Shown here: positions 1-64,000 of the stretch, piece by piece
Position numbering within the stretch: the stretch's first letter is position 1
How the letters are laid out: each line of letters starts with the position of its first letter
Assembly (NCBI GenBank): GCA_014695195.1
Contig: JACJNW010000028.1
Span: 682,001-746,000, forward strand
Direction of reading: 5' to 3'
Origin: Cyanobacteria bacterium FACHB-DQ100
GTDB lineage: Bacteria; Cyanobacteriota; Cyanobacteriia; Leptolyngbyales; Leptolyngbyaceae
Length of the DNA stretch: 64,000 nucleotides
Notes under the pieces: generated by a model
The model's database searches: none
What the model was told of the DNA's origin: nothing
The model's input: the letters and a program-made list of their open reading frames with translations, nothing else
Made by a program: the position numbers and the translations under genes

Positions 1-82
1 TGCGAATGGTGATAATACTTTATCATTACTTAATATTTTGTTGGATTCCGTGACCTAGCCCCCGGTATGTGAGGAAGATTGA

Positions 83-526
83 ATGAAAAGGTTCTTGTCT
101 CAAGCCATGAATGTAGATCATCGTGGCTGTTTTTGGACTGCGCTAGATCAGCCTTGGGCTGAGGTGAACTATGTGGAAACGTTAGCAAACAAAGTGCGCG
201 GCAACCACTACCATCAGTACACCTATGAGCTTTTCTTTATCATCTCAGGTGAAATCGAGATCAGCATTGAGTCATTACAGTCTGGAGAGCGCACCACCTT
301 CTTGGCGACAAAAGGAGAGCAAATTCTGATTGAACCTTACGAGTTGCACACTTTCCGGACAAAGACCAACGCTCAATGGATTGCAATGCTGTCCCAGAAA
401 ATTGACCCCCACAATCCAGATTTTCATCGCCTTTCCAGTGCTGCACCCGCTCATCAAGAGGGAGACATCGATGTGGGTCTACCCAGTTTGGTGCCAACCC
501 AACCCTTGAGTCTCCTGGATAATTGA
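83..526 (+). CDS. Cupin-domain protein (RmlC-like fold)
   Basis: A 147-residue single-domain cupin. Cupin motif 1 is visible at residues 40-56 (G40, H42, H44, E49, G56) and motif 2 around P85 to H89, giving the usual three-histidine, one-glutamate metal site. It lacks a signal peptide, so it should be cytoplasmic. The ATG at 83 follows a GAGGAAG ribosome-binding site. Such stand-alone cupins can be sugar-nucleotide isomerases or sensors; no substrate can be read here. It is the first gene in the window and has no clear operon partner. Confidence 0.8.
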   Translation: MKRFLSQAMNVDHRGCFWTALDQPWAEVNYVETLANKVRGNHYHQYTYELFFIISGEIEISIESLQSGERTTFLATKGEQILIEPYELHTFRTKTNAQWIAMLSQKIDPHNPDFHRLSSAAPAHQEGDIDVGLPSLVPTQPLSLLDN

Positions 527-540
527 GTTCGCCAAATGTG

Positions 541-915
541 TCACTCTGGCTCTAAGAACATGCTTGACTGAGTATCGTTAGGTGTACCGAGACTACAGCA
601 AGGGAGCGGATTAATTTGAGAATTGCTGTAGTCTCGGCATTGCTCCCATTCAATGGAATCATGAGTACAAAAGATACGAATTGTCTCTCCCTGCGCCTGC
701 TTCACTTGCCGTAGGCGTTCTTGATTGCGGCGACGAACAAAAGAATCCACATCTCCAAGCCGTTGTAGAATCGACAACCCAAGTGGACAGCGAGGCATTT
801 CCGTCATTTCATCGCGATGATAATAAGCATCTCCAATGTGCAGCAACCATCCTTGCGAACTTATTCCAACTAGATCGGTTCTGGCATCGCTAAACTGCGT
901 AGATTTCTTTCCAAG
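541..915 (-). pseudogene. Remnant of an MBL-fold metallo-hydrolase (C-terminal part)
   Basis: The minus-strand frame bounded by stops at 916-918 and 541 encodes about 124 residues without an ATG. It contains GWLLHIGDAYYHRDEM, a NQERLR helix and IFCTHDSIEWEQC, which match the C-terminal third of metallo-beta-lactamase-fold hydrolases (late metal ligands in the GDA and THD segments). The N-terminal HxHxDH metal site is absent and a TGA closes the frame just upstream. A TTG at 846 could start a short peptide, but the family pattern runs upstream of it. Best read as a 5'-deleted gene. Confidence 0.6.
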
Positions 916-995
916 TCAGTGGTTGCAGCCTAATTGCTCAGACGATCACTCGCCCACCCGTTTGGGAACACTCAACAACTCAATTTTTTGTTGTC

Positions 996-1022
996 ATCCC
1001 GTCAGTCTGGTGGGATTTTTTG
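996..1022 (+). terminator. Probable rho-independent terminator
   Basis: ATCCC at 996-1000 pairs with GGGAT at 1012-1016, with an inner CAG/CTG pairing, followed by a T run. The stem is short, so this is tentative. No clear gene ends just before it on this strand. Confidence 0.4.
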
Positions 1023-1127
1023 TTTGAGAATGAGCGTGATCGCTCAGCTATAACCCTTAAAGTCGATTGCAGGCGCAAGCGTCCCTTAAAGAGGGGAATC
1101 CTTAAAACATTCCCTTTTTAGATAGCG

Positions 1128-1349
1128 ATGAATAAATTCCAGTGGCGCTCTCAATGGCATATCAGGCGCGATCGTATCCCCCAGATGATTCTCGTCATTG
1201 CGATCGGTATAGTCCCCCTCAGCTATGCGATCGCTCGGGTGTCTGACGAGTTTCGACTATGGCAGGCAGGCGGAAAATGGTGCGTTCAGATTGCGCCAAG
1301 CGGTGAAGAAAAAGCTCTCTACGGCTCTGAATGCACTGGGTTTAGATAG
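1128..1349 (+). CDS. Small single-pass membrane protein, unknown
   Basis: A 73-residue ORF with a basic N-terminus (SQWHIRRDR) and one hydrophobic helix at about residues 18-36 (MILVIAIGIVPLSYAIA), then a short polar tail with two cysteines (C52, C69). The layout suggests an inner-membrane protein with the tail outside, by the positive-inside rule. No family is recognised. The surrounding gap is otherwise non-coding, and HIP1-like GCGATCG sites lie inside the ORF. Confidence 0.45.
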   Translation: MNKFQWRSQWHIRRDRIPQMILVIAIGIVPLSYAIARVSDEFRLWQAGGKWCVQIAPSGEEKALYGSECTGFR

Positions 1350-1446
1350 CGCGATCGACTCCTGATAGGGCGGTGTCGATTTGCAGATCCGTCGATCTCA
1401 CCCACCGCGATCGGAATTTGCACCCAATTCGATTTCAATGATTTAT

Positions 1447-1812
1447 TTAGCGAGTCCAACACACAGAATTATTGGACTCTAATGCTTGCAAGCACTGAAC
1501 AGAGGTAGCATTACTTGGTGTTTCCAAGATTTTCAGCGTTTTTGGATCACGTTGGTACTCTCTTGCAGGCACTCCATCGAGTGTTGGAGTGTCAGAAAAG
1601 CGCGAAACCCATCGAATCTGAGTTTTAACTCCGTCCGACCAACTTAAAACAGAGCTAGTGTCAAAATCTTCCAGTTTGCAAATCTCCCGCCGCTCAAGCT
1701 TTGATCCCATGAAGTGATAGCAGACAACATCATGAGTGATAGACATAGCCGTGGCTGGGGCGATGCGACCAAATTCTAATACTACGATCGTCGCTATAGT
1801 TGCCTTTAGCAA
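1447..1812 (-). CDS. Secreted hypothetical protein (WSDGV family)
   Basis: A 121-residue protein with a probable signal peptide (about residues 1-22, ending near APATA) and four cysteines in the mature part, as expected for an exported disulfide protein. The start is TTG, supported by an AGAGAGG ribosome-binding site seven bases upstream. It begins 12 bp after the end of the 173-residue secreted gene at 1825-2322, so the two are probably one operon. It shares a WSDGVxTxI segment with the secreted protein at 8210-8602, so the island carries a small family of them. Function unknown. Confidence 0.55.
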   Translation of the reverse strand: MLKATIATIVVLEFGRIAPATAMSITHDVVCYHFMGSKLERREICKLEDFDTSSVLSWSDGVKTQIRWVSRFSDTPTLDGVPAREYQRDPKTLKILETPSNATSVQCLQALESNNSVCWTR

Positions 1813-1824
1813 TGTATACCTCTC

Positions 1825-2322
1825 TTAAGTTCCTGGTGTGAATCTGAAGATACTGAATATGTCTGCTCTAGAAGCTGGATTTTGAGTTGATGTACACTCT
1901 AAAACTTTCAGATAGTTTTCCGAAATTCGGCATCTAGCACCCTTTAGAAAACTAACTTGCCCCGAAGCATTCCGAACAATGAACTGACTTCCTTGTGGTT
2001 CAAAATTCAAAGTTCCGACAACCTGTCCTTTTCCCAGGTCACAGCCCAATCCGCCGCACCGGGCATACTTACCAAAGAGATCGAGCTTATATGTGTTGTA
2101 TATATTTAGGGTGTTTTGTTTAATATCAACGTACACAGCACTCGAATAAATTTCTCCTCCATCTTCAGCCCGTACCCAGTCAAAGGAAGTGAAACCATTG
2201 GCATCAGACCAAGCTTCTCTCAAAGTGCGATTATTCTGCTGCGCTGAAACAAAGGGAGCGCTAGTCGCGTAACTAACCCCGATAAAACTCAAAACTGTGA
2301 TTAATGCTCTCAAACTTTTCAT
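1825..2322 (-). CDS. Secreted hypothetical protein
   Basis: Exported protein of 165 residues if it starts at the ATG at 2322, which places the basic MKSLR directly before a hydrophobic signal core and a cleavage site near SAQQN. An ATG at 2346 would add eight residues. The mature part has a CGGLGC pair, a later RC and EC pair, and alternating strands, suggesting a small beta-rich disulfide protein. It resembles many lone secreted proteins of filamentous cyanobacteria. It is followed 12 bp later by another secreted gene. Function unknown. Confidence 0.6.
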   Translation of the reverse strand: MKSLRALITVLSFIGVSYATSAPFVSAQQNNRTLREAWSDANGFTSFDWVRAEDGGEIYSSAVYVDIKQNTLNIYNTYKLDLFGKYARCGGLGCDLGKGQVVGTLNFEPQGSQFIVRNASGQVSFLKGARCRISENYLKVLECTSTQNPASRADIFSIFRFTPGT

Positions 2323-2429
2323 AGGGGGCAATCTTGCTTCATCCACCGCATAGTAGCCCTAGCCCGCAAAAATATACGTGAAGGCTTCGTAATTTTTTTA
2401 GCAGAAATTGTGTAGCAATTTGCCTGAAC

Positions 2430-2654
2430 TCACTCGACCTCGGAATCCCCCGTAATTTTGACGAGCAGCGATGGATTGCGGCAAAGTTCCATTGAAAGAT
2501 TAATACTCCACGATCCACCGTTGTCTTGAACGATCGCTTGATTGTCTGATCGCTTCAAGATTTGATTTACGACTCCTGATCGTGTTGTGAAAATTCGCAC
2601 CATCTTTTCTGCATAGTCGTAAGCGATCGTGGTTTCGTGTTCAGTGATCGACAT
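2430..2654 (-). CDS. Small hypothetical protein
   Basis: The frame opens further upstream, but the ATG at 2654 is the most likely start because the upstream residues are low-quality and basic. The 74-residue product (MSITEHETTIAYDYAEKM onward) is predicted to be a small soluble beta protein. Upstream of it lies a run of TTAGTC repeats (2801-3012) that may be a control region. No family recognised. Confidence 0.5.
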   Translation of the reverse strand: MSITEHETTIAYDYAEKMVRIFTTRSGVVNQILKRSDNQAIVQDNGGSWSINLSMELCRNPSLLVKITGDSEVE

Positions 2655-3422
2655 TTTTTTCTGCTCGTCGTTTGTCTCTATTAGTCTAAATCGAGACTTA
2701 AATCGAGAGCATTGATAACTCTGTTTAATGAGTGTATTTGTTCTTATCGGGTGAGAGAGCCTGATCATTTTTGGACGAATGCGATCGCGATCGCGGAAAT
2801 TTAGTCCAATTTTAGTCCAGAAGATTTAGTCGACCTCTTAAAGTGTTGCTGTGATTGAAATCTGCATTTATGGACTTCAGCTTGAAGGCAAAAGTTCAAC
2901 GAGAAATTACACAATTTTTGAGACCATAAATCCGTTAATCCCTTGTGTAGCAACGATTTCAGGGGCAAGCCTGATTTGGAAATGTTGGACTAAGCAAAAA
3001 TGTATCTAGTCCAGAAGTTGCGCGATCGAGTTCATCCGCTCAACTTATCGATCGCACTCTAAATTCCTGCATAGCAAGGGAGTGCCGATTAAGACGATCG
3101 CATCAATCACGGGGCACGAATCCTTGAATGAACTCTCTCGATATTTGGAAATGACCCTAGAGCAGCGGTGATCGGCGATCATGCAACTTCTTTAAGCATT
3201 GCAGCATCTCAAGGTCTATGGAATTCCCCATACACCTTACAAGCCCTGCATCTACAAATCCCTTGTTACAGCTGGACGTAAAAACTTACCTCCATTTCGT
3301 GTATAAGTCATATTCAAATACACGAAGAAATGCCTGATAGACCATGCAATGTGATTGATGCCCATCTGAAACTATTTCTAAGATGCCTAGTTATTCGAGC
3401 GCGGCTTGTCTTCCCCATGCGG
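2655..3422. other. Non-coding stretch with TTAGTC repeats
   Basis: No convincing gene. It holds overlapping HIP1 octamers (2781-2796), TTAGTC at 2801, 2812 and 2826, GACTAA at 2988 and CTAGTCC at 3006. The same hexamer is iterated at 11498-11608. Confidence 0.6.
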
Positions 3423-3701
3423 TCAAGGCTCGATGCGAAAGCGGACAGGACTCCGACCAACGATTCTGAGTTGGTTCTGCTGATAGAATTCGAGCAGCGC
3501 GTAAACCAAGTTGATATGAACGGCTCTGATTGCAATGCTGTCATCCAGCAAAAACAGCCGCGATTCTCCGGGATAGCGCTGCTGAAGATCCGGCACACTA
3601 AAAGACTGTTGCTGAAACTGCTCTTGCAATTCCAGCTTGATTTGCTCGATAGCACTGAGATCGATCTCCTCATCGGACGATCTGTCGGTTGCGAACCCCA
3701 T
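3423..3701 (-). CDS. Small hypothetical protein, possible DNA-binding
   Basis: A 92-residue acidic-to-basic protein. Its first third is a glutamine-rich amphipathic helix (IEQIKLELQEQFQQQ). The remainder, with VPDLQQRYP and LYLxF-type pattern ending in a basic FRIEP tail, could fold as a small winged helix, but this is inference. The ATG at 3701 is preceded by a GAAAGGAATGTGAGG ribosome-binding region. Two overlapping open frames on this segment are judged to be shadows. No neighbours within 400 bp. Confidence 0.5.
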   Translation of the reverse strand: MGFATDRSSDEEIDLSAIEQIKLELQEQFQQQSFSVPDLQQRYPGESRLFLLDDSIAIRAVHINLVYALLEFYQQNQLRIVGRSPVRFRIEP

Positions 3702-4418
3702 GCCTCACATTCCTTTCAAGGTTGAGGCGCTCCAGGTCGGGCGGAATGAGACCGTTCCCTTCCTGAGGAGCGCTTGAGCTAGAATTTCCTGCGGCATGAC
3801 TCAGGAATCGCAGTGCTGAGGATGTTTATTGTCTCCTCGCAAAAAACGTCCGAGTTTGAAGCAAGGAAAAAGACCTGACTGAAGAACTTGAATGGGGAGG
3901 AGCTGGGCTAGATACTGATTGACATCCGAGCGCTGCTTTTGGCTCAGTGAAGCCCTTCGAAGTTTAGAGTGCAGCATCGAGGCGAGCACTTCGTGGTGCA
4001 GAGCATTCGCTTTCTTTTGTATTGTCATTAGAGATAAGAAACAGGCTAGTGGGTCCAAAATGCAGCACGATTACATGGCTTGTCTAACGAGATTGCACCC
4101 AGCGACGGAGCGAGTCTACTTCAGAAAAAGAGTCACAACCCATCGAACACAGGCATCATAGGAAAAGGCAAAAGCAGTTGAACAGAGTGACAGGACACGC
4201 TAGGAAGGTGGCGCGCCGTCTTGCTCACGCCTTCCTCTCCGTGCAATCGCTGAGAGAAATGCGAGGTGCTCGTTGATGTGTAAGGCACACACTTGGCTAA
4301 ATTAGCGTGATTTTTCTGCAACTAGACTAATTCTGAGCAGTTTGCAGTGTTTTATACACACAGAGACAATTATTTATGCCACAGTGAATTGCAGATCTCA
4401 TCCTTCACCTGCAATCTC
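3702..4418. other. Gene-poor stretch
   Basis: No convincing gene. A minus-strand frame at 3801-4058 (85 codons) has a plausible helical middle but no ribosome-binding site or recognised family; it may be a decayed gene. Confidence 0.4.
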
Positions 4419-4589
4419 TCACTTCTTAGGTCTACCCCAGTCATGACAAAGATGCTCCGCGCTAATGAATCGGACTGCCAGTTGTTTAAGTTCTGGTTCT
4501 GCGATCGCGTTTGTGATGGCATTCATTATCAAAACCAATTGTTCCTTCAGCTTGCCAGCTTTGGTCTTGATTGCCGTGAGCAAGCCCAT
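4419..4589 (-). CDS. Very small ORF, possible gene remnant
   Basis: A 56-residue frame starting MGLLTAIKTKAGKLKEQL, strongly helical, with a C-terminal SAEHLCHDWG segment. The frame remains open for 13 codons upstream of the ATG back to a TGA. The adjacent upstream segment (about 4680-4840, same strand) also reads sensibly in a different frame, so this may be the tail of an older, now broken gene. No family recognised. Confidence 0.3.
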   Translation of the reverse strand: MGLLTAIKTKAGKLKEQLVLIMNAITNAIAEPELKQLAVRFISAEHLCHDWGRPKK

Positions 4590-4981
4590 AAGCTCAGTGC
4601 AAAGTTGATAAAGCGTGGATTTCAGTCATTTTCTGCTGCTCTCAGGAGCAATCCTTGCTCGGCATCAATCCTTGCACGGGCTGGGCTGAGCTTGATACGA
4701 GCGGCAAGCGGCAAGCGTTCGGCGAAGGGCAGGGTAGGGCAACAGCCTTGTTTGCAGCCTGGGTGCTTCAGACTTAATGGCAAAAACCACTGCACCAGTA
4801 TGCTCATACTCGGTCAGCAATTCCGCCCCTGATGATGGAAGATGTGCTGTGGATTACTGTATCGACTCTCATATTTGTGAAATACTAAAAAACTGATGCA
4901 AAATATCTTGTGATAGCCCAAGCTTTGATTCAAGCATAGAGAAGCCTCGATCTCAGGAACCGTGAGTACTAAAACTGTCTC

Positions 4982-5317
4982 ATGCTCAAACAGCAAAACA
5001 ACCCAAAGATTTCCGACACCCTGTTGGATCAGATTGTGAATGCCGTCTCGCTTTCTGGGGATCACGAAATTGCAAAACTGGCCATGGTAATTAAAACGTT
5101 GAGAAGCTTCAAACTAGGGTTGGTTGCGGCTGATCTATCCCTACAGTATGCGAGTGAAGAATACGATCAAGCGCTCTGCTTGAGTTTGTACCGAGCGCTG
5201 CAGCAAGTGAATGCGATGAACCGTGCTGGGGGTGTAGACGTGAGTGTATTGCACGAACTTTGGAAGCGCAAACACAGCCCGCTGCTCGATTCAATTGCAG
5301 GACTCTCCGACTCTTAA
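4982..5317 (+). CDS. Hypothetical protein, all-helical
   Basis: A 111-residue protein with long amphipathic helices (DTLLDQIVNAVSL, DHEIAKLAMVIKTLR, and a later YRALQQVNAMNRAGG). Codon use is like that of real genes nearby, but no ribosome-binding site is obvious before the ATG. No signal peptide, membrane segment or family motif. It stands alone, with about 640 bp of non-coding DNA after it. Confidence 0.45.
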   Translation: MLKQQNNPKISDTLLDQIVNAVSLSGDHEIAKLAMVIKTLRSFKLGLVAADLSLQYASEEYDQALCLSLYRALQQVNAMNRAGGVDVSVLHELWKRKHSPLLDSIAGLSDS

Positions 5318-5961
5318 AGAAGCTGTGCTGTCTGTGGTTCAGCGACGCTTTCTGGAGGAGCGAACTTCATGAATCGATCGAATCGATAGGCAGAGATCGC
5401 TGTCCTTTGGCATGCAACAGGGATAAGGACAGGATGAGGGTTCTCTAACACGCGCAATCGCAATACTCTACCCAGATTGCCCAATTTTACTGATCAATGG
5501 GGTAAACCTACTTCGATAGTAAGAAACGCAAGAGCACGATCGCGAGCGTTAATGCTATGAGACAAAAGGATAGTTATACATCATGATGACTAGAAGGCGG
5601 CGCAAGCCTTCTTTTTTATGTATTGGTCACCTTCATCCCTCAATAACAATCCCCTAGCCAGTCAACTAGAGGAAGGGTTATCTGAAAACGTGAATATCTT
5701 CAGGATGCCCAAAGCAGTTGACATCGATCACAGTGTACAGCGTTTGTTCGTATCAGCTTTTTCTGGTCTTGGCTGAAGCGAGAGCAGCGGGTCGGTGTCG
5801 TGCTAAAAAGGCGCTTTTTCAGCAGGTGTGAATCGCTCAAGTCTGAATGGCGCAATGTTCAAATTTCAGCAGGTCTCGGTGATGGTGGACAAGTTAAAGG
5901 AATCAGGGAAGTAATTAAGGAGATTCGAGTCGAGTTGCAGATGGCAGAAGCGATCGCCCAC
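5318..5961. other. Non-coding stretch with terminator
   Basis: No gene seen apart from a weak frame at 5800-5982. It contains the hairpin at 5591-5616 and several GATCGC sites. Confidence 0.5.
5591..5616 (+). terminator. Rho-independent terminator
   Basis: AGAAGGC (5591-5597) pairs with GCCTTCT (5605-5611), followed by a six-T tract. No gene ends immediately before it; it may close the transcript of the 4982-5317 gene or a lost gene. Confidence 0.65.
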
Positions 5962-6096
5962 TTAACGATCGCATTTTTGTAGTTCTGAAGTGAACCAGAG
6001 CAGCGCCATGATTCCAACGGCTTCAGCAACGGCTGTGATCATTTTTGGATCGCGATGATCACCCGTCTCAATCTTTTGACCCAATTCATAAACCAT
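5962..6096 (-). CDS. Small membrane protein of the island
   Basis: A frame open from 6150. The likely start is the ATG at 6096, which overlaps the end of the preceding 85-residue gene by 11 bp; the 6150 ATG would overlap by 65 bp. The 44-residue product has a polar first half (ELGQKIETGDHRDP) and one hydrophobic helix (MITAVAEAVGIMALLW). It is the last of three tightly packed minus-strand genes and may be translated by coupling. Confidence 0.45.
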   Translation of the reverse strand: MVYELGQKIETGDHRDPKMITAVAEAVGIMALLWFTSELQKCDR

Positions 6097-6343
6097 CGTG
6101 CGAAGTGCCTGACTGCTCAAGGATTTTTCGGCTGAATTGATCGACCTCATTTATCAACCTCTGCATTTCGATAACAAGCTGGCCCCGTTTTCCGTGTCGC
6201 AATCGATTCTTGCTGACACGCTGTTTCCCTTGCTCAGACTTCGCGCCCGTCGATTTCAACCAGGGGCGATTCTGTTGCATCCATTGACGCTGCTTGGCTT
6301 TCTGCAATTCGCGCTCGATCGGGTCGTTGCTCCATCGCGGCAT
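6086..6343 (-). CDS. Small basic protein with STGAKSEQGKQRVSKNRLRHG motif
   Basis: An 85-residue basic protein. Residues about 30-50 match the recurrent phage and mobile-element segment 'sTGp.tpeGKa.s..Nr.kHG', followed by a helical tail. This motif is common in small proteins of prophages and integrative elements; its biochemical role is not established. It overlaps the end of the 205-residue upstream frame by 110 bp, so one of the two ends may be wrong. Middle member of a three-gene cluster. Confidence 0.6.
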   Translation of the reverse strand: MPRWSNDPIERELQKAKQRQWMQQNRPWLKSTGAKSEQGKQRVSKNRLRHGKRGQLVIEMQRLINEVDQFSRKILEQSGTSHDGL

Positions 6344-6851
6344 GAATTCCCCCTAATTGGTTCAGTTGCTTATCGACATAGCTCTTGATGAACTGTGTTG
6401 GCTTCTTGGGATTTTTAATCGTATCGATCGCTAGAATCAGCTTTCTACAGGATTCCTGCGCTCGAAACATCAATGAGAACAACGTTTCTGCGCGATCGAT
6501 ATCTTCAAGTGAGGCAAAAGCTAAATTGCTCAATTCCTGCGTAATCGATTCCATCAAAACAAGCTGACACGACAAGGCTTTTACCGCTTCACCTGGAAAG
6601 TCTGATTCAATTGCTCGAATACGATCGCGGCAAGCTTGGACAAATTCCGCTGTTAACTCCGTTGATTCCTCAGGCGATCTCATTACAACCGAAAGCCCAA
6701 AGCCCAGCGCTGGATCTGTAACGGTTTTTGGCAGCGCGGCTGTAAAACCTTGTGCTGATTTGGCTCGACTGGCAGCACGATTGCGGTGTGAAACATCCAT
6801 CAGCTTATCCAACTGTTGCAGCAATTCCATTTTTTTCATCACTGGTTGCAT
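6234..6851 (-). CDS. Helical hypothetical protein of the island
   Basis: A 205-residue mainly helical protein. The ATG at 6851 and another at 6839 are both possible starts; neither has a strong ribosome-binding site. The central part (CRDRIRAIESDFPGEAVKAL, SLEDIDRAETLFSLMFRAQ) looks like a coiled helical bundle. The last 37 residues are read from the same DNA as the start of the next gene in another frame and look like its shadow, so the native C-terminus may have been lost. It is preceded by five GAGTTTCGY repeats at 6901-6961. Confidence 0.55.
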   Translation of the reverse strand: MQPVMKKMELLQQLDKLMDVSHRNRAASRAKSAQGFTAALPKTVTDPALGFGLSVVMRSPEESTELTAEFVQACRDRIRAIESDFPGEAVKALSCQLVLMESITQELSNLAFASLEDIDRAETLFSLMFRAQESCRKLILAIDTIKNPKKPTQFIKSYVDKQLNQLGGIHAAMEQRPDRARIAESQAASMDATESPLVEIDGREV

Positions 6852-6900
6852 TCAAACTAATCATGACAAATATTTTTCAAACTCCTGCATAAAAAAGGCG

Positions 6901-6961
6901 GAGTTTCGTGAGTTTCGTGATGCAAAAGAAAGGGGAGTTTCGCGAGTTTCGCGAGTTTCGC
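6901..6961 (+). repeat. Nine-base GAGTTTCGY iterations
   Basis: Two direct copies at 6901-6918, a 16-bp spacer, then three copies at 6935-6961. Partial copies (TTTCGCGAGTT) recur near 7175 and 7335 inside the next gene. Placed between the end of one minus-strand gene (6966) and the start of the next (6851). Confidence 0.8.
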
Positions 6962-6965
6962 GGCA

Positions 6966-7449
6966 TCAATCACAACTTTGTTCTACAAGCATCTGTGTAA
7001 TCAAGAATGTTTGACGACGAGTGCTGAACAAAAACGGCAAGTCAAGGGGTGTTGCCATATATCGGGAAAAAGCCTCATCTCGCCGTAACATCGCATTAAG
7101 GCAGAGATCGGACACAATTTGCATTACTGGGGTCGGATTCGGGCTTGGTTGATTCCCGCAGGCAATTTTAATCATTTCGCGAGTTGCGCCCGTCATATCA
7201 GGTACAAACGATTTCCCAACATTCGGTGTAACCAATGATGAATCGCAATTGACCGAAGCTTGCACCAAATCTTTACCGATTAGATACCGCATCGTACTGA
7301 GACACACGATCGATTGAATCCATATCGATCGCAACCGTTTCGCGAGTTCGACTTGATACTCCCACCGTTCGCCAATCAGTAGCGGTCGCAGGCAGAAACA
7401 AAGATGATAAGACAGCGATCGCGCTTCCGAGAATGAATGGTTTCAACAT
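6966..7449 (-). pseudogene. Secreted hypothetical protein, frameshifted
   Basis: The first part starts at the ATG at 7449 with a signal peptide (MLKPFILGSAIAVLSSLFLP) and reads DWRTVGVSSRTRETVAIDMDSI, then runs out of frame near 7287. A second frame continues with RYLIGKDLVQASVNCDS and a cysteine-rich C-terminal half ending at 6966. Joined, the two give one exported protein of the kind common in filamentous cyanobacteria (WxxVGVSS, then VxxDxDSI, then SxNC). One extra base or a two-base loss near GATGCGGTATC (about 7284-7294) explains the break. A sequencing error cannot be excluded. Confidence 0.65.
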
Positions 7450-7660
7450 AACTCTTGAGATAGGAGCCTGCTGAAGATAATAGCGATACTCCTCAGCATA
7501 TATATGCATTCCATCAAGACTTTTATTACACATCACGTTGATAAAGCGCTGATAAAAAACAGCAGTCTCTTTCCCTTTAATCCGGTGAGAATGCTTGCCA
7601 TCTGGATTTCTCCACATTGTGTGGAGTCGAGAGCGATCTCGGTCGGCAAATTGCAACAAT

Positions 7661-7684
7661 AAAAAAGCACCCTCGATCGGGTGC
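7661..7684 (-). terminator. Rho-independent terminator, minus strand
   Basis: GCACCC (7667-7672) pairs with GGGTGC (7679-7684), and the six-A run at 7661-7666 gives a T tract on the minus transcript. Confidence 0.65.
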
Positions 7685-7932
7685 ATTCTGCCTTGTTGTG
7701 ATCCGTTTCTCTCTTCAGTGCATCACGATCGCAAATCAAGAAGATTCTGCCTAAAGAATGAAAGCTAGAGCCACTTGAAAATTAAGGCTCGAACTTGGGA
7801 ACGCTCTTAGGTAACTGCTCATAAGAGAGGACAAACAGCAGTGTTATTAGGGGCACTGCTGTTTTATTTATTGACTTTCAAACGTTCTCAATCCGGTAAG
7901 AATGCTTGCTGTCTGCGCGATCGCTTCCGTAA

Positions 7933-7968
7933 AAAAATCCCGCGATCGTTATGATTAGCGGGATTTTT
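7933..7968. terminator. Bidirectional terminator hairpin
   Basis: AAAAATCCCGC (7933-7943) pairs perfectly with GCGGGATTTTT (7958-7968) around a 14-base loop. It lies just after the stop of the small minus-strand frame at 7976. A related hairpin at 10820-10855 carries the same loop in reverse complement. Confidence 0.75.
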
Positions 7969-7975
7969 GCTCTTA

Positions 7976-8110
7976 TTAACGTGGAAAGAATGCTTGCCAT
8001 CCATTTTCAGCGATGATCTCATCGACTCGTTCTTTACCAGACGCGATCGCTGTTCGATGTAACCCGCTGAAAGATTTCCTCGGATCTAGCTTCTCTAATA
8101 GATCCCCATG
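7976..8110 (-). pseudogene. Remnant of a small gene (WQAFFPR C-terminus)
   Basis: A minus-strand frame of 44 codons bounded upstream by TGA (8111-8113), with no ATG. It reads LLEKLDPRKSFSGLHRTA, then AIASGKERVDEIIAENGWQAFFPR. The second half matches the small gene at 10860-11125 (AIAAGKERIDELISEN, EWEQFFPRQ), and both are followed by related hairpins. A 5'-truncated paralogue of that gene. Confidence 0.5.
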
Positions 8111-8209
8111 TCAGACTGATCCTCGCCGCTGAAAATGGAAGCTGAATAATCTGAGTTCTAGGTGTAAATTATATGACAGGGTTAAAGCATCAGTTATTGG
8201 TTAAACCGA

Positions 8210-8602
8210 ATGAAACGTCAGTTGAGTACTGCTGTGTCTGTTGCAATTGCTTCAGTATTATCTCTAGCAAGCGGAAGTGCGATTGCAAACCAACAGAAGA
8301 CCTCGGCAGACACCTTTTGCTCATTTAGACACAATCAAACTTCTTTGCGTGACAGGTGCCATGTTGAATATTCAGGAGATAAAGTTTCCTATTTGTACAG
8401 AATCATCACTTTGCGCTGGAGCGATGGTGTGATAACCAATATCGAACTGAAGTCGGCAATGAAAACCGATGGGCGTGGAGGGGTCTATCATCGTGGTATT
8501 GCAAAAGTAGATAATGCAGAGGCAATTTTCACGGAAGGAGAAGACATGACGTGCTTTGAAATTCCTGAAAATAGTAAGGCTATTTGTTACTATTCGTTTT
8601 AG
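8210..8602 (+). CDS. Secreted hypothetical protein (WSDGV family)
   Basis: A 130-residue exported protein with a clear signal peptide (MKRQLSTAVSVAIASVLSL, cleavage near AIANQ). The mature part has paired cysteines and the segment LRWSDGVITNIELKS, shared with the secreted protein at 1447-1812. No enzymatic motif. It stands alone on the plus strand and is followed by the GACACGGG repeat cluster at 8672-8761. Function unknown. Confidence 0.65.
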   Translation: MKRQLSTAVSVAIASVLSLASGSAIANQQKTSADTFCSFRHNQTSLRDRCHVEYSGDKVSYLYRIITLRWSDGVITNIELKSAMKTDGRGGVYHRGIAKVDNAEAIFTEGEDMTCFEIPENSKAICYYSF

Positions 8603-8931
8603 GTTAATTTGCTTCAAATTCTAATAGTTTCAACTAGGGGTTGCAGGGCATCATAATTTATCTGATGCTTTGACACGGGCGACACAGATCGACTGATATG
8701 CCCCCTGGCGGGGCTGACACGGGGGCGTGTCACGTCTCTTTTTGCCCGTGTCACCCGTGTCACTTAGAATCGAGACTTTCAATTTGTGTTAGCAAATATC
8801 GAAATTGAGGACGACTAAAACCTTTTCTCGCTGCGTTATCCAGACGGGCGCGAAGAAAGTCGGTACTGCTCTGAGTGTGTGGGTTAAAGCAATAAGGAAA
8901 TTCTAGAAGCAGTCATACCTCTCAGAAACTT
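8603..8931. other. Non-coding stretch with GACACGGG repeats
   Basis: No gene seen. Contains the repeat cluster listed separately and a GCCCC/GGGGC palindrome at 8700-8714. Confidence 0.55.
8672..8761. repeat. GACACGGG / CCCGTGTC iterated repeats
   Basis: GACACGGG occurs at 8672-8679 and 8716-8723, and its reverse complement CCCGTGTC at 8745-8752 and 8754-8761; partial copies lie at 8681 and 8726. The arrangement could form alternative hairpins or bind a protein. Confidence 0.75.
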
Positions 8932-9255
8932 ATGCCTTCTAGCAACACTATTAGACTAGAGCCGATTTCGGTCGATCTTGAGGCTGTTAATCAAATTATT
9001 GAGCAAAGCGATAACGGGGGGGGGGCAGGAACGGAGGCACGATCGTTGCAAGTGGTAGCCCTCTCCCTTTTGAGTTTGTGATGACAATACCTCAGCTTCG
9101 CGACTTTTTGATATCACTCTATCCTCCTTATTAGCAGTGGACTCCTGAAAGGCAGAGGGAAGAACGAGAGAAGCTATATCAAAAGCTTTATTCCAGGACT
9201 CGCCCAAATTACTACCTGGAGTTTAACGAGAGCCTTCATGCAAGATACACGTGCT
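8932..9255 (+). pseudogene. Broken ORF with a ten-G run
   Basis: The ATG at 8932 opens a frame (MPSSNTIRLEPISVDLEA onward) that reaches GGG repeats at 9016-9025. In the next frame the sequence continues sensibly (GGTIVASGSPLPFEFV, then TIPQLRDFLISLYPPY), meets a TAG at 9132-9134, and stays open afterwards (WTPERQREEREKLYQKLYS) to about 9255. This is best explained as one gene with a homopolymer frameshift and a nonsense mutation. No family recognised. Confidence 0.45.
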
Positions 9256-9298
9256 AATAGTAGGTGGAAATGGATCAACCCACTATTGGCACGTGTAT
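9245..9298. repeat. Inverted repeat at the left edge of the RT remnant
   Basis: Arms of 20 bp (9245-9264 and 9279-9298) pair with two imperfect positions, sharing ATACACGTGC at their ends. It sits exactly between the broken ORF and the reverse-transcriptase remnant. Confidence 0.7.
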
Positions 9299-10024
9299 TG
9301 TGATGAACGACTTAGGAGCCGAATCGAATTGTTGCTTAGTCGGTCAGTCTCCGCTTTCACCCTTGCTGTCCAATATTCTTTTAGATGACTTGGACAAAGA
9401 GCTAGAAGCCAGAGGACACCGTTTTGTGAGGTATGTGGATGACCTAGTAATCCTGGTCAGAAGCAGACGCGCAGGGCGACGAGTGATGGCAAAGATTAGC
9501 TGCTACTTGACTCAAACGCTGAAGCTCAAAGTCAATCGGGAAAAGAGTCAAGTGGTCAAGATTGAGGATCTAGACTATTTCGGATTTACCTTCTGAGGCA
9601 TTCGCATCTTCACCTCTGATCAAGCTCTACAAGTAAACATCGACTGCGCGGCTTAACTGCTCGCCGTTGGGGAGCCTCAATCACAGAGCAATTCGAGCGC
9701 TTGAACCGATATTTGCGAGGGTGGATGAACTACTTCGGCATTTCTCAGCATTACACCCCGATCGAAGAGCTAGATGGTTGGCTTAGGCGCCGGATTCGCA
9801 TGTGCTACTGGAAACAGGGGCGCAGACCGAGAACGCGCATTGCCAATCTGCTCAAGTTGGGAACCAGTAAGCGCCATGTGATTTTGACAGGCATTAGTCG
9901 GAAAAGCTTTTGGCGTTTGTCAAAGACATTAGCAACGCAAACGGGAATGACGAATGAGTGGTTGGAACAACAGGGATTGTTACCGATTCGCCAACTCTGG
10001 ATGAAAGTTCAGGGTTACGCTTAA
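9264..10024 (+). pseudogene. Group II intron reverse transcriptase/maturase remnant
   Basis: Two pieces of one protein. 9264-9596 carries the RT core: PLSPLLSNILLDDLDKELE, then the catalytic YVDD box (usually YADD), then LKVNREKSQV and DYFGFTF. Stops follow, and 9701-10024 carries the maturase-specific end (YLRGWMNYFGIS, RIRMCYWKQGRRP). The N-terminal RT motifs 0-4 are missing, and at least two in-frame stops lie between the pieces. The downstream TCATGAACCGCC (about 10049-10060) resembles sequence found after such ORFs in introns. A dead 5'-truncated copy. Confidence 0.85.
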
Positions 10025-10072
10025 GTCATCAGTGCTGTCCGCGCGTCTTCATGAACCGCCCATTGCGGGCTC

Positions 10073-10891
10073 CTAGCGCAATCCGGACACTGTAACATCC
10101 CGTACTACTGCTGTACCAGAATTCAGCAGCACTACCCCAAAGACAACTCCTTGTCCGTTGTTAGCCTGATGGAAGTTGGGAAAACCCGACGCATACCCGT
10201 TTCTCATTGCCCAATCATTAACTGCGCGGAACCGCTCCTCATTATTTGAGGGATGACCTAACTCTGCCACAGGCACAGCGCGTACTACTGCAGTGCCAGG
10301 ATTGAGTGACACACCACCATAAACGAGCCCTTGTCCGTGGTTAGCCTGATGGAAGTTAGGAAAACCCGACGCATACCCGTTTCTCATTGCCCAATCATTA
10401 ATAGCACGAAACCTGGCATCAAATGACAAACCTGTAATGGGATTTGGAGGAGAACTGTAACGTTCACAGCGAGCAGAGCTTATATTGTCATTCCATCCGC
10501 TAGGAAGGGATTCAAACCTCATTGCTCCAGTGTGTTCTACCCTAGCGTTAACTCTACCTGCTTGGGGATCTTTATCTAGTCTTGCTAGCTCTTCTTGTAA
10601 GTTTGTATCTCTGAAGGTACGTATGCGATAACCTGGCTCAACTCTTGCGGAGGATATACCAGATAAATCCCTACGCGGTACTCCAAGCCTAATTGGATAC
10701 TCTTCACCATATAAGCCTCCTTCTGAGAATAGAACTCCACAAACCACTTGAGCGGTTGATGGTGCGTCTGGGGTTGATCGGAAACAGGATATTTCGCCAA
10801 GAGTGTATCGTTCCCATAAAAAAATCCCGCTAATCATAACGATCTCGGGATTTTTGCTCTTACTGACGCGGGAAAAATTGCTCCCATTCAT
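10073..10891 (-). CDS. Hypothetical protein with tandem 60-residue repeat
   Basis: The open frame is 272 codons, but its first 18 or so codons from 10891 are read from the tail and terminator of the upstream small gene, so the true start is uncertain (the ATG at 10837 is inside that hairpin). The C-terminal half holds two copies of a unit with the segment INDWAMRNGYASGFPNFHQA and then GTAVVR, offset by exactly 60 codons (180 bp) and nearly identical in DNA. This implies recent duplication. There is no signal peptide. The family is not recognised; an N-terminal loss is possible. Confidence 0.6.
   Translation of the reverse strand: MNGSNFSRVSKSKNPEIVMISGIFLWERYTLGEISCFRSTPDAPSTAQVVCGVLFSEGGLYGEEYPIRLGVPRRDLSGISSARVEPGYRIRTFRDTNLQEELARLDKDPQAGRVNARVEHTGAMRFESLPSGWNDNISSARCERYSSPPNPITGLSFDARFRAINDWAMRNGYASGFPNFHQANHGQGLVYGGVSLNPGTAVVRAVPVAELGHPSNNEERFRAVNDWAMRNGYASGFPNFHQANNGQGVVFGVVLLNSGTAVVRDVTVSGLR
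10147..10402. repeat. 180-bp tandem duplication inside the gene
   Basis: A block near 10152-10218 recurs at 10332-10398 with only a few substitutions, an offset of 180 bp, preserving the reading frame. Confidence 0.85.
10820..10855. terminator. Terminator hairpin of the split small gene
   Basis: AAATCCCG pairs with CGGGATTT around the 14-base loop at 10831-10844. The loop is the exact reverse complement of that in the hairpin at 7933-7968, while both flanks keep the same orientation. Confidence 0.7.
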
Positions 10892-11125
10892 TAGACTTCT
10901 TGCGTGAATCGTTTTTTGGCACGAGTTTCTAATAGTTTGAACTTTCTAATTTGCCATTCACGCAAGAAGTCTATTCTCAGAAATCAACTCATCAATTCGT
11001 TCTTTACCAGCCGCGATCGCTTCTTCTGGAGTCTGAAACTGCATCAAGCTTTTTGTGATGTAGGCGTGTTCAGGTTCGATGACTGTTCCGATCTTTCCTG
11101 TGGGAGTTAGCACACGATCGCCCAC
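10860..11125 (-). pseudogene. Small gene split by a MITE
   Basis: From a GTG at 11125 the frame reads MGDRVLTPTGKIGTVIEPEH, then QTPEEAIAAGKERIDELISEN, and then enters the inserted element and stops at 10958. Beyond the insert the original frame resumes as EWEQFFPRQ and TAA at 10860. Removing the 80-bp element plus one 3-bp duplication restores 61 codons exactly. The product has a KOW-like opening (VGDRVxTPTGKxGTV), and its tail matches the remnant at 7976-8110. The current product is a 55-residue protein ending in RLLA. It follows the 101-residue gene with near overlap, probably one operon. Confidence 0.7.
10893..10972. mobile_element. 80-bp MITE with 17-bp terminal inverted repeats
   Basis: Ends AGACTTCTTGCGTGAAT (10893-10909) and its perfect reverse complement (10956-10972). 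It is flanked by ATT at 10890-10892 and 10973-10975, a 3-bp target duplication. The uninterrupted paralogue at 7976-8110 shows the empty site. No coding capacity. A 3-bp duplication suits several IS families, so the mobilising transposase is unknown. Confidence 0.88.
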
Positions 11126-11132
11126 TTGAAAT

Positions 11133-11438
11133 TCATGCGGCTCTCGATTTGAATTGATTTAGTCTCTTTTGATGCGTCATCCACAAGCCGATATCGCTTT
11201 GATTTTTCCAGCATTCGAGCAGGGCAGCGCGTTTCTTTTCACTCAGTCCAGCGATCGGGCATTCCTTCCAACTAGAAGACTTGGGAATCCATCTGAATAA
11301 GCGATCGCTTTTCTCGTTGATCGGCGGAATCCAGAAATAAACCTGCTCACTTCCAAGCTTTTTGGATGTGGCATTAAATTTCAAACCGATCGGATCAAAA
11401 TGCTTGAATTCGGGCAGACGAAATGATGCTAATTCCAT
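11133..11438 (-). CDS. Hypothetical protein, tryptophan-rich
   Basis: A 101-residue soluble protein rich in aromatic and basic residues (YFWIPP, RLFRWIPKSSSWKECP, LLECWKNQSDIGLWM), ending in a basic tail. No motif of known function. The cluster of TTAGTC repeats lies directly upstream (11498-11608), so it may be controlled by whatever binds them. The split small gene follows immediately downstream on the same strand. Confidence 0.55.
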   Translation of the reverse strand: MELASFRLPEFKHFDPIGLKFNATSKKLGSEQVYFWIPPINEKSDRLFRWIPKSSSWKECPIAGLSEKKRAALLECWKNQSDIGLWMTHQKRLNQFKSRAA

Positions 11439-11497
11439 GCGTTAACTCTGAGTATTGTTAATAGCTTAATCATGCAATTGTAGAAAGGTAAAATTCT

Positions 11498-11608
11498 TTA
11501 GTCAGCTTAGTCCGTTTTTTAGTCGCGCCCTTAGTCGCGGCTTTAGTCCCTTTAATCACGCGGACTAAGCGCACTTTTGCCACCCCGGACTAAACGACTA
11601 AGGACTAA
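11498..11608. repeat. TTAGTC iteron cluster in inverted blocks
   Basis: TTAGTC begins at 11498, 11507, 11519, 11531 and 11543, the last four spaced by 12 bp. The reverse complement GACTAA begins at 11563, 11588, 11596 and 11603. This makes two facing blocks around about 11555. It could be an operator array, an origin-type iteron set or a protein-loading site. Confidence 0.8.
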
Positions 11609-11618
11609 AACTGAGAGA

Positions 11619-11990
11619 TTAAGTATTACCTGAAAGCTCTAACATCCGGGCAAACATTTGCATCTCGCTCGCATAGCTTTCGATGTACTCACAGATAACA
11701 AAGGGTGAATCTTTATGCCCTCTGCTCCGGTATCTCGTAGGAAACTGAAGCATTTCTCCTTTAGTCCTCCAGATGTGCCCCTCGTAGGGGAAATGTTCAC
11801 CTTTGACGGGTTTGGTATTAAATCCAATCAGGAATTGTCCTCGCACTTTAGCAACCTCGATCGCGCTCATTTTCTCAGCTTGGTTATCTGGTAAATAGAA
11901 CGCGCACAAGATCCATAAGCGCGGCTGTTTTATGCGGATATGATTTTCGATTTTCGCTGCCGCGATCGCTTCTGAGAATTCCATTTGCAA
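11619..11990 (-). CDS. Hypothetical protein of the island
   Basis: A 123-residue soluble protein with the segments EHFPYEGHIWRTKGEMLQFP and RYRSRGHKDSPF, and a helical acidic end. No signal peptide or membrane segment. It lies 13 bp after the ATPase gene on the same strand, so it is probably co-transcribed with it and may assist it. An internal frame at 11639-11827 is a shadow. Family not recognised. Confidence 0.55.
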   Translation of the reverse strand: MQMEFSEAIAAAKIENHIRIKQPRLWILCAFYLPDNQAEKMSAIEVAKVRGQFLIGFNTKPVKGEHFPYEGHIWRTKGEMLQFPTRYRSRGHKDSPFVICEYIESYASEMQMFARMLELSGNT

Positions 11991-12003
11991 AAGTCCTTAA
12001 GGG

Positions 12004-13128
12004 TTAGAAGTCGTAATCGTCCGTGTCGGGTTGTGCGATTGCAGCCGAATATTTCCCGGACTCCTCAATCACAAATCCTTTGCTCTGAAGAGCCTTTAAC
12101 AGTCGCTCTATCGTCTCGTTGTCGAGGCTTGCGTCAGTTCTCAACCGCTTAACGTTTCGGATCTGTGCGGCTGAGTTGCACTCTCCCGGCCGTTTCCGCA
12201 TCCAGTCCAGTACAAACGATGCAACCTCAAGAGATTTCTGTTTCCAGTTTGGGAATGCAGCCTTAAGCTCTGCCTGAGATGAGGAAACCTCGATCGCGCT
12301 CTCGTTCACCTCATGTTGAGCGCTAGGGGCGTTATAAAGTCGCTCCAAGTCCTGAGCGCTCGTAATGGGTTTATGCTCTGTAATCTCCATCGGGATAAGT
12401 TCCCTAGCAACCTCAATCAACTTAGAGATGTCTGCAAGCTTGCTGTCAATAATGCAGGGGCGATCGTGCTTGGAGATGTCCACTCCGCATTCCTGAGCGT
12501 GTTTCTCCGCAAAACCTTTCAAGTAAACGTAAGTCAGGTTATCCCGTAGACTGCCCTCGCCCTCAATGCCGAGCGCTTTAACTTCTTGACCTTGAGCTAA
12601 TAGAATCAGCCGTACCTTGCTTGTTCTGCCTGCTCGGATGATGAACTTTAGATTTCTCACGACATCCAGACCCAGATCCTTACAGCCAGCAACGAAGGTC
12701 AGAACTTCATCCAGAATCACGTTGATCAGGAGGAAATTATCATCCCCGCTTGCATTCATTTGGGCTTCTCGCTGCTTAACGAGTTGCTCCAATCCCTCAA
12801 GATTTGCCGCGATCGTTGGGAAGTCATAAGGCAGTCCGATCACCTGCATTCCTTCAAAGTCTTTCGGTTTCTTCTTGGGAGTGATCACCAGTGTGGAGCC
12901 ATTCAAGAACCGCCCCAACTTCTCAGCTAGATAGGTTTTTCCGCCGCCCGTCTTGCCCAAGATGAGCAAATGCGGAAAATCGTCGTAATGGGTGTTTAGT
13001 AAGTTCCAATCAAACAGCTTTGACTCTGGCGAGGCAACAGGCAGGACAAAACCTTGATTCGACTGTGCTGGAACATTCACCGCCCCTAGTTGTGGCTCAC
13101 CCAAAGCAAACAGGCATTTTCCGCCCAC
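12004..13128 (-). CDS. FtsK/HerA-type P-loop ATPase with C-terminal winged helix
   Basis: A 374-residue ATPase. Walker A is GKTGGGKT (residues 58-65); Walker B is NVILDEV (D140, E141); a following RAGRTSKVRLILLAQ segment matches the sensor region of FtsK, HerA and VirD4-like motors. Residues about 290-360 look like a winged helix. Such motors pump DNA during conjugation or replication of mobile elements. The start is a GTG at 13128; there is no better start before an upstream TAG. It overlaps the divergent gene at 13090 by 39 bp, which leaves no room for a promoter between them. Confidence 0.75.
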   Translation of the reverse strand: MGGKCLFALGEPQLGAVNVPAQSNQGFVLPVASPESKLFDWNLLNTHYDDFPHLLILGKTGGGKTYLAEKLGRFLNGSTLVITPKKKPKDFEGMQVIGLPYDFPTIAANLEGLEQLVKQREAQMNASGDDNFLLINVILDEVLTFVAGCKDLGLDVVRNLKFIIRAGRTSKVRLILLAQGQEVKALGIEGEGSLRDNLTYVYLKGFAEKHAQECGVDISKHDRPCIIDSKLADISKLIEVARELIPMEITEHKPITSAQDLERLYNAPSAQHEVNESAIEVSSSQAELKAAFPNWKQKSLEVASFVLDWMRKRPGECNSAAQIRNVKRLRTDASLDNETIERLLKALQSKGFVIEESGKYSAAIAQPDTDDYDF

Positions 13129-14199
13129 TTTGGCATCGAATCCCTAACTGAAACTGACCCTCTGAAAATTGAGGTACTGATAGCAGCGCAAACTTACTAC
13201 TGTGAGATGAGCGCTCTACGAGGCGCACAAAAAGCAGTGGCGCGGGAATACCTAATCTCGGTTTTGCAAGAATCAGGGCACCAAATCACCATTGAGGACT
13301 GGGGCAAAGATCCTGAAGAACAAACGGCTTTAAGCCAAGTTCAAAAAGAAATCGACATCGAAGATGCTCAACAGTGGGCAAACTCTCCGACCTACGAAAC
13401 TTTAGAGGAAGCGCATAAGAAACTGGCTTCAGAGTGCAGTTTAGAGGACGAAATTAAGGCACTGAAAACAATTGAGTGCGATCGCTTCCCCGATGTTGAT
13501 TTTGACGATGTTGATAACTGCTTATGGATTTTGATTCAGCATCGCGGCAAATTGGGACGCGGAGCGCAATTACAAGCGGCAATCGAAAATATTGCGGCTG
13601 CAAAAGAACTCGATCGCGAATCTGTCGAAACTGTCTGTTCGAATGAGTTGGGAATGGCTCACCGATTGCCTACGCAATACGTCCGGGCGCAATTACTCAG
13701 ACAGAGCGGAATTCTCCAACTTGCTGATCGCGGCGTTGAATTCTCAAATTCTGATTCTCGCTGTATTCAGGTTCAACAGTTTGCTGTCAAACACTTGAAG
13801 CAGTTTCGATATTACTTCGGACTGACGATTGCACCCGAATACACGGACTCGAAAGGCCGCAAACAACATACACCCGTTGACGTTTGCGGCAAGCTGCTGA
13901 AGAAGATTGGCTTACAGTCTGTCGTTATCAAGACTCAAGGCAAGCGCGGGGCACAAGAGCGCGTGTACACCGTAGCAATCGATTACGTCAAACAATCCGA
14001 GCAGGATACGGCTTGGGAGTATCGTGATCGGGCACTAGCAGCAGCGCGGCAACGATTGAATCTGATCGTGCCAGTTGAAACAGATTCCCCAGAACCAGAA
14101 ACAGAACACAGAACGGAAGAAAAGCAAAGTTCTGAAACTGACACAGAACAAGACTTGAAGACTCCGTATTCACCGGATTTTCGGAGGCGAGCGGCATGA
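13090..14199 (+). CDS. Large island protein, possible replication protein C-terminal part
   Basis: A 369-residue protein with no ATG start: TTG at 13090 directly follows an in-frame TAG. The middle is helical with acidic stretches (DVDFDDVDNCLW). The block KQFRYYFGLTIAPEYTDS with GKLLKKIGLQ and a basic KRGAQERVYTV may be a DNA-binding domain. The tail is charged and disordered (TEHRTEEKQSSETDTEQD). It resembles the C-terminal end of large replicase-type proteins of cyanobacterial plasmids and integrative elements, but this is a guess. If so, the N-terminal catalytic part is missing. It overlaps the next small gene by 4 bp. Confidence 0.55.
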   Translation: MWLTQSKQAFSAHFGIESLTETDPLKIEVLIAAQTYYCEMSALRGAQKAVAREYLISVLQESGHQITIEDWGKDPEEQTALSQVQKEIDIEDAQQWANSPTYETLEEAHKKLASECSLEDEIKALKTIECDRFPDVDFDDVDNCLWILIQHRGKLGRGAQLQAAIENIAAAKELDRESVETVCSNELGMAHRLPTQYVRAQLLRQSGILQLADRGVEFSNSDSRCIQVQQFAVKHLKQFRYYFGLTIAPEYTDSKGRKQHTPVDVCGKLLKKIGLQSVVIKTQGKRGAQERVYTVAIDYVKQSEQDTAWEYRDRALAAARQRLNLIVPVETDSPEPETEHRTEEKQSSETDTEQDLKTPYSPDFRRRAA

Positions 14200-14378
14200 G
14201 CGAAGCTCCCGAAATTAATACAGAGACAATCTCACACCTAGATGAGGTGCGCTTGCGATGCCACAGATTGATCGATCGCATCGCCAAACGTCCCGGATCA
14301 ACAAAATTGCTGCAACTGGCAGAGAGAGCATTAACCAATTTCGCAAATTACAAGAAGAATCGTAGCTATGAGCGGTAA
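14196..14378 (+). CDS. Small helical protein
   Basis: A 60-residue protein whose ATG overlaps the TGA of the preceding gene (ATGA), which indicates translational coupling. It is two helices (EVRLRCHRLIDRIAKRP and LLQLAERALTNFANY) with a basic end. Its stop overlaps the start of the excisionase-like gene by 11 bp. No family recognised. Confidence 0.6.
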   Translation: MSEAPEINTETISHLDEVRLRCHRLIDRIAKRPGSTKLLQLAERALTNFANYKKNRSYER

Positions 14379-14586
14379 GACTTGGTATTTCACCAATGAG
14401 GCAGCGATCGCGCTTGATTTGACTGCTAAAAAACTGAGAGAGTTATATCGATTGGGAATGTTCAAGGTGGGATACCACGTCAGAGATGTGTCGCCACCAA
14501 ACTCAAAGCGTCCCACACTGCAATTTCATGTTGAACGCTGTTCTAAACAGCTAGAAACCCCGCCAGAGAAGCGGAAACAGTATTAA
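14368..14586 (+). CDS. Excisionase-like DNA-binding protein
   Basis: A 72-residue protein. Residues 5-40 (WYFTNEAAIALDLTAKKLRE, then LYRLGMFKVGYHVRD) form a MerR or Xis-like helix-turn-helix followed by a wing. The gene lies 4 bp before the integrase on the same strand, the usual position of a recombination directionality factor. It probably binds the attachment region and promotes excision; this role is inferred from position and fold. Confidence 0.65.
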   Translation: MSGKTWYFTNEAAIALDLTAKKLRELYRLGMFKVGYHVRDVSPPNSKRPTLQFHVERCSKQLETPPEKRKQY

Positions 14587-14590
14587 AGCA

Positions 14591-15703
14591 ATGACAACAA
14601 GAGAAGAAGTAAATGCACGCCTTAAGGCGGCGAAAATCGGCATATCCGTTGAACAGAATGGCGATCGCTTGCACCTGCGCGGCATATTTCCACCTAAACC
14701 AGGTGAAACTAAGCGCAAACAACGGGAAATCACGCTGAATGTCTACGCCAATCCATCAGGATTCAAACGAGCAGAGGCAGAGGCAAGGAAGATTCGATCG
14801 CAAATTGACTTGAATCAATTTAACTGGCTCGATTGGGATGAAAAGCTGCGACTTGCAGCAGAAATGAAGACTACACGTACTATCAGGCAATGGGTTGAGC
14901 TATTTGAGGAGGATTACTTTAACCGTCGATCGCGCACTCCAAAATCTGAAACCACATGGCGAACTGACTACAAACAACCGTTCGGACAACTACCGCAAAA
15001 AGCACTGCTAACGCCTGAAATTCTGCGTCAGTCGATTCTTGAGACTGAGCCAGACACCCGCAATCGTCAACGGCGCTGCATGGCTCTGGGGCAGTTAGCA
15101 AAGTTCGCAGGCTACGAGTTCGATGCGACTGCATTAAGAGGGGATTATTCACCGAAACGCCTGAATCCGCGTGATTTGCCAACTGATAAAGACATCAGCG
15201 AATGGCGCGATCGCGTTCCTAACGAGCAGTGGCAGTACGCATTTGGCTTAATGGCTGCCTATGGATTGAGGAATCATGAGCTATTTCATATCGACTTAGA
15301 AAAGCTACGAGAAAGCCCAGTTCTCAGCCTAACTGATGACCTTAACGGAGGTGGCAAGACAGGCGCTAGGCGGATTTGGGCTTGCTACCCGGAATGGTGG
15401 GAAATGTGGCGATTGTGGGATGTGAAGCTGCTTCCCAAAGTCACAGGTAGATCAAATTCTGATTTAGGCAATCGAGTAACTCAGGCTTTCAAGCGTTACG
15501 GAATCTCGAAACCCTACAATCTTCGTCACGCTTGGGCGGTTCGGACGATCGAGTTTGATATTCCCGTCGAATTAGCAGCACAACAGATGAGACACAGCTT
15601 GAAGGTGCATTCTGAGATTTATCATCACTGGATTTCAGATGATGTGCATCAACAGGCATTCGATCGAGCAATGCAGCGCCCAGACCGTCCTTTACCGCCG
15701 TGA
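14591..15703 (+). CDS. Tyrosine site-specific integrase
   Basis: A 370-residue tyrosine recombinase. The N-terminal arm- and core-binding domain covers about residues 1-190. In the catalytic domain R227 (AYGLRNHEL), R312 (NLRHAWAVR), H335 (MRHS) and the nucleophile Y344 (EIYHHW) are visible; the box II histidine is replaced by Y, as in related cyanobacterial integrases. The gene ends 145 bp before the tRNA-Phe-derived attachment site, so this enzyme most likely integrates the element into the tRNA-Phe gene. It is the last gene of the 13090-15703 operon. Confidence 0.9.
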   Translation: MTTREEVNARLKAAKIGISVEQNGDRLHLRGIFPPKPGETKRKQREITLNVYANPSGFKRAEAEARKIRSQIDLNQFNWLDWDEKLRLAAEMKTTRTIRQWVELFEEDYFNRRSRTPKSETTWRTDYKQPFGQLPQKALLTPEILRQSILETEPDTRNRQRRCMALGQLAKFAGYEFDATALRGDYSPKRLNPRDLPTDKDISEWRDRVPNEQWQYAFGLMAAYGLRNHELFHIDLEKLRESPVLSLTDDLNGGGKTGARRIWACYPEWWEMWRLWDVKLLPKVTGRSNSDLGNRVTQAFKRYGISKPYNLRHAWAVRTIEFDIPVELAAQQMRHSLKVHSEIYHHWISDDVHQQAFDRAMQRPDRPLPP

Positions 15704-15808
15704 AAAATCCCCCTAAATTCCCCCTAGATTTTGCCGATCTTTCAGAACAATTCAGGATAATTTAGTACATTCGCTCAACTGGAAAGCCTTGATTTTATAA
15801 GGGTTTTA

Positions 15809-15837
15809 GCCTGTATCCCAGCGGTACAGGCGTTTTT
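15809..15837 (+). terminator. Integrase terminator
   Basis: GCCTGTA (15809-15815) pairs with TACAGGC (15825-15831), followed by TTTTT. It closes the integrase operon just before the attachment site. Confidence 0.8.
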
Positions 15838-15847
15838 CCTATGTGGT

Positions 15848-15889
15848 CTGAAAATCCTCGTGTCACGAGTTCAAGTCTCGTTCCTGGCA
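15848..15889 (+). other. Attachment site: 3' half of a tRNA-Phe gene
   Basis: The sequence begins CTGAAAA, the anticodon loop of tRNA-Phe (GAA anticodon). TCCTC follows, the 3' strand of the anticodon stem. The T arm is ACGAG-TTCAAGT-CTCGT, and the acceptor strand is TCCTGGC with discriminator A. The 5' half is absent; the DNA before 15848 does not match a tRNA. This is the duplicated tRNA end left by integration in the anticodon loop, so it marks one end of the element whose integrase lies beside it. Confidence 0.85.
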
Positions 15890-16345
15890 TTCAGATATAT
15901 CAAAGGAAAAGGCTTGAGGTAGAGCACTTCAGTGCCTTTTCATCGTATTGGCACATTGAACATTATCTACCTTCAAACCATAGATACACGCATGGTTTTT
16001 CTACAAACAAGACTTATCTATAAATGGATCTTACCCACTTTTAGTAAACTGAAGTTTCCGATCGTCTTTGCGCTTAACGAATGTGCGGGATCCTGGGCTG
16101 CTCAGATGCTTGTTTTCACCAAACATTGATACTGACTTGAAAATCCAGCACACTATGCTGCTGAGGAAGGGGCTTTTGATTGGAGAGCGACCTCATATCC
16201 CAAATTTTCTAGCCGTTCTCAAATTTTCTAGCCGTTTGACCAATCGCTTCTGGGTTGCCTATGAGCGCGCTTGGTCAACCAGCACTGCATACTCATAACC
16301 GCTTATGATTGTCAAACGACATCAGCTCAGGAGAATACAGAAACC

Positions 16346-17182
16346 ATGACCTCAGGAACACTTCATCGTCTATCAGCTTTTACGACTGATCCGAATGGAG
16401 GCAATCCTGCTGGAGTTTGGATCGGAGAGGCTCTGCCAGAACCGGACACGATGCAGCGCATTGCGGCTGAGGTTGGCTTCTCAGAGACTGCTTTCGTTGC
16501 GCCTTCTGTTGGCGCGAATCGAACCGTTCGCTACTTTAGCCCCGAAGCCGAAGTCTCATTCTGCGGACATGCCACGATCGCGACAGGGGTCGTGCTTGGA
16601 GAAGAAAACGGAGAAGGTATTTACCAACTCTCGACCTCTGTTGGACTTGTCTCCGTTACGGTTAATCAACGAGACGGAATCTATGAAGCATCGCTGACCT
16701 CAGTTGAGCCAGAAGATCAGCCTGCGTCCTCTGCATTGGTTCATGAGGCCCTTTCCGCTTTGAGATGGACACAGGCTGATCTTGACTATTCGGTTCTTCC
16801 TGCCAAAGCTTACGCTGGAGCATGGCACTTAATTCTGGCCGTTGTCGAGGCAGACCGCTTAGCAAATCTTGATTATGATTTCGAGGCGCTCAAAGCGCTG
16901 ATGCTGCAAGAGAATCTCACGACACTGCAATTAATTTGGCGGGAAAGCCCTGATGTCTTCCATGCTCGTAATCCTTTTCCGGTCGGTGGAATTGTCGAAG
17001 ATCCAGCAACAGGTGCGGCTGCCGCAGCTTTGGGAGGATATCTACGATCAGCGAAGTTAGTCGCAGCACCAACCACGATCTTGATTCGCCAGGGAGAAGC
17101 AATGGGTCGCCCTAGCCGACTTGTTGTTAGCATCCCATCTGAGGGTGGAATTGTCGTCACGGGTCAAGCGGTCAGGATTTAA
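16346..17182 (+). CDS. PhzF-family isomerase
   Basis: A 278-residue PhzF-like protein. Family segments are visible: the opening AFTTDPNGGNPAGVW, FSETAFV with the catalytic glutamate position, RYFSPEAEVSFCGHAT, and the late DPATGAAAAAL loop. These enzymes isomerise or epimerise small acids; the substrate here is unknown. The ATG at 16346 is preceded by a CAGGAG ribosome-binding site and aligns with the family start; the frame is open from 16271. It is the first host-type gene after the attachment site. Confidence 0.85.
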   Translation: MTSGTLHRLSAFTTDPNGGNPAGVWIGEALPEPDTMQRIAAEVGFSETAFVAPSVGANRTVRYFSPEAEVSFCGHATIATGVVLGEENGEGIYQLSTSVGLVSVTVNQRDGIYEASLTSVEPEDQPASSALVHEALSALRWTQADLDYSVLPAKAYAGAWHLILAVVEADRLANLDYDFEALKALMLQENLTTLQLIWRESPDVFHARNPFPVGGIVEDPATGAAAAALGGYLRSAKLVAAPTTILIRQGEAMGRPSRLVVSIPSEGGIVVTGQAVRI

Positions 17183-17804
17183 TCGCTCCGTCTTCATCAA
17201 GCTTAAATGAAGACCAGATGCGAAATGCAAGCAAATGCGAAATGCAAGCCTGATATTCATAAAATTCTATCTGTAGCCAGACCTTGATTCTTGATTAATA
17301 TCAGCAATTTCACAGTTAGGGATGATTAGATAGTTTGCATAGTATTGCCAATGGTTCAACAAGGCGAGAATGTTGATTATCTACCGATGTCATTGGAGCG
17401 TCACAGGGCAAGAGCTGTTGCGTGTCTGATTCAGGAGTCAGCACCAGAACCCTGATCGTCCAAAGAATTGCCTATTACGAAAATAGCTGATCTTCAACGG
17501 CTGAAAGACTAATCTCTTCGTCAATATCAAATGCGTTCATTAATTAGAGCGAAATCCCCTTAAATTGACAATACCAGTCCAAAGGCGTGTAGCAACATTT
17601 AAGTTATGGACTCATGTTGCGAATTCTTCTGTAGAATAGTCCAAAATCTTAACATCTTTTTATCAAGCTGACATTGCTCGACTGAATCTACGGTTCCGAC
17701 AATGCTCAACAAATCTATAAGATAACCAGGTTTGATTCGGGTTAGCCTTGGCATAGGAGAGCTGTATCTATACGATTTATGTTCTATTGTTGCGGCTAGC
17801 GAGT
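17183..17804. other. Non-coding stretch before the signalling cassette
   Basis: No convincing gene. It has a short direct repeat (GCGAAATGCAAGC twice, about 17219-17249) and a 34-codon frame at about 17351 that may be a remnant. The promoter of the cassette presumably lies near 17700-17790. Confidence 0.5.
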
Positions 17805-20168
17805 ATGAAAATTCTATTGATAGAGGACGATTCGCTAATTGCTGAACCGCTTGTCAAAGCTTTGAGCGATCAAAACTATGTCGTAGAGGTCGCAACTGAT
17901 GGACAGGCGGGATGGTCACTGCTGGAATCCTTTACCTATGACTTAGTTCTGCTAGACGTAGTATTACCGAAATTGGATGGTATTAATTTATGTCGAAAAC
18001 TCCGGTCACAAGGCAATCAGACTCCAATTCTTTTGTTAACGGCTCAGAATGCTAGCACTAACAAAGTGGCGGGATTAGATGCTGGAGCAGATGACTATGT
18101 GCATAAACCCTTTAATTTGCAAGAGTTACTGGCGCGTATCCGGGCTTTACTCAGACGAGGCGGCGCTGCATTGCCTCCGTTGCTGAAGTGGCGGAATCTA
18201 GAGCTTGATCCCAGCACTTGCGAAGTGACCTGTAATGGTGAAATGGTGCGGTTAACGCCAAAAGAATATGGTCTGTTAGAGTTGTTTCTCCGCAATCCGC
18301 ATCGCATCTTTAGTACGGGTGCGCTGATTGATCACATTTGGTCTTTTGAGGAAACCCCAAGCGAGGATACAATCCGCTCCCATATCAAAGGGTTACGGCA
18401 AAAACTGAAAACAGCAGGGATTTTAGGTGATCCGATCGAAACTGTTTACGGCATTGGCTATCGACTGAGATCTGCACAGGAAAAGCATAAAGAAGGCAAG
18501 GAGCAAAGGAACAAAGAGGCAAAGGATGAAGACAATAGTGAACCGACGATCGCAACACAAACGACTGCTGGGATGAGCAGCATCTGGAACGAGGTTAAAG
18601 AGACTGTTGCTCATCGGATTGCAACGGTTGAGCGGGCAGTGGCGCTGTTGCTACAAAACAAACTGAACCCAGAATTGTGGCAACAAGCTGAACAGGAGAT
18701 CCACAAGTTGGCGGGATCGCTGGGGATGTTTGGTGCAGATCAAGGCTCTCGTTTAGCCCAAGAAATTGAACCGCTTTTCCAAAAGGGGCGATCGCTGAGT
18801 CATCACGAGATGCAGCACCTCTCTAAACTTGTCGCTGCTCTACGTCAGGAGTTGCAGCAATTGGACGCTGAGTATTTAACGAACGAGCAGCAAACGGTTA
18901 CTTCAGTCAGTGAGCCGATTGATCAACGTCCTTGGTTACTGATTGTCAGTTCAAATTCAACACTCACCGCACCGTTACAGGAAGCATGCTCTAGCTGGGG
19001 CTTACGAGTTCAGGTTATTGCCAATCCTGTTACTGCTAGAGAGCAAATTTCTGGAACGCATCCAAATGTTGTCCTCCTTGATTTTGCTGCTGCTGCTAGC
19101 GCAAACAACTTGATGTTGTTGTCCGAACTCAGTGCTTGTACGCCGCCAGTTCCTACAGTAGTGTTAACCGAGGAGGATAAATTAATCGATCGAGTCAAGA
19201 TCGCCCGCTTAGGTGGACGGTGGCTTCAACAGCCTGTCACGGCACCTCAAGTCTTAGAAGCAGTCAATCAAGCACTACAAAATGCCCGTCTGAGGCAAGC
19301 GAGAGTGCTGGTTGTAGATGATGACGCGCAAGTATTAGTGGCACTTCAGCGTTTACTCATTCCCTGGGGGCTTCACGTTTCGGTACTCGACAATCCACTT
19401 CTATTTCTAGAGGTTCTAGAAGCGAATCCGCCTGATCTGCTGATTCTGGACATTGAAATGCCACATATTAGCGGGATCGAACTCTGTCAGGTTGTTCGTA
19501 ATGATTCGCGCTGGAGTGATCTGCCGATTCTATTTCTCACGGCTCACACGGATGCTGAAACTATGCATCAAGTCTTTGCTGTCGGTGCGGATGACTATGT
19601 GAGTAAACCGATCGTTGGGCCAGAGCTAGTAACACGGATCTTGAATCGACTAGAGCGCACTCATTTCCTCAAGAGCTTGGCAGAGATTGATGCTCTGACG
19701 GGCATCGCAAATCGCCGCAAATCTACCACAGCATTCACTCAGTTACTTCAGTGGTGTGACCAGTGTCAGCAGTCATTTTGTTTAGCACTGCTAGAGCTAG
19801 CCGACTTGAAGAACATCAATCAGCAGTATGGTCATGCAGTTGGAGACGAAGTGTTAGCACGCTTCGGGGAATTACTGCGGCGATCGTTCTGCAATGAAGA
19901 TGTTATCGGTCGTTGGGGAGGAACAGAATTTGTTGTCGGTATGCCTGCTATGACCAAAACGGATGGAATTCAACGTATTCTTGATTTTCAGCAATCCTGG
20001 CAGCAGTTTAAGTTCGAAGTGAATGGAGCTTTGTTGCAAGTCAGTCTAAAAATGGAGGTTGTTCAGTATTCTCAAGATGGTGCAGATCTTCAGTTGTTGT
20101 ATCAAGCTGCTCGCTCTAGCTTAGATGAGGCTGAGAATGTGAGGCGCTCTGAGGAAAGTCCACAATGA
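17805..20168 (+). CDS. Multi-receiver response regulator with degenerate GGDEF
   Basis: A 787-residue regulator. In order: receiver (D51 phosphoacceptor), PhoB/OmpR winged helix (about 125-220), a charged linker, an HPt domain (H300 in EIHKLAGS), a pseudo-receiver lacking the acidic pair (about 365-480), a full receiver (D549), and a GGDEF domain. The GGDEF motif is GGTEF (705-709); the lost metal-binding acid suggests no cyclic-di-GMP synthesis. The ATG at 17805 gives a normal receiver start; an upstream TTG is less likely. It combines relay and DNA-binding parts and overlaps the kinase gene by 4 bp. Confidence 0.88.
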
Positions 20169-23100
20169 AAGCGCCATTCCCAGCCAATGAATCTGATCGG
20201 CTAAATGCTCTCCAACAGTACAACATTCTAGATACTGTCCCTGAATCTGCATTTGATGACTTGACTCAGCTTGCAGCCTTTATCTGTGGTACACCAATTG
20301 CTTTAATTAGTCTAATCGATGATTGTCGCCAGTGGTTCAAATCTAGATTTGGGTTAGAGGCTACAGAAACGCCTCGTGATCAGGCATTTTGTGCCCATGC
20401 CATCTTGCAGCCTCGCAATGTATTGATTGTTCCAGATGCACTCCAGGACGATCGATTTGCAACGAATCCCCTCGTAACGGGTGAGCCTCATATCCGATTT
20501 TATGCAGGCGCACCGCTCATTACTTCAGATGGCTATTCCTTGGGAACGCTTTGTGTCATCGATCGCGTCCCTCGACAGCTCAATGCTGATCAGATTCAAG
20601 CCTTACAAGCCTTAAGTCGTCAAGTCATTTCTCAACTAGAGTTACGACGTAATCTCGTTAGGGTGGCGCAAACAACAACCGAATTGCAGCAAGCAGAGCA
20701 AACTCGCATTCAGCTTCTTGCCCAAGAGCAAGCTGCCCGCAGCCAGATTACAGATATCCTGGAGAGCATTACTGATGCTTTTTTTGCGCTAGATCACAAT
20801 TGGCGGTTTACTTATCTCAATCGGCAAGCGGAGTTGTTGTTGCAGCGAAAGCGAGAAGCATTGCTGGGCAAGGGCTTATGGGATGAGTTTCCGGAAGCGA
20901 TCGGTTCAACTTTCTATCGAGAGTATCAGCGTGCTGTTGTGGAGCAGGTCAGTGTTCATTTTGAAGCATTTTATCCACCCTTAAACCATTGGAGTGAAGT
21001 TTACGCCTATCCCGCCAAAGATGGACTATCGGTCTACTTCCGAAACATCAATCAGCGGAAAGAAGTAGAGCGAGCGCTACACGAGACTCTAACATTCCAG
21101 CGAGCGATTTTAAACAGCGCCAACTATAGCATCATCTCGACCAGTGTTGATGGTACGATTCTCACCTTTAACACCACAGCAGAGCAATGGCTCGGCTACA
21201 CGGCAGCAGAGGTCATTGGACAAACAACGCCCGCATTGATTCATGACTGGCAGGAGATTGTGCAGCGATCGCAGGTGCTGTCACAGGAATTAGGAGAGCG
21301 AATCGATCCAGGATTTGATGTGTTTATTGCCAAGGCACGTCGCGGAACGATCGATGAGCATGAGTGGACTTACATTCGCAAAAATGGTTCGCGCTTTCCT
21401 GTGTTATTGTCGATCACAGCGCTCAAGAATGCAGAAGATCAGATTACAGGATTTTTGGGAATTGCTAGCGACATCACCGAACGGAAAGCGGCTGAAGAGC
21501 AGCTTCAGAATTTAAGTAAGGCGTTAGAAAGTGCGATCGAAGCCATTGCTCGATTAGATACACAAGGACAATATGTTCAGGTCAATCTTGCCTATGCTGC
21601 GATGTTAGGCTATCAGCCTGAAGAACTATTGGGAGTGAAATGGCAACAGACAGTTCAGCCGGAGGATATTGCTAGTGTAGAGGCTGCCTATCAGCAAATG
21701 TTGGAGCATGGCAAGGCGGAAACAGAAGCGAGAGCGATTCGCAAAGATGGCGGAGTTCTCGATAAGCAAATTGTGATGGTGAAAGCTTATGACCAGCAGC
21801 AGCAGTTTAACGGTAACTATTGCTTTGTAAAGGATATCAGTGAGCGGCGTGAAATTGAGCGCATGAAGGATGAATTTATTTCAATTGTGAGTCATGAACT
21901 CAGAACTCCGCTCACCTCAATTTCTGCTGCTTTGGATCTCTTAGCTGAAGGCGTTTTGCAAAATCAGCCCGAAGACGCGCAACAAATGCTGCAAATTGCG
22001 GCAAACAACACCGATCGATTAGTGCGCCTGATTAACGATATTTTGGACATTGAGCGGATTGAATCGGGCAAAATTGTCATGACCAAACAAGTCTGCGATG
22101 CTGCCGATTTGATCAATCAATCGGTAGAAGCCATTCAAGAGATTGCAGAACAAGCCGAAATCACGCTCTCGGTTGCGCCGTTAACCGTTCGTCTTTGGGC
22201 TGACCCCGATCGAATTATCCAAGTTCTGACAAACTTACTGAGCAATGCAATCAAATTCTCCCCGCCTGGTAGCACAATTTGGTTAAGCGCAGAATTGATC
22301 ACCCCTGAGGCATTAGAAGCCGACTACAACCAGAATGAAGATCAGCAAGGTTCTTCCAACTTGCTTCTTATTAAAGTCATCGATCGAGGACGCGGTATTC
22401 CATCCGATAAACTAGAATCCATCTTTGAGCGCTTTCAACAAGTTGATGCCTCAGATTCACGTCGTAAAGGAGGTACTGGATTAGGATTAGCGATCTGTCG
22501 CAGCATTCTCCAGCAGCATGAAGGACAAATCTGGGCAGAAAGTACATTAGGAATGGGCAGCACTTTCTGTTTTACCTTACCGATTCTGAATACCTCTGAA
22601 AGTTCGCAAGCTTCAAGTTTGATGTTTGACTTAGCCGATTCAGCACTAGACATCAAAACACAAACTCCACTGGTTTTGGTCTGTGATGATGATGCTTCGA
22701 TTCGTAAAGTGGTGCAAGTGATGCTGGAACGGCAGGGCTACCAGGTGCTGACAGTGGCTTCGGGACAGGAAGCTGTAGAACAGGCGCGGGCTCATCAGCC
22801 GAATGTGATTTTGCTGAATCTGATGATGCCCGGTATGAATGGCTGGGAAACGTTGACAGTTTTGAAACAGCAATCTGAAACGCAAGCGATTCCCGTCGTC
22901 ATTCTGAGTGGACTGCTACCCGATGCTAGAGAATCACCCTATGATGGCGTGAGCGATTGGGTCGTAAAACCGCCCGATCCCAGAGTGCTCCGGCAAGCCC
23001 TCGATCGAGCCTTAGTCAATCAGAACCAACCTTTGAAAGTTCTGATCATTGAAGATGATTTGGATTTAGCGCAAGTTCTCACAACTTTATTGTCTCGCCA

Positions 23101-23437
23101 TCAAATCGAAACCTTTCACGCTCAAACCGGACGAAATGCGATCCAACTAAGCCAGCAGGTCATTCCTGATCTGCTCGTCCTTGACTTAGGACTACCGACT
23201 GACGATGGTTTTACCGTTGTAGACTGGCTGCGTCAGCATAATCGTCTCTGCCACGTGCCCTTGGTGATTTATACGGCTCGCGATCTAAATGACCACGAAC
23301 GGGAACGGTTAAGACTTGGGCAAACGCTATTTCTGACCAAAGGACGCATTACTGCACAAGAATTTGAGCAGCAGGTCATTCATCTGCTCAACCGAATGAT
23401 TCGATCGAAGGCAGGAGACAGTCTCGATGACGACTAA
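20165..23437 (+). CDS. Hybrid histidine kinase (GAF-PAS3-HK-REC2)
   Basis: A 1,090-residue sensor kinase with no membrane segment. In order: GAF (about 25-165), three PAS domains (about 195-300, 305-445, 446-560), HisKA with H577 in SHELRTPLT, HATPase_c with [10 protein letters not shown] and GTGLGLAI boxes, then two receivers. The first receiver has N885 in place of the phosphoacceptor aspartate ([10 protein letters not shown]), so it cannot be phosphorylated there; the second has D1007. It overlaps the regulator before it by 4 bp and the receiver after it by 11 bp, so the three are one translation-coupled operon. The input signal is unknown. Confidence 0.92.
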
Positions 23438-23810
23438 ACACATTTTGATTATTGATGATGAATATGACATTCGGGCAGTGGCTCAACTCACTTTGAAGAC
23501 GGTGGGTGGCTGGGAGGTATCGAGCGCCTCTTCAGGTCACGAGGGACTTGCCAAAGCAGTGAGTGAGCAACCAGACGTGATCTTGCTCGATGTCATGATG
23601 CCTGAAATGGATGGAATCGAAACTGTTCGTGCTCTTCAAGCGAATCCAATAACTCAGGCGATTCCGGTCATTTTCATGACCGCAAAGGTGCAAGCAGCAG
23701 AGCAGCGGCGGTTTGCAGAACTAGATGTGGCAGGAATTATCACAAAACCTTTTAAGGCAATGAAACTTCCAGAGCAAATTTCCAACATCCTTGGTTGGAG
23801 TCAAGCGTGA
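23427..23810 (+). CDS. Single-domain response regulator
   Basis: A 127-residue CheY-like receiver. The acidic pair (IDDEYD), phosphoacceptor region [13 protein letters not shown], the MTAK switch residue segment and the KPF lysine are all present, so it should be phosphorylatable. It has no output domain. It overlaps the hybrid kinase by 11 bp and is probably the exchangeable carrier that passes phosphate among the receivers and the HPt domain of the operon. Confidence 0.9.
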
Positions 23811-23944
23811 TGGCTGCCAGTTTAATTTTTCGTCTACACAAGTTCTGCACTTTTCAGATCTAACTTAGAAACTATCGGAGGTGGAAGCGAGATTCTTTTG
23901 CATCCGACGATCGTTTCTCCCAGGGCTTGACTCCCTGACCTACC

Positions 23945-24229
23945 GTGAACTCCCTAATCATTCGTCACTTGAGCACTCTCCTCTACCCGATTCAACAACG
24001 GCTAGAGTCGATCGAAATTTCTAATCCTCAAACAGCACGGTCACTCTGCAAAATGATTCCGGCTCGTTGCCCGTTTGAACGGCAGATCAAACTGTTTGAT
24101 TACACGCTTGTTCGGATTCCACCGCTTTGTAAATTAAATCCTTTCTACGATCAAATCGTAAGTCTTCGCTTTAAATCTTTAGTCTATCTAGCAGACCATT
24201 GTGGCGAAGATGTGACGCTTTATTCCTAA
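23945..24229 (+). CDS. Mo-dependent nitrogenase C-terminal-family protein
   Basis: A 94-residue protein matching the small cyanobacterial family named after the C-terminus of a Mo-dependent nitrogenase protein: RQIKLFDYTLVRIPPLCKLN, then PFYDQIVSLRFKSLVYLA and CGEDVT. Despite the name it has no demonstrated nitrogenase role, and no nif genes are seen in the window. The start is GTG. It lies 43 bp before the LabA-like gene on the same strand, suggesting joint expression. Confidence 0.75.
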   Translation: MNSLIIRHLSTLLYPIQQRLESIEISNPQTARSLCKMIPARCPFERQIKLFDYTLVRIPPLCKLNPFYDQIVSLRFKSLVYLADHCGEDVTLYS

Positions 24230-24271
24230 CTCCATTGTGGGGAAGGGGTTCTCTCTAAAACTGAGGTCCTG

Positions 24272-24934
24272 ATGCCAACAACACATACACCCGAAGAAAT
24301 TCCAGCAACGCTTCTCAAAAAGCCTTGCTACTCAGAGCATTTGACAAATGGCAACAAAAATAAATCGATTAAAATGCCACAAAATTATGAATCAGATCAC
24401 GCTCGTCTAGATCACGGTCGAGTCGCGATCTTTGTTGACGGTTCAAATTTATTTTATGCTGCTTTACAGCTTGGGATTGAGATTGACTACTCAAAGCTAC
24501 TGTGTCAGCTAGCTACGAACTCTCGGCTGCTGCGAGCTTTTTTCTACACCGGGGTCGATCGTACCAATGAAAAACAACAAGGCTTTTTGCTTTGGATGCG
24601 TCGTAATGGCTACCGAGTGATCACAAAGGATCTGATTCAATTGCCAGATGGCTCCAAAAAAGCGAATTTGGATGTCGAAATTGCGGTAGATATGTTAACT
24701 TTGGCGGCTCACGTTGATACTGTCATTTTAGTTAGCGGTGATGGAGATTTAGCCTATGCTGTCAATTCCATTGCTTACAAAGGTGTTCGCGTCGCTGTCG
24801 TCAGCTTACGCTCAATGACAAGTGATAGCTTGATCAATGTTGCTGATTCCTACATTGATCTTGACACAATCAAGGAGAACATTCAAAAGCCTACTGTTTC
24901 TGGCTATGCAGACTGTGTTACTAGAACCACGTAA
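24272..24934 (+). CDS. LabA-like NYN-domain protein
   Basis: A 220-residue protein with an NYN (PIN-like) nuclease domain at about residues 48-200. The opening FVDGSNLFYA, the LDVEIAVDML acidic block and the SGDGDLAYAV block give the expected acidic metal site. The closest described relatives are LabA proteins, which in Synechococcus act in circadian clock output through RpaA. Here a nuclease role is possible because the acidic residues are intact. The ATG at 24272 has a GAGG ribosome-binding site; an ATG at 24374 is nearer the domain. Confidence 0.85.
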   Translation: MPTTHTPEEIPATLLKKPCYSEHLTNGNKNKSIKMPQNYESDHARLDHGRVAIFVDGSNLFYAALQLGIEIDYSKLLCQLATNSRLLRAFFYTGVDRTNEKQQGFLLWMRRNGYRVITKDLIQLPDGSKKANLDVEIAVDMLTLAAHVDTVILVSGDGDLAYAVNSIAYKGVRVAVVSLRSMTSDSLINVADSYIDLDTIKENIQKPTVSGYADCVTRTT

Positions 24935-25294
24935 TTCAAGAAGTGCTTGCTCAATCTAGACTTTCGGTAGTGCTAGAAGACGCTCCGTTTTCTGAAGTCG
25001 AACCACAAGCAGCAATCCACCCGTATGCAGTCCCAGGAACACCGCATCCATCACACCCTCTAAAGACGGTGCATTGCTAAGCATTTGCTTCTAACTGATC
25101 CGATCTCAGATCGGCACAAGTCTAGCTCCTAGAAGCCTTGGTTTATCTACACCCTAAGCCCCACTTTGGCAAATCTCTTTTTGAAACTCAATAAACGTTC
25201 AAGAAATGCTTATAGCCATCAGTAGAATTCCATTGCATTCTGCTGCTCAATAGAGAAACAAAGCAAATGATTTCTATCAGATGGCGGGGAAGTT
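24935..25294. other. Intergenic stretch
   Basis: No gene, hairpin with a T tract, or RNA motif recognised. It presumably carries the promoter of the 5-oxoprolinase gene. Confidence 0.5.
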
Positions 25295-28200
25295 ATGTTA
25301 AAGGTATTCGCAGACAGAGGCGGTACGTTCACTGATTTAGTCGTAGTTACAGAGGAGCAGTCAATCGTCGATCGACTCTCCCAACAGCCTGAACGTTTCC
25401 AAATCACTCCCCTCACAAATCAACAGTGGATTGTCATTTACAAGTTGCTGTCAGAGCAACCCGAACATTATCAAGACGCTGTGATTCAAGGGATACGAGA
25501 CATTTTGGGATTAGCACGCGATCAACCGATTCCAGCCGGAGCCGTTGAAGTGGTGAAAATGGGAACCACGGTAGCAACCAATGCGTTGCTAGAGCGCAAA
25601 GGAGAACGTACCCTTCTCCTGATTACCAAAGGCTTTGGTGATGCGCTCTCTATTGGATATCAGAACCGTCCAAAGATTTTTGCCCGTCAGATTGTCCGAT
25701 CGCAACGTCTGTATAAACGGGTGATCGAAGTGGAAGAGCGCTACACTGCTCAGGGCGAGGAGATCATTGCAATTGCGCCCCAAGAAGTGATGCGACTGAC
25801 CACAGCCTTGCAGGAAGCTTACAACGATGGGTTTAGAGCTTGTGCGATCGCGTTTCTGCACGGTTACCGCTACCCCCAACACGAACAGCAAGTCGCTGAG
25901 GTTGCCCGCAGCGTCGGCTTTGAGCAAGTTTCGGTCTCTCATGAAGTGAGTCCCTTGATGAAGCTAATTCGTCGAGGTGAGACAACTGTTGTCGATGCTT
26001 ATCTCTCTCCGATTCTGCGGCGGTATGTCGATCAAGTCAGAGCCGCATTACAACCGCACCCATCCGGGACGAAGCTAGAATTCATGAAATCCGATGGCGG
26101 TCTAACTGAAGCGCAACGCTTTCGGGGCAAAGATAGTATTCTCTCAGGGCCTGCGGGTGGCATTGTGGGAGCGGTCAAAACTAGCCTAGCTGCCGGATTT
26201 GACAAAATTATCGGCTTTGACATGGGAGGGACTTCCACAGATGTCTCGCACTTTAATGGCGAGTATGAACGCACCTTTGAAACCGAAGTGGCAGGGGTAC
26301 GACTGTGCGCACCAATGATGTCTATCCACACAGTTGCAGCAGGGGGCGGATCGATCTTGCGATTTGATGGTTCTCGCTATCGCGTGGGACCTGAATCTGC
26401 GGGCGCACACCCCGGCCCTGCTTGCTACCGCAAAGGTGGATCGTTAACTGTGACCGATTGCAATGTGCGTCTAGGGAAGATTCAGCCCGACTTTTTTCCG
26501 CAGGTATTTGGAGCAAGCAGCAATCTCCCCCTCGATCGCACGATCGTGGAGCAAAAATTCGCCGATCTCAAAGCCGAAATCCAGACAAAAACCGGAGACA
26601 GCCGCAGCGATGAACAAGTTGCCGAGGGATTTCTCAACATTGCGATCGACACGATGGCAAATGCAATCAAAAAGATTTCCGTCCAGCGGGGCTATGATGT
26701 CACCCAATATACGCTGTGTTGTTTTGGTGGCGCGGGTGGGCAACACGCCTGCTTGATTGCTGAAGCCTTGGGAATGACAAAGATCTTCATTCATCCGTTT
26801 GCGGGAGTATTGTCGGCGTATGGCATTGGGTTAGCAGAGGTGCGGACGCTGAAAGAAAAGGCGATCGAAGCGCCGCTGACCACAGCGGAAACTCCCACAT
26901 TAGCGCAAACCCTCGCCTTACTCAGTGCAGAAAGTCGAGCAGAAATCTCGGCTCAAGGCATTCCCGACGATCGCATCCAGGTCCTGCACAAAGTCCGCCT
27001 ACGATACGCAGGCACAGACTCTACTTTGCTTGTAGATTTCGATCGAGCGGAGATAATGCGAACTCAGTTTGAGGAAATCTACCACCAACGCTATGGGTTT
27101 TCGATGCCGCATAAAGGCTTAATCGTAGAAGCAGTTTCGGTTGAAGCGATCGCGCAAGCCCCCTCCCTGACAGAACCGACCCTTCCCCTGGGCAGAACAG
27201 AACCCCTCAGCGCGGTCGCAACCGTTCAAATTTACACTAAAGGCGCTTGGCATGAAACTCCTATCTATCGCCGTCAGGATCTCAGACCCGGCGATCGCAT
27301 CATCGGAGCCGCCTTGATCCTAGAACCCACGGGAACTAACGTGATTGAGCCAGGATGGTGTGCCGAACTGACGCAACAGAACTATCTGATTTTAAGCAAA
27401 ACAGAAGCGGTGAAGGCTACATCAACCGCAGCGTCACCTGCCGCCACCACTCCTGATCCGGCGCTGCTAGAAATTTTCAACAATCTCGTTCGAGCGATCG
27501 CGGAAGAAATGGGCATTACTCTGCAAAACACGAGCTACTCCGTCAACATCAAAGAACGGCTCGACTTTTCCTGCGCAATTTTCGACCCGCACGGACAACT
27601 CGTTGCCAATGCTCCGCACATTCCAGTGCATCTCGGCTCAATGAGCGAAAGTGTCAGCAATCTCATTCGAGCGAGAGGCAAGACGCTAAAGCCCGGTGAT
27701 GCCTTTGCGTCCAACAATCCTTACAACGGCGGCACGCATTTACCCGACATCACCGTGATCACGCCAGTATTCATCGCTGGTAGTTCAACGCCCATGTTCT
27801 ATGTGGCATCACGCGGACACCATGCCGATATCGGCGGCATTACCCCAGGTTCCATGCCACCCCATAGTACAACGATCGACCAGGAAGGCATTTTGCTCGA
27901 CAATGTTCAGATTGTGAATCAAGGCCGCTTTCAAGAAGCCGCATTATTAGAGCGTTTGAATGCTAGTCACTATCCCGCCCGCAATCCCGCGCAGAATTTA
28001 GCAGATCTCCAAGCCCAGATTGCCGCGAATGAACGAGGCGCTCAGGAACTAAGCCGCATGGTCAAACATTATGGACTGGAGACGGTACAAGCCTATATGC
28101 AGCACATTCAAACCAATGCAGAAGAATCGGTGCGACGAGTAATCGATGCGCTAAAACCAGGCAGTTTCACCTATGCAATGGACGATGGCAGCAAGATTTG

Positions 28201-28993
28201 CGTCAGGATTACGATCGACCCCACGACCCGTTCTGCCTGCATTGATTTCACAGGCACTTCTTCCCAGCGATCGACCAATCTTAATGCTCCCTTAGCGATC
28301 TGCAAAGCTGTGGTGCTCTATGTATTTCGGACGCTGGTTGATGATGATATTCCCCTGAATGCAGGCTGTCTCAAACCTTTAGACATCATTGTTCCAGAGG
28401 GTTGCCTGCTGAATCCTCGCCCGCCCGCAGCCGTTGTCGCAGGTAATGTAGAGACTTCGCAGGCGATCGCGAATGCGCTTTACGGGGCGCTGGGGGTAAT
28501 GGCAGCTTCTCAAGGCACGATGAATAACTTCACCTTCGGCAACGAGCAGCATCAGTATTACGAAACTATCTGTGGCGGTTCTGGTGCGGGGGCAACCTTT
28601 GATGGTACCGATGCGGTGCAGACACACATGACGAACTCGCGGCTGACCGATCCAGAAGTCTTAGAGTGGCGGTTTCCGGTGTTTGTTGAAACGTTTTCGA
28701 TCCGGTCTAACAGTGGTGGAGCTGGCAAATATCGGGGCGGCAATGGAGCGATTCGCCGAATTCGGTTCCGCGAAGCTATGACTGCTGCGATCTTGTCAGG
28801 GCATCGCAAGGTGGCACCGTTTGGACTGGCGGGAGGTGCTCCCGGCGCAACGGGGCGCAATTCTGTCGTGCGCCAAGATGGTGCCGTCGAACTGCTAGAG
28901 AGTAAGGCAGAAGTGTTGATGCAGCCAGGGGATGTGTTTGTGATTGAAACTCCTGGAGGCGGTGGATTTGGCACGATGTTGCAAGAGCCGTAG
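25295..28993 (+). CDS. 5-oxoprolinase (ATP-hydrolysing), fused HyuA-HyuB type
   Basis: A 1,232-residue enzyme, full length for the family. The first part (about 1-700) is HyuA-like: DRGGTFTDLVVV opening, GTTVATNALLER, and the ATPase loop GFDMGGTSTDVS. The second part (about 740-1230) is HyuB-like: HLGSMSESV, NNPYNGGTHLPDI, SRGHHADIGG and the glycine-rich ETPGGGGFG end. It opens 5-oxoproline to glutamate in glutathione and peptide turnover, in the cytoplasm. GGGGAAG precedes the ATG. It seems to be monocistronic and ends at a strong hairpin. Confidence 0.93.
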   Translation: MLKVFADRGGTFTDLVVVTEEQSIVDRLSQQPERFQITPLTNQQWIVIYKLLSEQPEHYQDAVIQGIRDILGLARDQPIPAGAVEVVKMGTTVATNALLERKGERTLLLITKGFGDALSIGYQNRPKIFARQIVRSQRLYKRVIEVEERYTAQGEEIIAIAPQEVMRLTTALQEAYNDGFRACAIAFLHGYRYPQHEQQVAEVARSVGFEQVSVSHEVSPLMKLIRRGETTVVDAYLSPILRRYVDQVRAALQPHPSGTKLEFMKSDGGLTEAQRFRGKDSILSGPAGGIVGAVKTSLAAGFDKIIGFDMGGTSTDVSHFNGEYERTFETEVAGVRLCAPMMSIHTVAAGGGSILRFDGSRYRVGPESAGAHPGPACYRKGGSLTVTDCNVRLGKIQPDFFPQVFGASSNLPLDRTIVEQKFADLKAEIQTKTGDSRSDEQVAEGFLNIAIDTMANAIKKISVQRGYDVTQYTLCCFGGAGGQHACLIAEALGMTKIFIHPFAGVLSAYGIGLAEVRTLKEKAIEAPLTTAETPTLAQTLALLSAESRAEISAQGIPDDRIQVLHKVRLRYAGTDSTLLVDFDRAEIMRTQFEEIYHQRYGFSMPHKGLIVEAVSVEAIAQAPSLTEPTLPLGRTEPLSAVATVQIYTKGAWHETPIYRRQDLRPGDRIIGAALILEPTGTNVIEPGWCAELTQQNYLILSKTEAVKATSTAASPAATTPDPALLEIFNNLVRAIAEEMGITLQNTSYSVNIKERLDFSCAIFDPHGQLVANAPHIPVHLGSMSESVSNLIRARGKTLKPGDAFASNNPYNGGTHLPDITVITPVFIAGSSTPMFYVASRGHHADIGGITPGSMPPHSTTIDQEGILLDNVQIVNQGRFQEAALLERLNASHYPARNPAQNLADLQAQIAANERGAQELSRMVKHYGLETVQAYMQHIQTNAEESVRRVIDALKPGSFTYAMDDGSKICVRITIDPTTRSACIDFTGTSSQRSTNLNAPLAICKAVVLYVFRTLVDDDIPLNAGCLKPLDIIVPEGCLLNPRPPAAVVAGNVETSQAIANALYGALGVMAASQGTMNNFTFGNEQHQYYETICGGSGAGATFDGTDAVQTHMTNSRLTDPEVLEWRFPVFVETFSIRSNSGGAGKYRGGNGAIRRIRFREAMTAAILSGHRKVAPFGLAGGAPGATGRNSVVRQDGAVELLESKAEVLMQPGDVFVIETPGGGGFGTMLQEP

Positions 28994-29014
28994 GTAGACG
29001 CAATTAAACTGAAG

Positions 29015-29060
29015 ACCTTCATCCTCACCCCCTCCTGTGGGAGAGGGTGAGGATGAAGGT
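29015..29060. terminator. Convergent terminator hairpin
   Basis: Sixteen-base arms (29015-29030 and 29045-29060) pair perfectly. It lies between the converging oxoprolinase and DUF2267 genes. The CCTCACCCCCTC composition resembles dispersed hairpins in other cyanobacterial genomes. Confidence 0.75.
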
Positions 29061-29096
29061 GGATCGGTGATCTTATGTTTAACCAGGCTTGTCTAC

Positions 29097-29486
29097 TTAT
29101 CGTTGTGCAACTTCAACAAACAGTTCATCGTAGTCTTTCGCAAAGTTAATCCGAACATCTGCGAACTCTCCAGGGCTGACCGCTTGGCTGAGAACAGTCA
29201 TGACAGTTCTTGCGGAAGTTGCCGCAGCCTCCACATCAACCCCTGCTCTTTGCGAGATCCGAGTATAGAACTCCTCGATTTTGAAGTTATCACCCATCTG
29301 TCCTTCCCGTCCGCGTAAGCATTCTGCTAACTCTGCGGGGAGTTGTGCAGCAAGATTGCTAGCTTCATCACCGAGCAGTCTTTCGCACATCGTTTCGAGC
29401 GTTGCTTTTGTTGCTTTGATTGCACTATCGCGATCGCTAAAGTGCCCGGTCTCTTTCACGGTTTTGATAAACTGGTCGTAATTCAT
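29097..29486 (-). CDS. DUF2267 protein
   Basis: A 129-residue helical protein of the DUF2267 family (MNYDQFIKTVKETG opening, CERLLGDEASNLAAQLP in the middle, and the last block with SPGEFADVRINFAKDYDELF). Function is not established; members often cluster with stress and general-response proteins. The ATG at 29486 fits the family start; the frame also has a TTG 15 bp earlier. It follows the eRF1-like gene on the same strand after a 74-bp gap, so they may be co-transcribed. Confidence 0.85.
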   Translation of the reverse strand: MNYDQFIKTVKETGHFSDRDSAIKATKATLETMCERLLGDEASNLAAQLPAELAECLRGREGQMGDNFKIEEFYTRISQRAGVDVEAAATSARTVMTVLSQAVSPGEFADVRINFAKDYDELFVEVAQR

Positions 29487-29560
29487 TGCTGTAATTCCCA
29501 AAGTTTCTGTTCTTAATGTTCGTATCTATGTAGAAAGATGAATCTACATCTTGACTGAAG

Positions 29561-30736
29561 TTAGTAGCGGAACACTGCCGCGATCGGTGCAGGTGCAGGC
29601 ATTGCATCGGGTGCAACCGCATACACTGTTCCACCATTGAGGATGGTTTGCAGTGCTGCTGCATCAAGCAAATCTTCATCTTCAGGTTGAGCTTCTTTGT
29701 GAACCTCGATTTCGTTGGTATTTGGATTGAATCTGCCCCACTTTTGCACACCCACCGCGACAAACAAGCGATCGACGCGCCCATAGTAGGCAGCAGGAAC
29801 CGTTTCTTCGAGATTGGTCGAACTCAAGTCAGTGTTTGATAACTCGTGATAAGCATTAACGGCTTTCTCCTGCGCTTGGGTAAAGAAGGGTTCAACAATT
29901 TTCCAAGCTTCCGCGTGTAGTTCACCAAGTTGATCATCTTTGACATTTCCGGTAATGCCTTCTTCCATCAAATGCGGGAAAGTATTGGCTTCCCGGTAAA
30001 TCGGCATTAGATACTCAACACAGGCGAGAACTAATGGCGCACGTTTTTGATTGAGGAAGTCATGCAGCGCCGCATCGATCGCGTAGAAGAACTGCCGATA
30101 CCGTCGGGTGACATCATCGCGATCTGGTGAACCTTGACCATGAAACACTCCGGTTCCAGCCGACGAATTGTTATAGTTCGATGCGCCACTGGTTGTCCCG
30201 ATGCGAAACTGTCCTGCCTTTTGGCTTTCGTCGTACTGAAGTAATTCATCCATGTTCTGAGGCAAGTCCGGAACCTGAACTTCACGAATATGATCGCGAT
30301 CGCCCTCATACAGTTTGACGCGCTTCTGGCTCAGTTCCAAAATATAGAACGTACCATCTCCATTCAGCAGCGGCAGAATCGGCTTCAGGTGAAACTGATC
30401 GGTCACGACGACTAATTCAAACAACTCACGCGGCACCTTGAAATAATGGAAAAAACCATCTGTGACAAAGATTGCAAGTCCGCGATCTTGTTGCTCCCAA
30501 AAGTCATCTTGACTGTTGATTGCTTCCAGCATCGGACGCAAAAACTCGTTCGCCTCGTCTTCACTGAGCCCAGTCTCTTGAAGCTCTTGAACAGCTTGAC
30601 GAACTAAGTTCTTAAACCGAATTTCATTTTGTCGAACTTCCGGCCCAGCGACGATCGTGGGCATATAAATCGAGACACACCAGCTTTTTGGGCGCTCGAT
30701 CAATGACTTCACTTGTTCAACGGTTAAAATGCTCAT
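29561..30736 (-). CDS. Bacterial eRF1-like protein (baeRF family)
   Basis: A 391-residue protein resembling bacterial archaeo-eukaryotic release-factor-like proteins: the opening EQVKSLIERPKSWCVSIYMP, the central LELSQKRVKLYEG and RQFFYAIDAALHDFL, and LVLACVEYLMPIYRE. Such proteins are thought to act on stalled ribosomes or peptidyl-tRNA, partly by analogy with Vms1, but no reaction is proven for this subfamily. The start at 30736 has a GGAGG site eight bases upstream; the longer frame to 30826 adds only a low-complexity basic stretch. Confidence 0.8.
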   Translation of the reverse strand: MSILTVEQVKSLIERPKSWCVSIYMPTIVAGPEVRQNEIRFKNLVRQAVQELQETGLSEDEANEFLRPMLEAINSQDDFWEQQDRGLAIFVTDGFFHYFKVPRELFELVVVTDQFHLKPILPLLNGDGTFYILELSQKRVKLYEGDRDHIREVQVPDLPQNMDELLQYDESQKAGQFRIGTTSGASNYNNSSAGTGVFHGQGSPDRDDVTRRYRQFFYAIDAALHDFLNQKRAPLVLACVEYLMPIYREANTFPHLMEEGITGNVKDDQLGELHAEAWKIVEPFFTQAQEKAVNAYHELSNTDLSSTNLEETVPAAYYGRVDRLFVAVGVQKWGRFNPNTNEIEVHKEAQPEDEDLLDAAALQTILNGGTVYAVAPDAMPAPAPIAAVFRY

Positions 30737-30764
30737 AAACGCCTCCAGAAAGTAACGATGTTCG

Positions 30765-30962
30765 CTAGGACTGTTTCTGTTCTTTTTCCGTTGATGATTC
30801 TTGCGGGCGCTCGAATGTCGCTTCATTTACCGGAGTCACGTCTTGATCATCCCGACTGAAATCCGGTTCTGTGGGTGTATTGCCTGGATCTGAATCAATC
30901 AAACCGTTTTGGTTCGTATTGGTTTTTGTAGGGCTAGATCTATGGCTAAAAGAGTCTGGCAT
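30765..30962 (-). CDS. Small disordered hydrophilic protein
   Basis: A 65-residue polar protein with no hydrophobic core (rich in S, T, N, P, D, E and Q; ends STEKEQKQS). It lies 28 bp before the eRF1-like gene on the same strand and probably shares its transcript. No clear ribosome-binding site is seen, so existence as a protein is only moderately supported. Its composition resembles stress-related disordered proteins, but no family is recognised. Confidence 0.45.
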   Translation of the reverse strand: MPDSFSHRSSPTKTNTNQNGLIDSDPGNTPTEPDFSRDDQDVTPVNEATFERPQESSTEKEQKQS

Positions 30963-31149
30963 GATTTTTTCGCAAATAGTGTATCCCTCTATTCAATTAA
31001 GGTTTAGAGAAGCAAAATCTGTCGGAAGAAGGGTTAGTGTAAAGTTTCGTATCTATCCTGAATTCGCCTTTTGGGCCGGAGGGACTAACCCAACTACAGA
31101 GGGTAGGTCATTGGGCGCACGGCATAGTAGAGGAACCTAGAGATGAACA

Positions 31150-32391
31150 GTGATGACTAGTTCCATGTTTCAGCCGCGCACCCTTCTCCAGCACGTGAAT
31201 CCGTTCTTAACTCAGTTCAAAACAGACCTGTGGGAGTTTGGTAATCTAGCTTGGCTATTTGCAATCATTGATCGCACCATCACTGCCTTTATCAACGGTC
31301 TCCCTTCTGCCGTTGATCTAGCGCAGATTTTTATGGTGAGTGTTCTTGCATTTGGCTGGCTGATTCTCAGCCCCGATCCCGATACGATGGCGTTAAAGCT
31401 GTACGATCGCTTCCAGCCCGTATTTTCGCAGCCTCCATCGGCTCCAGATCTCCCAACCATTGAGCGATTACAGCGATTCGGCTATCAGCAATCATTCCCG
31501 TGGCGGGGCTGGAAAGTGCATCACACCGTTTTTCCGAATCCGAAAAGCCAAGTCCCTCTGATCTTTGTGCATGGTTTTGGCGGCTCGATCGGGCATTGGC
31601 GGCAAAATATGTCTGCGCTATCGAAGGATCACAGTGTTTACGCTTTGGATTTATTAGGATTCGGCGCGTCGGATAAACCTGACATTCGCTACTCGATCGA
31701 TTTGTGGGTCGATCAGGTTTATGAGTTTTGGCGCTCTTGCATTGGTCAAGGCAAGCCTGTGATCTTAGTGGGAAATTCGATCGGGTCGCTGGTTTGCTCC
31801 GTTGCAGCCGCAAGACATCCTGAAATGGTGCGGGGTGTGGCAATGGTTAGCTTGCCGGATACCGCAAGTCATCATGAAACAATGCCGGCTGTGATGCGCC
31901 CGATCGTGCAGTTCCTTCAAACGATCTTCATTTCTTCTTGGCTGCTGTACCCCTTGTTTCATGTGCTGCGTCATCCTCAAGTGATTCGTCGCTGGGTCGC
32001 GGTCGCTTATGCAGGCAAAGAAGCCATTACCGATGAACTGCTCGAAATCTTGACGAAGCCAGCGCGTGAACGCGATTCAGCCCGCGCCTTCTGTGCGATT
32101 CTCAAAGCAATGGTGCACCCCAAGTTTAGTCCGAGTGTGCGATCGATTCTCAGCAACATTCGCACTCCGGTTCTACTTTTGTGGGGCAAACAAGACCGCA
32201 TGATTCCGGCTGCTTCTGCGCGTCAATTCCTTAAATACAATCCCAACTTGCAGCTTGTTGAATTAGACAATGCGGGACACTGCGCCCATGATGAATGCCC
32301 AGAGCGCGTCAATGCTGAATTAGTGAATTGGATTCAAAGCGAAATTATCAATCCAGCCCCCCGCACAAAAATCCTGATTCACGGAGCTTAG
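31150..32391 (+). CDS. Alpha/beta hydrolase, membrane-associated
   Basis: A 413-residue alpha/beta hydrolase. The oxyanion region HGFGGS, nucleophile elbow GNSIGS, acid in GKQDRMIP and catalytic histidine in DNAGHCAH are intact. The first 80 residues contain a hydrophobic helix (LAQIFMVSVLAFGWLIL), so it is probably anchored to the membrane; a lid helix lies near LLYPLFHVL. Starts GTG at 31150 and ATG at 31153 are both possible. Substrate unknown; pheophytinase-like and lipid-hydrolase relatives share this layout in cyanobacteria. The next gene starts 55 bp later. Confidence 0.85.
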   Translation: MMTSSMFQPRTLLQHVNPFLTQFKTDLWEFGNLAWLFAIIDRTITAFINGLPSAVDLAQIFMVSVLAFGWLILSPDPDTMALKLYDRFQPVFSQPPSAPDLPTIERLQRFGYQQSFPWRGWKVHHTVFPNPKSQVPLIFVHGFGGSIGHWRQNMSALSKDHSVYALDLLGFGASDKPDIRYSIDLWVDQVYEFWRSCIGQGKPVILVGNSIGSLVCSVAAARHPEMVRGVAMVSLPDTASHHETMPAVMRPIVQFLQTIFISSWLLYPLFHVLRHPQVIRRWVAVAYAGKEAITDELLEILTKPARERDSARAFCAILKAMVHPKFSPSVRSILSNIRTPVLLLWGKQDRMIPAASARQFLKYNPNLQLVELDNAGHCAHDECPERVNAELVNWIQSEIINPAPRTKILIHGA

Positions 32392-32446
32392 GCACGATAA
32401 AATCAAACTGATTACTTGGTTCAGTGGAACCTTTGGGAGTGGGGAA

Positions 32447-34258
32447 ATGGCGTTAATTGTTCAGAAATATGGGGGAACATCGGTCGGAACGGTCGAACGG
32501 ATTCAAGCAGTTGCACAACGAGTCAAAAAAACGGTTGAAGCTGGCAATTCTGTGGTTGTGGTCGTTTCGGCAATGGGAAAAACCACAGACGGCTTAGTGA
32601 AATTGGCAACTGAAATCTCGGCAATGCCGAACCGTCGCGAGATGGATATGCTGTTATCGACCGGAGAACAAGTGTCGATCGCGCTGCTGAGTATGGCACT
32701 CCAAGAAGCCGGACAGCCGGCGATTTCGATGACCGGCGCTCAAGTTGGGATTCTCACCGAAGCGCACCACACCCGCGCCCGCATTCTGAAAATTGAAACC
32801 GATCGCATCGAGCGCCATTTACAACGCGGAGAAGTCGTGGTCGTTGCTGGATTCCAAGGCATCAGCAGCACCGAAAACTGGGAGATTACAACCCTCGGAC
32901 GCGGCGGGTCGGATACTTCTGCGGTGGCGTTAGCGGCAGCATTAAAGGCAGATTTCTGCGAAATTTACACAGATGTTCCCGGTATTCTGACGGCTGATCC
33001 GCGCTTGGTCGAAGATGCTCAACTGATGAGCGAAATTACTTGTGATGAAATGCTAGAGCTTGCTAGCTTAGGCGCGAAAGTGCTGCATCCTCGTGCCGTT
33101 GAGATTGCGCGAAACTATGGAATGCCGCTGGTGGTGCGATCGAGTTGGACAGATGATCCGGGCACTTGGGTACGCTCTCCGCAACCGCAATCGCGATCGC
33201 TCGAAGGCTTGGAAATTGCGCGTCCGGTGGATGCGGTTGAATTCGATACGGATCAAGCGAAGGTGGCTCTGCTGCGGGTTCCCGATCGTCCGGGTGTGGC
33301 AGCAAAATTATTCGGTGAAATTTCCAGTCAGAAACTCGATGTTGATCTGATTATTCAATCGATTCACGAAGGCAATTCTAATGATATTGCTTTCACGGTT
33401 GTCAAAAATTCTCTCACTCGTGCCGAAGCCGTTGCCAATGCAATCATTCCAGCATTAACCGCAGGATATTCGCTCTCAGCGGAACTCGCTCCGGACGTGA
33501 TGATTCAGCAAAAGATCGCGAAAGTGACGATCGCGGGTGCAGGCATGATCGGTCGTCCGGGTGTTGCCGCGCAGATGTTCTCAACTTTAGCGGATGCAGG
33601 CATCAACATTCAGATGATCTCAACCTCTGAGGTCAAAGTCAGTTGTGTGGTTGATGAGGCGGATTGCGATCGCGCGATCTCTGCACTTTGCAAAGTCTTC
33701 GAGATCTCACAATCGGGAATCAAATCGCCTGTTGCGATCGTGCCCAATTCCGCTGCAGTCCGAGGCGTGGCGCTCGATCTGAAGCAAGCACAGGTCGCCG
33801 TTCGCCACATTCCCGATCGTCCCGGTATGGCAGCGAAGATCTTCCAACTGCTGGCAGGGCAAAATATCAGCGTTGACATGATTATTCAGTCGCAGCGATG
33901 CCGCATGATTGATGGCGTGATGACGCGGGATATTGCGTTTACTGTGGCGCAAATGGACGCGGAGAATGCAAGACAAGCGCTGGAAGCCGCGCGATCGGAG
34001 ATTGGGTATGGGGAAGTCGTGGTCGATAGCGCGATCGCCAAAGTCAGCATTGTGGGTTCAGGCATGGTGGGACAACCGGGAATCGCGGCGCGAATGTTTG
34101 AATCGCTTTATCAGCACAAAATTAACATTCAGATGATTGCAACCTCTGAGATTAAAGTCAGTTGTGTTGTGGCAGAAGATCAAGGTGTGATGGCACTGCA
34201 AGCGATTCACGCAGCATTTGACTTGGCGGGAACCGAGCGGATTCAGGTGTCTGCTTAG
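32447..34258 (+). CDS. lysC: Aspartate kinase with four ACT domains
   Basis: A 603-residue aspartokinase. The kinase domain (about 1-245) has KYGGTSVG, MDMLLSTGEQ and TTLGRGGSDTS motifs. Four ACT units follow in two pairs; the openings LRVPDRPGVAAKLF, VTIAGAGMIGRPGVAAQMF, RHIPDRPGMAAKIF and VSIVGSGMVGQPGIAARMF show their order. This duplicated regulatory part is typical of cyanobacterial aspartokinases and senses lysine and threonine. It makes aspartyl phosphate for lysine, threonine and methionine synthesis. It converges with the next gene and overlaps it by 4 bp. Confidence 0.95.
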   Translation: MALIVQKYGGTSVGTVERIQAVAQRVKKTVEAGNSVVVVVSAMGKTTDGLVKLATEISAMPNRREMDMLLSTGEQVSIALLSMALQEAGQPAISMTGAQVGILTEAHHTRARILKIETDRIERHLQRGEVVVVAGFQGISSTENWEITTLGRGGSDTSAVALAAALKADFCEIYTDVPGILTADPRLVEDAQLMSEITCDEMLELASLGAKVLHPRAVEIARNYGMPLVVRSSWTDDPGTWVRSPQPQSRSLEGLEIARPVDAVEFDTDQAKVALLRVPDRPGVAAKLFGEISSQKLDVDLIIQSIHEGNSNDIAFTVVKNSLTRAEAVANAIIPALTAGYSLSAELAPDVMIQQKIAKVTIAGAGMIGRPGVAAQMFSTLADAGINIQMISTSEVKVSCVVDEADCDRAISALCKVFEISQSGIKSPVAIVPNSAAVRGVALDLKQAQVAVRHIPDRPGMAAKIFQLLAGQNISVDMIIQSQRCRMIDGVMTRDIAFTVAQMDAENARQALEAARSEIGYGEVVVDSAIAKVSIVGSGMVGQPGIAARMFESLYQHKINIQMIATSEIKVSCVVAEDQGVMALQAIHAAFDLAGTERIQVSA

Positions 34259-35886
34259 TTCTTTAGAATGCAAGCGGTATCTAGCACAGTCACATTATTG
34301 GGAGATGCGATCGCACATTTCCCAATAATGTTCTGCATCGCCGGAACTCGACCTGCCTTTAATGTGGCGATCGCACTGCTGACATTCGGCTCAAACAATC
34401 GAAACCAGCGATAACTTCTCAAATAATCGGGTGCAAACGCATTGGCATCGAGTAACCAATGTGTGAGTTTGTATTGTTGAATCAACTGTTTGGCAGGTTC
34501 TAAGCTTTCACTATATTGAGCCTCGATTAAGTCGATCGCCCGTTTTCTCATCGGCAAGTAGTAGCCCAAATGAAACGGAACCGCATACTCTTGTGCAGTG
34601 AGCGTCGATCGTAAAGACATCATCGGTAAATTATTACCATCTTCACCGAGATAAGCCGTTAGCGTCGATTTCGGAGTTGTCTTGAGAAACTCATACAATG
34701 CTGGGTGCTTACCAGCGACATAGCCTGTATTGGGAAAATCGCGCCAAGCCAAATGCGGATAGAGCAGCATCGCACCACTAAGAACAATCAGCACTCCAAT
34801 TCGCCAAGACCTCAAGCGCTGAAGACCGATCGCAATCACAATTCCCGCCGCGATCGCCATCGCAATTCGCCAGCTATGCGTCGTGTAACGACTAGGAAAA
34901 TGCAGCTTCACAAACAGGGCATGAGCCAGGAAAAACCCGATCAATCCGGTGCCTGCAAGCTGCGGCAACAAAATCCAATCCGGCTTTAACGCTTGCAATT
35001 GGGAAAAGCGATCGCGATAACGTACCAGCAATGGCAACACTAACCCCAGTCCAATCAGCGGCGGATTAAACGAAATCTGGAATCCGCTATCGGTGCCATC
35101 AAACCAGAACCGCAGCGGATTCGGATGAAAAAACGGCAACCGTCCTCCAGGCTGAAATTCTGGCATCAATCGTGCCTGAGCCGCATTCACAGTCGGTGCA
35201 AACTCCGACTGACTCAACACATACGGCAACAACAGCGCGATCGTCACTCCTAAAATGATCCATTCCATCCGCTCCGATCGTCGCTTCAACAATCCCCACG
35301 CCCCGCGCACCCCAAGCCACAGCCCGATCAACACCGCCGCCAGCGGACAGACTAATCCCATGACTGCAACACAAAGTGCCATCGCAAGCCAAGCACGTTT
35401 GACAAAATAGTACAGAAACGCAGTCAGCAACAGCGCCCAAAACGATCGCGGCGAAGCCGAAGCCAAATCATCGCGCTGCCAACAACTTTGCAACAAAATC
35501 ACACTGCTGAAAAATCCAGCGATCGGCACGGGAAATAATGCCAGCGTCAACCGATAGCCGTACCACACCAGCAGCAAACTCAACCCCGCAGGCAGCAATT
35601 TACTCATCAACACAGGTGCAAGTCCAAGCTGCGTCCCGATCCAATACAGCATCCCCAATCCCCAAGGGGTGACGGAATGAAAATACTTTGCCATCCAATC
35701 CTTCGGAAACACTTCCGGATCGACAAATCGCTGCATCCAAATCAAGTAAACCCGCACATCATCTTGAATGACGATCGGGGCTGAAAATGCTTCCCGCATC
35801 GCCAATCCCGCATAAAATACCGCAATTCCCCAGCTCAAATACAGCCAGAGAACCGAAAGATTTTTGCGAGAACCTTGAGCCTTCAT
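34255..35886 (-). CDS. Polytopic membrane protein, possible GT-C glycosyltransferase
   Basis: A 543-residue protein with roughly ten to twelve predicted membrane helices, starting with LWLYLSWGIAVFYAGLAM. The first long loop carries a QDDVRVYLIWMQ acidic segment, similar in position to the catalytic acids of GT-C glycosyltransferases, and the C-terminal soluble part (after about residue 395) reads LYEFLKTTPKS and LTAYLGEDGNN. No exact family is recognised, so the glycosyltransferase idea is inference. Its end overlaps that of lysC by 4 bp on the opposite strand. Confidence 0.7.
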   Translation of the reverse strand: MKAQGSRKNLSVLWLYLSWGIAVFYAGLAMREAFSAPIVIQDDVRVYLIWMQRFVDPEVFPKDWMAKYFHSVTPWGLGMLYWIGTQLGLAPVLMSKLLPAGLSLLLVWYGYRLTLALFPVPIAGFFSSVILLQSCWQRDDLASASPRSFWALLLTAFLYYFVKRAWLAMALCVAVMGLVCPLAAVLIGLWLGVRGAWGLLKRRSERMEWIILGVTIALLLPYVLSQSEFAPTVNAAQARLMPEFQPGGRLPFFHPNPLRFWFDGTDSGFQISFNPPLIGLGLVLPLLVRYRDRFSQLQALKPDWILLPQLAGTGLIGFFLAHALFVKLHFPSRYTTHSWRIAMAIAAGIVIAIGLQRLRSWRIGVLIVLSGAMLLYPHLAWRDFPNTGYVAGKHPALYEFLKTTPKSTLTAYLGEDGNNLPMMSLRSTLTAQEYAVPFHLGYYLPMRKRAIDLIEAQYSESLEPAKQLIQQYKLTHWLLDANAFAPDYLRSYRWFRLFEPNVSSAIATLKAGRVPAMQNIIGKCAIASPNNVTVLDTACILKN

Positions 35887-36132
35887 GCCGCGTTACCCTG
35901 TATTGCCCTCCTCACAATACTGGACGATCAACCCACAATTATTCAGATCACCGGATAAATTAAGCACCTAAAGTTTTGAAGAGAGGTTTAAGCATCAAAG
36001 CTTCATAAGAGGTTTTAATAAAGTTCTCCGTACAATTGCTGACAAGGGTTCGGTTTTTACCGATAAAAGGATGGAGCGCTGCCTTTGGCGATGACGCTCT
36101 ACCCGTAATCCCTTTCTTAATTTTTTAACTTT

Positions 36133-37092
36133 ATGGCTGGCATTACCCAACTCCAGAAACCAGAATACGTATACTTTGGCGGGAAAATTTCCCGTTGGGA
36201 AGACGCAAATTTTCACATCTCTAGTGAAGCAGTGTTACGCGGTCTAAATGTCTTTGAAGGTCTAAAAGGCTATTGGCAACCCGACGGACGGTTTGGAATT
36301 GTGGCCATGCGGCGACATTACGAGCGCTTGCGTCGATCGGCAAAAATCCTCTACATCCCGTTCGACATGAACTATGAGGAATTTGAGAAAGCACATCACG
36401 ATTTGGTGAAACTTCTCTATCAGCGCGATCGCAATATGTGGATTCGCTCCACTCTCTACGGAGATGAAGGTTTCTGGGGAGAAGGTAGCACGAGCAACCT
36501 AGTTCTGACTGCCTACCACACCCCAACGAAGCGCCCCGATCCGATCGATCTCGGTGTGACTCCATGGAAACGCGGCACCGATTTAGCGCTGCCTTGTCGC
36601 GTCAAGACCAGCACGAACTATCAAGTTGCTCGCTTGGTGAAGATCGAAGGACGCGATCGGGGTTACTCGGACATGATTATTCTCAACCAAGCTGGACGAG
36701 TTGCGGAAACTACGCAGACCTGCGTATTAGTGGTACGGGATGGTAAAGTCTTCACGCCACCCACTTGGGAAGGAGCGCTGGAAAGTATCACGGTTGACAT
36801 CATTGAAAGCCTGTGTAAATCGATGGGAATTCCGTTTGAGCGTCGCCCGATCGAGCGCACCGAGCTTTTGATTGCGGATGAAGTTGCGCTGGCGGGAACG
36901 CTGGCAGAAATCACCCCTGTTCGCTCGATTGAAACGACTCAGTACGGCGAAACTCCGATTATCAATGCGATTAGCGATCGCTTTTTCGATGCAGCTTTAG
37001 GAATCGATCCGCACCCTGCGGTTGATTTTTCATTTGTTCCAGCTCAGCGTAAAACTGCATTTGCGTCGATCGAATGCACAGGTGCAGCGTGA
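36133..37092 (+). CDS. ilvE: Branched-chain amino acid aminotransferase (class IV PLP)
   Basis: A 319-residue class IV aminotransferase. FHISSEAVLRGLNVFEGLKGY marks the N-terminal fold, CRVKTSTNYQ carries the PLP lysine, and GRVAETTQTCVLVV carries the conserved glutamate. The late GTLAEITPVRSI is also typical. It should transaminate leucine, isoleucine and valine with 2-oxoglutarate, but D-amino acid transaminase and aminodeoxychorismate lyase share the fold. The TTQTC block differs from the usual EGSGSN, so substrate choice is less sure. Monocistronic. Confidence 0.8.
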   Translation: MAGITQLQKPEYVYFGGKISRWEDANFHISSEAVLRGLNVFEGLKGYWQPDGRFGIVAMRRHYERLRRSAKILYIPFDMNYEEFEKAHHDLVKLLYQRDRNMWIRSTLYGDEGFWGEGSTSNLVLTAYHTPTKRPDPIDLGVTPWKRGTDLALPCRVKTSTNYQVARLVKIEGRDRGYSDMIILNQAGRVAETTQTCVLVVRDGKVFTPPTWEGALESITVDIIESLCKSMGIPFERRPIERTELLIADEVALAGTLAEITPVRSIETTQYGETPIINAISDRFFDAALGIDPHPAVDFSFVPAQRKTAFASIECTGAA

Positions 37093-37284
37093 GATTGATA
37101 GCAGTTTCCTGAGTCCAGTGTGAAAGTAGGGGGATAGGGCAAAATTTACGCCCTTTCTTCCTCCAGCACTTTTATAAATCAGTTGGACAGCAGAATTAGC
37201 ATCATTCAACGAATTAGAGGCACGTTTTTTTTGTATGCTGAGTCAGCTAGACGGATTTAAGCCGATCATTAGGACTCAGATGGC

Positions 37285-38343
37285 ATGTCGATCGCAAAAG
37301 TTCTGATTATTGCAGAAGAACCCTGGATTACGCTTGATCTCAAATATCGTTTGCAGCGCTTGGGATATAAAACTATCGTTGCATCCAAATCGTTGACCTT
37401 ACAGGATGTGATCGATGCTGAGCAACCAGATCTGGTGTTGCTAGAAAAGCAAAAAGTTGAGAGTGAAACAGTTGGCACGATCGAAGCGGCTGATCTACCT
37501 ATCATTTGCTTCAACGCAGAAAGCCAGCCGTTTGAAATTCCGATCGATCTGCCCTGTCTGGCTTATCCCTATCAAGAGAACCTGCTCGACGCAGCGATTC
37601 GCGCAAACTTGCGTCACCACCGCATCCAAACCCAGTTAGCCCAGCAGTTAAGCGACAACCAGAAACAAATCGAGCTTTTGCATACCGTTGAACATGAACT
37701 CCGCGATCCGCTTAGCTCCCTGCTAATTACCTTAGATTGGATCGAGCTAATGGAACAAGCAGAACAGTCGCCCCAATCGCTGCAAAAGCTCGATCACTTA
37801 GCCCTGGCGCGAAACTCGGTACAACATATCGCTGAGCTGCTCGATCGTACTTCGCTGGTTTGCCGTTGTCAGGCTGGAAAACTGTCTTGGGAACCCGTTT
37901 GGATTGATTTAGGTGAATTTTGCCAAGACTTAATTGCTGAGATTGAGCAGCTATACAGTAATGCAAACATTGATTTTGTTTGTCTATCTGCTCACCCAAT
38001 GATCGAGTTTGATGAAATGACGCTACGACAGATTCTTAGCAATTTACTGACCAATGCAGTGAAATATTCACAGGACAGTAGCCCGATCTATTTAAGCCTG
38101 ACTCGCAATACTAATCATGTGATCTTCCAAGTTCAGGATCGCGGGATTGGAATTTCGGAAGCCGATCGAGCGCTAATTTTTACCCCCCTGTACCGTGGAT
38201 CAAATGTTAAAGAGATTCCAGGGACAGGTATGGGATTGGCGATCGTGCATCAATTGGTGTCAGCCGCTAGAGGCAGCGTCACCGTTGAGAGCACACCGAC
38301 GGTCGGCAGTACCTTCACGGTGACACTCCCACTGTCTTTATGA
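37285..38343 (+). CDS. Histidine kinase with degenerate N-terminal receiver
   Basis: A 352-residue cytoplasmic kinase. The first 110 residues are a receiver-like domain in which the phosphoacceptor is replaced by glutamate (VLLEKQ, E54) and the acidic pair is AEEP. HisKA has H137 in EHELRDPLSS; HATPase_c has NLLTNAVKYS, DRGIGIS and GTGMGLAIV. The receiver fold resembles pseudo-receivers that bind ligands or mimic a phosphorylated state, as in some clock-related kinases. No adjacent regulator, so the partner is elsewhere. Confidence 0.85.
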   Translation: MSIAKVLIIAEEPWITLDLKYRLQRLGYKTIVASKSLTLQDVIDAEQPDLVLLEKQKVESETVGTIEAADLPIICFNAESQPFEIPIDLPCLAYPYQENLLDAAIRANLRHHRIQTQLAQQLSDNQKQIELLHTVEHELRDPLSSLLITLDWIELMEQAEQSPQSLQKLDHLALARNSVQHIAELLDRTSLVCRCQAGKLSWEPVWIDLGEFCQDLIAEIEQLYSNANIDFVCLSAHPMIEFDEMTLRQILSNLLTNAVKYSQDSSPIYLSLTRNTNHVIFQVQDRGIGISEADRALIFTPLYRGSNVKEIPGTGMGLAIVHQLVSAARGSVTVESTPTVGSTFTVTLPLSL

Positions 38344-38360
38344 AAAAGTCTCATGAAAAA

Positions 38361-38384
38361 AGCCTTTGCAGAGTTGCAAAGGCT
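38361..38384 (-). terminator. Terminator of clpC
   Basis: AGCCTTTGCA (38361-38370) pairs with TGCAAAGGCT (38375-38384). The A run just left gives a T tract on the minus transcript. Confidence 0.7.
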
Positions 38385-38408
38385 GAATGAAAAATTAGAT
38401 TGAACAGT

Positions 38409-40853
38409 CTACGCGGCGATCGTCACAGGTACTTCTGCACGACGAATAACCACTTGCTGATCTTCATCGACATCCGCGATCGCGGTATCTCCCGATTGAA
38501 TTTGTCCCGCTAAGAAGGCTTCCGCCAAACTATCTTCAAGCAACCTAGAGATTGCACGACGCAACGGGCGCGCGCCATAGCTGGGGTTGTAACCGTCTAC
38601 CACGACGCGCTCCTTGAAGAGATCGCTGACTTCGAGAGTAATGCCTTGCTCTGCAATTCGGACTGCAGCTTCTTGAATCATCAAGTCGGCAATCTGAACC
38701 ACTTCGCTGCGAGTCAACTGACGGAAGACAATAATCTCATCGACACGGTTGAGAAACTCCGGTCGGAAATATTGCTTCAACTCGTCGTTGACTAAAGTGC
38801 GGATGCGATTGTACTGCGCTGACTCAGCCGAACCGCCACTAAACTCAAAGCCTAAGCCACTGCCACCTTTCTCGATCACTTTCGAGCCTAAGTTCGAGGT
38901 CATAATCACGAGCGTGTTCTTGAAGCTGACAGTACGACCTTTAGCATCCGTGAGCCGCCCATCATCTAAAAGTTGCAGCATCATGTTGAACACATCCGGG
39001 TGAGCTTTTTCGACTTCATCGAACAGAATCACCGTGTACGGATTACGGCGAACGGCTTCAGTCAGTTGTCCACCTTCGTCATACCCGATATATCCAGGAG
39101 GCGAACCGATCAGCTTAGAAACCGTGTGCGATTCCATGTACTCAGACATATCGAGGCGAATCATCGCATCTTCAGAACCAAATACCGCTGCTGCTAGGGC
39201 TTTCGCAAGTTCCGTTTTACCGACTCCGGTAGGCCCTGAGAAAATAAACGACGCGATCGGACGATTCGGATCTTGCAGCCCAACCCGCGATCGCTTCACG
39301 GCTCTCGCTACGGCAGTCACGGCTTCATCTTGTCCAATTACTCGCTGATGCAGCACTTCATCTAAGTGCAACAACATCGCAGATTCAGATTCAGTCAGCT
39401 TGCTCACCGGAATGTTCATCCAGGAAGAAATCACCTGCGCGATATCCTCTTCAGTCACAGTCGGAAGCTCAGAGGTCGGAACATCTGTCGCTAATTGCCG
39501 TTCGAGTTCGATTTCTCGATCGCGCAATTGACCCGCTTTATCAAAGTCCTGAGCCGCTACGGTCGCTTGCTTTTCTTTCTGAACCTGCCGCAGTTCTTTC
39601 TTCAGCGCTTTTAATGCTGGATTAGTATTCCGCAACCGCACCAAAGAACCTGCTTCGTCGATTAAGTCGATCGCTTTATCCGGCATGAATCGATCGGTAA
39701 TATAGCGATCGGCTAGCTTCGCTGCCGCTTCGACCGCTGCATCTTCGATTTGCAATTGATGGTGCTGTTCGTAACGCTCGCGCAATCCGCGCAAGATGTC
39801 GATCGTTTCTTCGACCGTCGGTTCTCCCACCATGACAGGCTGGAATCGCCGTTCTAGCGCTGCATCTTTCTCAATATGCTGGCGATATTCATCCAGCGTC
39901 GTCGCACCGATACATTGGAGTGCGCCCCGTGCTAGAGCGGGCTTCATCAAGTTTGCAGCATCCATTCCGCCGCCGGTCGAGCCTGCACCCACTAGCGTAT
40001 GAATTTCATCGATCACCAAAATAATGTTGCCGGACTGCTGCACTTCATCGAGGATCTGCTTCATTCGTTCCTCAAACTCACCCCGGAAGCGCGTTCCTGC
40101 CAACAATGAACCCATATCAAGCTGCACCACTTGCTTACCTTGCAGCAAGTCGGGAACCGCTTGATCATAAATGCGTTGAGCTAATCCTTCGGCGATCGCG
40201 GTCTTACCGACTCCAGGTTCACCCACTAAAACAGGATTGTTCTTCGAGCGGCGACCCAGGATTTGAATTACGCGATCGAGTTCTTTTTGCCGTCCGATCA
40301 TCGGATCGAGCTTACCTTCTGCGGCTCTTTGCGTCAGATCGGTGCCAAACTCATTCAGCGCAGGCGTTTTATTAGAAGATGCCGCTTTGCGGGGAGCGGC
40401 GGGCTTCGTTGCACCGACAAGTTCAGTTTGAGCGAGATCGACTTCAGCGCGAATCTCGTCTAGATTCAAGTTCAACTGCTTCAGTACCTTGATCGCGACA
40501 CCCTGGTTATCGTCGATCAAGGACAACAGAATATGCTCTGATCGCACATAGCGCATTCCCATCATCTGGGCTTGTTGCAGCGCACGTTCAAGAATTTGGC
40601 GCGTTTTGGGCGTAAAGGGAAGTTCTCCAAACGACGAGCCAGATCCGCGACCGACAATTTTTTCCACTTCTGAGCGCCCAGCTTCGAGTGCGGCTCCCAG
40701 CTTATTTAAAACCAATGCTGCGATCGTGTCATCTTGTCTGAGCAAGCCCAGCAAAATCGCTTCTGTTCCCACGGCGTTTTGCCGAAGCCGACGGGCTTCT
40801 TCCTGAGCAAACATGATGGTCTCAATCGCCTGATCGGTGAAGTATTCAAACAT
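38409..40853 (-). CDS. clpC: ClpC AAA+ chaperone-unfoldase
   Basis: An 814-residue ClpC. The N domain (about 1-150) opens [23 protein letters not shown]1 has [16 protein letters not shown] and the [10 protein letters not shown] Walker B. A UVR-type coiled region (about 420-460) marks ClpC rather than ClpB. AAA2 has [28 protein letters not shown] and the GARPLRRAI box. It feeds proteins to ClpP in the cytoplasm. A second clpC lies at 62294-64000; the two differ mainly in linker and termini. It is monocistronic. Confidence 0.95.
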
Positions 40854-41082
40854 CGGGCTTTCTCCACTATGCGAGGTCTGTGCTGTCGCCTTGTAAAGGG
40901 TTGTGCAGCAACAGAGAGCTACGAACTAAGTTAGTTGTAAACTTTCCTGTAGTTCTTTCACCCACTCTAGCGGGGGAATCTCGATCGCAGCGAGGGAGGA
41001 TAACCGTCAAAAAGCAGAGACAACCGTACTAGGTCGAGAGACGGAGAGGAGCGAGTAGAAAAGATGATTTCTCTTCTCGCTT

Positions 41083-41256
41083 TCAGGCGCGATCGTCTTC
41101 GGAGATGTCGGTTTCTTCGGGTTTAGTCAAGCCTTCTTTGAAGTTACGAAGGGTTTTACCAAACGTTCCACCCAGTTCAGGAATTTTCTTTGGGCCAAAA
41201 ATCAGTAGGGCAACGGCGCAGATGACTCCGATTTCGACCCAGCCCAAGTTAAACAT
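41083..41256 (-). CDS. tatA: Sec-independent translocase TatA/E
   Basis: A 57-residue TatA-type protein. MFNLGWVEIGVICAVALLIF is the membrane helix, FGPKKIPELGGTFGK the hinge and amphipathic helix, followed by a short acidic tail ending DISEDDRA. The ATG at 41256 gives the family start; the longer frame to 41274 adds six residues. It forms the pore of twin-arginine export in thylakoid or plasma membrane. It stands alone after malic enzyme. Confidence 0.93.
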   Translation of the reverse strand: MFNLGWVEIGVICAVALLIFGPKKIPELGGTFGKTLRNFKEGLTKPEETDISEDDRA

Positions 41257-41376
41257 AATGTCTCTCCGATGCAATGTTTTTAATGTAGCGGTTTAGGGGA
41301 CAGGTTTGATACGGGATTGATAGAGTTTGCGTGAGAATTGCCGCTTCGTTTAGGGCGATTGTGCCCCATTTGGGGC

Positions 41377-42771
41377 TTATCGCTGCGCGACTCCATCTTC
41401 TCTCGCGGCGCGTTGAACCGCTGCTGCAACCACGGTCGCCACTCGTTGATCAAACACCGAAGGAACGATGTGTTCACGATCGAGATCGTCCGTCTTAATC
41501 AAAGACGCGATTGCCAGCGCTGCTTGTAAATACATATTTGTAGTAAAGGCAGAAGCCCGACAATCCAGCGCACCCCGGAACACACCCGGAAACGCCAGCA
41601 CATTATTGATTTGATTCGGATAGTCGCTGCGTCCGGTTGCCATCACGGCTACATCGTCTTTCACCAGTTCGGGCTGAATTTCGGGGATCGGATTCGCCAT
41701 TGCAAAGACGATCGGATTAGTTGCCATCGCCCGCACCATTTCAGGCGTAACTACTCCAGGCGCACTCACTCCTAAAAAGACATCTGCTCCCTTCATCGCG
41801 TCGGCAAGCTTTCCAGATTGTTCGACCGCAAAGGTGCGTTTTTGATCGTTTAAGTCGGCACGATCGAGCGAAAGAATCCCTTTTGAGTCACACATCACAA
41901 TCCGGTTTGCCCCGTTCTTTTTCAGAAGAGTGGCGATCGCCACTCCGGCTGCTCCTGCCCCGTTAATCACAATCTGCACCTCTGACATGGCTTTTTTGAC
42001 TAATTTCAACGCATTCGTCAAAGCAGCAAGGGTGACGATCGCGGTTCCATGCTGGTCGTCGTGAAACACTGGAATATTTAATTCTTGCTGAAGTCGCGCC
42101 TCAATTTCAAAACAGCGAGGAGCCGCAATATCTTCCAGATTCACACCGCCAAACACCGGAGCAATTCGCTTCACTGTTTCCACGATTTCATCCGTGTCTT
42201 GAGTCGCCAAACAAATCGGAAACGCATCAATTTCTCCGAACTCCTTAAATAACATCGCCTTGCCTTCCATCACCGGCATCGATGCTTCCGCCCCCAGATT
42301 TCCCAAGCCCAAAACCGCACTGCCATCCGTGACGATCGCCACCATATTTTGCTTGATTGTCAGTTCGTAAACTCGATTCGGGTCTTGCGCGATCGCCGTA
42401 CAAATCCTCCCCACACCGGGAGTGTACGCCATCGCGAGATCTGCCTGCCCTCGGAGGGGAATCTTACTAACAACACTGATTTTGCCGCCCCGGTGCAGCG
42501 TGAAGGTGCGATCATACACTTCCAGCACTTTAATATGAGGCAATTGTTTGACCGCCTGCACGATCGTTTCTGCGTGTTCGGTGCTGGCAGCATCGACTGT
42601 AATATCGCGCATCGAAATATCCCGCGATTGTTCGATCAGATCAATCTGCCCCAAACTACCACCGCGCGCCGAAATCACTTGAATCACACTAGCAAGCATT
42701 CCCGGACGATTGGGAACCTGAAACCGAATCGTCAAGCTAAAACTGGAATTGGGAGTAAGAAGGTCTGACAT
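41377..42771 (-). CDS. NAD-dependent malic enzyme with N-terminal ACT domain
   Basis: A 464-residue malic enzyme. The first 75 residues are an ACT-like domain (RFQVPNRPGMLASVIQVI). The malic domain has YTPGVGRICTAIA and IFHDDQHGTAIV-type residues; the dinucleotide fold is INGAGAAGVAIATLL. It decarboxylates malate to pyruvate in the cytoplasm. The ACT domain is typical of cyanobacterial and some bacterial forms and may sense an amino acid. Divergent from the SRPBCC gene across 90 bp. Confidence 0.9.
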   Translation of the reverse strand: MSDLLTPNSSFSLTIRFQVPNRPGMLASVIQVISARGGSLGQIDLIEQSRDISMRDITVDAASTEHAETIVQAVKQLPHIKVLEVYDRTFTLHRGGKISVVSKIPLRGQADLAMAYTPGVGRICTAIAQDPNRVYELTIKQNMVAIVTDGSAVLGLGNLGAEASMPVMEGKAMLFKEFGEIDAFPICLATQDTDEIVETVKRIAPVFGGVNLEDIAAPRCFEIEARLQQELNIPVFHDDQHGTAIVTLAALTNALKLVKKAMSEVQIVINGAGAAGVAIATLLKKNGANRIVMCDSKGILSLDRADLNDQKRTFAVEQSGKLADAMKGADVFLGVSAPGVVTPEMVRAMATNPIVFAMANPIPEIQPELVKDDVAVMATGRSDYPNQINNVLAFPGVFRGALDCRASAFTTNMYLQAALAIASLIKTDDLDREHIVPSVFDQRVATVVAAAVQRAAREDGVAQR

Positions 42772-42861
42772 GAGTAAAATCTGGGTGATTTGCGACTCGG
42801 CAAATCTTACCGCACTTGAGGGTCAGGAATTGTAAAAAGCGAACGACTAGGACTAGAACCC

Positions 42862-43320
42862 ATGCCAAGTTTGTACACCGAAATCGATATTCGTGCAGCA
42901 CGATCGCAAGTGTGGCAAATTCTCATTGCCAAAGAGCGCTGGAAATATTGGAATACCTTTTTATATGACTGTGATCCCTCACTGCCGTTTATTCAGGGGC
43001 GCGATGTTGCGCTCTCGCTGCTGCGCGTACCGGGAGAAGAAGAAATTCAATTTCGCCCGATCGTCACATTGGTTCAGCCTGATTACTGTCTTAAGTGGCT
43101 CTCAACGATTCCAGGTTTGCGAAACGAGCACGTTTTAGAGCTTCAGGACGTGGGCGTGAATCAAACGCGGTTTTTCTATCGACAGAATTTCTCTGGTACG
43201 CTGGCTCGGTTTTTGATGCCTTTTATTCGGCAGGATGAGCGCCAAGGCATTCAGCGAATGGCATGGGAACTGAAGCAGTACGCCGAGCATCAGAGCAAAT
43301 CTGCTCGGTTCAACCGCTGA
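42862..43320 (+). CDS. SRPBCC-fold protein
   Basis: A 152-residue START-like (SRPBCC) protein: DIRAARSQVWQILIAKERWKYWN opening, two beta blocks, and a long C-terminal helix (MAWELKQYAEH). Such proteins bind hydrophobic ligands or act as cyclases; no ligand can be assigned. Its end overlaps the TPR gene end by 11 bp on the opposite strand. Confidence 0.8.
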   Translation: MPSLYTEIDIRAARSQVWQILIAKERWKYWNTFLYDCDPSLPFIQGRDVALSLLRVPGEEEIQFRPIVTLVQPDYCLKWLSTIPGLRNEHVLELQDVGVNQTRFFYRQNFSGTLARFLMPFIRQDERQGIQRMAWELKQYAEHQSKSARFNR

Positions 43321-44191
43321 GGAGACGATCGCGCTGTGTTCTCGCTTCTAGAAAGTTCGGGTTAAAGCTGAGCGCAGTATCGAAAGACGCGATCGCCTGC
43401 TGTTGCTGTCCAATGCGGCTCAGAACGATACCGCGCCTGTACCAAACTTTGTCGCTTTCGGGATTGAGAGCCAGGGCTTGATCGTAGCTGTCGATCGCGC
43501 ACTGAAGCAGTCCCAATTGATAGAGGGCATTTCCTTGACTGTGCCAACCTTCATCGAGGTCAGGGCGGATCTTCAACACCTGCTCATAGCTCTTCAAAGC
43601 TTCCTTGTAGCGTCCTAAACGGTAAAGCAGATTGCCTTGATTGTAGTGAGCTGCAGAGAAATAAGGGCGCAAGATGAGGGCGCGGTTGTAGCTCTCGATC
43701 GCGTCCTCGAAGCGCTTCAGGTGCGTCAACACGATGCCTCGGTTGTACCAAGCTTTGGGATAACTGGGCTTGAGTTTTAGGGTTTCTTCGTAGCTGTAGA
43801 GAGCTTCGTAGATTGATCCGATCTTGAGTAAAGCGTTACCACGGTTGTACCAGACCTTGTAATTTGTGCCGCAAAGCTTGAGGGCTTGATCGTAGCAAGC
43901 GATCGCCTCCGCATGACGCTCAAGCTTAGAGAGCGCCACGCCTTGTAAATTCCAGGCGAGTTCGTGATCCGGCTTGAGCAAAATTGATTCTTTAAAGCTA
44001 GCGATCGCGCTGTCGTATTGCCGTAGTTGATAAAAAACTTTCCCGCGCTCAAGCCAAGCGATCGCTGCACTCGGCTGCTGCTGCAGAAGCTGATCGAGTG
44101 CAGCGATCGCCTCGTCGTAGATTCCCGCTTTGCTAAATTGCTGCGCTTGTTGAAGGTAAATTTCAGACTGAGGATCAACAGGATCGGTCAT
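43310..44191 (-). CDS. TPR repeat protein
   Basis: A 293-residue protein made of about eight tetratricopeptide repeats with 34-residue spacing; recurring units include AWLERGKVFYQLRQYDSAIA, AWNLQGVALSKLERHAEAIA and VWYRRGIVLSRIGQQQQAIA. No signal peptide or other domain. It probably serves as a protein-binding scaffold in the cytoplasm. Partners cannot be read from the neighbours. Confidence 0.9.
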   Translation of the reverse strand: MTDPVDPQSEIYLQQAQQFSKAGIYDEAIAALDQLLQQQPSAAIAWLERGKVFYQLRQYDSAIASFKESILLKPDHELAWNLQGVALSKLERHAEAIACYDQALKLCGTNYKVWYNRGNALLKIGSIYEALYSYEETLKLKPSYPKAWYNRGIVLTHLKRFEDAIESYNRALILRPYFSAAHYNQGNLLYRLGRYKEALKSYEQVLKIRPDLDEGWHSQGNALYQLGLLQCAIDSYDQALALNPESDKVWYRRGIVLSRIGQQQQAIASFDTALSFNPNFLEARTQRDRLLSG

Positions 44192-44322
44192 AACAAACTA
44201 GAACGCAAGGCCCGACTTAGTATGGACAGCAAAAATGCTCAACCCCCTGCTTCTCCAAAAGAAAAGCAGATGAGCCTAACCAGTTCTCATCTGCTTTCGC
44301 AATGCTTGATGATGAAGCTGCT

Positions 44323-45663
44323 TTAGACTTTAAGCGGCTCTTCTTGAAGCGATCGCGCGATCGGCGTTTCGACGGGGGCTGAGGTCGTATTGGTAATCAA
44401 TCGCGCTCCTCGTCCGCGAGTGATGTAGCTCCAAGTCCAGTGAATCATCACGACAAGCTTGTTATTAAACTCGATCAGGAAGTAGATGTGAGCCACAATC
44501 CAGATAAACCAAGCAATGAAACCAGACAAGTGAATTCCACTCAGGTTGGCAACGGCGGCATTCTGCCCGATCACCGCAAGGCTACCAAAATCTTTGTAGC
44601 TAAATGCAGAGAGCGATCGACCTTGTAATCTTGCTTGAATCAGTCTGGCAACGTATTTTCCTTCCTGCATTGCCACAGGTGCAACTCCTGGATAAGGCTT
44701 GCCTTCAGGATCAGCACAGTGCGCCAAATCGCCAATGATAAAAACATTCGGATGGTTCGGAACGCTTAAGTCTGAATTGACCATGACGCGACCCACCCGA
44801 TCAAGCGATGCGCCTGTGCGCTCAGAAATCACGCGACCGACACCAGATGCTTTCACCCCTGCTGCCCACAGAATCGTTTTTGCCGAAATCGTTTCGCATT
44901 GGTCGTTGTATTCGATCTTCAGCGTTTCGCCCTCGATCTGCGTCACTTTGGTTTTAGTCAGTACCGTAACACCCAATTTTGTCAGCGATTCTGCTGCTTT
45001 TGCAGACAGCTCAGCCGGGTAAGGCGGCAGTACGCGATCTAACCCTTCGATTAATAAGATCCGGGCTTCGGTCGTATCAATGCTGCGGAAATCATGCTTG
45101 AGCGTATTGTTTGCCAGTTCCGCGATCGCGCCTGCTAACTCAACGCCCGTTGGGCCGCCGCCGACCACGACAAAGGTAAGGAGCGCTCTACGCTTTTCGG
45201 GATCGGTTTCTTTTTCTGCTGCCTCAAATGCCATGAAGATCCGGCGGCGCATCTCGATCGCGTCTTCCACGGTTTTTAAGCCGGGTGCGGTATCTTTCCA
45301 CTGGTCATTGCCGAAGTAGTGATGGCTGACTCCAGTGGCAACGATTAGCGAGTCGTAAGGAATTAATCCCTGATTTGTCTTAACGTGCTGAGTTTCGGGA
45401 TCGATGTCGATCGCTTCTTCCATGAGCACTTTGGCGTTTTTCTGACGGCTGAGGATCGAGCGCAGAGGCGCAGAAATGTCAGAAGGAGAGAGGCTTCCGG
45501 TAGCAACTTGGTAGAGGAGCGGCTGGAATAGATGGAAATTACGTTTATCAATCAGGGTCACATCAATATCAGCGCGGTTGAGATTTTGAGCAGCATATAA
45601 GCCCCCAAATCCACCTCCGATAATGACCACACGATGCTTGGGCAGGTTCGTCACTGGTTCCAT
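44323..45663 (-). CDS. Type II NADH dehydrogenase (NDH-2)
   Basis: A 446-residue FAD and NAD(P)H oxidoreductase. The FAD site is VVIIGGGFGGLYAAQNL, the NAD(H) site VVVGGGPTGVELAGAIAEL, and FIIGDLAHC is the C-terminal FAD contact. A hydrophobic C-terminal part (FIAWFIWIVAHIYFLIEF) fits membrane attachment. It passes electrons from NADH to quinone without proton pumping; in cyanobacteria such enzymes also act in redox sensing. Monocistronic. Confidence 0.88.
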   Translation of the reverse strand: MEPVTNLPKHRVVIIGGGFGGLYAAQNLNRADIDVTLIDKRNFHLFQPLLYQVATGSLSPSDISAPLRSILSRQKNAKVLMEEAIDIDPETQHVKTNQGLIPYDSLIVATGVSHHYFGNDQWKDTAPGLKTVEDAIEMRRRIFMAFEAAEKETDPEKRRALLTFVVVGGGPTGVELAGAIAELANNTLKHDFRSIDTTEARILLIEGLDRVLPPYPAELSAKAAESLTKLGVTVLTKTKVTQIEGETLKIEYNDQCETISAKTILWAAGVKASGVGRVISERTGASLDRVGRVMVNSDLSVPNHPNVFIIGDLAHCADPEGKPYPGVAPVAMQEGKYVARLIQARLQGRSLSAFSYKDFGSLAVIGQNAAVANLSGIHLSGFIAWFIWIVAHIYFLIEFNNKLVVMIHWTWSYITRGRGARLITNTTSAPVETPIARSLQEEPLKV

Positions 45664-46211
45664 AGGTTGTCAACAATGCTTATGTGGGCAGGCAAGGCTA
45701 GGAAGAATGCACTCGAACGGATAAAGCAGTCCGAAAAGCCAAGTGATAGGGTGATAACGTTCAACTCATCGATCTCGGTTCCTCGCTCCTCGTTCAAAAA
45801 TGCCCGATCTCTACTTCAGTGTACTTAGCCTGATCGTAAATTTGTGACAGATTGTAACCGAATTTGGAAGATTTTACTATAGCGTCATAATTTGCTGATA
45901 TTTGAGCGACTTTCTTCATCTCTAATTTGTGCTTTCGGTAGGTGCAGGACAAATTCAGGAGTATCTATTGCGATCGCTTAGCGTTCTAAGAATCGCTTAT
46001 CTTCTGACTAATCAATAAATCCTGTTATTTTCATGGATTGTGTCGCGGGTGGATGAGGCCAAATTAGAGCGACTTTTATCGGAACATGATCCATTTAAGA
46101 AGTAGTAATGAGAGTGGAGAGTAGGGCGTAGAAATCTTTCTTGATCCCCCACTCTCATTACTACTCCCCACATTTGTCTAGAATAATCGCAGTCCCTCGA
46201 TCTCTTTTTGC
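45664..46211. other. Intergenic stretch with a long inverted repeat
   Basis: No firm gene. A stop-bounded plus-strand frame ending at about 46106 (SRVDEAKLERLLSEHDPFKK) has no good start and could be a remnant. The inverted repeat at 46101-46165 is listed separately. Confidence 0.4.
46101..46165. repeat. 65-bp palindromic element
   Basis: AGTAGTAATGAGAGTGG (46101-46117) and its perfect reverse complement (46149-46165) enclose 31 bp. There is no T tract, so it is not a typical terminator. It may be a MITE-like or REP-like element. Confidence 0.75.
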
Positions 46212-48482
46212 ATGACTCAACCGCCGCTGCCCCCTCGCCGATCGCAAACCATGCTTGGCAATCTTACGCAAGCCGTGAAAACGTTGACGCGGATCAATTT
46301 CTCTAAGCTGAAGTTGAGACCGAATGCGCGTGTCCCGGAGTTGTTGGTGCAGGATGCAGATGCGCCGAAAGCGCAGGTCTTTCCGCTGCTGGGCGATCGC
46401 TATTCGGTGGGACGCAGCTCTAAATCCTGCGATATCGTGGTTCGCAATCCGGTGGTCAGCCAGGTTCATGCGGTAATCAAGCGCGATCGCAAACGGAAAT
46501 TCTTGGGACTGCCGACGCGATCGAGATTTATGATTCGCGATGAAGGCTCAACGAATGGGCTGTATCGCGGCAAGCGCAAGCTGAAGTCAAAGATTCTCTA
46601 CAATGGCGATATTGTGAGCTTAGGGCCACCTGAACTTGCTGCCTCCGTCCGTCTTCAATATAAAGACCCGCTGCCGTGGTATCTCAAAGCGGTGCGCTAC
46701 GGTTTGTTCGGGATTAGTGGCGTGACCGCCCTAACTGCATTTGTCATTGGAATCGAATGGCAGCGATTTTCGGTCTATCCCTTACCGGAATCGGTGCAAG
46801 GCCCTGTGGTGATCAATTCACGGGATGGACAGCCGTTGCGAACCCCTAGAACCGATCGCCACATTGAAGTGGAAAACCTTTCAGGATTTTCGCCTTATCT
46901 CCCTAATGCAGTGATGGCTTCTGAAGACTCGCGGTTCTTCTGGCATTTGGGGGTTGACCCGATCGGGACTGCCCGTGCGCTATTTACCAATGTTCGAGGC
47001 GGTGAGATCCGAGAAGGAGGCAGTACGCTCACACAGCAGCTTGCCAGAAGCGTTTTGCCGGATTATGTCGGGCGACAAGATTCCGCAGGGCGCAAACTTC
47101 GAGAAGCGATCGTAGCCCTCAAGCTCGAAACGGTCTATAGCAAAAATTTCATATTAAGAACGTATCTCAATCGCGTCTATCTTGGTAGCGGAATTTATGG
47201 CTTTGAGGATGCCGCTCAGTTTTACTTTGGAAAATCGTCAAAAGATCTCAATCTCTCGGAAGCAGCAACGTTAGTGGGAATTCTGCCCGCACCAAATAGC
47301 TTTAATCCGGTAACAAACTACAAAGCGGCGATCGAATATCGCGATCGTGTCCTAGAACGGATGGCGCAGCAGGGCATGGTGGCACAAGAAGAAGCTGATC
47401 GCGCCCGACGATCGCGGATTGAGATCAGCCCCAGAGCTAGACAGGAACTGCAAAGCGCGATCGCTCCTTATTTTTACAGTGCAGTCTTTGATGAGCTTGA
47501 ATCTTTACTCGGTGGCAGTCTTGCGAGTGAAGGGAATTTTATTGTCGAAACAGGACTCGATCGCCAAATGCAAGCGAGAGCTGAAACTAATTTGAGAAAT
47601 AGTGTGGCGACAAGCGGCGCAAGCGCAAATTACTCACAGGGTGCGGTTGTGACGATCGACGCGAAAACAGGCGAAATTCTAGCCATGGCTGGAGGAGTTG
47701 ATTATCAACAAAGCCAGTTCAACCGAGTGACGCAAGCTCTGCGGCAGCCCGGATCGACGTTTAAAATCTTTGCTTATGCGGCTGCGATCGAGCAGGGCAT
47801 TTCTCCTGGAACGAGCTATTCTTGTGCGCCCTTGAACTGGGGCGGACAGACATTTGCAGGGTGCGGGGGCGGAGCGGCAGATTTTTACACCGGAGTCGCG
47901 CAGTCGTTAAACGCCGTTGCGCTCAGAGTGGCTCAAGATGTGGGATTAGACAAAGTGGTGCAAATGGCGCAGCGCATGGGTGTAAAGTCCACTCTCAAAG
48001 CGGTTCCGGGGCTGGTCTTGGGGCAAAGCGAAGTCACTCCACTAGAAATGACTAGTGCTTTTGGAGTGCTGGCAAATCAAGGAGTACGAAACCGTCCTCA
48101 TACGATTAAGCGCATTCTGGATAGTGGAGACTGTAAAAATCGCCAAGACATCAATACTTGCCGTGTGATTTATCAGGCCGATCAAGATGGCGAGAATAAT
48201 CAAAAGGTGATTGCGCCGGAAGTTGCGAATACGATGACGACGCTGCTGCAAGGAGTCGTACGATCGGGAACCGGACGCGGTGCCGCGATCGGGCTGGGTG
48301 AAGCCGGGAAAACGGGAACGACCAACGACAATAAAGATCTGTGGTTTATTGGCTATGTTCCGAGTCAAACGATCGTCACTGGTGTTTGGTTGGGCAATGA
48401 CAATAATGCGCCCACGGATGGAAACAGTGGACTTGCGGCGAAACTTTGGGGTGATTATATGCGGCAAGTTGTGCGGCAATAG
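46212..48482 (+). CDS. Class A penicillin-binding protein with N-terminal FHA domain
   Basis: A 756-residue bifunctional PBP. Residues about 60-155 form an FHA domain (YSVGRSSKSCDIVV, NPVVSQVHAVI, DEGSTNGLYR). A membrane helix (LFGISGVTALTAFVIGI) follows at about 160-180. The glycosyltransferase has EDSRFFWHLGVDP and GGSTLTQQLAR; the transpeptidase has PGSTFK, SLN and KTGTT. It builds and cross-links peptidoglycan outside the membrane, with the FHA domain inside, able to bind phosphothreonine. This ties wall synthesis to Ser/Thr kinase signalling by inference. Confidence 0.92.
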   Translation: MTQPPLPPRRSQTMLGNLTQAVKTLTRINFSKLKLRPNARVPELLVQDADAPKAQVFPLLGDRYSVGRSSKSCDIVVRNPVVSQVHAVIKRDRKRKFLGLPTRSRFMIRDEGSTNGLYRGKRKLKSKILYNGDIVSLGPPELAASVRLQYKDPLPWYLKAVRYGLFGISGVTALTAFVIGIEWQRFSVYPLPESVQGPVVINSRDGQPLRTPRTDRHIEVENLSGFSPYLPNAVMASEDSRFFWHLGVDPIGTARALFTNVRGGEIREGGSTLTQQLARSVLPDYVGRQDSAGRKLREAIVALKLETVYSKNFILRTYLNRVYLGSGIYGFEDAAQFYFGKSSKDLNLSEAATLVGILPAPNSFNPVTNYKAAIEYRDRVLERMAQQGMVAQEEADRARRSRIEISPRARQELQSAIAPYFYSAVFDELESLLGGSLASEGNFIVETGLDRQMQARAETNLRNSVATSGASANYSQGAVVTIDAKTGEILAMAGGVDYQQSQFNRVTQALRQPGSTFKIFAYAAAIEQGISPGTSYSCAPLNWGGQTFAGCGGGAADFYTGVAQSLNAVALRVAQDVGLDKVVQMAQRMGVKSTLKAVPGLVLGQSEVTPLEMTSAFGVLANQGVRNRPHTIKRILDSGDCKNRQDINTCRVIYQADQDGENNQKVIAPEVANTMTTLLQGVVRSGTGRGAAIGLGEAGKTGTTNDNKDLWFIGYVPSQTIVTGVWLGNDNNAPTDGNSGLAAKLWGDYMRQVVRQ

Positions 48483-48724
48483 GGCAATCAATATTAAGTC
48501 GCTATTTCTACTGACGTGATCCGACGGTATGGCAGATCGCGTGTCTTATCTCAGTTCTGGTAAGAAGAACAGGGGCTTCGATCGATCACTACCCGGTTTC
48601 ATTTGTAACCAGTGATTATACGGTAAGGCGGACTTCTATCTCAGGATAGATTGTCCTAAAGCTCTGTGAAACCTTTAATAATCTCAGAATTCAACCTCTG
48701 TATACAAGGGTCTGGCATCGCCAC

Positions 48725-49069
48725 ATGACAACAACATCGGTGCAACTACGGGAATTTTCTACTACGGCAACTGCCGCAGCCTCTGATTCCGAGAGCGGAC
48801 TCTGCTCTCTATTCGCTACAATTCCACCGGAGAGAATTGGTCTAAATGGTGAATATGATCATCATGGTTTAGCCAAGCGGGTGTGGCAGGCGCTTAGGGT
48901 TCGCTTTTCTGCTAGAGATCTTGAGAAATTGAGGGTCATGCAGCGAGGAAAAGTCGTTATTTTCCTGGGGAGCGTTGCATCGTTGGAAGTGTTGAAGCAC
49001 TTTGTTTCGATCGCGCGAGAAATCGAAGGCGCGATCGATGTGGAGACGCACGGCGTTCGGATCAAGTAA
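48725..49069 (+). CDS. Hypothetical protein, BON-like end
   Basis: A 114-residue protein. The first 35 residues are polar and probably disordered; the rest (GLAKRVWQALRVRF, RGKVVIFLGSVASLEVLKHF, IEGAIDVETHGV) resembles a BON-type alpha/beta unit that binds phospholipid or a partner protein. No signal peptide. The end overlaps the convergent ureidoglycolate lyase by 8 bp. The BON assignment is a pattern judgement only. Confidence 0.6.
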   Translation: MTTTSVQLREFSTTATAAASDSESGLCSLFATIPPERIGLNGEYDHHGLAKRVWQALRVRFSARDLEKLRVMQRGKVVIFLGSVASLEVLKHFVSIAREIEGAIDVETHGVRIK

Positions 49070-49550
49070 TCTCGAACTCAACACCGTAGTCTAGGCGCAA
49101 ATTGCAAGTATCGTGATCCGCAATGTTGGTATCACTGAGTTCGAGATTGTAGAAATCAACGATCTCATCGTCGAAGTAGGGGCCAGCGTGCCAGGTGCCG
49201 ATCTCTAGTTTGATGAAGCAGTTTCCTGGAATGCGGAAAGCTCTAAGATCCGAGAGCGCTGGACTCACGCTTTCACCTGGAGGCGCAACCACGATCAGCC
49301 ATTCTTTGCCTTCTAGAGAACCGAGGCACTGAGTGCACTGCTGATGGCGCGTGATTTTGTGAAATTTCCGCCCGCGATGCTGGAGTCGCATAATGTAGAA
49401 GCGGGGAATTCCCTCTTCAAGATAGAGCTGAGCATCATCTCGATCGAAGCCTTTCCCGTCGGGTGAGGCTTGAATCAGTTGTCCAAAGGGACGAAAGGCT
49501 TCAGCGGTGATGGGTTGGGCTTGAATTGAGCGAATTGTTGACGGTTGCAT
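49062..49550 (-). CDS. allA: Ureidoglycolate lyase-family protein
   Basis: A 162-residue cupin-fold protein of the AllA family: EAFRPFGQLIQ opening, FHKITRHQQCTQC, LEIGTWHAGPYF with the metal-binding histidine, and FYNLELSDTNIADH at the end. The family releases glyoxylate and urea from ureidoglycolate in purine-derived nitrogen use. No other purine-degradation gene is near, so the substrate could differ. Confidence 0.85.
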   Translation of the reverse strand: MQPSTIRSIQAQPITAEAFRPFGQLIQASPDGKGFDRDDAQLYLEEGIPRFYIMRLQHRGRKFHKITRHQQCTQCLGSLEGKEWLIVVAPPGESVSPALSDLRAFRIPGNCFIKLEIGTWHAGPYFDDEIVDFYNLELSDTNIADHDTCNLRLDYGVEFEIT

Positions 49551-49655
49551 GAAAATCTCTCCTGTGGTTCATCGTGAACCTTTCTTCCGGTTGACGATCG
49601 TTTTCTAAATTCTTTCTAGGATTCATGAGTTACTTCAATTTTGAGGATATGACTC

Positions 49656-50099
49656 ATGAATAGATTAAAGCTAGTGTTAAAAGAATTTCGTCTCGCTGTA
49701 TTAGCAATTCTACTGTTTGCAGTTCTGTTGCTTGCCCCGATGCAAGTCGCTCACGCGGCAGCAGATCCGTCTTATTCTCCAGGTGCGCCAGATAGCCCGA
49801 ATAAGAAAGAAAAAACTCTGTACGAAGGTCGTCGGGTGGTGAGTGCAGAAGAGCAACCTGGAACTCAGAACTTGATGGGCAAGATCAAGCAAGATTTACA
49901 AAGTGACACCAGCGATCGCCCCAAAACCACCGGAGAATGGAACCGCGAAGCTCGTGAAACTTCCGGTAACTTGGGCGAACGTCTGAACCGCATTGGGAAA
50001 GAAACAGGCGAAGCGGTGAAAGATTTCGGACAAATGTACCCGGATACCGCAGAGCGTAGCGGTGATGCCCTGCAAGACAGCCTGAATCGATCGAACTAA
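49656..50099 (+). CDS. Exported hydrophilic protein, unknown
   Basis: A 147-residue protein with a signal peptide (LAVLAILLFAVLLLAPMQVAH, cleavage near AAADP) and a low-complexity hydrophilic mature part (ETSGNLGERLNRIGKETGEA, then MYPDTAERSGDALQDS) with helical, LEA-like character. Probably periplasmic or lumenal. The function is unknown; similar small exported proteins occur widely in cyanobacteria. Its end overlaps the tsaB end by 4 bp. Confidence 0.7.
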   Translation: MNRLKLVLKEFRLAVLAILLFAVLLLAPMQVAHAAADPSYSPGAPDSPNKKEKTLYEGRRVVSAEEQPGTQNLMGKIKQDLQSDTSDRPKTTGEWNREARETSGNLGERLNRIGKETGEAVKDFGQMYPDTAERSGDALQDSLNRSN

Positions 50100-50704
50100 T
50101 TTAATTTTGTTTCAACAGGATGTTGACCATAGTAGGGGAGCGCTTCTGACCAATGGGGGCGCTCCCCTTTTTTCCAATTGATGAGCGCGATCGCGCTTAT
50201 CCCCTCAACATAGCGTCCTTGATGCGGCTCCGCTTCAACTCGGAAATCAATCGATTGTTTTATTTGCTCCCATTCTGGGGCGGTCATCACGGCATCAGGT
50301 TGCATGACCTTTAATGTTTCATCGCGCTGATAGATTGCAGTATAAAGTTCACCTCGCTGCGCCGGCATTTGCACGGCGATCGTGCCACGGTACCCCGATT
50401 GAAGCGCGATCGCTGCTAAACTCGACACTCCAAATAATGGAATTTCTAGCTGTTGTGCAAGCGTTCGGGCGGCAACAACACCGATACGAGTGCCAGTAAA
50501 TCCACCTGGGCCGATGGCGACAGCAAGAAAAGCAAGATCTTGCCAAGATTGAGGTTTGAGAAATTCGGTGAGGTGAACGTGCAGCGAACTCGATAATTCA
50601 CGTCCTAAATTTTGAACGGACGATCGCTGATTGCCCTCAAAATCTGAAATCATCAATCCCAAATCAGGACTACTGGTGTGAATGGCTAAAGCATAAAGTG
50701 ACAT
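50096..50704 (-). CDS. tsaB: TsaB, tRNA threonylcarbamoyladenosine synthesis
   Basis: A 202-residue TsaB. The opening ALAIHTSSPDLGLMI, the central AIGPGGFTGTRIGVVAARTLA and PLFGVSSLAAIA match the family; the C-terminal half is diverged, as usual. It pairs with TsaD and TsaE to add threonylcarbamoyl to A37 of ANN-decoding tRNAs. The GntR gene lies just upstream on the same strand, only 33 bp away. Confidence 0.9.
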   Translation of the reverse strand: MSLYALAIHTSSPDLGLMISDFEGNQRSSVQNLGRELSSSLHVHLTEFLKPQSWQDLAFLAVAIGPGGFTGTRIGVVAARTLAQQLEIPLFGVSSLAAIALQSGYRGTIAVQMPAQRGELYTAIYQRDETLKVMQPDAVMTAPEWEQIKQSIDFRVEAEPHQGRYVEGISAIALINWKKGERPHWSEALPYYGQHPVETKLN

Positions 50705-50737
50705 AGCTTAGAGCGACATAACTTAGAGTGACATAAC

Positions 50738-51439
50738 TTAGTTTCGATTAATTTGTACCGAATAACAGAGACGATCGCCGCGTGAGATGGATTTACCGTG
50801 TACGATCGCACAATTCCCTTCGATATAAGCAGTGTGCTGATAAACGATGAGCGGATGTCCCAGGGGCACTTCTAATTGCTCACTGGTTTCGTCATCTGCT
50901 TGTGTACATTCAATCACAGCATCAAGCTTCTCTGTAAAAATTCCATGCTTCTCAAGCACGGTGAGGCTGAGTTGCTGCTTAAGATCTTCCGCATAAATCT
51001 CCCCTAGCTCTGGAACAATGTAAGTAATATCAACACAGCCCGGAACCCCATTGAATAGCAATACTTTCTTTTGAAAGTAGGCGATCGACACCGCCAAGAT
51101 TTCCTGAACATCCTGCGGAACGGTAACTAATTCAAACACTAACGTCCGAACTGTGATCGTTACGCCTTGCTGCGCCATATCTGCTTCGAGCAACAATGGA
51201 CTCGATAAAGAATGCGTGACTTTCTGCTGACTGGCGACGAACGCCCCCTTCCCTTGCTGCACGACGACTAAACCCTGCTGCATCAGATTTGCGATCGCTC
51301 GTCTTGCTGTAATCCGGCTGACTTCAAACTCCGACATTAATTGATGCTCACTCGGTAGTTGATCTCCGGGTTTATACTGACCGCTAACCATACGATCGCG
51401 TAGTTGTTTGGAGATTATCGCGTGTAGAGGAGTTCCCAT
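50738..51439 (-). CDS. GntR/HutC-family regulator with UTRA domain
   Basis: A 233-residue regulator. Residues about 8-72 are the winged helix (LRDRMVSGQYKPGDQLPSEH, FEVSRITARRAIANLMQQGL), and about 95-230 the UTRA ligand-binding domain (DITYIVPELGEIYAEDL, then PLIVYQHTAYIE). It is divergent from the desaturase operon across 89 bp, where a perfect 14-bp palindrome lies. It most likely represses that operon and itself until a small ligand binds. Confidence 0.9.
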   Translation of the reverse strand: MGTPLHAIISKQLRDRMVSGQYKPGDQLPSEHQLMSEFEVSRITARRAIANLMQQGLVVVQQGKGAFVASQQKVTHSLSSPLLLEADMAQQGVTITVRTLVFELVTVPQDVQEILAVSIAYFQKKVLLFNGVPGCVDITYIVPELGEIYAEDLKQQLSLTVLEKHGIFTEKLDAVIECTQADDETSEQLEVPLGHPLIVYQHTAYIEGNCAIVHGKSISRGDRLCYSVQINRN

Positions 51440-51488
51440 GATTTAGTAGCATTCATTACAGAGTTTTGGTGATATATTGCTATTCTTG

Positions 51489-51502
51489 CTTGTTATAACA
51501 AG
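51489..51502. promoter_or_regulatory. Perfect 14-bp palindrome, probable GntR operator
   Basis: CTTGTTATAACAAG fits the TGT-N4-ACA core of HutC-type operators. Its centre TATAAC could be a promoter -10 element, so binding would block transcription of the operon starting at 51529. It lies 26 bp before that ATG and 50 bp before the GntR start. Confidence 0.7.
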
Positions 51503-51528
51503 TTCAGCTTAATGGTAGGAAAAAGACG

Positions 51529-52467
51529 ATGACTTCATCCATTTCTGAGTCTAACTTGATTGAATCCGAGTCAAAGCGCTACACACCTCTCAGTAGCGAA
51601 GCTTTGAAAGCGTTGAATACGCGATCGACCCTGAAGGGGCTGCTTCAACTTTTTGGACATTTAGCGATCTTAGGCATTAGCGGTTATCTTTGGGGCACGA
51701 ATTTAGGACACAATTGGGCAATTGCAATTCCCGCCGTGATTGTTTACGGGTTTGGGTTTGCTGCGATGTTTGCTCCAATGCACGAGTGTTCACACCGGAC
51801 TGCATTCGAGAACAACTTGTTGAATGATGTCGTTTGCTGGATCGCAGGTCTCTTATCTTTTTACAATGGTGCGTTCTACCGTCGCTATCACAAATGGCAT
51901 CATCGCTACACCCAACTGATTGACAAAGACCCAGAACTTGGCGATCCGCTTCCTCAAACTTTAGTAGACTATCTCATTACTATGAGCGGTATTACTTGGT
52001 GGTGGGGCAAGCTGAAAACGCATTTTCGCGTTGCTTTGGGACAGTTAGAGGATTATCCCTACATCTCGGAAGAAGCTCGTGCGGGTGTAATGCTTTCAGT
52101 CCGATCGCAGTTAGCCGTGTATGCGATTGCGATCGCGGTTTCAATCTATGCTCATCAGCCTTGGTTTGTCGTCTATTGGGTGCTGCCGTTAGCCGTTGGA
52201 CAGCCGATTCTGCGGATGATTCTGTTGTCGGAACATACCGGATGCACCCATGATGACAATCCGTTTACGAACACTCGATCGACCAAAACCCTATTTCCGC
52301 TTCAGTTTTTGATGTGGAATATGCCCTTTCATGCAGAACACCATCTTTATCCCTCAATTCCGTTTCATCAACTTCCCGCAGCACACCAACAGTTAAGAGA
52401 GCAGTTCACCTTCAAAGATCAAGGCTATGTTGAAGTGAACTACAACTTTGCAAAAGAGCTAGTATGA
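51529..52467 (+). CDS. Fatty acid desaturase-family membrane enzyme
   Basis: A 312-residue di-iron desaturase or hydroxylase. Three histidine boxes are present: HECSHR, HKWHHRY and HAEHHLYP, with about four membrane helices between. The class covers fatty acid desaturases, carotenoid hydroxylases and amine-chain hydroxylases; the clustering with a MetX-like hydrolase and a GlnT enzyme does not match standard lipid desaturases. The start has a GGTAGGA site. Its stop overlaps the next start by 4 bp. Confidence 0.85.
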   Translation: MTSSISESNLIESESKRYTPLSSEALKALNTRSTLKGLLQLFGHLAILGISGYLWGTNLGHNWAIAIPAVIVYGFGFAAMFAPMHECSHRTAFENNLLNDVVCWIAGLLSFYNGAFYRRYHKWHHRYTQLIDKDPELGDPLPQTLVDYLITMSGITWWWGKLKTHFRVALGQLEDYPYISEEARAGVMLSVRSQLAVYAIAIAVSIYAHQPWFVVYWVLPLAVGQPILRMILLSEHTGCTHDDNPFTNTRSTKTLFPLQFLMWNMPFHAEHHLYPSIPFHQLPAAHQQLREQFTFKDQGYVEVNYNFAKELV

Positions 52468-53483
52468 CCCAATCTGCAAGTTGTTTTACGCTGAAAAACT
52501 TCCCGTTGTACTGTGGTGCAACCTTGCCCGAAGCGCAGATCGTCTATCAAACCTACGGGACGTTGAACCACGATCGTACCAATGCCATTCTCTACCCCAC
52601 TTCATACGGAGCGCAGCACACCGATATCGATTGGTTAATCCGCCCCGACGGAATCTTAGATCCAAGCGAATGGTTCATTATCATTCCGAATATGCTGGGC
52701 AATGGTCTATCAACCTCGCCCAGCAATAGTGATGTTGGTTTAGAAGAACAAGGCTTTTGGTTTAGTCACTTTGACAATGTTCGTGCACAGCAACAGCTAC
52801 TTCAGGAATTCTTTCAGATTGAACAACTTGCCCTGATCTATGGTTGGTCAATGGGCGCACAGCAGGCGTACCACTGGGGAGCGCTTTATCCCGATCGTGT
52901 GTTACGCATTGCTGCCCTCTGCGGTACGGCTCGAACCACCGATCACAATCGCATCTTTCTGCAAAGCTTACGAACTGCACTGACGGCTGACCCAGCTTGG
53001 ACAGGAACGCGATTTGAAACAGTGCCCGATCGTGGATTTCGAGCCTTTGCCCGCATTTATGCAAGTTGGGCGGCTTCCCAGGCTTTCTATCGAGAGGGTT
53101 GCTACTATCAGCTTGGATATAGTTCGCTGGAGGACTACATCACGCGATTTTGGGAAATGAACTACCGCAAGCGCAACCCGCACAATCTTTTAGCCATGAT
53201 TGATACTTGGCTGCATTGCGATGTCAGCGACAATCCAATCTACCAGGGAAATTACCTTGCGGCGATGAGTGCGATTCAGGCAAAAACATTTGTAATGCCT
53301 GCAACAACAGATTTGTACTTTACACCGGAAGATTGTGCAGCAGAAGCTGCTCTCTTGTCGAATGCAGAATATTATGCAATCGACTCGATCTGGGGTCATC
53401 GAGCGGGCAACCCCTATGACAATCCCAACGACGCAGCCTTTATCCGATCGCATATTCAAACCCTACTCCAGCACTCATTATGA
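52464..53483 (+). CDS. MetX-like alpha/beta hydrolase
   Basis: A 339-residue enzyme of the homoserine O-acyltransferase fold: QTYGTLNHDRTNAILYPTS opening, the nucleophile in GWSMGAQQ, the acid in ATTDLYFTPED and the histidine in IWGHRAGNP. Many such homologues are hydrolases or acyltransferases of other small molecules; the acyl-homoserine site cannot be confirmed. It overlaps the desaturase and the GlnT gene by 4 bp on each side, so the three are translated together. Confidence 0.85.
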   Translation: MTQSASCFTLKNFPLYCGATLPEAQIVYQTYGTLNHDRTNAILYPTSYGAQHTDIDWLIRPDGILDPSEWFIIIPNMLGNGLSTSPSNSDVGLEEQGFWFSHFDNVRAQQQLLQEFFQIEQLALIYGWSMGAQQAYHWGALYPDRVLRIAALCGTARTTDHNRIFLQSLRTALTADPAWTGTRFETVPDRGFRAFARIYASWAASQAFYREGCYYQLGYSSLEDYITRFWEMNYRKRNPHNLLAMIDTWLHCDVSDNPIYQGNYLAAMSAIQAKTFVMPATTDLYFTPEDCAAEAALLSNAEYYAIDSIWGHRAGNPYDNPNDAAFIRSHIQTLLQHSL

Positions 53484-54787
53484 CGACGCTTTCCCAAATC
53501 GCTCAATCTCAAGGGATTCGCTACTTTCTGATTTCGTTTACGGATTTGTTTGGGGTGGCGCGATCGAAGCTCGTTCCGACTGAAAGCATTGATCAAATGG
53601 CAATCAGCGGAGCCGGATTTGCAGGCTTTGCCGCTTGGTTAGACATGACTCCCGCAGATCCAGATATTTTAGCCATTCCCGATCCATCCAGCTTAATTCA
53701 ACTGCCTTGGCAACCCGAAGTGGCTTGGTTAGCTGCGGATTTGCACACCATTACCGGAGAGCCTTTAGAGCAAGCGCCGCGTGTTGTTTTAAAGCGAGTT
53801 CTACAACAGGCACAAGACCTCGGATACCGAGTGCGAACGGGCGTAGAATGCGAGTATTTCTTGCTCAGTCCAGAGGGTGAACAGATTGCAGATGGGCGCG
53901 ATCGCCAAAGCAAGCCTTGTTACGATCAACAGTCTTTAATGCGTCAATATGAGGTCATTCGCGAAATCTGCGATGCGATGTTAGGACTCGGATGGGGCGC
54001 ATATCAGAATGATCACGAAGACGGAAACGGGCAGTTCGAGATGAACTGGATGTATGCGGATGCGTTAGTGACGGCAGATCGACAAGCGTTCTTCAAATAC
54101 ATGGTCAAATCGATCGCAGAAAAGCATGGACTCCGAGCCACTTTCATGCCAAAACCGTTCGCCCATCTTACCGGGAATGGTTGCCACACCCATGTTTCAC
54201 TCTGGGACAATGCCGGACAGGAAAATCTCTTCTACGACCCGCAAGGCGAGTTAGGACTGTCCCAACTCGGTTATCAATTCATCGCGGGTGTGCTGCATTC
54301 GGCTGAAGCCCTCTGCGCCATCACGAATCCAACCGTCAACTCTTACAAACGCATTAATGCACCTGTCACACTCTCCGGTGCAACTTGGTCTCCGAACACA
54401 GCGAGCTACAGTGGCAACAATCGCACACATACGATTCGCATTCCCGACGCTGGACGCTTTGAATTCCGTTTAGCCGATGGTGCAGCGAATCCTTATCTAT
54501 TACCAGCCGCATTAATTGCAGCCGGATTAGATGGCATCGTTCAAAAACGTGATCCGGGCGTTAGACGCGATAACAATAGCTATACTGATCCGCTACCCGT
54601 GGGTGAAGCAACACCGTTACCTAAGAATCTACTCGACGCTCTGCGGTGTTTAGCATCGAATGAAATGATTACTCGATCGCTGGGTAAACCATTCGCCACT
54701 GCTTATCTCAAGCTCAAACACCAAGAATGGAATCAATTTACGAGTTGCGTCACGCCTTGGGAACTGGAAAACACTTTAGATTGCTAA
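53480..54787 (+). CDS. glnT: Glutamine synthetase-like protein, GlnT type
   Basis: A 435-residue glutamine synthetase-fold ligase. It has VECEYFLLS (metal glutamates), NDHEDGNGQFEMNWMYADAL, FMPKPFAHLTGNGCHTHVSL and GRFEFRLADGAANPYL boxes. The type III, GlnT-like branch often joins glutamate to amines other than ammonia (such as methylamine or ethanolamine). In this operon it could make or use a gamma-glutamyl amide. Last of the three 4-bp-overlapping genes. Confidence 0.85.
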   Translation: MTTLSQIAQSQGIRYFLISFTDLFGVARSKLVPTESIDQMAISGAGFAGFAAWLDMTPADPDILAIPDPSSLIQLPWQPEVAWLAADLHTITGEPLEQAPRVVLKRVLQQAQDLGYRVRTGVECEYFLLSPEGEQIADGRDRQSKPCYDQQSLMRQYEVIREICDAMLGLGWGAYQNDHEDGNGQFEMNWMYADALVTADRQAFFKYMVKSIAEKHGLRATFMPKPFAHLTGNGCHTHVSLWDNAGQENLFYDPQGELGLSQLGYQFIAGVLHSAEALCAITNPTVNSYKRINAPVTLSGATWSPNTASYSGNNRTHTIRIPDAGRFEFRLADGAANPYLLPAALIAAGLDGIVQKRDPGVRRDNNSYTDPLPVGEATPLPKNLLDALRCLASNEMITRSLGKPFATAYLKLKHQEWNQFTSCVTPWELENTLDC

Positions 54788-54822
54788 TTGCATTGATTGG
54801 GGCCAGCTTTTATCTGACCCTT

Positions 54823-55812
54823 TTATGTTTGCATCGAAATCAGCGTCTTCAAATCTTCAATCAGGCTGGTGAAAAATCTTGCTGCATCGACTTCGGTGGC
54901 AACCCAAGCATTTGCAGGTTGCTTTGCAAGATTACGATCGTCGATCAATGTTTGTCCTCGTGTCCATTCTCCCCGCGTTTCGATCTGCACTCTTGCCCGT
55001 TTCCACATCATTGTTTCTGGGTAAAACAAGTACCCTAGAGTTGCCGCATCATGCACAAGAAACCCTGAGATTCCATTTGTTTCTCGATACTCTAAGGCAG
55101 TACCAATCATGAACTCACAAAGACTGATCAAAAATTGTGCTAATTCACTGTGTGGATTGCTTTGAACGATCGACTGTGCCACTTCTCTCGTAAAGATCAG
55201 TCGTCGCGTAATATCGAGCGGAGTGATCACCAAATCACAACGACTATTCAGCACAATCTCTGCTGCTTCTGGATCAAACCAGACATTAAATTCTGCATGA
55301 GAAGTAATGTTGCCGGGACAGCTAAATGCACCGCCCATGATGATAATTTCCTTTGCTTTTCTGAGAACACCGGAGGCTTTTTTCTCTGCGGCTGCGAGAT
55401 TTGTGAGTGGCGCGATCGCGACGATCGTAATTTCCCCAGGCATCGCATTCAATCGATCAATTAGAAGATCATCAGAGTGCCGAGCCATTTCATAGCTGTG
55501 AATCGCATCGGGAAGTTGCGAGGATAAATTACCCATGCCATCGTTACCGTGAATGTGTGAAGCATCATTGGGGGAATGAGCGATCGTAACTCCCCGCCCC
55601 ACTTCCACCTCTGCCAATCCCCCTAAGCCTAGAATTCGACTTGCACTAGAAAATGTCTTTTCAGTCGAGACATTGCCGCCTGCAGTCGTGACCGCAATCA
55701 ATTCTGCTAAACCTTGTTTCGCGAAACTTTGCAGCCAAAGCAGCACAAAAATATCATCGCCACCCGGATCGGTATCGAGAATGATTTTGGGAATGTTTGA
55801 AGATACGGGCAT
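54823..55812 (-). CDS. Nucleoside hydrolase (IunH family)
   Basis: A 329-residue inosine-uridine preferring nucleoside hydrolase. LDTDPGGDD is the calcium and ribose motif; GRGVTIAH, GNDGMGNL and HAEFNVWFDPEAAEIV are family boxes. It cleaves N-glycosidic bonds of nucleosides in the cytoplasm; the exact base is unclear. It converges with the GlnT operon 35 bp away, perhaps by chance. Confidence 0.9.
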   Translation of the reverse strand: MPVSSNIPKIILDTDPGGDDIFVLLWLQSFAKQGLAELIAVTTAGGNVSTEKTFSSASRILGLGGLAEVEVGRGVTIAHSPNDASHIHGNDGMGNLSSQLPDAIHSYEMARHSDDLLIDRLNAMPGEITIVAIAPLTNLAAAEKKASGVLRKAKEIIIMGGAFSCPGNITSHAEFNVWFDPEAAEIVLNSRCDLVITPLDITRRLIFTREVAQSIVQSNPHSELAQFLISLCEFMIGTALEYRETNGISGFLVHDAATLGYLFYPETMMWKRARVQIETRGEWTRGQTLIDDRNLAKQPANAWVATEVDAARFFTSLIEDLKTLISMQT

Positions 55813-56075
55813 GATGATTGAACTCGATGATCACCTGAATTCTACTGTTAGCCTGCGAATTAGGGATTGGAATGGGTTTGCTCTATAGTTAGTGCAACTC
55901 GATACGATCGAGGGGGGCGACGTTAAGATTCAGTCTCTAAGTGAATTGGAATCGATCAATTAAGCACTACACCCGCTCATCCGAATGTTAAGAATCTTGA
56001 GAAACCTCAGATCCGTGTCACCCTTCACAGGTACATTCACAAATGGAATCATCTAACGAATAGGAAACTTTTCTT

Positions 56076-56204
56076 ATGACAGGTTCATACGCAGCTTCAT
56101 ATCTGCCCTGGATTCTCATTCCCGTCGTGACCTGGTTAGTTCCCACGGTCGTCTTCGGTTTGTTGTTCTTGTACATCGAGCGCGAAGATCCAAGCGGCAT
56201 CTAG
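56076..56204 (+). CDS. psaI: Photosystem I subunit VIII
   Basis: A 42-residue photosystem I subunit. [18 protein letters not shown] opens it, with one membrane helix and the end [12 protein letters not shown]. It sits at the PsaL edge of the trimer. It faces the psbEFLJ operon across a shared terminator hairpin. The start ATG follows an AGGAAAC site. Confidence 0.95.
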
Positions 56205-56231
56205 CCTCTAGTTCCAAACGCATTAGCATAC

Positions 56232-56266
56232 AAAAGCCGTCCAACATAACCCATTGGACGGCTTTT
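56232..56266. terminator. Bidirectional terminator between psaI and psbJ
   Basis: AAAAGCCGTCCAA (56232-56244) pairs perfectly with TTGGACGGCTTTT (56254-56266), with T tracts on both strands. It can end both converging transcripts. Confidence 0.9.
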
Positions 56267-56289
56267 CCTATTTGAACGGTTCGATCTGC

Positions 56290-56409
56290 TTATAGCGACG
56301 AACCAATGCTGGTATAGGAACCGTAAAAGAACAGTCCCAAAACACCGATTGCACCCAAGCCTGCAACCGTTGCCACAAGCCACAAGGGAATTCTTCCACC
56401 AGTTTGCAC
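56290..56409 (-). CDS. psbJ: Photosystem II protein J
   Basis: A 39-residue photosystem II subunit starting at GTG (56409), preceded by AGGATAAG. It reads [14 protein letters not shown], a helix, then [13 protein letters not shown], as in the family. It is the last gene of psbEFLJ and helps electron flow from QA to the plastoquinone pool. Confidence 0.93.
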
Positions 56410-56444
56410 AGTCTTATCCTCCTAACTCAAATGAAACAGAGTAT

Positions 56445-56573
56445 CTAGTTGAAGAAATAGCTAGAGAACAAAATCCCCAGCGTGAAAATTAGCAAAAGAC
56501 CCAAATAAAGCGAAGTCCGATTCAGCTCAACGGGCTGCTTGTTTGGGTTTGGAGAACCTTTAATTCCTGCCAC
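56445..56573 (-). CDS. psbL: Photosystem II protein L
   Basis: A 42-residue subunit beginning with GTG at 56573. It contains [20 protein letters not shown] and ends ILFSSYFFN, the usual membrane helix. It is three or so residues longer at the N-terminus than common PsbL. It lies 11 bp after psbF. No ATG exists in frame nearby, so GTG is the start. Confidence 0.93.
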
Positions 56574-56584
56574 AGTTCAAGCTC

Positions 56585-56719
56585 CTATCGTTGAATAAAT
56601 TGCATTGAAGCGATCGCGCCAATGAAGAAGATCGCTGGAACTGCCAAAGTATGCACTGCTAACCAGCGAACGGTAAAAATCGGATATGAAATCGGTTCGT
56701 TCGGAGTGTTGCTTGTCAT
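56585..56719 (-). CDS. psbF: Cytochrome b559 beta subunit
   Basis: A 44-residue single-helix protein. [16 protein letters not shown] carries the histidine (VHTL) that binds the haem shared with PsbE. ATG start at 56719. Gene order psbE-psbF-psbL-psbJ is fully conserved here, so this is a core photosystem II operon. Confidence 0.95.
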
Positions 56720-56746
56720 TGTTTTATAACCTCGTAGAACTAAAAA

Positions 56747-57007
56747 CTACTTGCCAACTTGCGAGGCAAACTTATCAACCTGCTGCTTTGCTTCGGAGCG
56801 GTTGCTGACGATCGGCAACTGCTCTTGACGGGCAGTGGGATAGTATTCATTCGGGCGAGGCGTACCAAAAACGTCGTATGCCAAACCTGTGCTGACGAAC
56901 AACCAACCTGCAATAAACAATGCAGGAATCGTGATGCTGTGAATCACCCAATAGCGAATGCTTGTAATAATGTCCCCAAACGGACGCTCACCAGTAGTAC
57001 CTGCCAT
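56747..57007 (-). CDS. psbE: Cytochrome b559 alpha subunit
   Basis: An 86-residue subunit with [20 protein letters not shown] holding the haem histidine, then [12 protein letters not shown] and a short polar tail. First gene of the operon, following ycf48 on the same strand after 106 bp. Confidence 0.95.
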
Positions 57008-57113
57008 GTATTAGCTCTCTCCAGAAGTCAACGAACAAAAGCCTTATCTGTATCATACGGGACGGGAGATACCCTCACAAGGGAATCTGTGAAATTGATC
57101 CCCTGATCCTCAG

Positions 57114-58121
57114 TTATGCAGTTTGCGGAGTGGATTCATACTTCAATAAAGTCCCGCGCTGACCCATGATGAATCCTGTGTTTGAGTCGAAGAAAATAAC
57201 TCTGTAAAGGTTTGCGGGAATGTTTTCAACATCGCGATCCTTTTGCCAAGTTTTACCGCCATCAAAGCTTGCTAAGAGATTGCCACTTCCGCCGACAACC
57301 CAGAGTTCTTCGGGAGTGCGATATCCCAAATCTAACAGCCCCCAACTGGTCGAGAATTCAGGATTTTGAGCTTCTAGCCAATCTTCTGGATTGTCTGAAG
57401 CAGTGAATTGAATTTGTCCACCTCTAGCTAACATCCACAAATGACCGTCAGGAGCAAAGCCCATGTTCTGTAGCTTGCGTGAACTGTTACGGTTGTAAGG
57501 TTGCCAAATATCTTGACCGGGCTTCCAGGTCGAGAAGAAGTTACCTGTTGAAGAAACAGCGAGGTACTTGCCATCGGGAGTGCGATCGATACTCCGCATC
57601 ACCCCAAACGCCTCGGAAACAAGCGCTTTCCAGTTCTTCCCCCCATCGGTGGTGCGATAAATTGCACCCACATCGGTAGTCATCTCAGCACTGTCCTTAC
57701 CCAGTGCAACAATCTTCTCCGGAGATCCGGGAAGCTTACTACTCAGTGGCAGACGTGACCACGATTTACCGGCATCGCTAGTATGCAGCAAAATCGAAGG
57801 CTGACCGGCAATCCAACCATCGTTTCCTGAGAAATGAACTGAAGTGAGGCGATATTTTTGTTCACCCAGTTCTAAAACCTTCTGCTTCCAGATTTTACCG
57901 CCGTTTGTCGTTTCAAGCAGCGCTGAATTCGTACCCACCATCCAGCCATGCTGCTTGTCACCCGTGAACCCAATATCGAGCATATTCTCCTCGATCGGCA
58001 GCGGCACCACTTGCCACGGATTATTTACAACGGCGGGTAAAAACCCTTTACAGCCAGTCGCCAGGAAGACAACCGCTAACAAAATTACAAACTGTTTCCA
58101 GGCTCTCAAAATCCGATACAT
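57114..58121 (-). CDS. ycf48: Photosystem II assembly factor Ycf48
   Basis: A 335-residue beta-propeller protein with a lipoprotein signal (LAVVFLATGC). Repeated units such as GWMVGTNSALLETTNGGKIW and IYRTTDGGKNWKAL are the propeller blades. It works in early D1 assembly in photosystem II. It lies between rubA and psbE, an order conserved in oxygenic phototrophs. Confidence 0.95.
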   Translation of the reverse strand: MYRILRAWKQFVILLAVVFLATGCKGFLPAVVNNPWQVVPLPIEENMLDIGFTGDKQHGWMVGTNSALLETTNGGKIWKQKVLELGEQKYRLTSVHFSGNDGWIAGQPSILLHTSDAGKSWSRLPLSSKLPGSPEKIVALGKDSAEMTTDVGAIYRTTDGGKNWKALVSEAFGVMRSIDRTPDGKYLAVSSTGNFFSTWKPGQDIWQPYNRNSSRKLQNMGFAPDGHLWMLARGGQIQFTASDNPEDWLEAQNPEFSTSWGLLDLGYRTPEELWVVGGSGNLLASFDGGKTWQKDRDVENIPANLYRVIFFDSNTGFIMGQRGTLLKYESTPQTA

Positions 58122-58161
58122 CGCACTTGATCTCAGTGAATAAAGGGTTCAATCCGTTGCA

Positions 58162-58539
58162 CTACTGCAACCCGTAAAGACTTAGAAAGAAAATAAATGC
58201 CAGAATCAGTCCGCCAAAGATGAGGAGGTTCTTTTGCCCTGGCGTTAAGGTGTTGACCCCCAACCCGTAGCTTAGATTCTGCTTGAATCCAGAAGGTGCA
58301 TTCAGCGGCCCCACATTCTGAAAGCGCTTTTTCGGCACACCGCAAACTGGGCATTTCCAAGTCGACGGCAAATCCTCAAACGCCACGCCAGGGGGGATAT
58401 CGTTGCGATCGTCGCCCTTTGTTGGCTCGTAGGTGTAGCCACAGGCTGCACACTCATGTCGATCGAGGTCTCTCGGATCGATAGGCTTAACTTCAGGCTC
58501 TAGCGCGTTTTCTTTCGGATCAGCAGCTTCGGTACTCAT
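58162..58539 (-). CDS. rubA: Membrane-anchored rubredoxin RubA
   Basis: A 125-residue rubredoxin. The two iron-binding pairs are CAACGYTYEP and CPVCGVPKKRF; a C-terminal helix (LLIFGGLILAFIFFLSLY) anchors it. It is needed for photosystem II or I assembly. It begins the rubA-ycf48-psbEFLJ cluster, with a 40-bp gap to ycf48. Confidence 0.95.
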   Translation of the reverse strand: MSTEAADPKENALEPEVKPIDPRDLDRHECAACGYTYEPTKGDDRNDIPPGVAFEDLPSTWKCPVCGVPKKRFQNVGPLNAPSGFKQNLSYGLGVNTLTPGQKNLLIFGGLILAFIFFLSLYGLQ

Positions 58540-58840
58540 GGCAAAACGTCAGGGAGTGACCCAAACCTTAAAGTGTTCGTTAATTATTATGACATTATTG
58601 CGATCTCCTCAAACATCGATCGTCTAAAGCGAAAATGTTTGGCGATCGTCATATACTCTTTCTAGAAATGACTCAGCTTCGATAGATTTCTCTTGATGAC
58701 TTCGATTCAGAAGCGATCGCATCAGAGTCCTTGATTTGGGCGCGGTTTCAGCGCACGATGATATGTTGCGGCACACTATAATTAAAGTGTAAAGCGACGT
58801 AAACCAGTCCACTTTGTAGAACGAGAGGCGGCGAATACCT
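58540..58840. promoter_or_regulatory. Divergent control region before ndhC
   Basis: Non-coding. A TATAAT at 58777-58782 could be the -10 box for ndhC, about 58 bp before its start; no clear -35 is seen. The other side must hold the rubA promoter. Confidence 0.4.
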
Positions 58841-59203
58841 GTGTATGTCCTAAGCGGCTATGAATATCTATTAGGCTTCCTGCTGATTTGCAGTTTAGTT
58901 CCGGTTCTGGCTCTTCTGGCTTCTAAGCTAGTTCGCCCTAGCCGTCGAGGTCCCGAGCGTCGTACCACTTACGAGTCAGGGATGGAACCGATCGGGGGTG
59001 CATGGATTCAATTCAATATCCGTTACTATATGTTCGCTTTGGTCTTCGTGATCTTCGACGTAGAAACGGTGTTTCTGTACCCTTGGGCAGTCGCTTTCAA
59101 TCGCCTCGGATTGCTGGCGTTTATTGAAGCCCTGATCTTTATTGCGATTCTAGTTGTCGGTCTGGTCTACGCTTGGCGGAAAGGAGCATTGGAATGGTCA
59201 TGA
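58841..59203 (+). CDS. ndhC: NDH-1 subunit NdhC
   Basis: A 120-residue three-helix subunit of the photosynthetic NDH-1 complex. [20 protein letters not shown] and [16 protein letters not shown] are the family blocks. The start is GTG. It overlaps ndhK, with its TGA inside the ndhK start region. It forms the membrane base of the complex. Confidence 0.95.
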
Positions 59204-59922
59204 ATCCTGAAGCACCTGCTGTTAACAGTGGGTCACTTATCAATCCCATCGAGCGTCCAGGTGTGACGCAAGAATTATCCGAAAACGTCATTTTGACGAC
59301 GGTAGACGATTTGTACAACTGGGCTAAATTATCGAGCTTGTGGCCGCTTCTGTTTGGAACGGCTTGCTGCTTTATCGAGTTTGCCGCATTGATTGGTTCT
59401 CGATTCGACTTCGATCGCTTTGGTCTGGTGCCCCGATCAAGCCCTCGCCAAGCGGATCTGATCATTACGGCAGGCACAATCACGATGAAGATGGCTCCGG
59501 CTTTGGTGCGTCTCTATGAGCAAATGCCCGAACCGAAATACGTGATCGCAATGGGTGCTTGCACGATTACAGGCGGAATGTTCAGCGCTGACTCTACGAC
59601 TGCGGTTCGAGGCGTGGACAAGCTAATCCCAGTAGATATCTATTTGCCGGGATGCCCTCCACGGCCGGAAGCGATCGTGGATGCGATCATTAAACTCCGC
59701 AAGAAAATTTCAAACGAGTCGATTCAAGAACGGGGTGAACTGCGGCAAACGCACCGCTACTACAGCACGACTCACAACATGCATGCTGCACCGCTCGTTC
59801 ACGATGGTAAATACCTGCAAGCGGATACCCGTATTTCACCGCCACGTGAGTTGGCAGAAGCGCTGGGTCTAGAAGTGCCTGCGGTATTAGAAGCAGAAAA
59901 GGAGAAGAGCGATCGTGGCTGA
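59194..59922 (+). CDS. ndhK: NDH-1 subunit NdhK, [4Fe-4S]
   Basis: A 242-residue subunit that holds the N2-type iron-sulfur cluster. [23 protein letters not shown] and [10 protein letters not shown] carry the four cysteines. An AAGGAG site before the ATG at 59194 sets the start; the longer frame is from 59173. Downstream of ndhC and translated with it. Confidence 0.95.
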
Positions 59923-60430
59923 AGAAAAACAAGCGACTGAAACAACGATCGTTGAAGCTGGCAAAACTTCAAAGTGGCTGACTCAGAACGGCTTTGATCA
60001 TGAGTTCATGGGACTCGATGCCAGTGGCGTTGAAATGATTAAAGTTGAACCGGAATTGCTGATTCCGTTTTGTACCGCGCTGTATGCGAGTGGCTTTAAC
60101 TGCCTTCAGTGTCAGGGTGGATACGATTTGGGTCCTGGCGATCAGTTAGTGAGTTTTTACCACCTGATTAAACTAACGGACAACGCCGATCGACCGGATG
60201 AGGTTCGGTTGAAAGTGTACTTGCCGCGTGAAGATCCGAGAGTGCCGTCTGTGTTCTGGATTTGGAAAGGTGCAGACTGGCAGGAGCGAGAAACGTTTGA
60301 TATGTACGGGATTGTCTTTGAAGGACACCCAAACTTGAAACGCTTGCTGATGCCGGAAGACTGGGTAGGCTATCCACTACGGAAAGATTACATCTCCCAC
60401 GACTTCTACGAACTGCAAGACGCTTACTAA
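59915..60430 (+). CDS. ndhJ: NDH-1 subunit NdhJ
   Basis: A 171-residue peripheral-arm subunit (30-kDa family). [37 protein letters not shown] and [15 protein letters not shown] are its boxes. GTG start; overlaps ndhK by 8 bp. End of the ndhCKJ operon. Confidence 0.95.
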
Positions 60431-60451
60431 ATGAAAGCCTTGCTAACGTTG

Positions 60452-60490
60452 AAAGCTCTCCTGCATTGTCAGGGGAGCTTTTCTTTTTTA
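60452..60490 (+). terminator. Terminator of ndhCKJ
   Basis: AAAGCTCTCCTG (60452-60463) pairs with CAGGGGAGCTTT (60470-60481), one mismatch, followed by a T-rich run. Confidence 0.85.
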
Positions 60491-60667
60491 AACACGCTCT
60501 TCAACCTAGTGTTGTAAACATAAAATCCTCGTTAAGGAAATACTGTAACTTCTACGTAAAATCGAATACAAATGTTAGTATTCGCCTCAGTATAAGTTCT
60601 TGCACACTGACATAGATACGGCAGGCTTAACTATTCAATCCCTTACTCGAATACCCCGGTTTTCCTT

Positions 60668-62185
60668 ATGATTGATGCGCTCTCAGAACGAGTGATGCGT
60701 AAGGTTCAATGGACTTTGACTATCGGCTGGCTAATTCTGATTATTTCGCTGTTTTACGATCCGATTTCGGCTCAATTAACCGCTCCTAGCAGCACTTGGA
60801 GTCCACTCCGTATCAATCAAAGCAGCTATCAATGTCCGATCACCAACGAAGAGAAATCCTCAATTGATTGGGGACAGTATTCCCCTGGAACTGCTGATTC
60901 TCGATGTCCGAGCATTCAAAACCGCTGGGTTGTAAATCATGCTTACCCCTTAGGAACACATATCTTCTGGGCAAGCGTATCGCTGGCTGCACCACTGCTG
61001 CTGATTTTCGGGCACAGTGGTTGGAGAAGAATTTGCCCACTCTCGTTTCTCTCTCAGCTTCCCAAAGCGTTAGGGTTGCAGCAAAATCGCAAAATCAAAA
61101 ATGAATCTTGGCTTGGGCGGTACTACTGGGTTTTGCAGTTTGGCATTTTATACCTGGGGCTAACGCTGCGAATTCTTTTAGTCAATTCGTCTCGTCTTGG
61201 ACTTGGCGTGTTTCTTCTGTTCACAATCGCATCGGCAATGCTGATAAATCTGATATTCAAAGGCAAAACCTGGTGCCACTATTTTTGCCCATTTGCACCG
61301 GTTCAGAAGATTTTGACTGGAACTGGTGGACTACTGGAAAAAACGAAGTCTACTCGTAGCTCGATTCCTCAGTCGATGTGCCGAACGATTGACTTACAGC
61401 AGCATGAAGTCAGTGCCTGCGTTGGTTGTAAAACTGCCTGCTCCGATATTGATCTCGAACGCTCCTACTGGTCTGAGTTGTTTAAGCCGGGGCGACGATT
61501 TGCTCAGTACGGCTACGTTGGATTAGTCGCTGGATTTTACGGCTATTACTTTCTGTATTCAGGCGATTGGGACTACTACTTTTCCGGCGTTTGGACGTAT
61601 GAAAGCGACGTGGTTGAGCAGTGGTGGCAGCCTGGACTGTATTTACTAAAGTGGGCTGTTCCGATTCCAAAAGTGATTGCAGCACCACTGGTATTGGCGA
61701 TCGCAACTGTAAGCAGTTATTGTTTAGGTGTTGGATTAGAACAACTCTATCGCCGTTGCCGTCAACAACTGGGGCATTCCATTTCCACAGAAATTGCCCG
61801 TCGTCAGTGCTATAGTGTGGCTTCTTACATTGCATTCAATCTCTTCTACTGGTTCGGTGGCAGATTATCTCTGGAAATACTGCCTGAACCATTGAGCTGG
61901 GGCACTAATATCGGAATCTTGCTTGCAAGTAGTGTATGGCTCGGTCGTGCTTTGTGGTACACAGTGCCCCCTAAGAGCAGTAAGCATGTTTCTGCGATCG
62001 CTAGCAAAACCGGAACTAGCAGAAAATCAAGTTTAGGTATCGTCGTTGCAAGTGTTGTTTCGATATCATCGCTTGCAAGACGATCGAAGCTGAAAGTGCA
62101 TAAACCTGAATCCAGTTTCACTCTGGTAGCGCAACATCAAATTCATGATGTTCGAGTTGCTCAGTTGTTGAGTAGCAAGCGGTAA
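60668..62185 (+). CDS. Membrane iron-sulfur protein, NapH/NosR/CcoG-like
   Basis: A 505-residue protein with about eight membrane helices. WRRICPLSFLSQLP and WCHYFCPFAPVQKI are the paired CP motifs of NapH, NosR and CcoG-type membrane electron carriers. A CVGCKTACSD block resembles half of an iron-sulfur ligand set, with fewer cysteines than a full ferredoxin. It may move electrons across or along the membrane. The polar C-terminus is rich in serine and lysine. It follows ndhCKJ after 237 bp on its own promoter. Confidence 0.75.
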   Translation: MIDALSERVMRKVQWTLTIGWLILIISLFYDPISAQLTAPSSTWSPLRINQSSYQCPITNEEKSSIDWGQYSPGTADSRCPSIQNRWVVNHAYPLGTHIFWASVSLAAPLLLIFGHSGWRRICPLSFLSQLPKALGLQQNRKIKNESWLGRYYWVLQFGILYLGLTLRILLVNSSRLGLGVFLLFTIASAMLINLIFKGKTWCHYFCPFAPVQKILTGTGGLLEKTKSTRSSIPQSMCRTIDLQQHEVSACVGCKTACSDIDLERSYWSELFKPGRRFAQYGYVGLVAGFYGYYFLYSGDWDYYFSGVWTYESDVVEQWWQPGLYLLKWAVPIPKVIAAPLVLAIATVSSYCLGVGLEQLYRRCRQQLGHSISTEIARRQCYSVASYIAFNLFYWFGGRLSLEILPEPLSWGTNIGILLASSVWLGRALWYTVPPKSSKHVSAIASKTGTSRKSSLGIVVASVVSISSLARRSKLKVHKPESSFTLVAQHQIHDVRVAQLLSSKR

Positions 62186-62238
62186 TTAGGGTGCGATCGC
62201 AGCATCAACACATGAGCGATTGCAATACCAAAAGTGAA

Positions 62239-62272
62239 AAGCGGCGGGAAGTTCTAGAACCTCCCGCCGCTT
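62239..62272. terminator. Convergent terminator
   Basis: AAGCGGCGGGA (62239-62249) pairs with TCCCGCCGCTT (62262-62272). It separates the membrane iron-sulfur gene from clpC. Confidence 0.85.
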
Positions 62273-62293
62273 CTGGTTATTGATCGTCAGAAC

Positions 62294-64000
62294 CTATTCT
62301 GCTGCTTGCGGCAACAATTCGCGTTCTTGACCATGTAGAACCGTCACTTGTCCATTTTCATCCACGTCAACGGTTGCAGTATCGCCATCTTTCACCCGTG
62401 CTGACAGGATTTCTTCAGCTAACGAGTCTTCTAGCAGTCGCATGATCGCCCGACGTAATGGACGTGCGCCATAGCTTGGATTGTAGCCTTCATCGACCAA
62501 ACGATCCTTGAATCGCTCGGTAACTTGCAGCGTAATTCCTTGCTCTTTCAAACGCTTGAACACATCGTTGAGCATGATGTCGGCAATTTCCTTGACCTCT
62601 GCCTTGTTCAACTGACGGAACACGATGATTTCATCAAGTCGGTTCAAGAACTCAGGACGGAAGTATTGCTTCAGTTCTTCGTTCACCAAGGAGCGGATGC
62701 GGTTGTACTGCGATTCCGATTCGTTCTCGGTGGAGAACTCGAATCCAAGTCCGCCGCCGCCTTTCTCAATTACCTTAGAACCAATGTTCGAGGTCATGAT
62801 TAGCAGCGTGTTCTTGAAGTCTACGGTGCGTCCCTTGGCATCGGTCAAGCGACCATCTTCCAAGATTTGCAGCAGCATATTGAAGACATCGGGGTGCGCT
62901 TTTTCGATTTCATCGAATAGCACAACGGTGTAAGGTCTGCGACGAACGGCTTCGGTTAATTGACCGCCTTCGTTGTAACCGACATATCCAGGAGGCGAAC
63001 CGATCAGTTTAGAAACGGTGTGACGCTCCATGAACTCCGACATATCTAACCGGATCATCGCTTCTTCTGAACCGAAGAAGTAAGCGGCAAGCGCTTTCGT
63101 CAATTCGGTCTTACCAACTCCAGTGGGACCGGAGAAGATAAAGGATGCGATCGGTCGGTTCGGATTCTTCAAACCAACTCGCGCCCGACGAATGGCTCGC
63201 GACACGGCTTTCACTGCTTCGTCTTGACCGATCAAGCGAGTATGCAGCGTGTCTTCCATGTGCAGCAGCTTCTCGGATTCGGATTCGGTGAGCTTGTTCA
63301 CCGGAACACCTGTCCAAGATGCAACAATTTGCGCGATGTCATCTTCGCCCACAACTGGGGAAGCATTTTCATCAGTGGATTCTGTCTTGCGAGTTTGTGC
63401 GATCGCTCGAATCTCTGCTTTGATCTCCATTTCTCGATCGCGCAGTTCACCTGCTCGATCAAAGTTTTGGGATCTCACTGCATCATCTTTGTCTTTCAGG
63501 ACTTGACGCAGTTCGCGATCGAGTTCTTTCGCGGCTGGTGGCAATTGTGAATTGATCAACCGCACCCGCGATCCGGCTTCGTCAACCAAGTCGATCGCTT
63601 TATCCGGCAAGAATCGATCTGAGATGTAACGGTCTGAGAGTTTTGCCGCAGCTTCGAGAGCTTCGTCAGAGATCTTCAGCTTGTGGTGCTGCTCATAGCG
63701 TTCGCGCAAGCCACGGAGGATTTCGATCGTTTCATCAACCGAGGGTTCACCGACCATGACAGGCTGGAATCGACGTTCCAGGGCGGCATCTCGTTCGATG
63801 TGCTTGCGATACTCGTCGAGCGTCGTTGCACCGATACATTGCAGTTCACCACGGGCAAGGGCAGGCTTCAGGATGTTGGCGGCATCGATCGCGCCTTCTG
63901 CTGCACCCGCACCGATTAGGGTGTGAACTTCGTCGATTACCAGGATGACGTTTCCGGCAGAGCGGATTTCATCCATGATCTTTTTCAAGCGTTCCTCGAA
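62294..64000 (-). CDS. clpC: ClpC AAA+ chaperone, cut by the window edge
   Basis: The frame stays open to 64000, so the N-terminus lies outside the window. Visible parts: the AAA1 Walker B ([10 protein letters not shown]), a UVR-type coiled middle ([20 protein letters not shown]), AAA2 with [28 protein letters not shown] and the GARPLRRAI box. It is a close paralogue of the ClpC at 38409-40853. It also works with ClpP; two copies suggest division of labour. Confidence 0.95.

Follow-up and report, generated by a model that had tools for sequence, protein, structure and literature searches.

The locus described here, in a cyanobacterium, comprises a gene for a GntR/UTRA regulator, a CTTGTTATAACAAG palindrome and then, in order, the genes for a membrane di-iron enzyme (Des), a MetX-like hydrolase and a GlnT-type ligase. 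We tentatively propose, as the likeliest of the readings considered, that this operon provides nitrogen from methylamine, or from a comparable short alkylamine, in an oxygen-dependent way. Its role is most likely catabolic, with nitrogen being taken from the amine. A sequence-only reading of the locus had proposed that the enzymes make or break a gamma-glutamylated, oxidised small molecule; the glutamate-amine ligase in that proposal stood, and of the two alternatives breakdown is the more likely, with methylamine as the most likely amine. All coordinates below are positions within the window, which is the whole 64-kb stretch of DNA that was analysed.

50738..51439, minus strand: GntR/UTRA (HutC-like) regulator, 233 aa (PF00392 and UTRA PF07702)
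51489..51502, unstranded: perfect CTTGTTATAACAAG palindrome, probable GntR operator, its core kept across GntR loci
51529..52467, plus strand: Des, membrane di-iron FA_desaturase-family enzyme, 312 aa (PF00487)
51781..51795, plus strand: Des His box 1 (H85, H89), invariant in 40 aligned sequences
51889..51903, plus strand: Des His box 2 (H121, H124, H125), invariant in 40 aligned sequences
52330..52344, plus strand: Des His box 3 (H268, H271, H272), invariant in 40 aligned sequences
52464..53483, plus strand: MetX-like alpha/beta hydrolase, PRK07581 subfamily, 339 aa (Abhydrolase_1, PRK07581)
53480..54787, plus strand: GlnT, gamma-glutamylmethylamide synthetase-type ligase, 435 aa (Gln-synt_C, TIGR03105)
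54002..54055, plus strand: GlnT active-site stretch, residues 175-192 (equivalents of RhGmaS D177 and E186)
54823..55812, minus strand: nucleoside hydrolase (IU_nuc_hydro PF01156), convergent neighbour, probably outside the unit

The gene calls confirmed that the three enzyme genes are joined by 4-bp overlaps (ATGA at Des/MetX and again at MetX/GlnT). Neither sigma-70-like nor terminator-like sites exceeded their frequency in shuffled sequence. The nucleoside hydrolase gene, earlier noted as facing the end of the operon, adjoins the operon only in the window's genome and its close relatives (loci L002-L006, L032 and L033) and is therefore not a member of the conserved unit. A link to purines was rejected, as its three cases were scattered and not conserved: this nucleoside hydrolase, L038 with its amidohydrolase gene upstream of Des, and L057 with a gene of the phosphorylase superfamily.

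GlnT is well supported by its sequence as a GmaS-type glutamate-amine ligase. It passes the curated cut-off of TIGR03105 (680.7 versus 469.6 bits), and its closest solved relative is RhGmaS (7cql, E 1.2e-187). Catalytic and amine-site residues of GmaS are named in PMC7948447; by that account, GlnT retains the catalytic D177, E186 and R312 of RhGmaS as well as its amine-site K30, Y147, Q175, E179 and N188, while Ala replaces the ammonium-site Asp50 of glutamine synthetase (GS) and Trp replaces the GS flap Glu. In 27 of 27 Des-linked rows the 13 positions checked were identical, except that one row has a gap at K30. These rows cluster with two mgs-linked alphaproteobacterial rows, and the two alphaproteobacterial relatives of GlnT that were examined adjoin mgsABC-type genes. 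The model score and the conserved RhGmaS sites uphold the assignment of GlnT as an enzyme joining glutamate to an amine, and that amine is most likely methylamine.

Co-occurrence of the three enzymes was assessed in 58 relatives, with orthologue cut-offs set post hoc from the matches as minimum identities of 54% for Des, 67% for MetX and 70% for GlnT. A raw cut-off of E 1e-60 gave 26 genomes each for Des and MetX, differing by G053 and G036; the 41% Des in G053 and the 47% MetX in G036, both MgsC genomes, were set aside as paralogues, as were the additional MetX of G019 (49%) and the additional MgsC match of G040 (39%). Orthologous Des and MetX then occupied the identical 25 relatives, and GlnT was present in 23 of these and in no other of the 58 (Fisher 6e-17 and 3e-14, kinship ignored). 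Eight of the 25 carried a second GlnT-like gene (45-47%). In a sample of 146 genomes from across the phylum, which overlaps the 58 relatives and shares with them three of its six GlnT-MetX genomes, GlnT (at least 69%) and MetX were found in the same six genomes and Des in those plus four.

The three genes were contiguous in 18 of the 25 relatives and interrupted by contig ends in two (G003 and G023); in G037, Des and MetX lay on different contigs and the GlnT match reached only 51%. Scattering in close relatives, named beforehand as grounds for doubting the grouping, did not appear within the genus, where the genes were contiguous in six of seven congeners and the seventh (G003) ended at a contig edge. 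Scattering was seen in four more distant relatives (G038, G045, G046 and G057), with GlnT far away. Among 16 genomes searched whose Des-MetX loci had no whole GlnT, orthologous GlnT was located elsewhere in 12 and a 49-53% GlnT in two, and in G195 and G197 Des stood alone at its locus with MetX and GlnT together on another contig. Because the co-occurrence holds even where the genes are scattered, this conserved-operon search supports the suggestion that the three enzymes belong together, probably as one functional unit. Gene maps of 80 Des loci, with mostly unannotated neighbours, showed no transporter gene recurring beside the operon and no further gene recurring beside the three in most loci.

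Partners were missing in several lineages. Among 30 genomes searched from a Nostocales-type Des clade, 29 had no MetX (the exception being G228), and 27 of those 29 also had no orthologous GlnT; G226 carried a whole GlnT, and in G227 a GlnT fragment, below threshold, was visible where the contig stops (L110). Two more of these 29 had a 53% GlnT. With Des present and neither MetX nor GlnT found in four genomes of the 146-genome sample as well, Des evidently functions or persists without its partners in Des-only genomes. Other combinations were Des and MetX with no GmaS-like match in G228 and in G231 (where the contig stops just after MetX), Des and GntR with neither MetX nor GlnT in G196, and a MetX-GlnT pair with no Des nearby on a Nostoc plasmid (L119).

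The regulator has both a GntR DNA-binding domain and a UTRA domain. The label HutC-type holds at the subfamily level but not for HutC proper: the histidine-utilisation repressor was ruled out by a score of 91.6 bits with TIGR02018, below the cut-off of 220. The CTTGTTATAACAAG palindrome between the regulator and the enzymes, reported earlier, is real; it is the sole match with at most two mismatches across the 64 kb, as compared with a mean of 0.21 matches in shuffled sequence, where 19 of 100 shuffles had one or more. Across the 79 of 80 Des loci with enough upstream sequence, the core TTGTTATAACAA was found with at most one mismatch in 14 of 15 loci bearing GntR and in 1 of 64 without it. 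The palindrome is thus very probably the GntR operator. A GntR relative was divergent from Des in 15 of the 80 loci, so that GntR control is not general among them. In three loci an XRE-type regulator occupies this position instead of GntR; the one compared shares 46% identity with the regulator that adjoins mgsABC-glnT in Rhizobium.

MgsC, a subunit of N-methylglutamate synthase, which follows the ligase in the established pathway, was found (62-69%) in 11 of the 58 relatives and in none of the 25 with Des and MetX (Fisher 8.5e-4 over the 58, kinship ignored), an exclusion that may partly reflect kinship. It was also found in 2 of the 146 genomes of the phylum sample, neither of them among the six GlnT-MetX genomes. 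The 11 MgsC loci contained MgsA and MgsB in 10 cases, a SoxA-like gene in nine, a SoxB-like gene in six (SoxA- and SoxB-like queries being run on the fetched MgsC loci only) and a GmaS-type gene in seven; in the 25 Des-MetX genomes the N-methylglutamate pathway was judged by MgsC alone. A search of the window's own genome for MgsC gave only two 31% matches, lying in 1541- and 1563-residue frames, and the better of these sits inside the 1541-residue frame, which is of GltS size.

In the route that we propose, GlnT would use ATP to couple the amine to glutamate, a step well supported by sequence, yielding gamma-glutamylmethylamide. Des, probably of AlkB-like fold, would then hydroxylate the N-methyl carbon to give a carbinolamide, with electrons probably supplied by ferredoxin. 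The rather stable carbinolamide would be split by the MetX-like serine hydrolase, releasing either glutamine and formaldehyde or glutamate, ammonia and formaldehyde. Through these steps the unit would take the place of N-methylglutamate synthase and dehydrogenase. Where a GntR gene is present, as in the window and in roughly one Des locus in five, its protein may repress the unit at CTTGTTATAACAAG until an amine or a product is present. Methylamine is otherwise known to be assimilated by direct oxidation or by the N-methylglutamate pathway. It is plausible, though somewhat less probable than the proposal above, that the operon encodes a third route, in which oxygen-dependent demethylation of gamma-glutamylmethylamide by a membrane di-iron hydroxylase and cleavage of the carbinolamide by a MetX-fold enzyme give glutamine in one pass. 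Among the papers listed by searches of open-licence literature, none was seen to describe this operon or such a pathway, in keeping with the earlier impression that the combination matches no recognised pathway.

MetX passes the PRK07581 model (NF005757; 489.7 versus 332 bits). A true homoserine acyltransferase was rejected, since the protein scored below the cut-offs of all four NCBIfam MetX acyltransferase models (111.7/500, 107/331, 84.7/560 and 70.9/475 bits). The probable triad S129, D283 and H312, assigned by eye, was invariant in 30 aligned MetX sequences, six of them proteobacterial; no relatives were found in the viral contigs searched. The nearest solved relatives, 5e4y and 5d6o, are labelled homoserine O-acetyltransferase in the PDB, and we take them to be the acetyl esterases MekB and CgHle. 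Because relatives at 42-50% were found in clusters with formamidase genes or with AmiC/ANTAR, amidase and urea-type transporter genes, the substrate of MetX may be an ordinary amide or ester.

These clusters and esterases would suit a different order of events, in which Des and MetX act upstream, with Des hydroxylating and MetX hydrolysing an N-methylated amide, ester or carbamate to give methylamine that GlnT then captures. Pairs of Des (33-37%) and MetX (45-48%) relatives, adjacent and on the same strand, on plasmids of Cupriavidus (L112) and Paroceanicella (L113) point the same way: their order is reversed, an iron alcohol dehydrogenase gene adjoins them, and no GlnT lies within about 12 kb. 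We nevertheless consider this order less likely than the proposed one, as it leaves gamma-glutamylmethylamide with no known onward route in the 25 Des-MetX relatives, in none of which MgsC was found, and no transporter recurs beside the operon in the mostly unannotated gene maps. The Cupriavidus plasmid also encodes an FAD oxidoreductase and rubredoxin at a distance of about 2.3-3.5 kb from Des and MetX, which fits a monooxygenase role for Des.

It is improbable that the operon serves synthesis instead of breakdown, turning a small amine into an oxidised, gamma-glutamylated compound that acts as a metabolite, signal or osmolyte. The product of GmaS would build up if no catabolic enzyme used it, and the NCBIfam model weakly nearest to Des is that of GntB, a guanitoxin-pathway hydroxylase (NF041365; 59.2 bits, below the cut-off of 380). 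However, most loci share no additional gene next to the three, and the MgsC exclusion and the related XRE regulator favour amine use. Another primary amine (ethylamine, propylamine or a longer one), hydroxylated by Des at the carbon beside the nitrogen to give the matching aldehyde, is less probable still; RhGmaS takes ethylamine and propylamine besides methylamine, according to PMC7948447, but the amine-site residues of GlnT equal those of this methylamine-preferring enzyme, and its two alphaproteobacterial relatives adjoin mgsABC-type genes.

The AlphaFold model of Des (mean pLDDT, 89.4) had AlkB as its nearest enzyme fold among the matches listed (Z 12.5-13.0 over 268-270 residues at 14-15% identity, helical folds being able to reach Z values up to about 13 unspecifically), as against Z 6.6 for stearoyl-CoA desaturase. 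Lipid desaturase identity was rejected on scores of 42.1 and 36.7 bits with the DesA and DesB models (cut-offs, 500), and in a tree, with long branches, Des was separate from six family members of its own genome; the concern that it might prove a standard lipid enzyme was not borne out. Despite its PF00487 membership and the 27 Nostocales-type genomes that carry it with no MetX or orthologous GlnT, Des is very improbable as an ordinary lipid desaturase with an incidental MetX/GlnT neighbourhood, given these scores, the tree, the fold and the fact that orthologous MetX never occurred without it in the 58 relatives. A rhizopine (MocD) role, entertained because many plasmid relatives among the matches listed (40 of 283 records) were rhizobial at about 29% and one had a MocD-like annotation, was set aside on that identity. 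In Rhodobacteraceae M382, relatives of Des (30-33%) and MetX (41%) and a glutamine synthetase-family protein (28%) are encoded near agmatinase and guanidino-acid decarboxylase, a lead to a guanidine or arginine role.

If the proposed methylamine route is correct, many cyanobacteria would gain methylamine nitrogen by a route without N-methylglutamate, the reading of gmaS as a marker of methylamine use would change, and a new enzyme pair would be added that removes N-methyl groups from amides. A possible amine-responsive switch of cyanobacteria would, in addition, have a defined GntR operator in this locus.

The proposed sequence of steps has parallels in known systems. The Puu putrescine pathway (PuuA, PuuB and PuuD) employs a gamma-glutamyl ligase, an oxidising enzyme and a hydrolase, and the ligase-oxidase-hydrolase logic is common to both. 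The ligase here is of a different subfamily (267.7 bits with the GGputSyn model, below its cut-off of 650), a membrane di-iron enzyme stands where Puu has a flavin oxidase, and a serine alpha/beta hydrolase where Puu has an amidotransferase-type one. In peptide amidation, PHM hydroxylates beside the amide nitrogen and PAL then cleaves the stable carbinolamide; this is an analogy of mechanism only, as protein families and substrates differ. With the N-methylglutamate pathway (GmaS, MgsABC and N-methylglutamate dehydrogenase), the operon shares a GmaS-type ligase as the first step, and an XRE regulator, related in the one case compared to that of Rhizobium mgsABC-glnT, stands beside three Des loci. 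Unlike in that pathway, no MgsC was found in the window's own genome, and it is Des and MetX that adjoin GlnT instead.

A divergent GntR/UTRA regulator, a palindrome, three overlapping enzyme genes and a convergent nucleoside hydrolase all lie where the sequence-only reading had placed them. The enzymes are Des (desaturase-like), MetX (a MetX-like hydrolase) and GlnT (a ligase of the gamma-glutamylmethylamide synthetase, or GmaS, type). In a scan of genome contigs, the nearest named relatives of Des were cyanobacterial, from FACHB-63 (96%) and Phormidium tanganyikae (86%). The window and further genes seen near the operon or its counterparts (L numbers denote other loci) were as follows:

G000:C28:682001-746000, the window, in a genome of 5.5 Mb
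Window 49062-49550, minus strand, ureidoglycolate-lyase-family gene near the operon (PF04115, 53.4 bits)
L038:5395-6717, upstream of Des, amidohydrolase, guanine-deaminase-like by eye
L057:6773-7642, upstream of Des, PNP_UDP_1 phosphorylase-superfamily gene
L043:9107-9376, opposite strand, ~90-aa gene (cluster c26) between Des and MetX, also in L049 and L071, all Pleurocapsales-type loci

Together with the nucleoside hydrolase of the window, the L038 amidohydrolase and the L057 phosphorylase possibly indicate a purine link.

Des-MetX-GlnT is a real, conserved unit, under GntR control in part of its range. The contig scan found 253 places encoding Des relatives, the best 80 of which were analyzed; by title these are cyanobacterial, save a few bare isolate names. 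MetX is present at the same locus in 43 of these 80, and GlnT in 25 of the 43, and in L034 part of GlnT is also seen where the contig ends; two loci (L108 and L110) have GlnT without MetX. Among 58 relatives, orthologous Des was found in 25, MetX in the identical 25, and GlnT in 23 of them. The genes were contiguous in 18 of the 25, scattered in 4 and cut in 2; in the other, G037, Des and MetX are on separate contigs and GlnT matches at only 51%. In a 146-genome phylum sample, which has genomes in common with the 58 relatives, 6 genomes have GlnT (69% or above) together with MetX and none has just one of the two; Des is present in these 6 and 4 more. The Fisher tests of co-occurrence are uncorrected for kinship between genomes. 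In eight Nostoc-type loci (L058, L068, L072, L074, L085, L087, L092 and L102), the gene after Des is not MetX but one that by eye resembles another membrane hydroxylase (cluster c5).

MetX or a whole GlnT is missing from 55 of the 80 Des loci; 50 of these were submitted to a whole-genome search, which covered 49 genomes. MetX was found in 19 of the 49. GlnT at 68% or above was found in 15, all with MetX except G226, and GlnT at 49-53% in five more (G206, G230 and G243 with MetX, G219 and G221 without). In G195 and G197, MetX sits with GlnT on a different contig from Des. Two genomes, G228 and G231, have MetX and gave no GmaS-like match in the genome search; the G231 contig stops just past MetX. 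The 30 searched genomes where MetX was not found are G196, of a Pleurocapsa-type clade, and 29 in a single Nostocales-type clade of the tree, where G228 alone among 30 searched has MetX. Within this set of 29, GlnT is complete in G226, and G227 shows a piece of it where a contig ends (L110); the other 27 had no orthologous GlnT either, two of them having a 53% GlnT. Counting against the three-enzyme scheme, in addition to these Nostocales-type genomes, are a Nostoc plasmid with MetX-GlnT and no Des nearby, two proteobacterial plasmids with paired Des and MetX and no GlnT within ~12 kb, and the presence of MetX relatives in amide-use clusters. On a Rhodobacteraceae M382 plasmid (L114), a 25-kb stretch contains relatives of Des (with a ferredoxin) and of MetX, plus genes for a glutamine synthetase-family protein, an agmatinase and a guanidino-acid decarboxylase, perhaps a guanidino-compound version of the cluster.

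GntR is present in 15 of the best 80 Des loci, 12 of them with MetX. The core TTGTTATAACAA, allowing at most one mismatch, was found in 14 of the 15 GntR loci versus 1 of 64 without GntR; the comparison could use 79 of the 80 loci, and matches arose in 7 of 1580 base shuffles. The 15 are not independent, some being close relatives, with GntR identity still spanning 96% to 50%. L051, L075 and L106 have, in the place of GntR, an XRE-type gene whose second half looks cupin-like by eye, and the L051 protein is 46% identical to the regulator adjoining mgsABC-glnT in Rhizobium.

In profile searches, GlnT well exceeded the TIGR03105 cut-off. Among solved structures its best match is RhGmaS (7cql), and the catalytic and amine-site residues assigned to that enzyme in PMC7948447 are all kept in the alignment, in which Ala and Trp occupy the positions of the ammonium-site Asp and flap Glu of glutamine synthetase. 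Thirteen checked positions are identical in all 27 Des-linked GlnT rows, except that a single row has a gap at K30; this set excludes the paralogue L069 (31-33%) and two fragments, L034 and L110. In the tree, the Des-linked rows cluster with two alphaproteobacterial mgs-linked rows (support 99), and the 7 cyanobacterial mgs-linked rows that were tested all fall elsewhere; the branch holding them alone on one side has a support of only 71. A second GlnT-like gene (45-47% identity) occurs in 8 of the 25 Des-MetX genomes (G001-G005, G024, G029 and G046).

MetX falls in the PRK07581 subfamily by profile search, with S129, D283 and H312 invariant across 30 aligned sequences; it scored below the cut-offs for true MetX, which was rejected. 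Des has three His boxes, invariant across 40 sequences. It failed the cut-offs both for a lipid desaturase and for GntB. Its structure model (mean pLDDT 89.4) most closely matched two chains of the chloroplast FtsHi complex (Z 22.4 and 24.5), followed by AlkB (Z 12.5-13.0) and stearoyl-CoA desaturase (Z 6.6). On sequence evidence, the unit combines a GmaS-type ligase, a di-iron membrane enzyme fold and a serine-hydrolase fold that co-occur, with a very probable operator.

Des and MetX would act on gamma-glutamylmethylamide, Des hydroxylating the N-methyl group and MetX cleaving the product. N-hydroxymethyl amides are stable enough that cleavage needs an enzyme. Synechocystis is reported to consume theanine, which is the ethyl analogue, and to be capable of drawing nitrogen from it (PMC12588301), showing that other enzymes could also carry out a plain hydrolysis.

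The known outlet for the ligase product was sought with MgsC, of the N-methylglutamate synthase MgsABC, from a Rhizobium cluster that also carries GlnT. Eleven of the 58 relatives gave an MgsC match at 62-69%, all of them outside the set of 25 Des-MetX genomes; in the phylum sample, it was found in 2 of 146 genomes and none of the 6 with Des, MetX and GlnT. MgsA and MgsB adjoin MgsC in 10 of the 11 loci, the eleventh (L153) being an 8-kb contig with MgsC alone visible. A SoxA-like gene is present in 9 loci and a SoxB-like gene in 6; 7 of the loci have a GmaS-type ligase, and 4 have an XRE-type regulator. These loci (L146-L156) represent cyanobacteria with clustered N-methylglutamate-type genes. 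Because genomes carrying the Des-MetX-GlnT unit lack MgsC, the ligase product would need another outlet, which is the ground for proposing that Des and MetX act on it. The unit as a whole is a candidate for a new form of gamma-glutamyl amine use.
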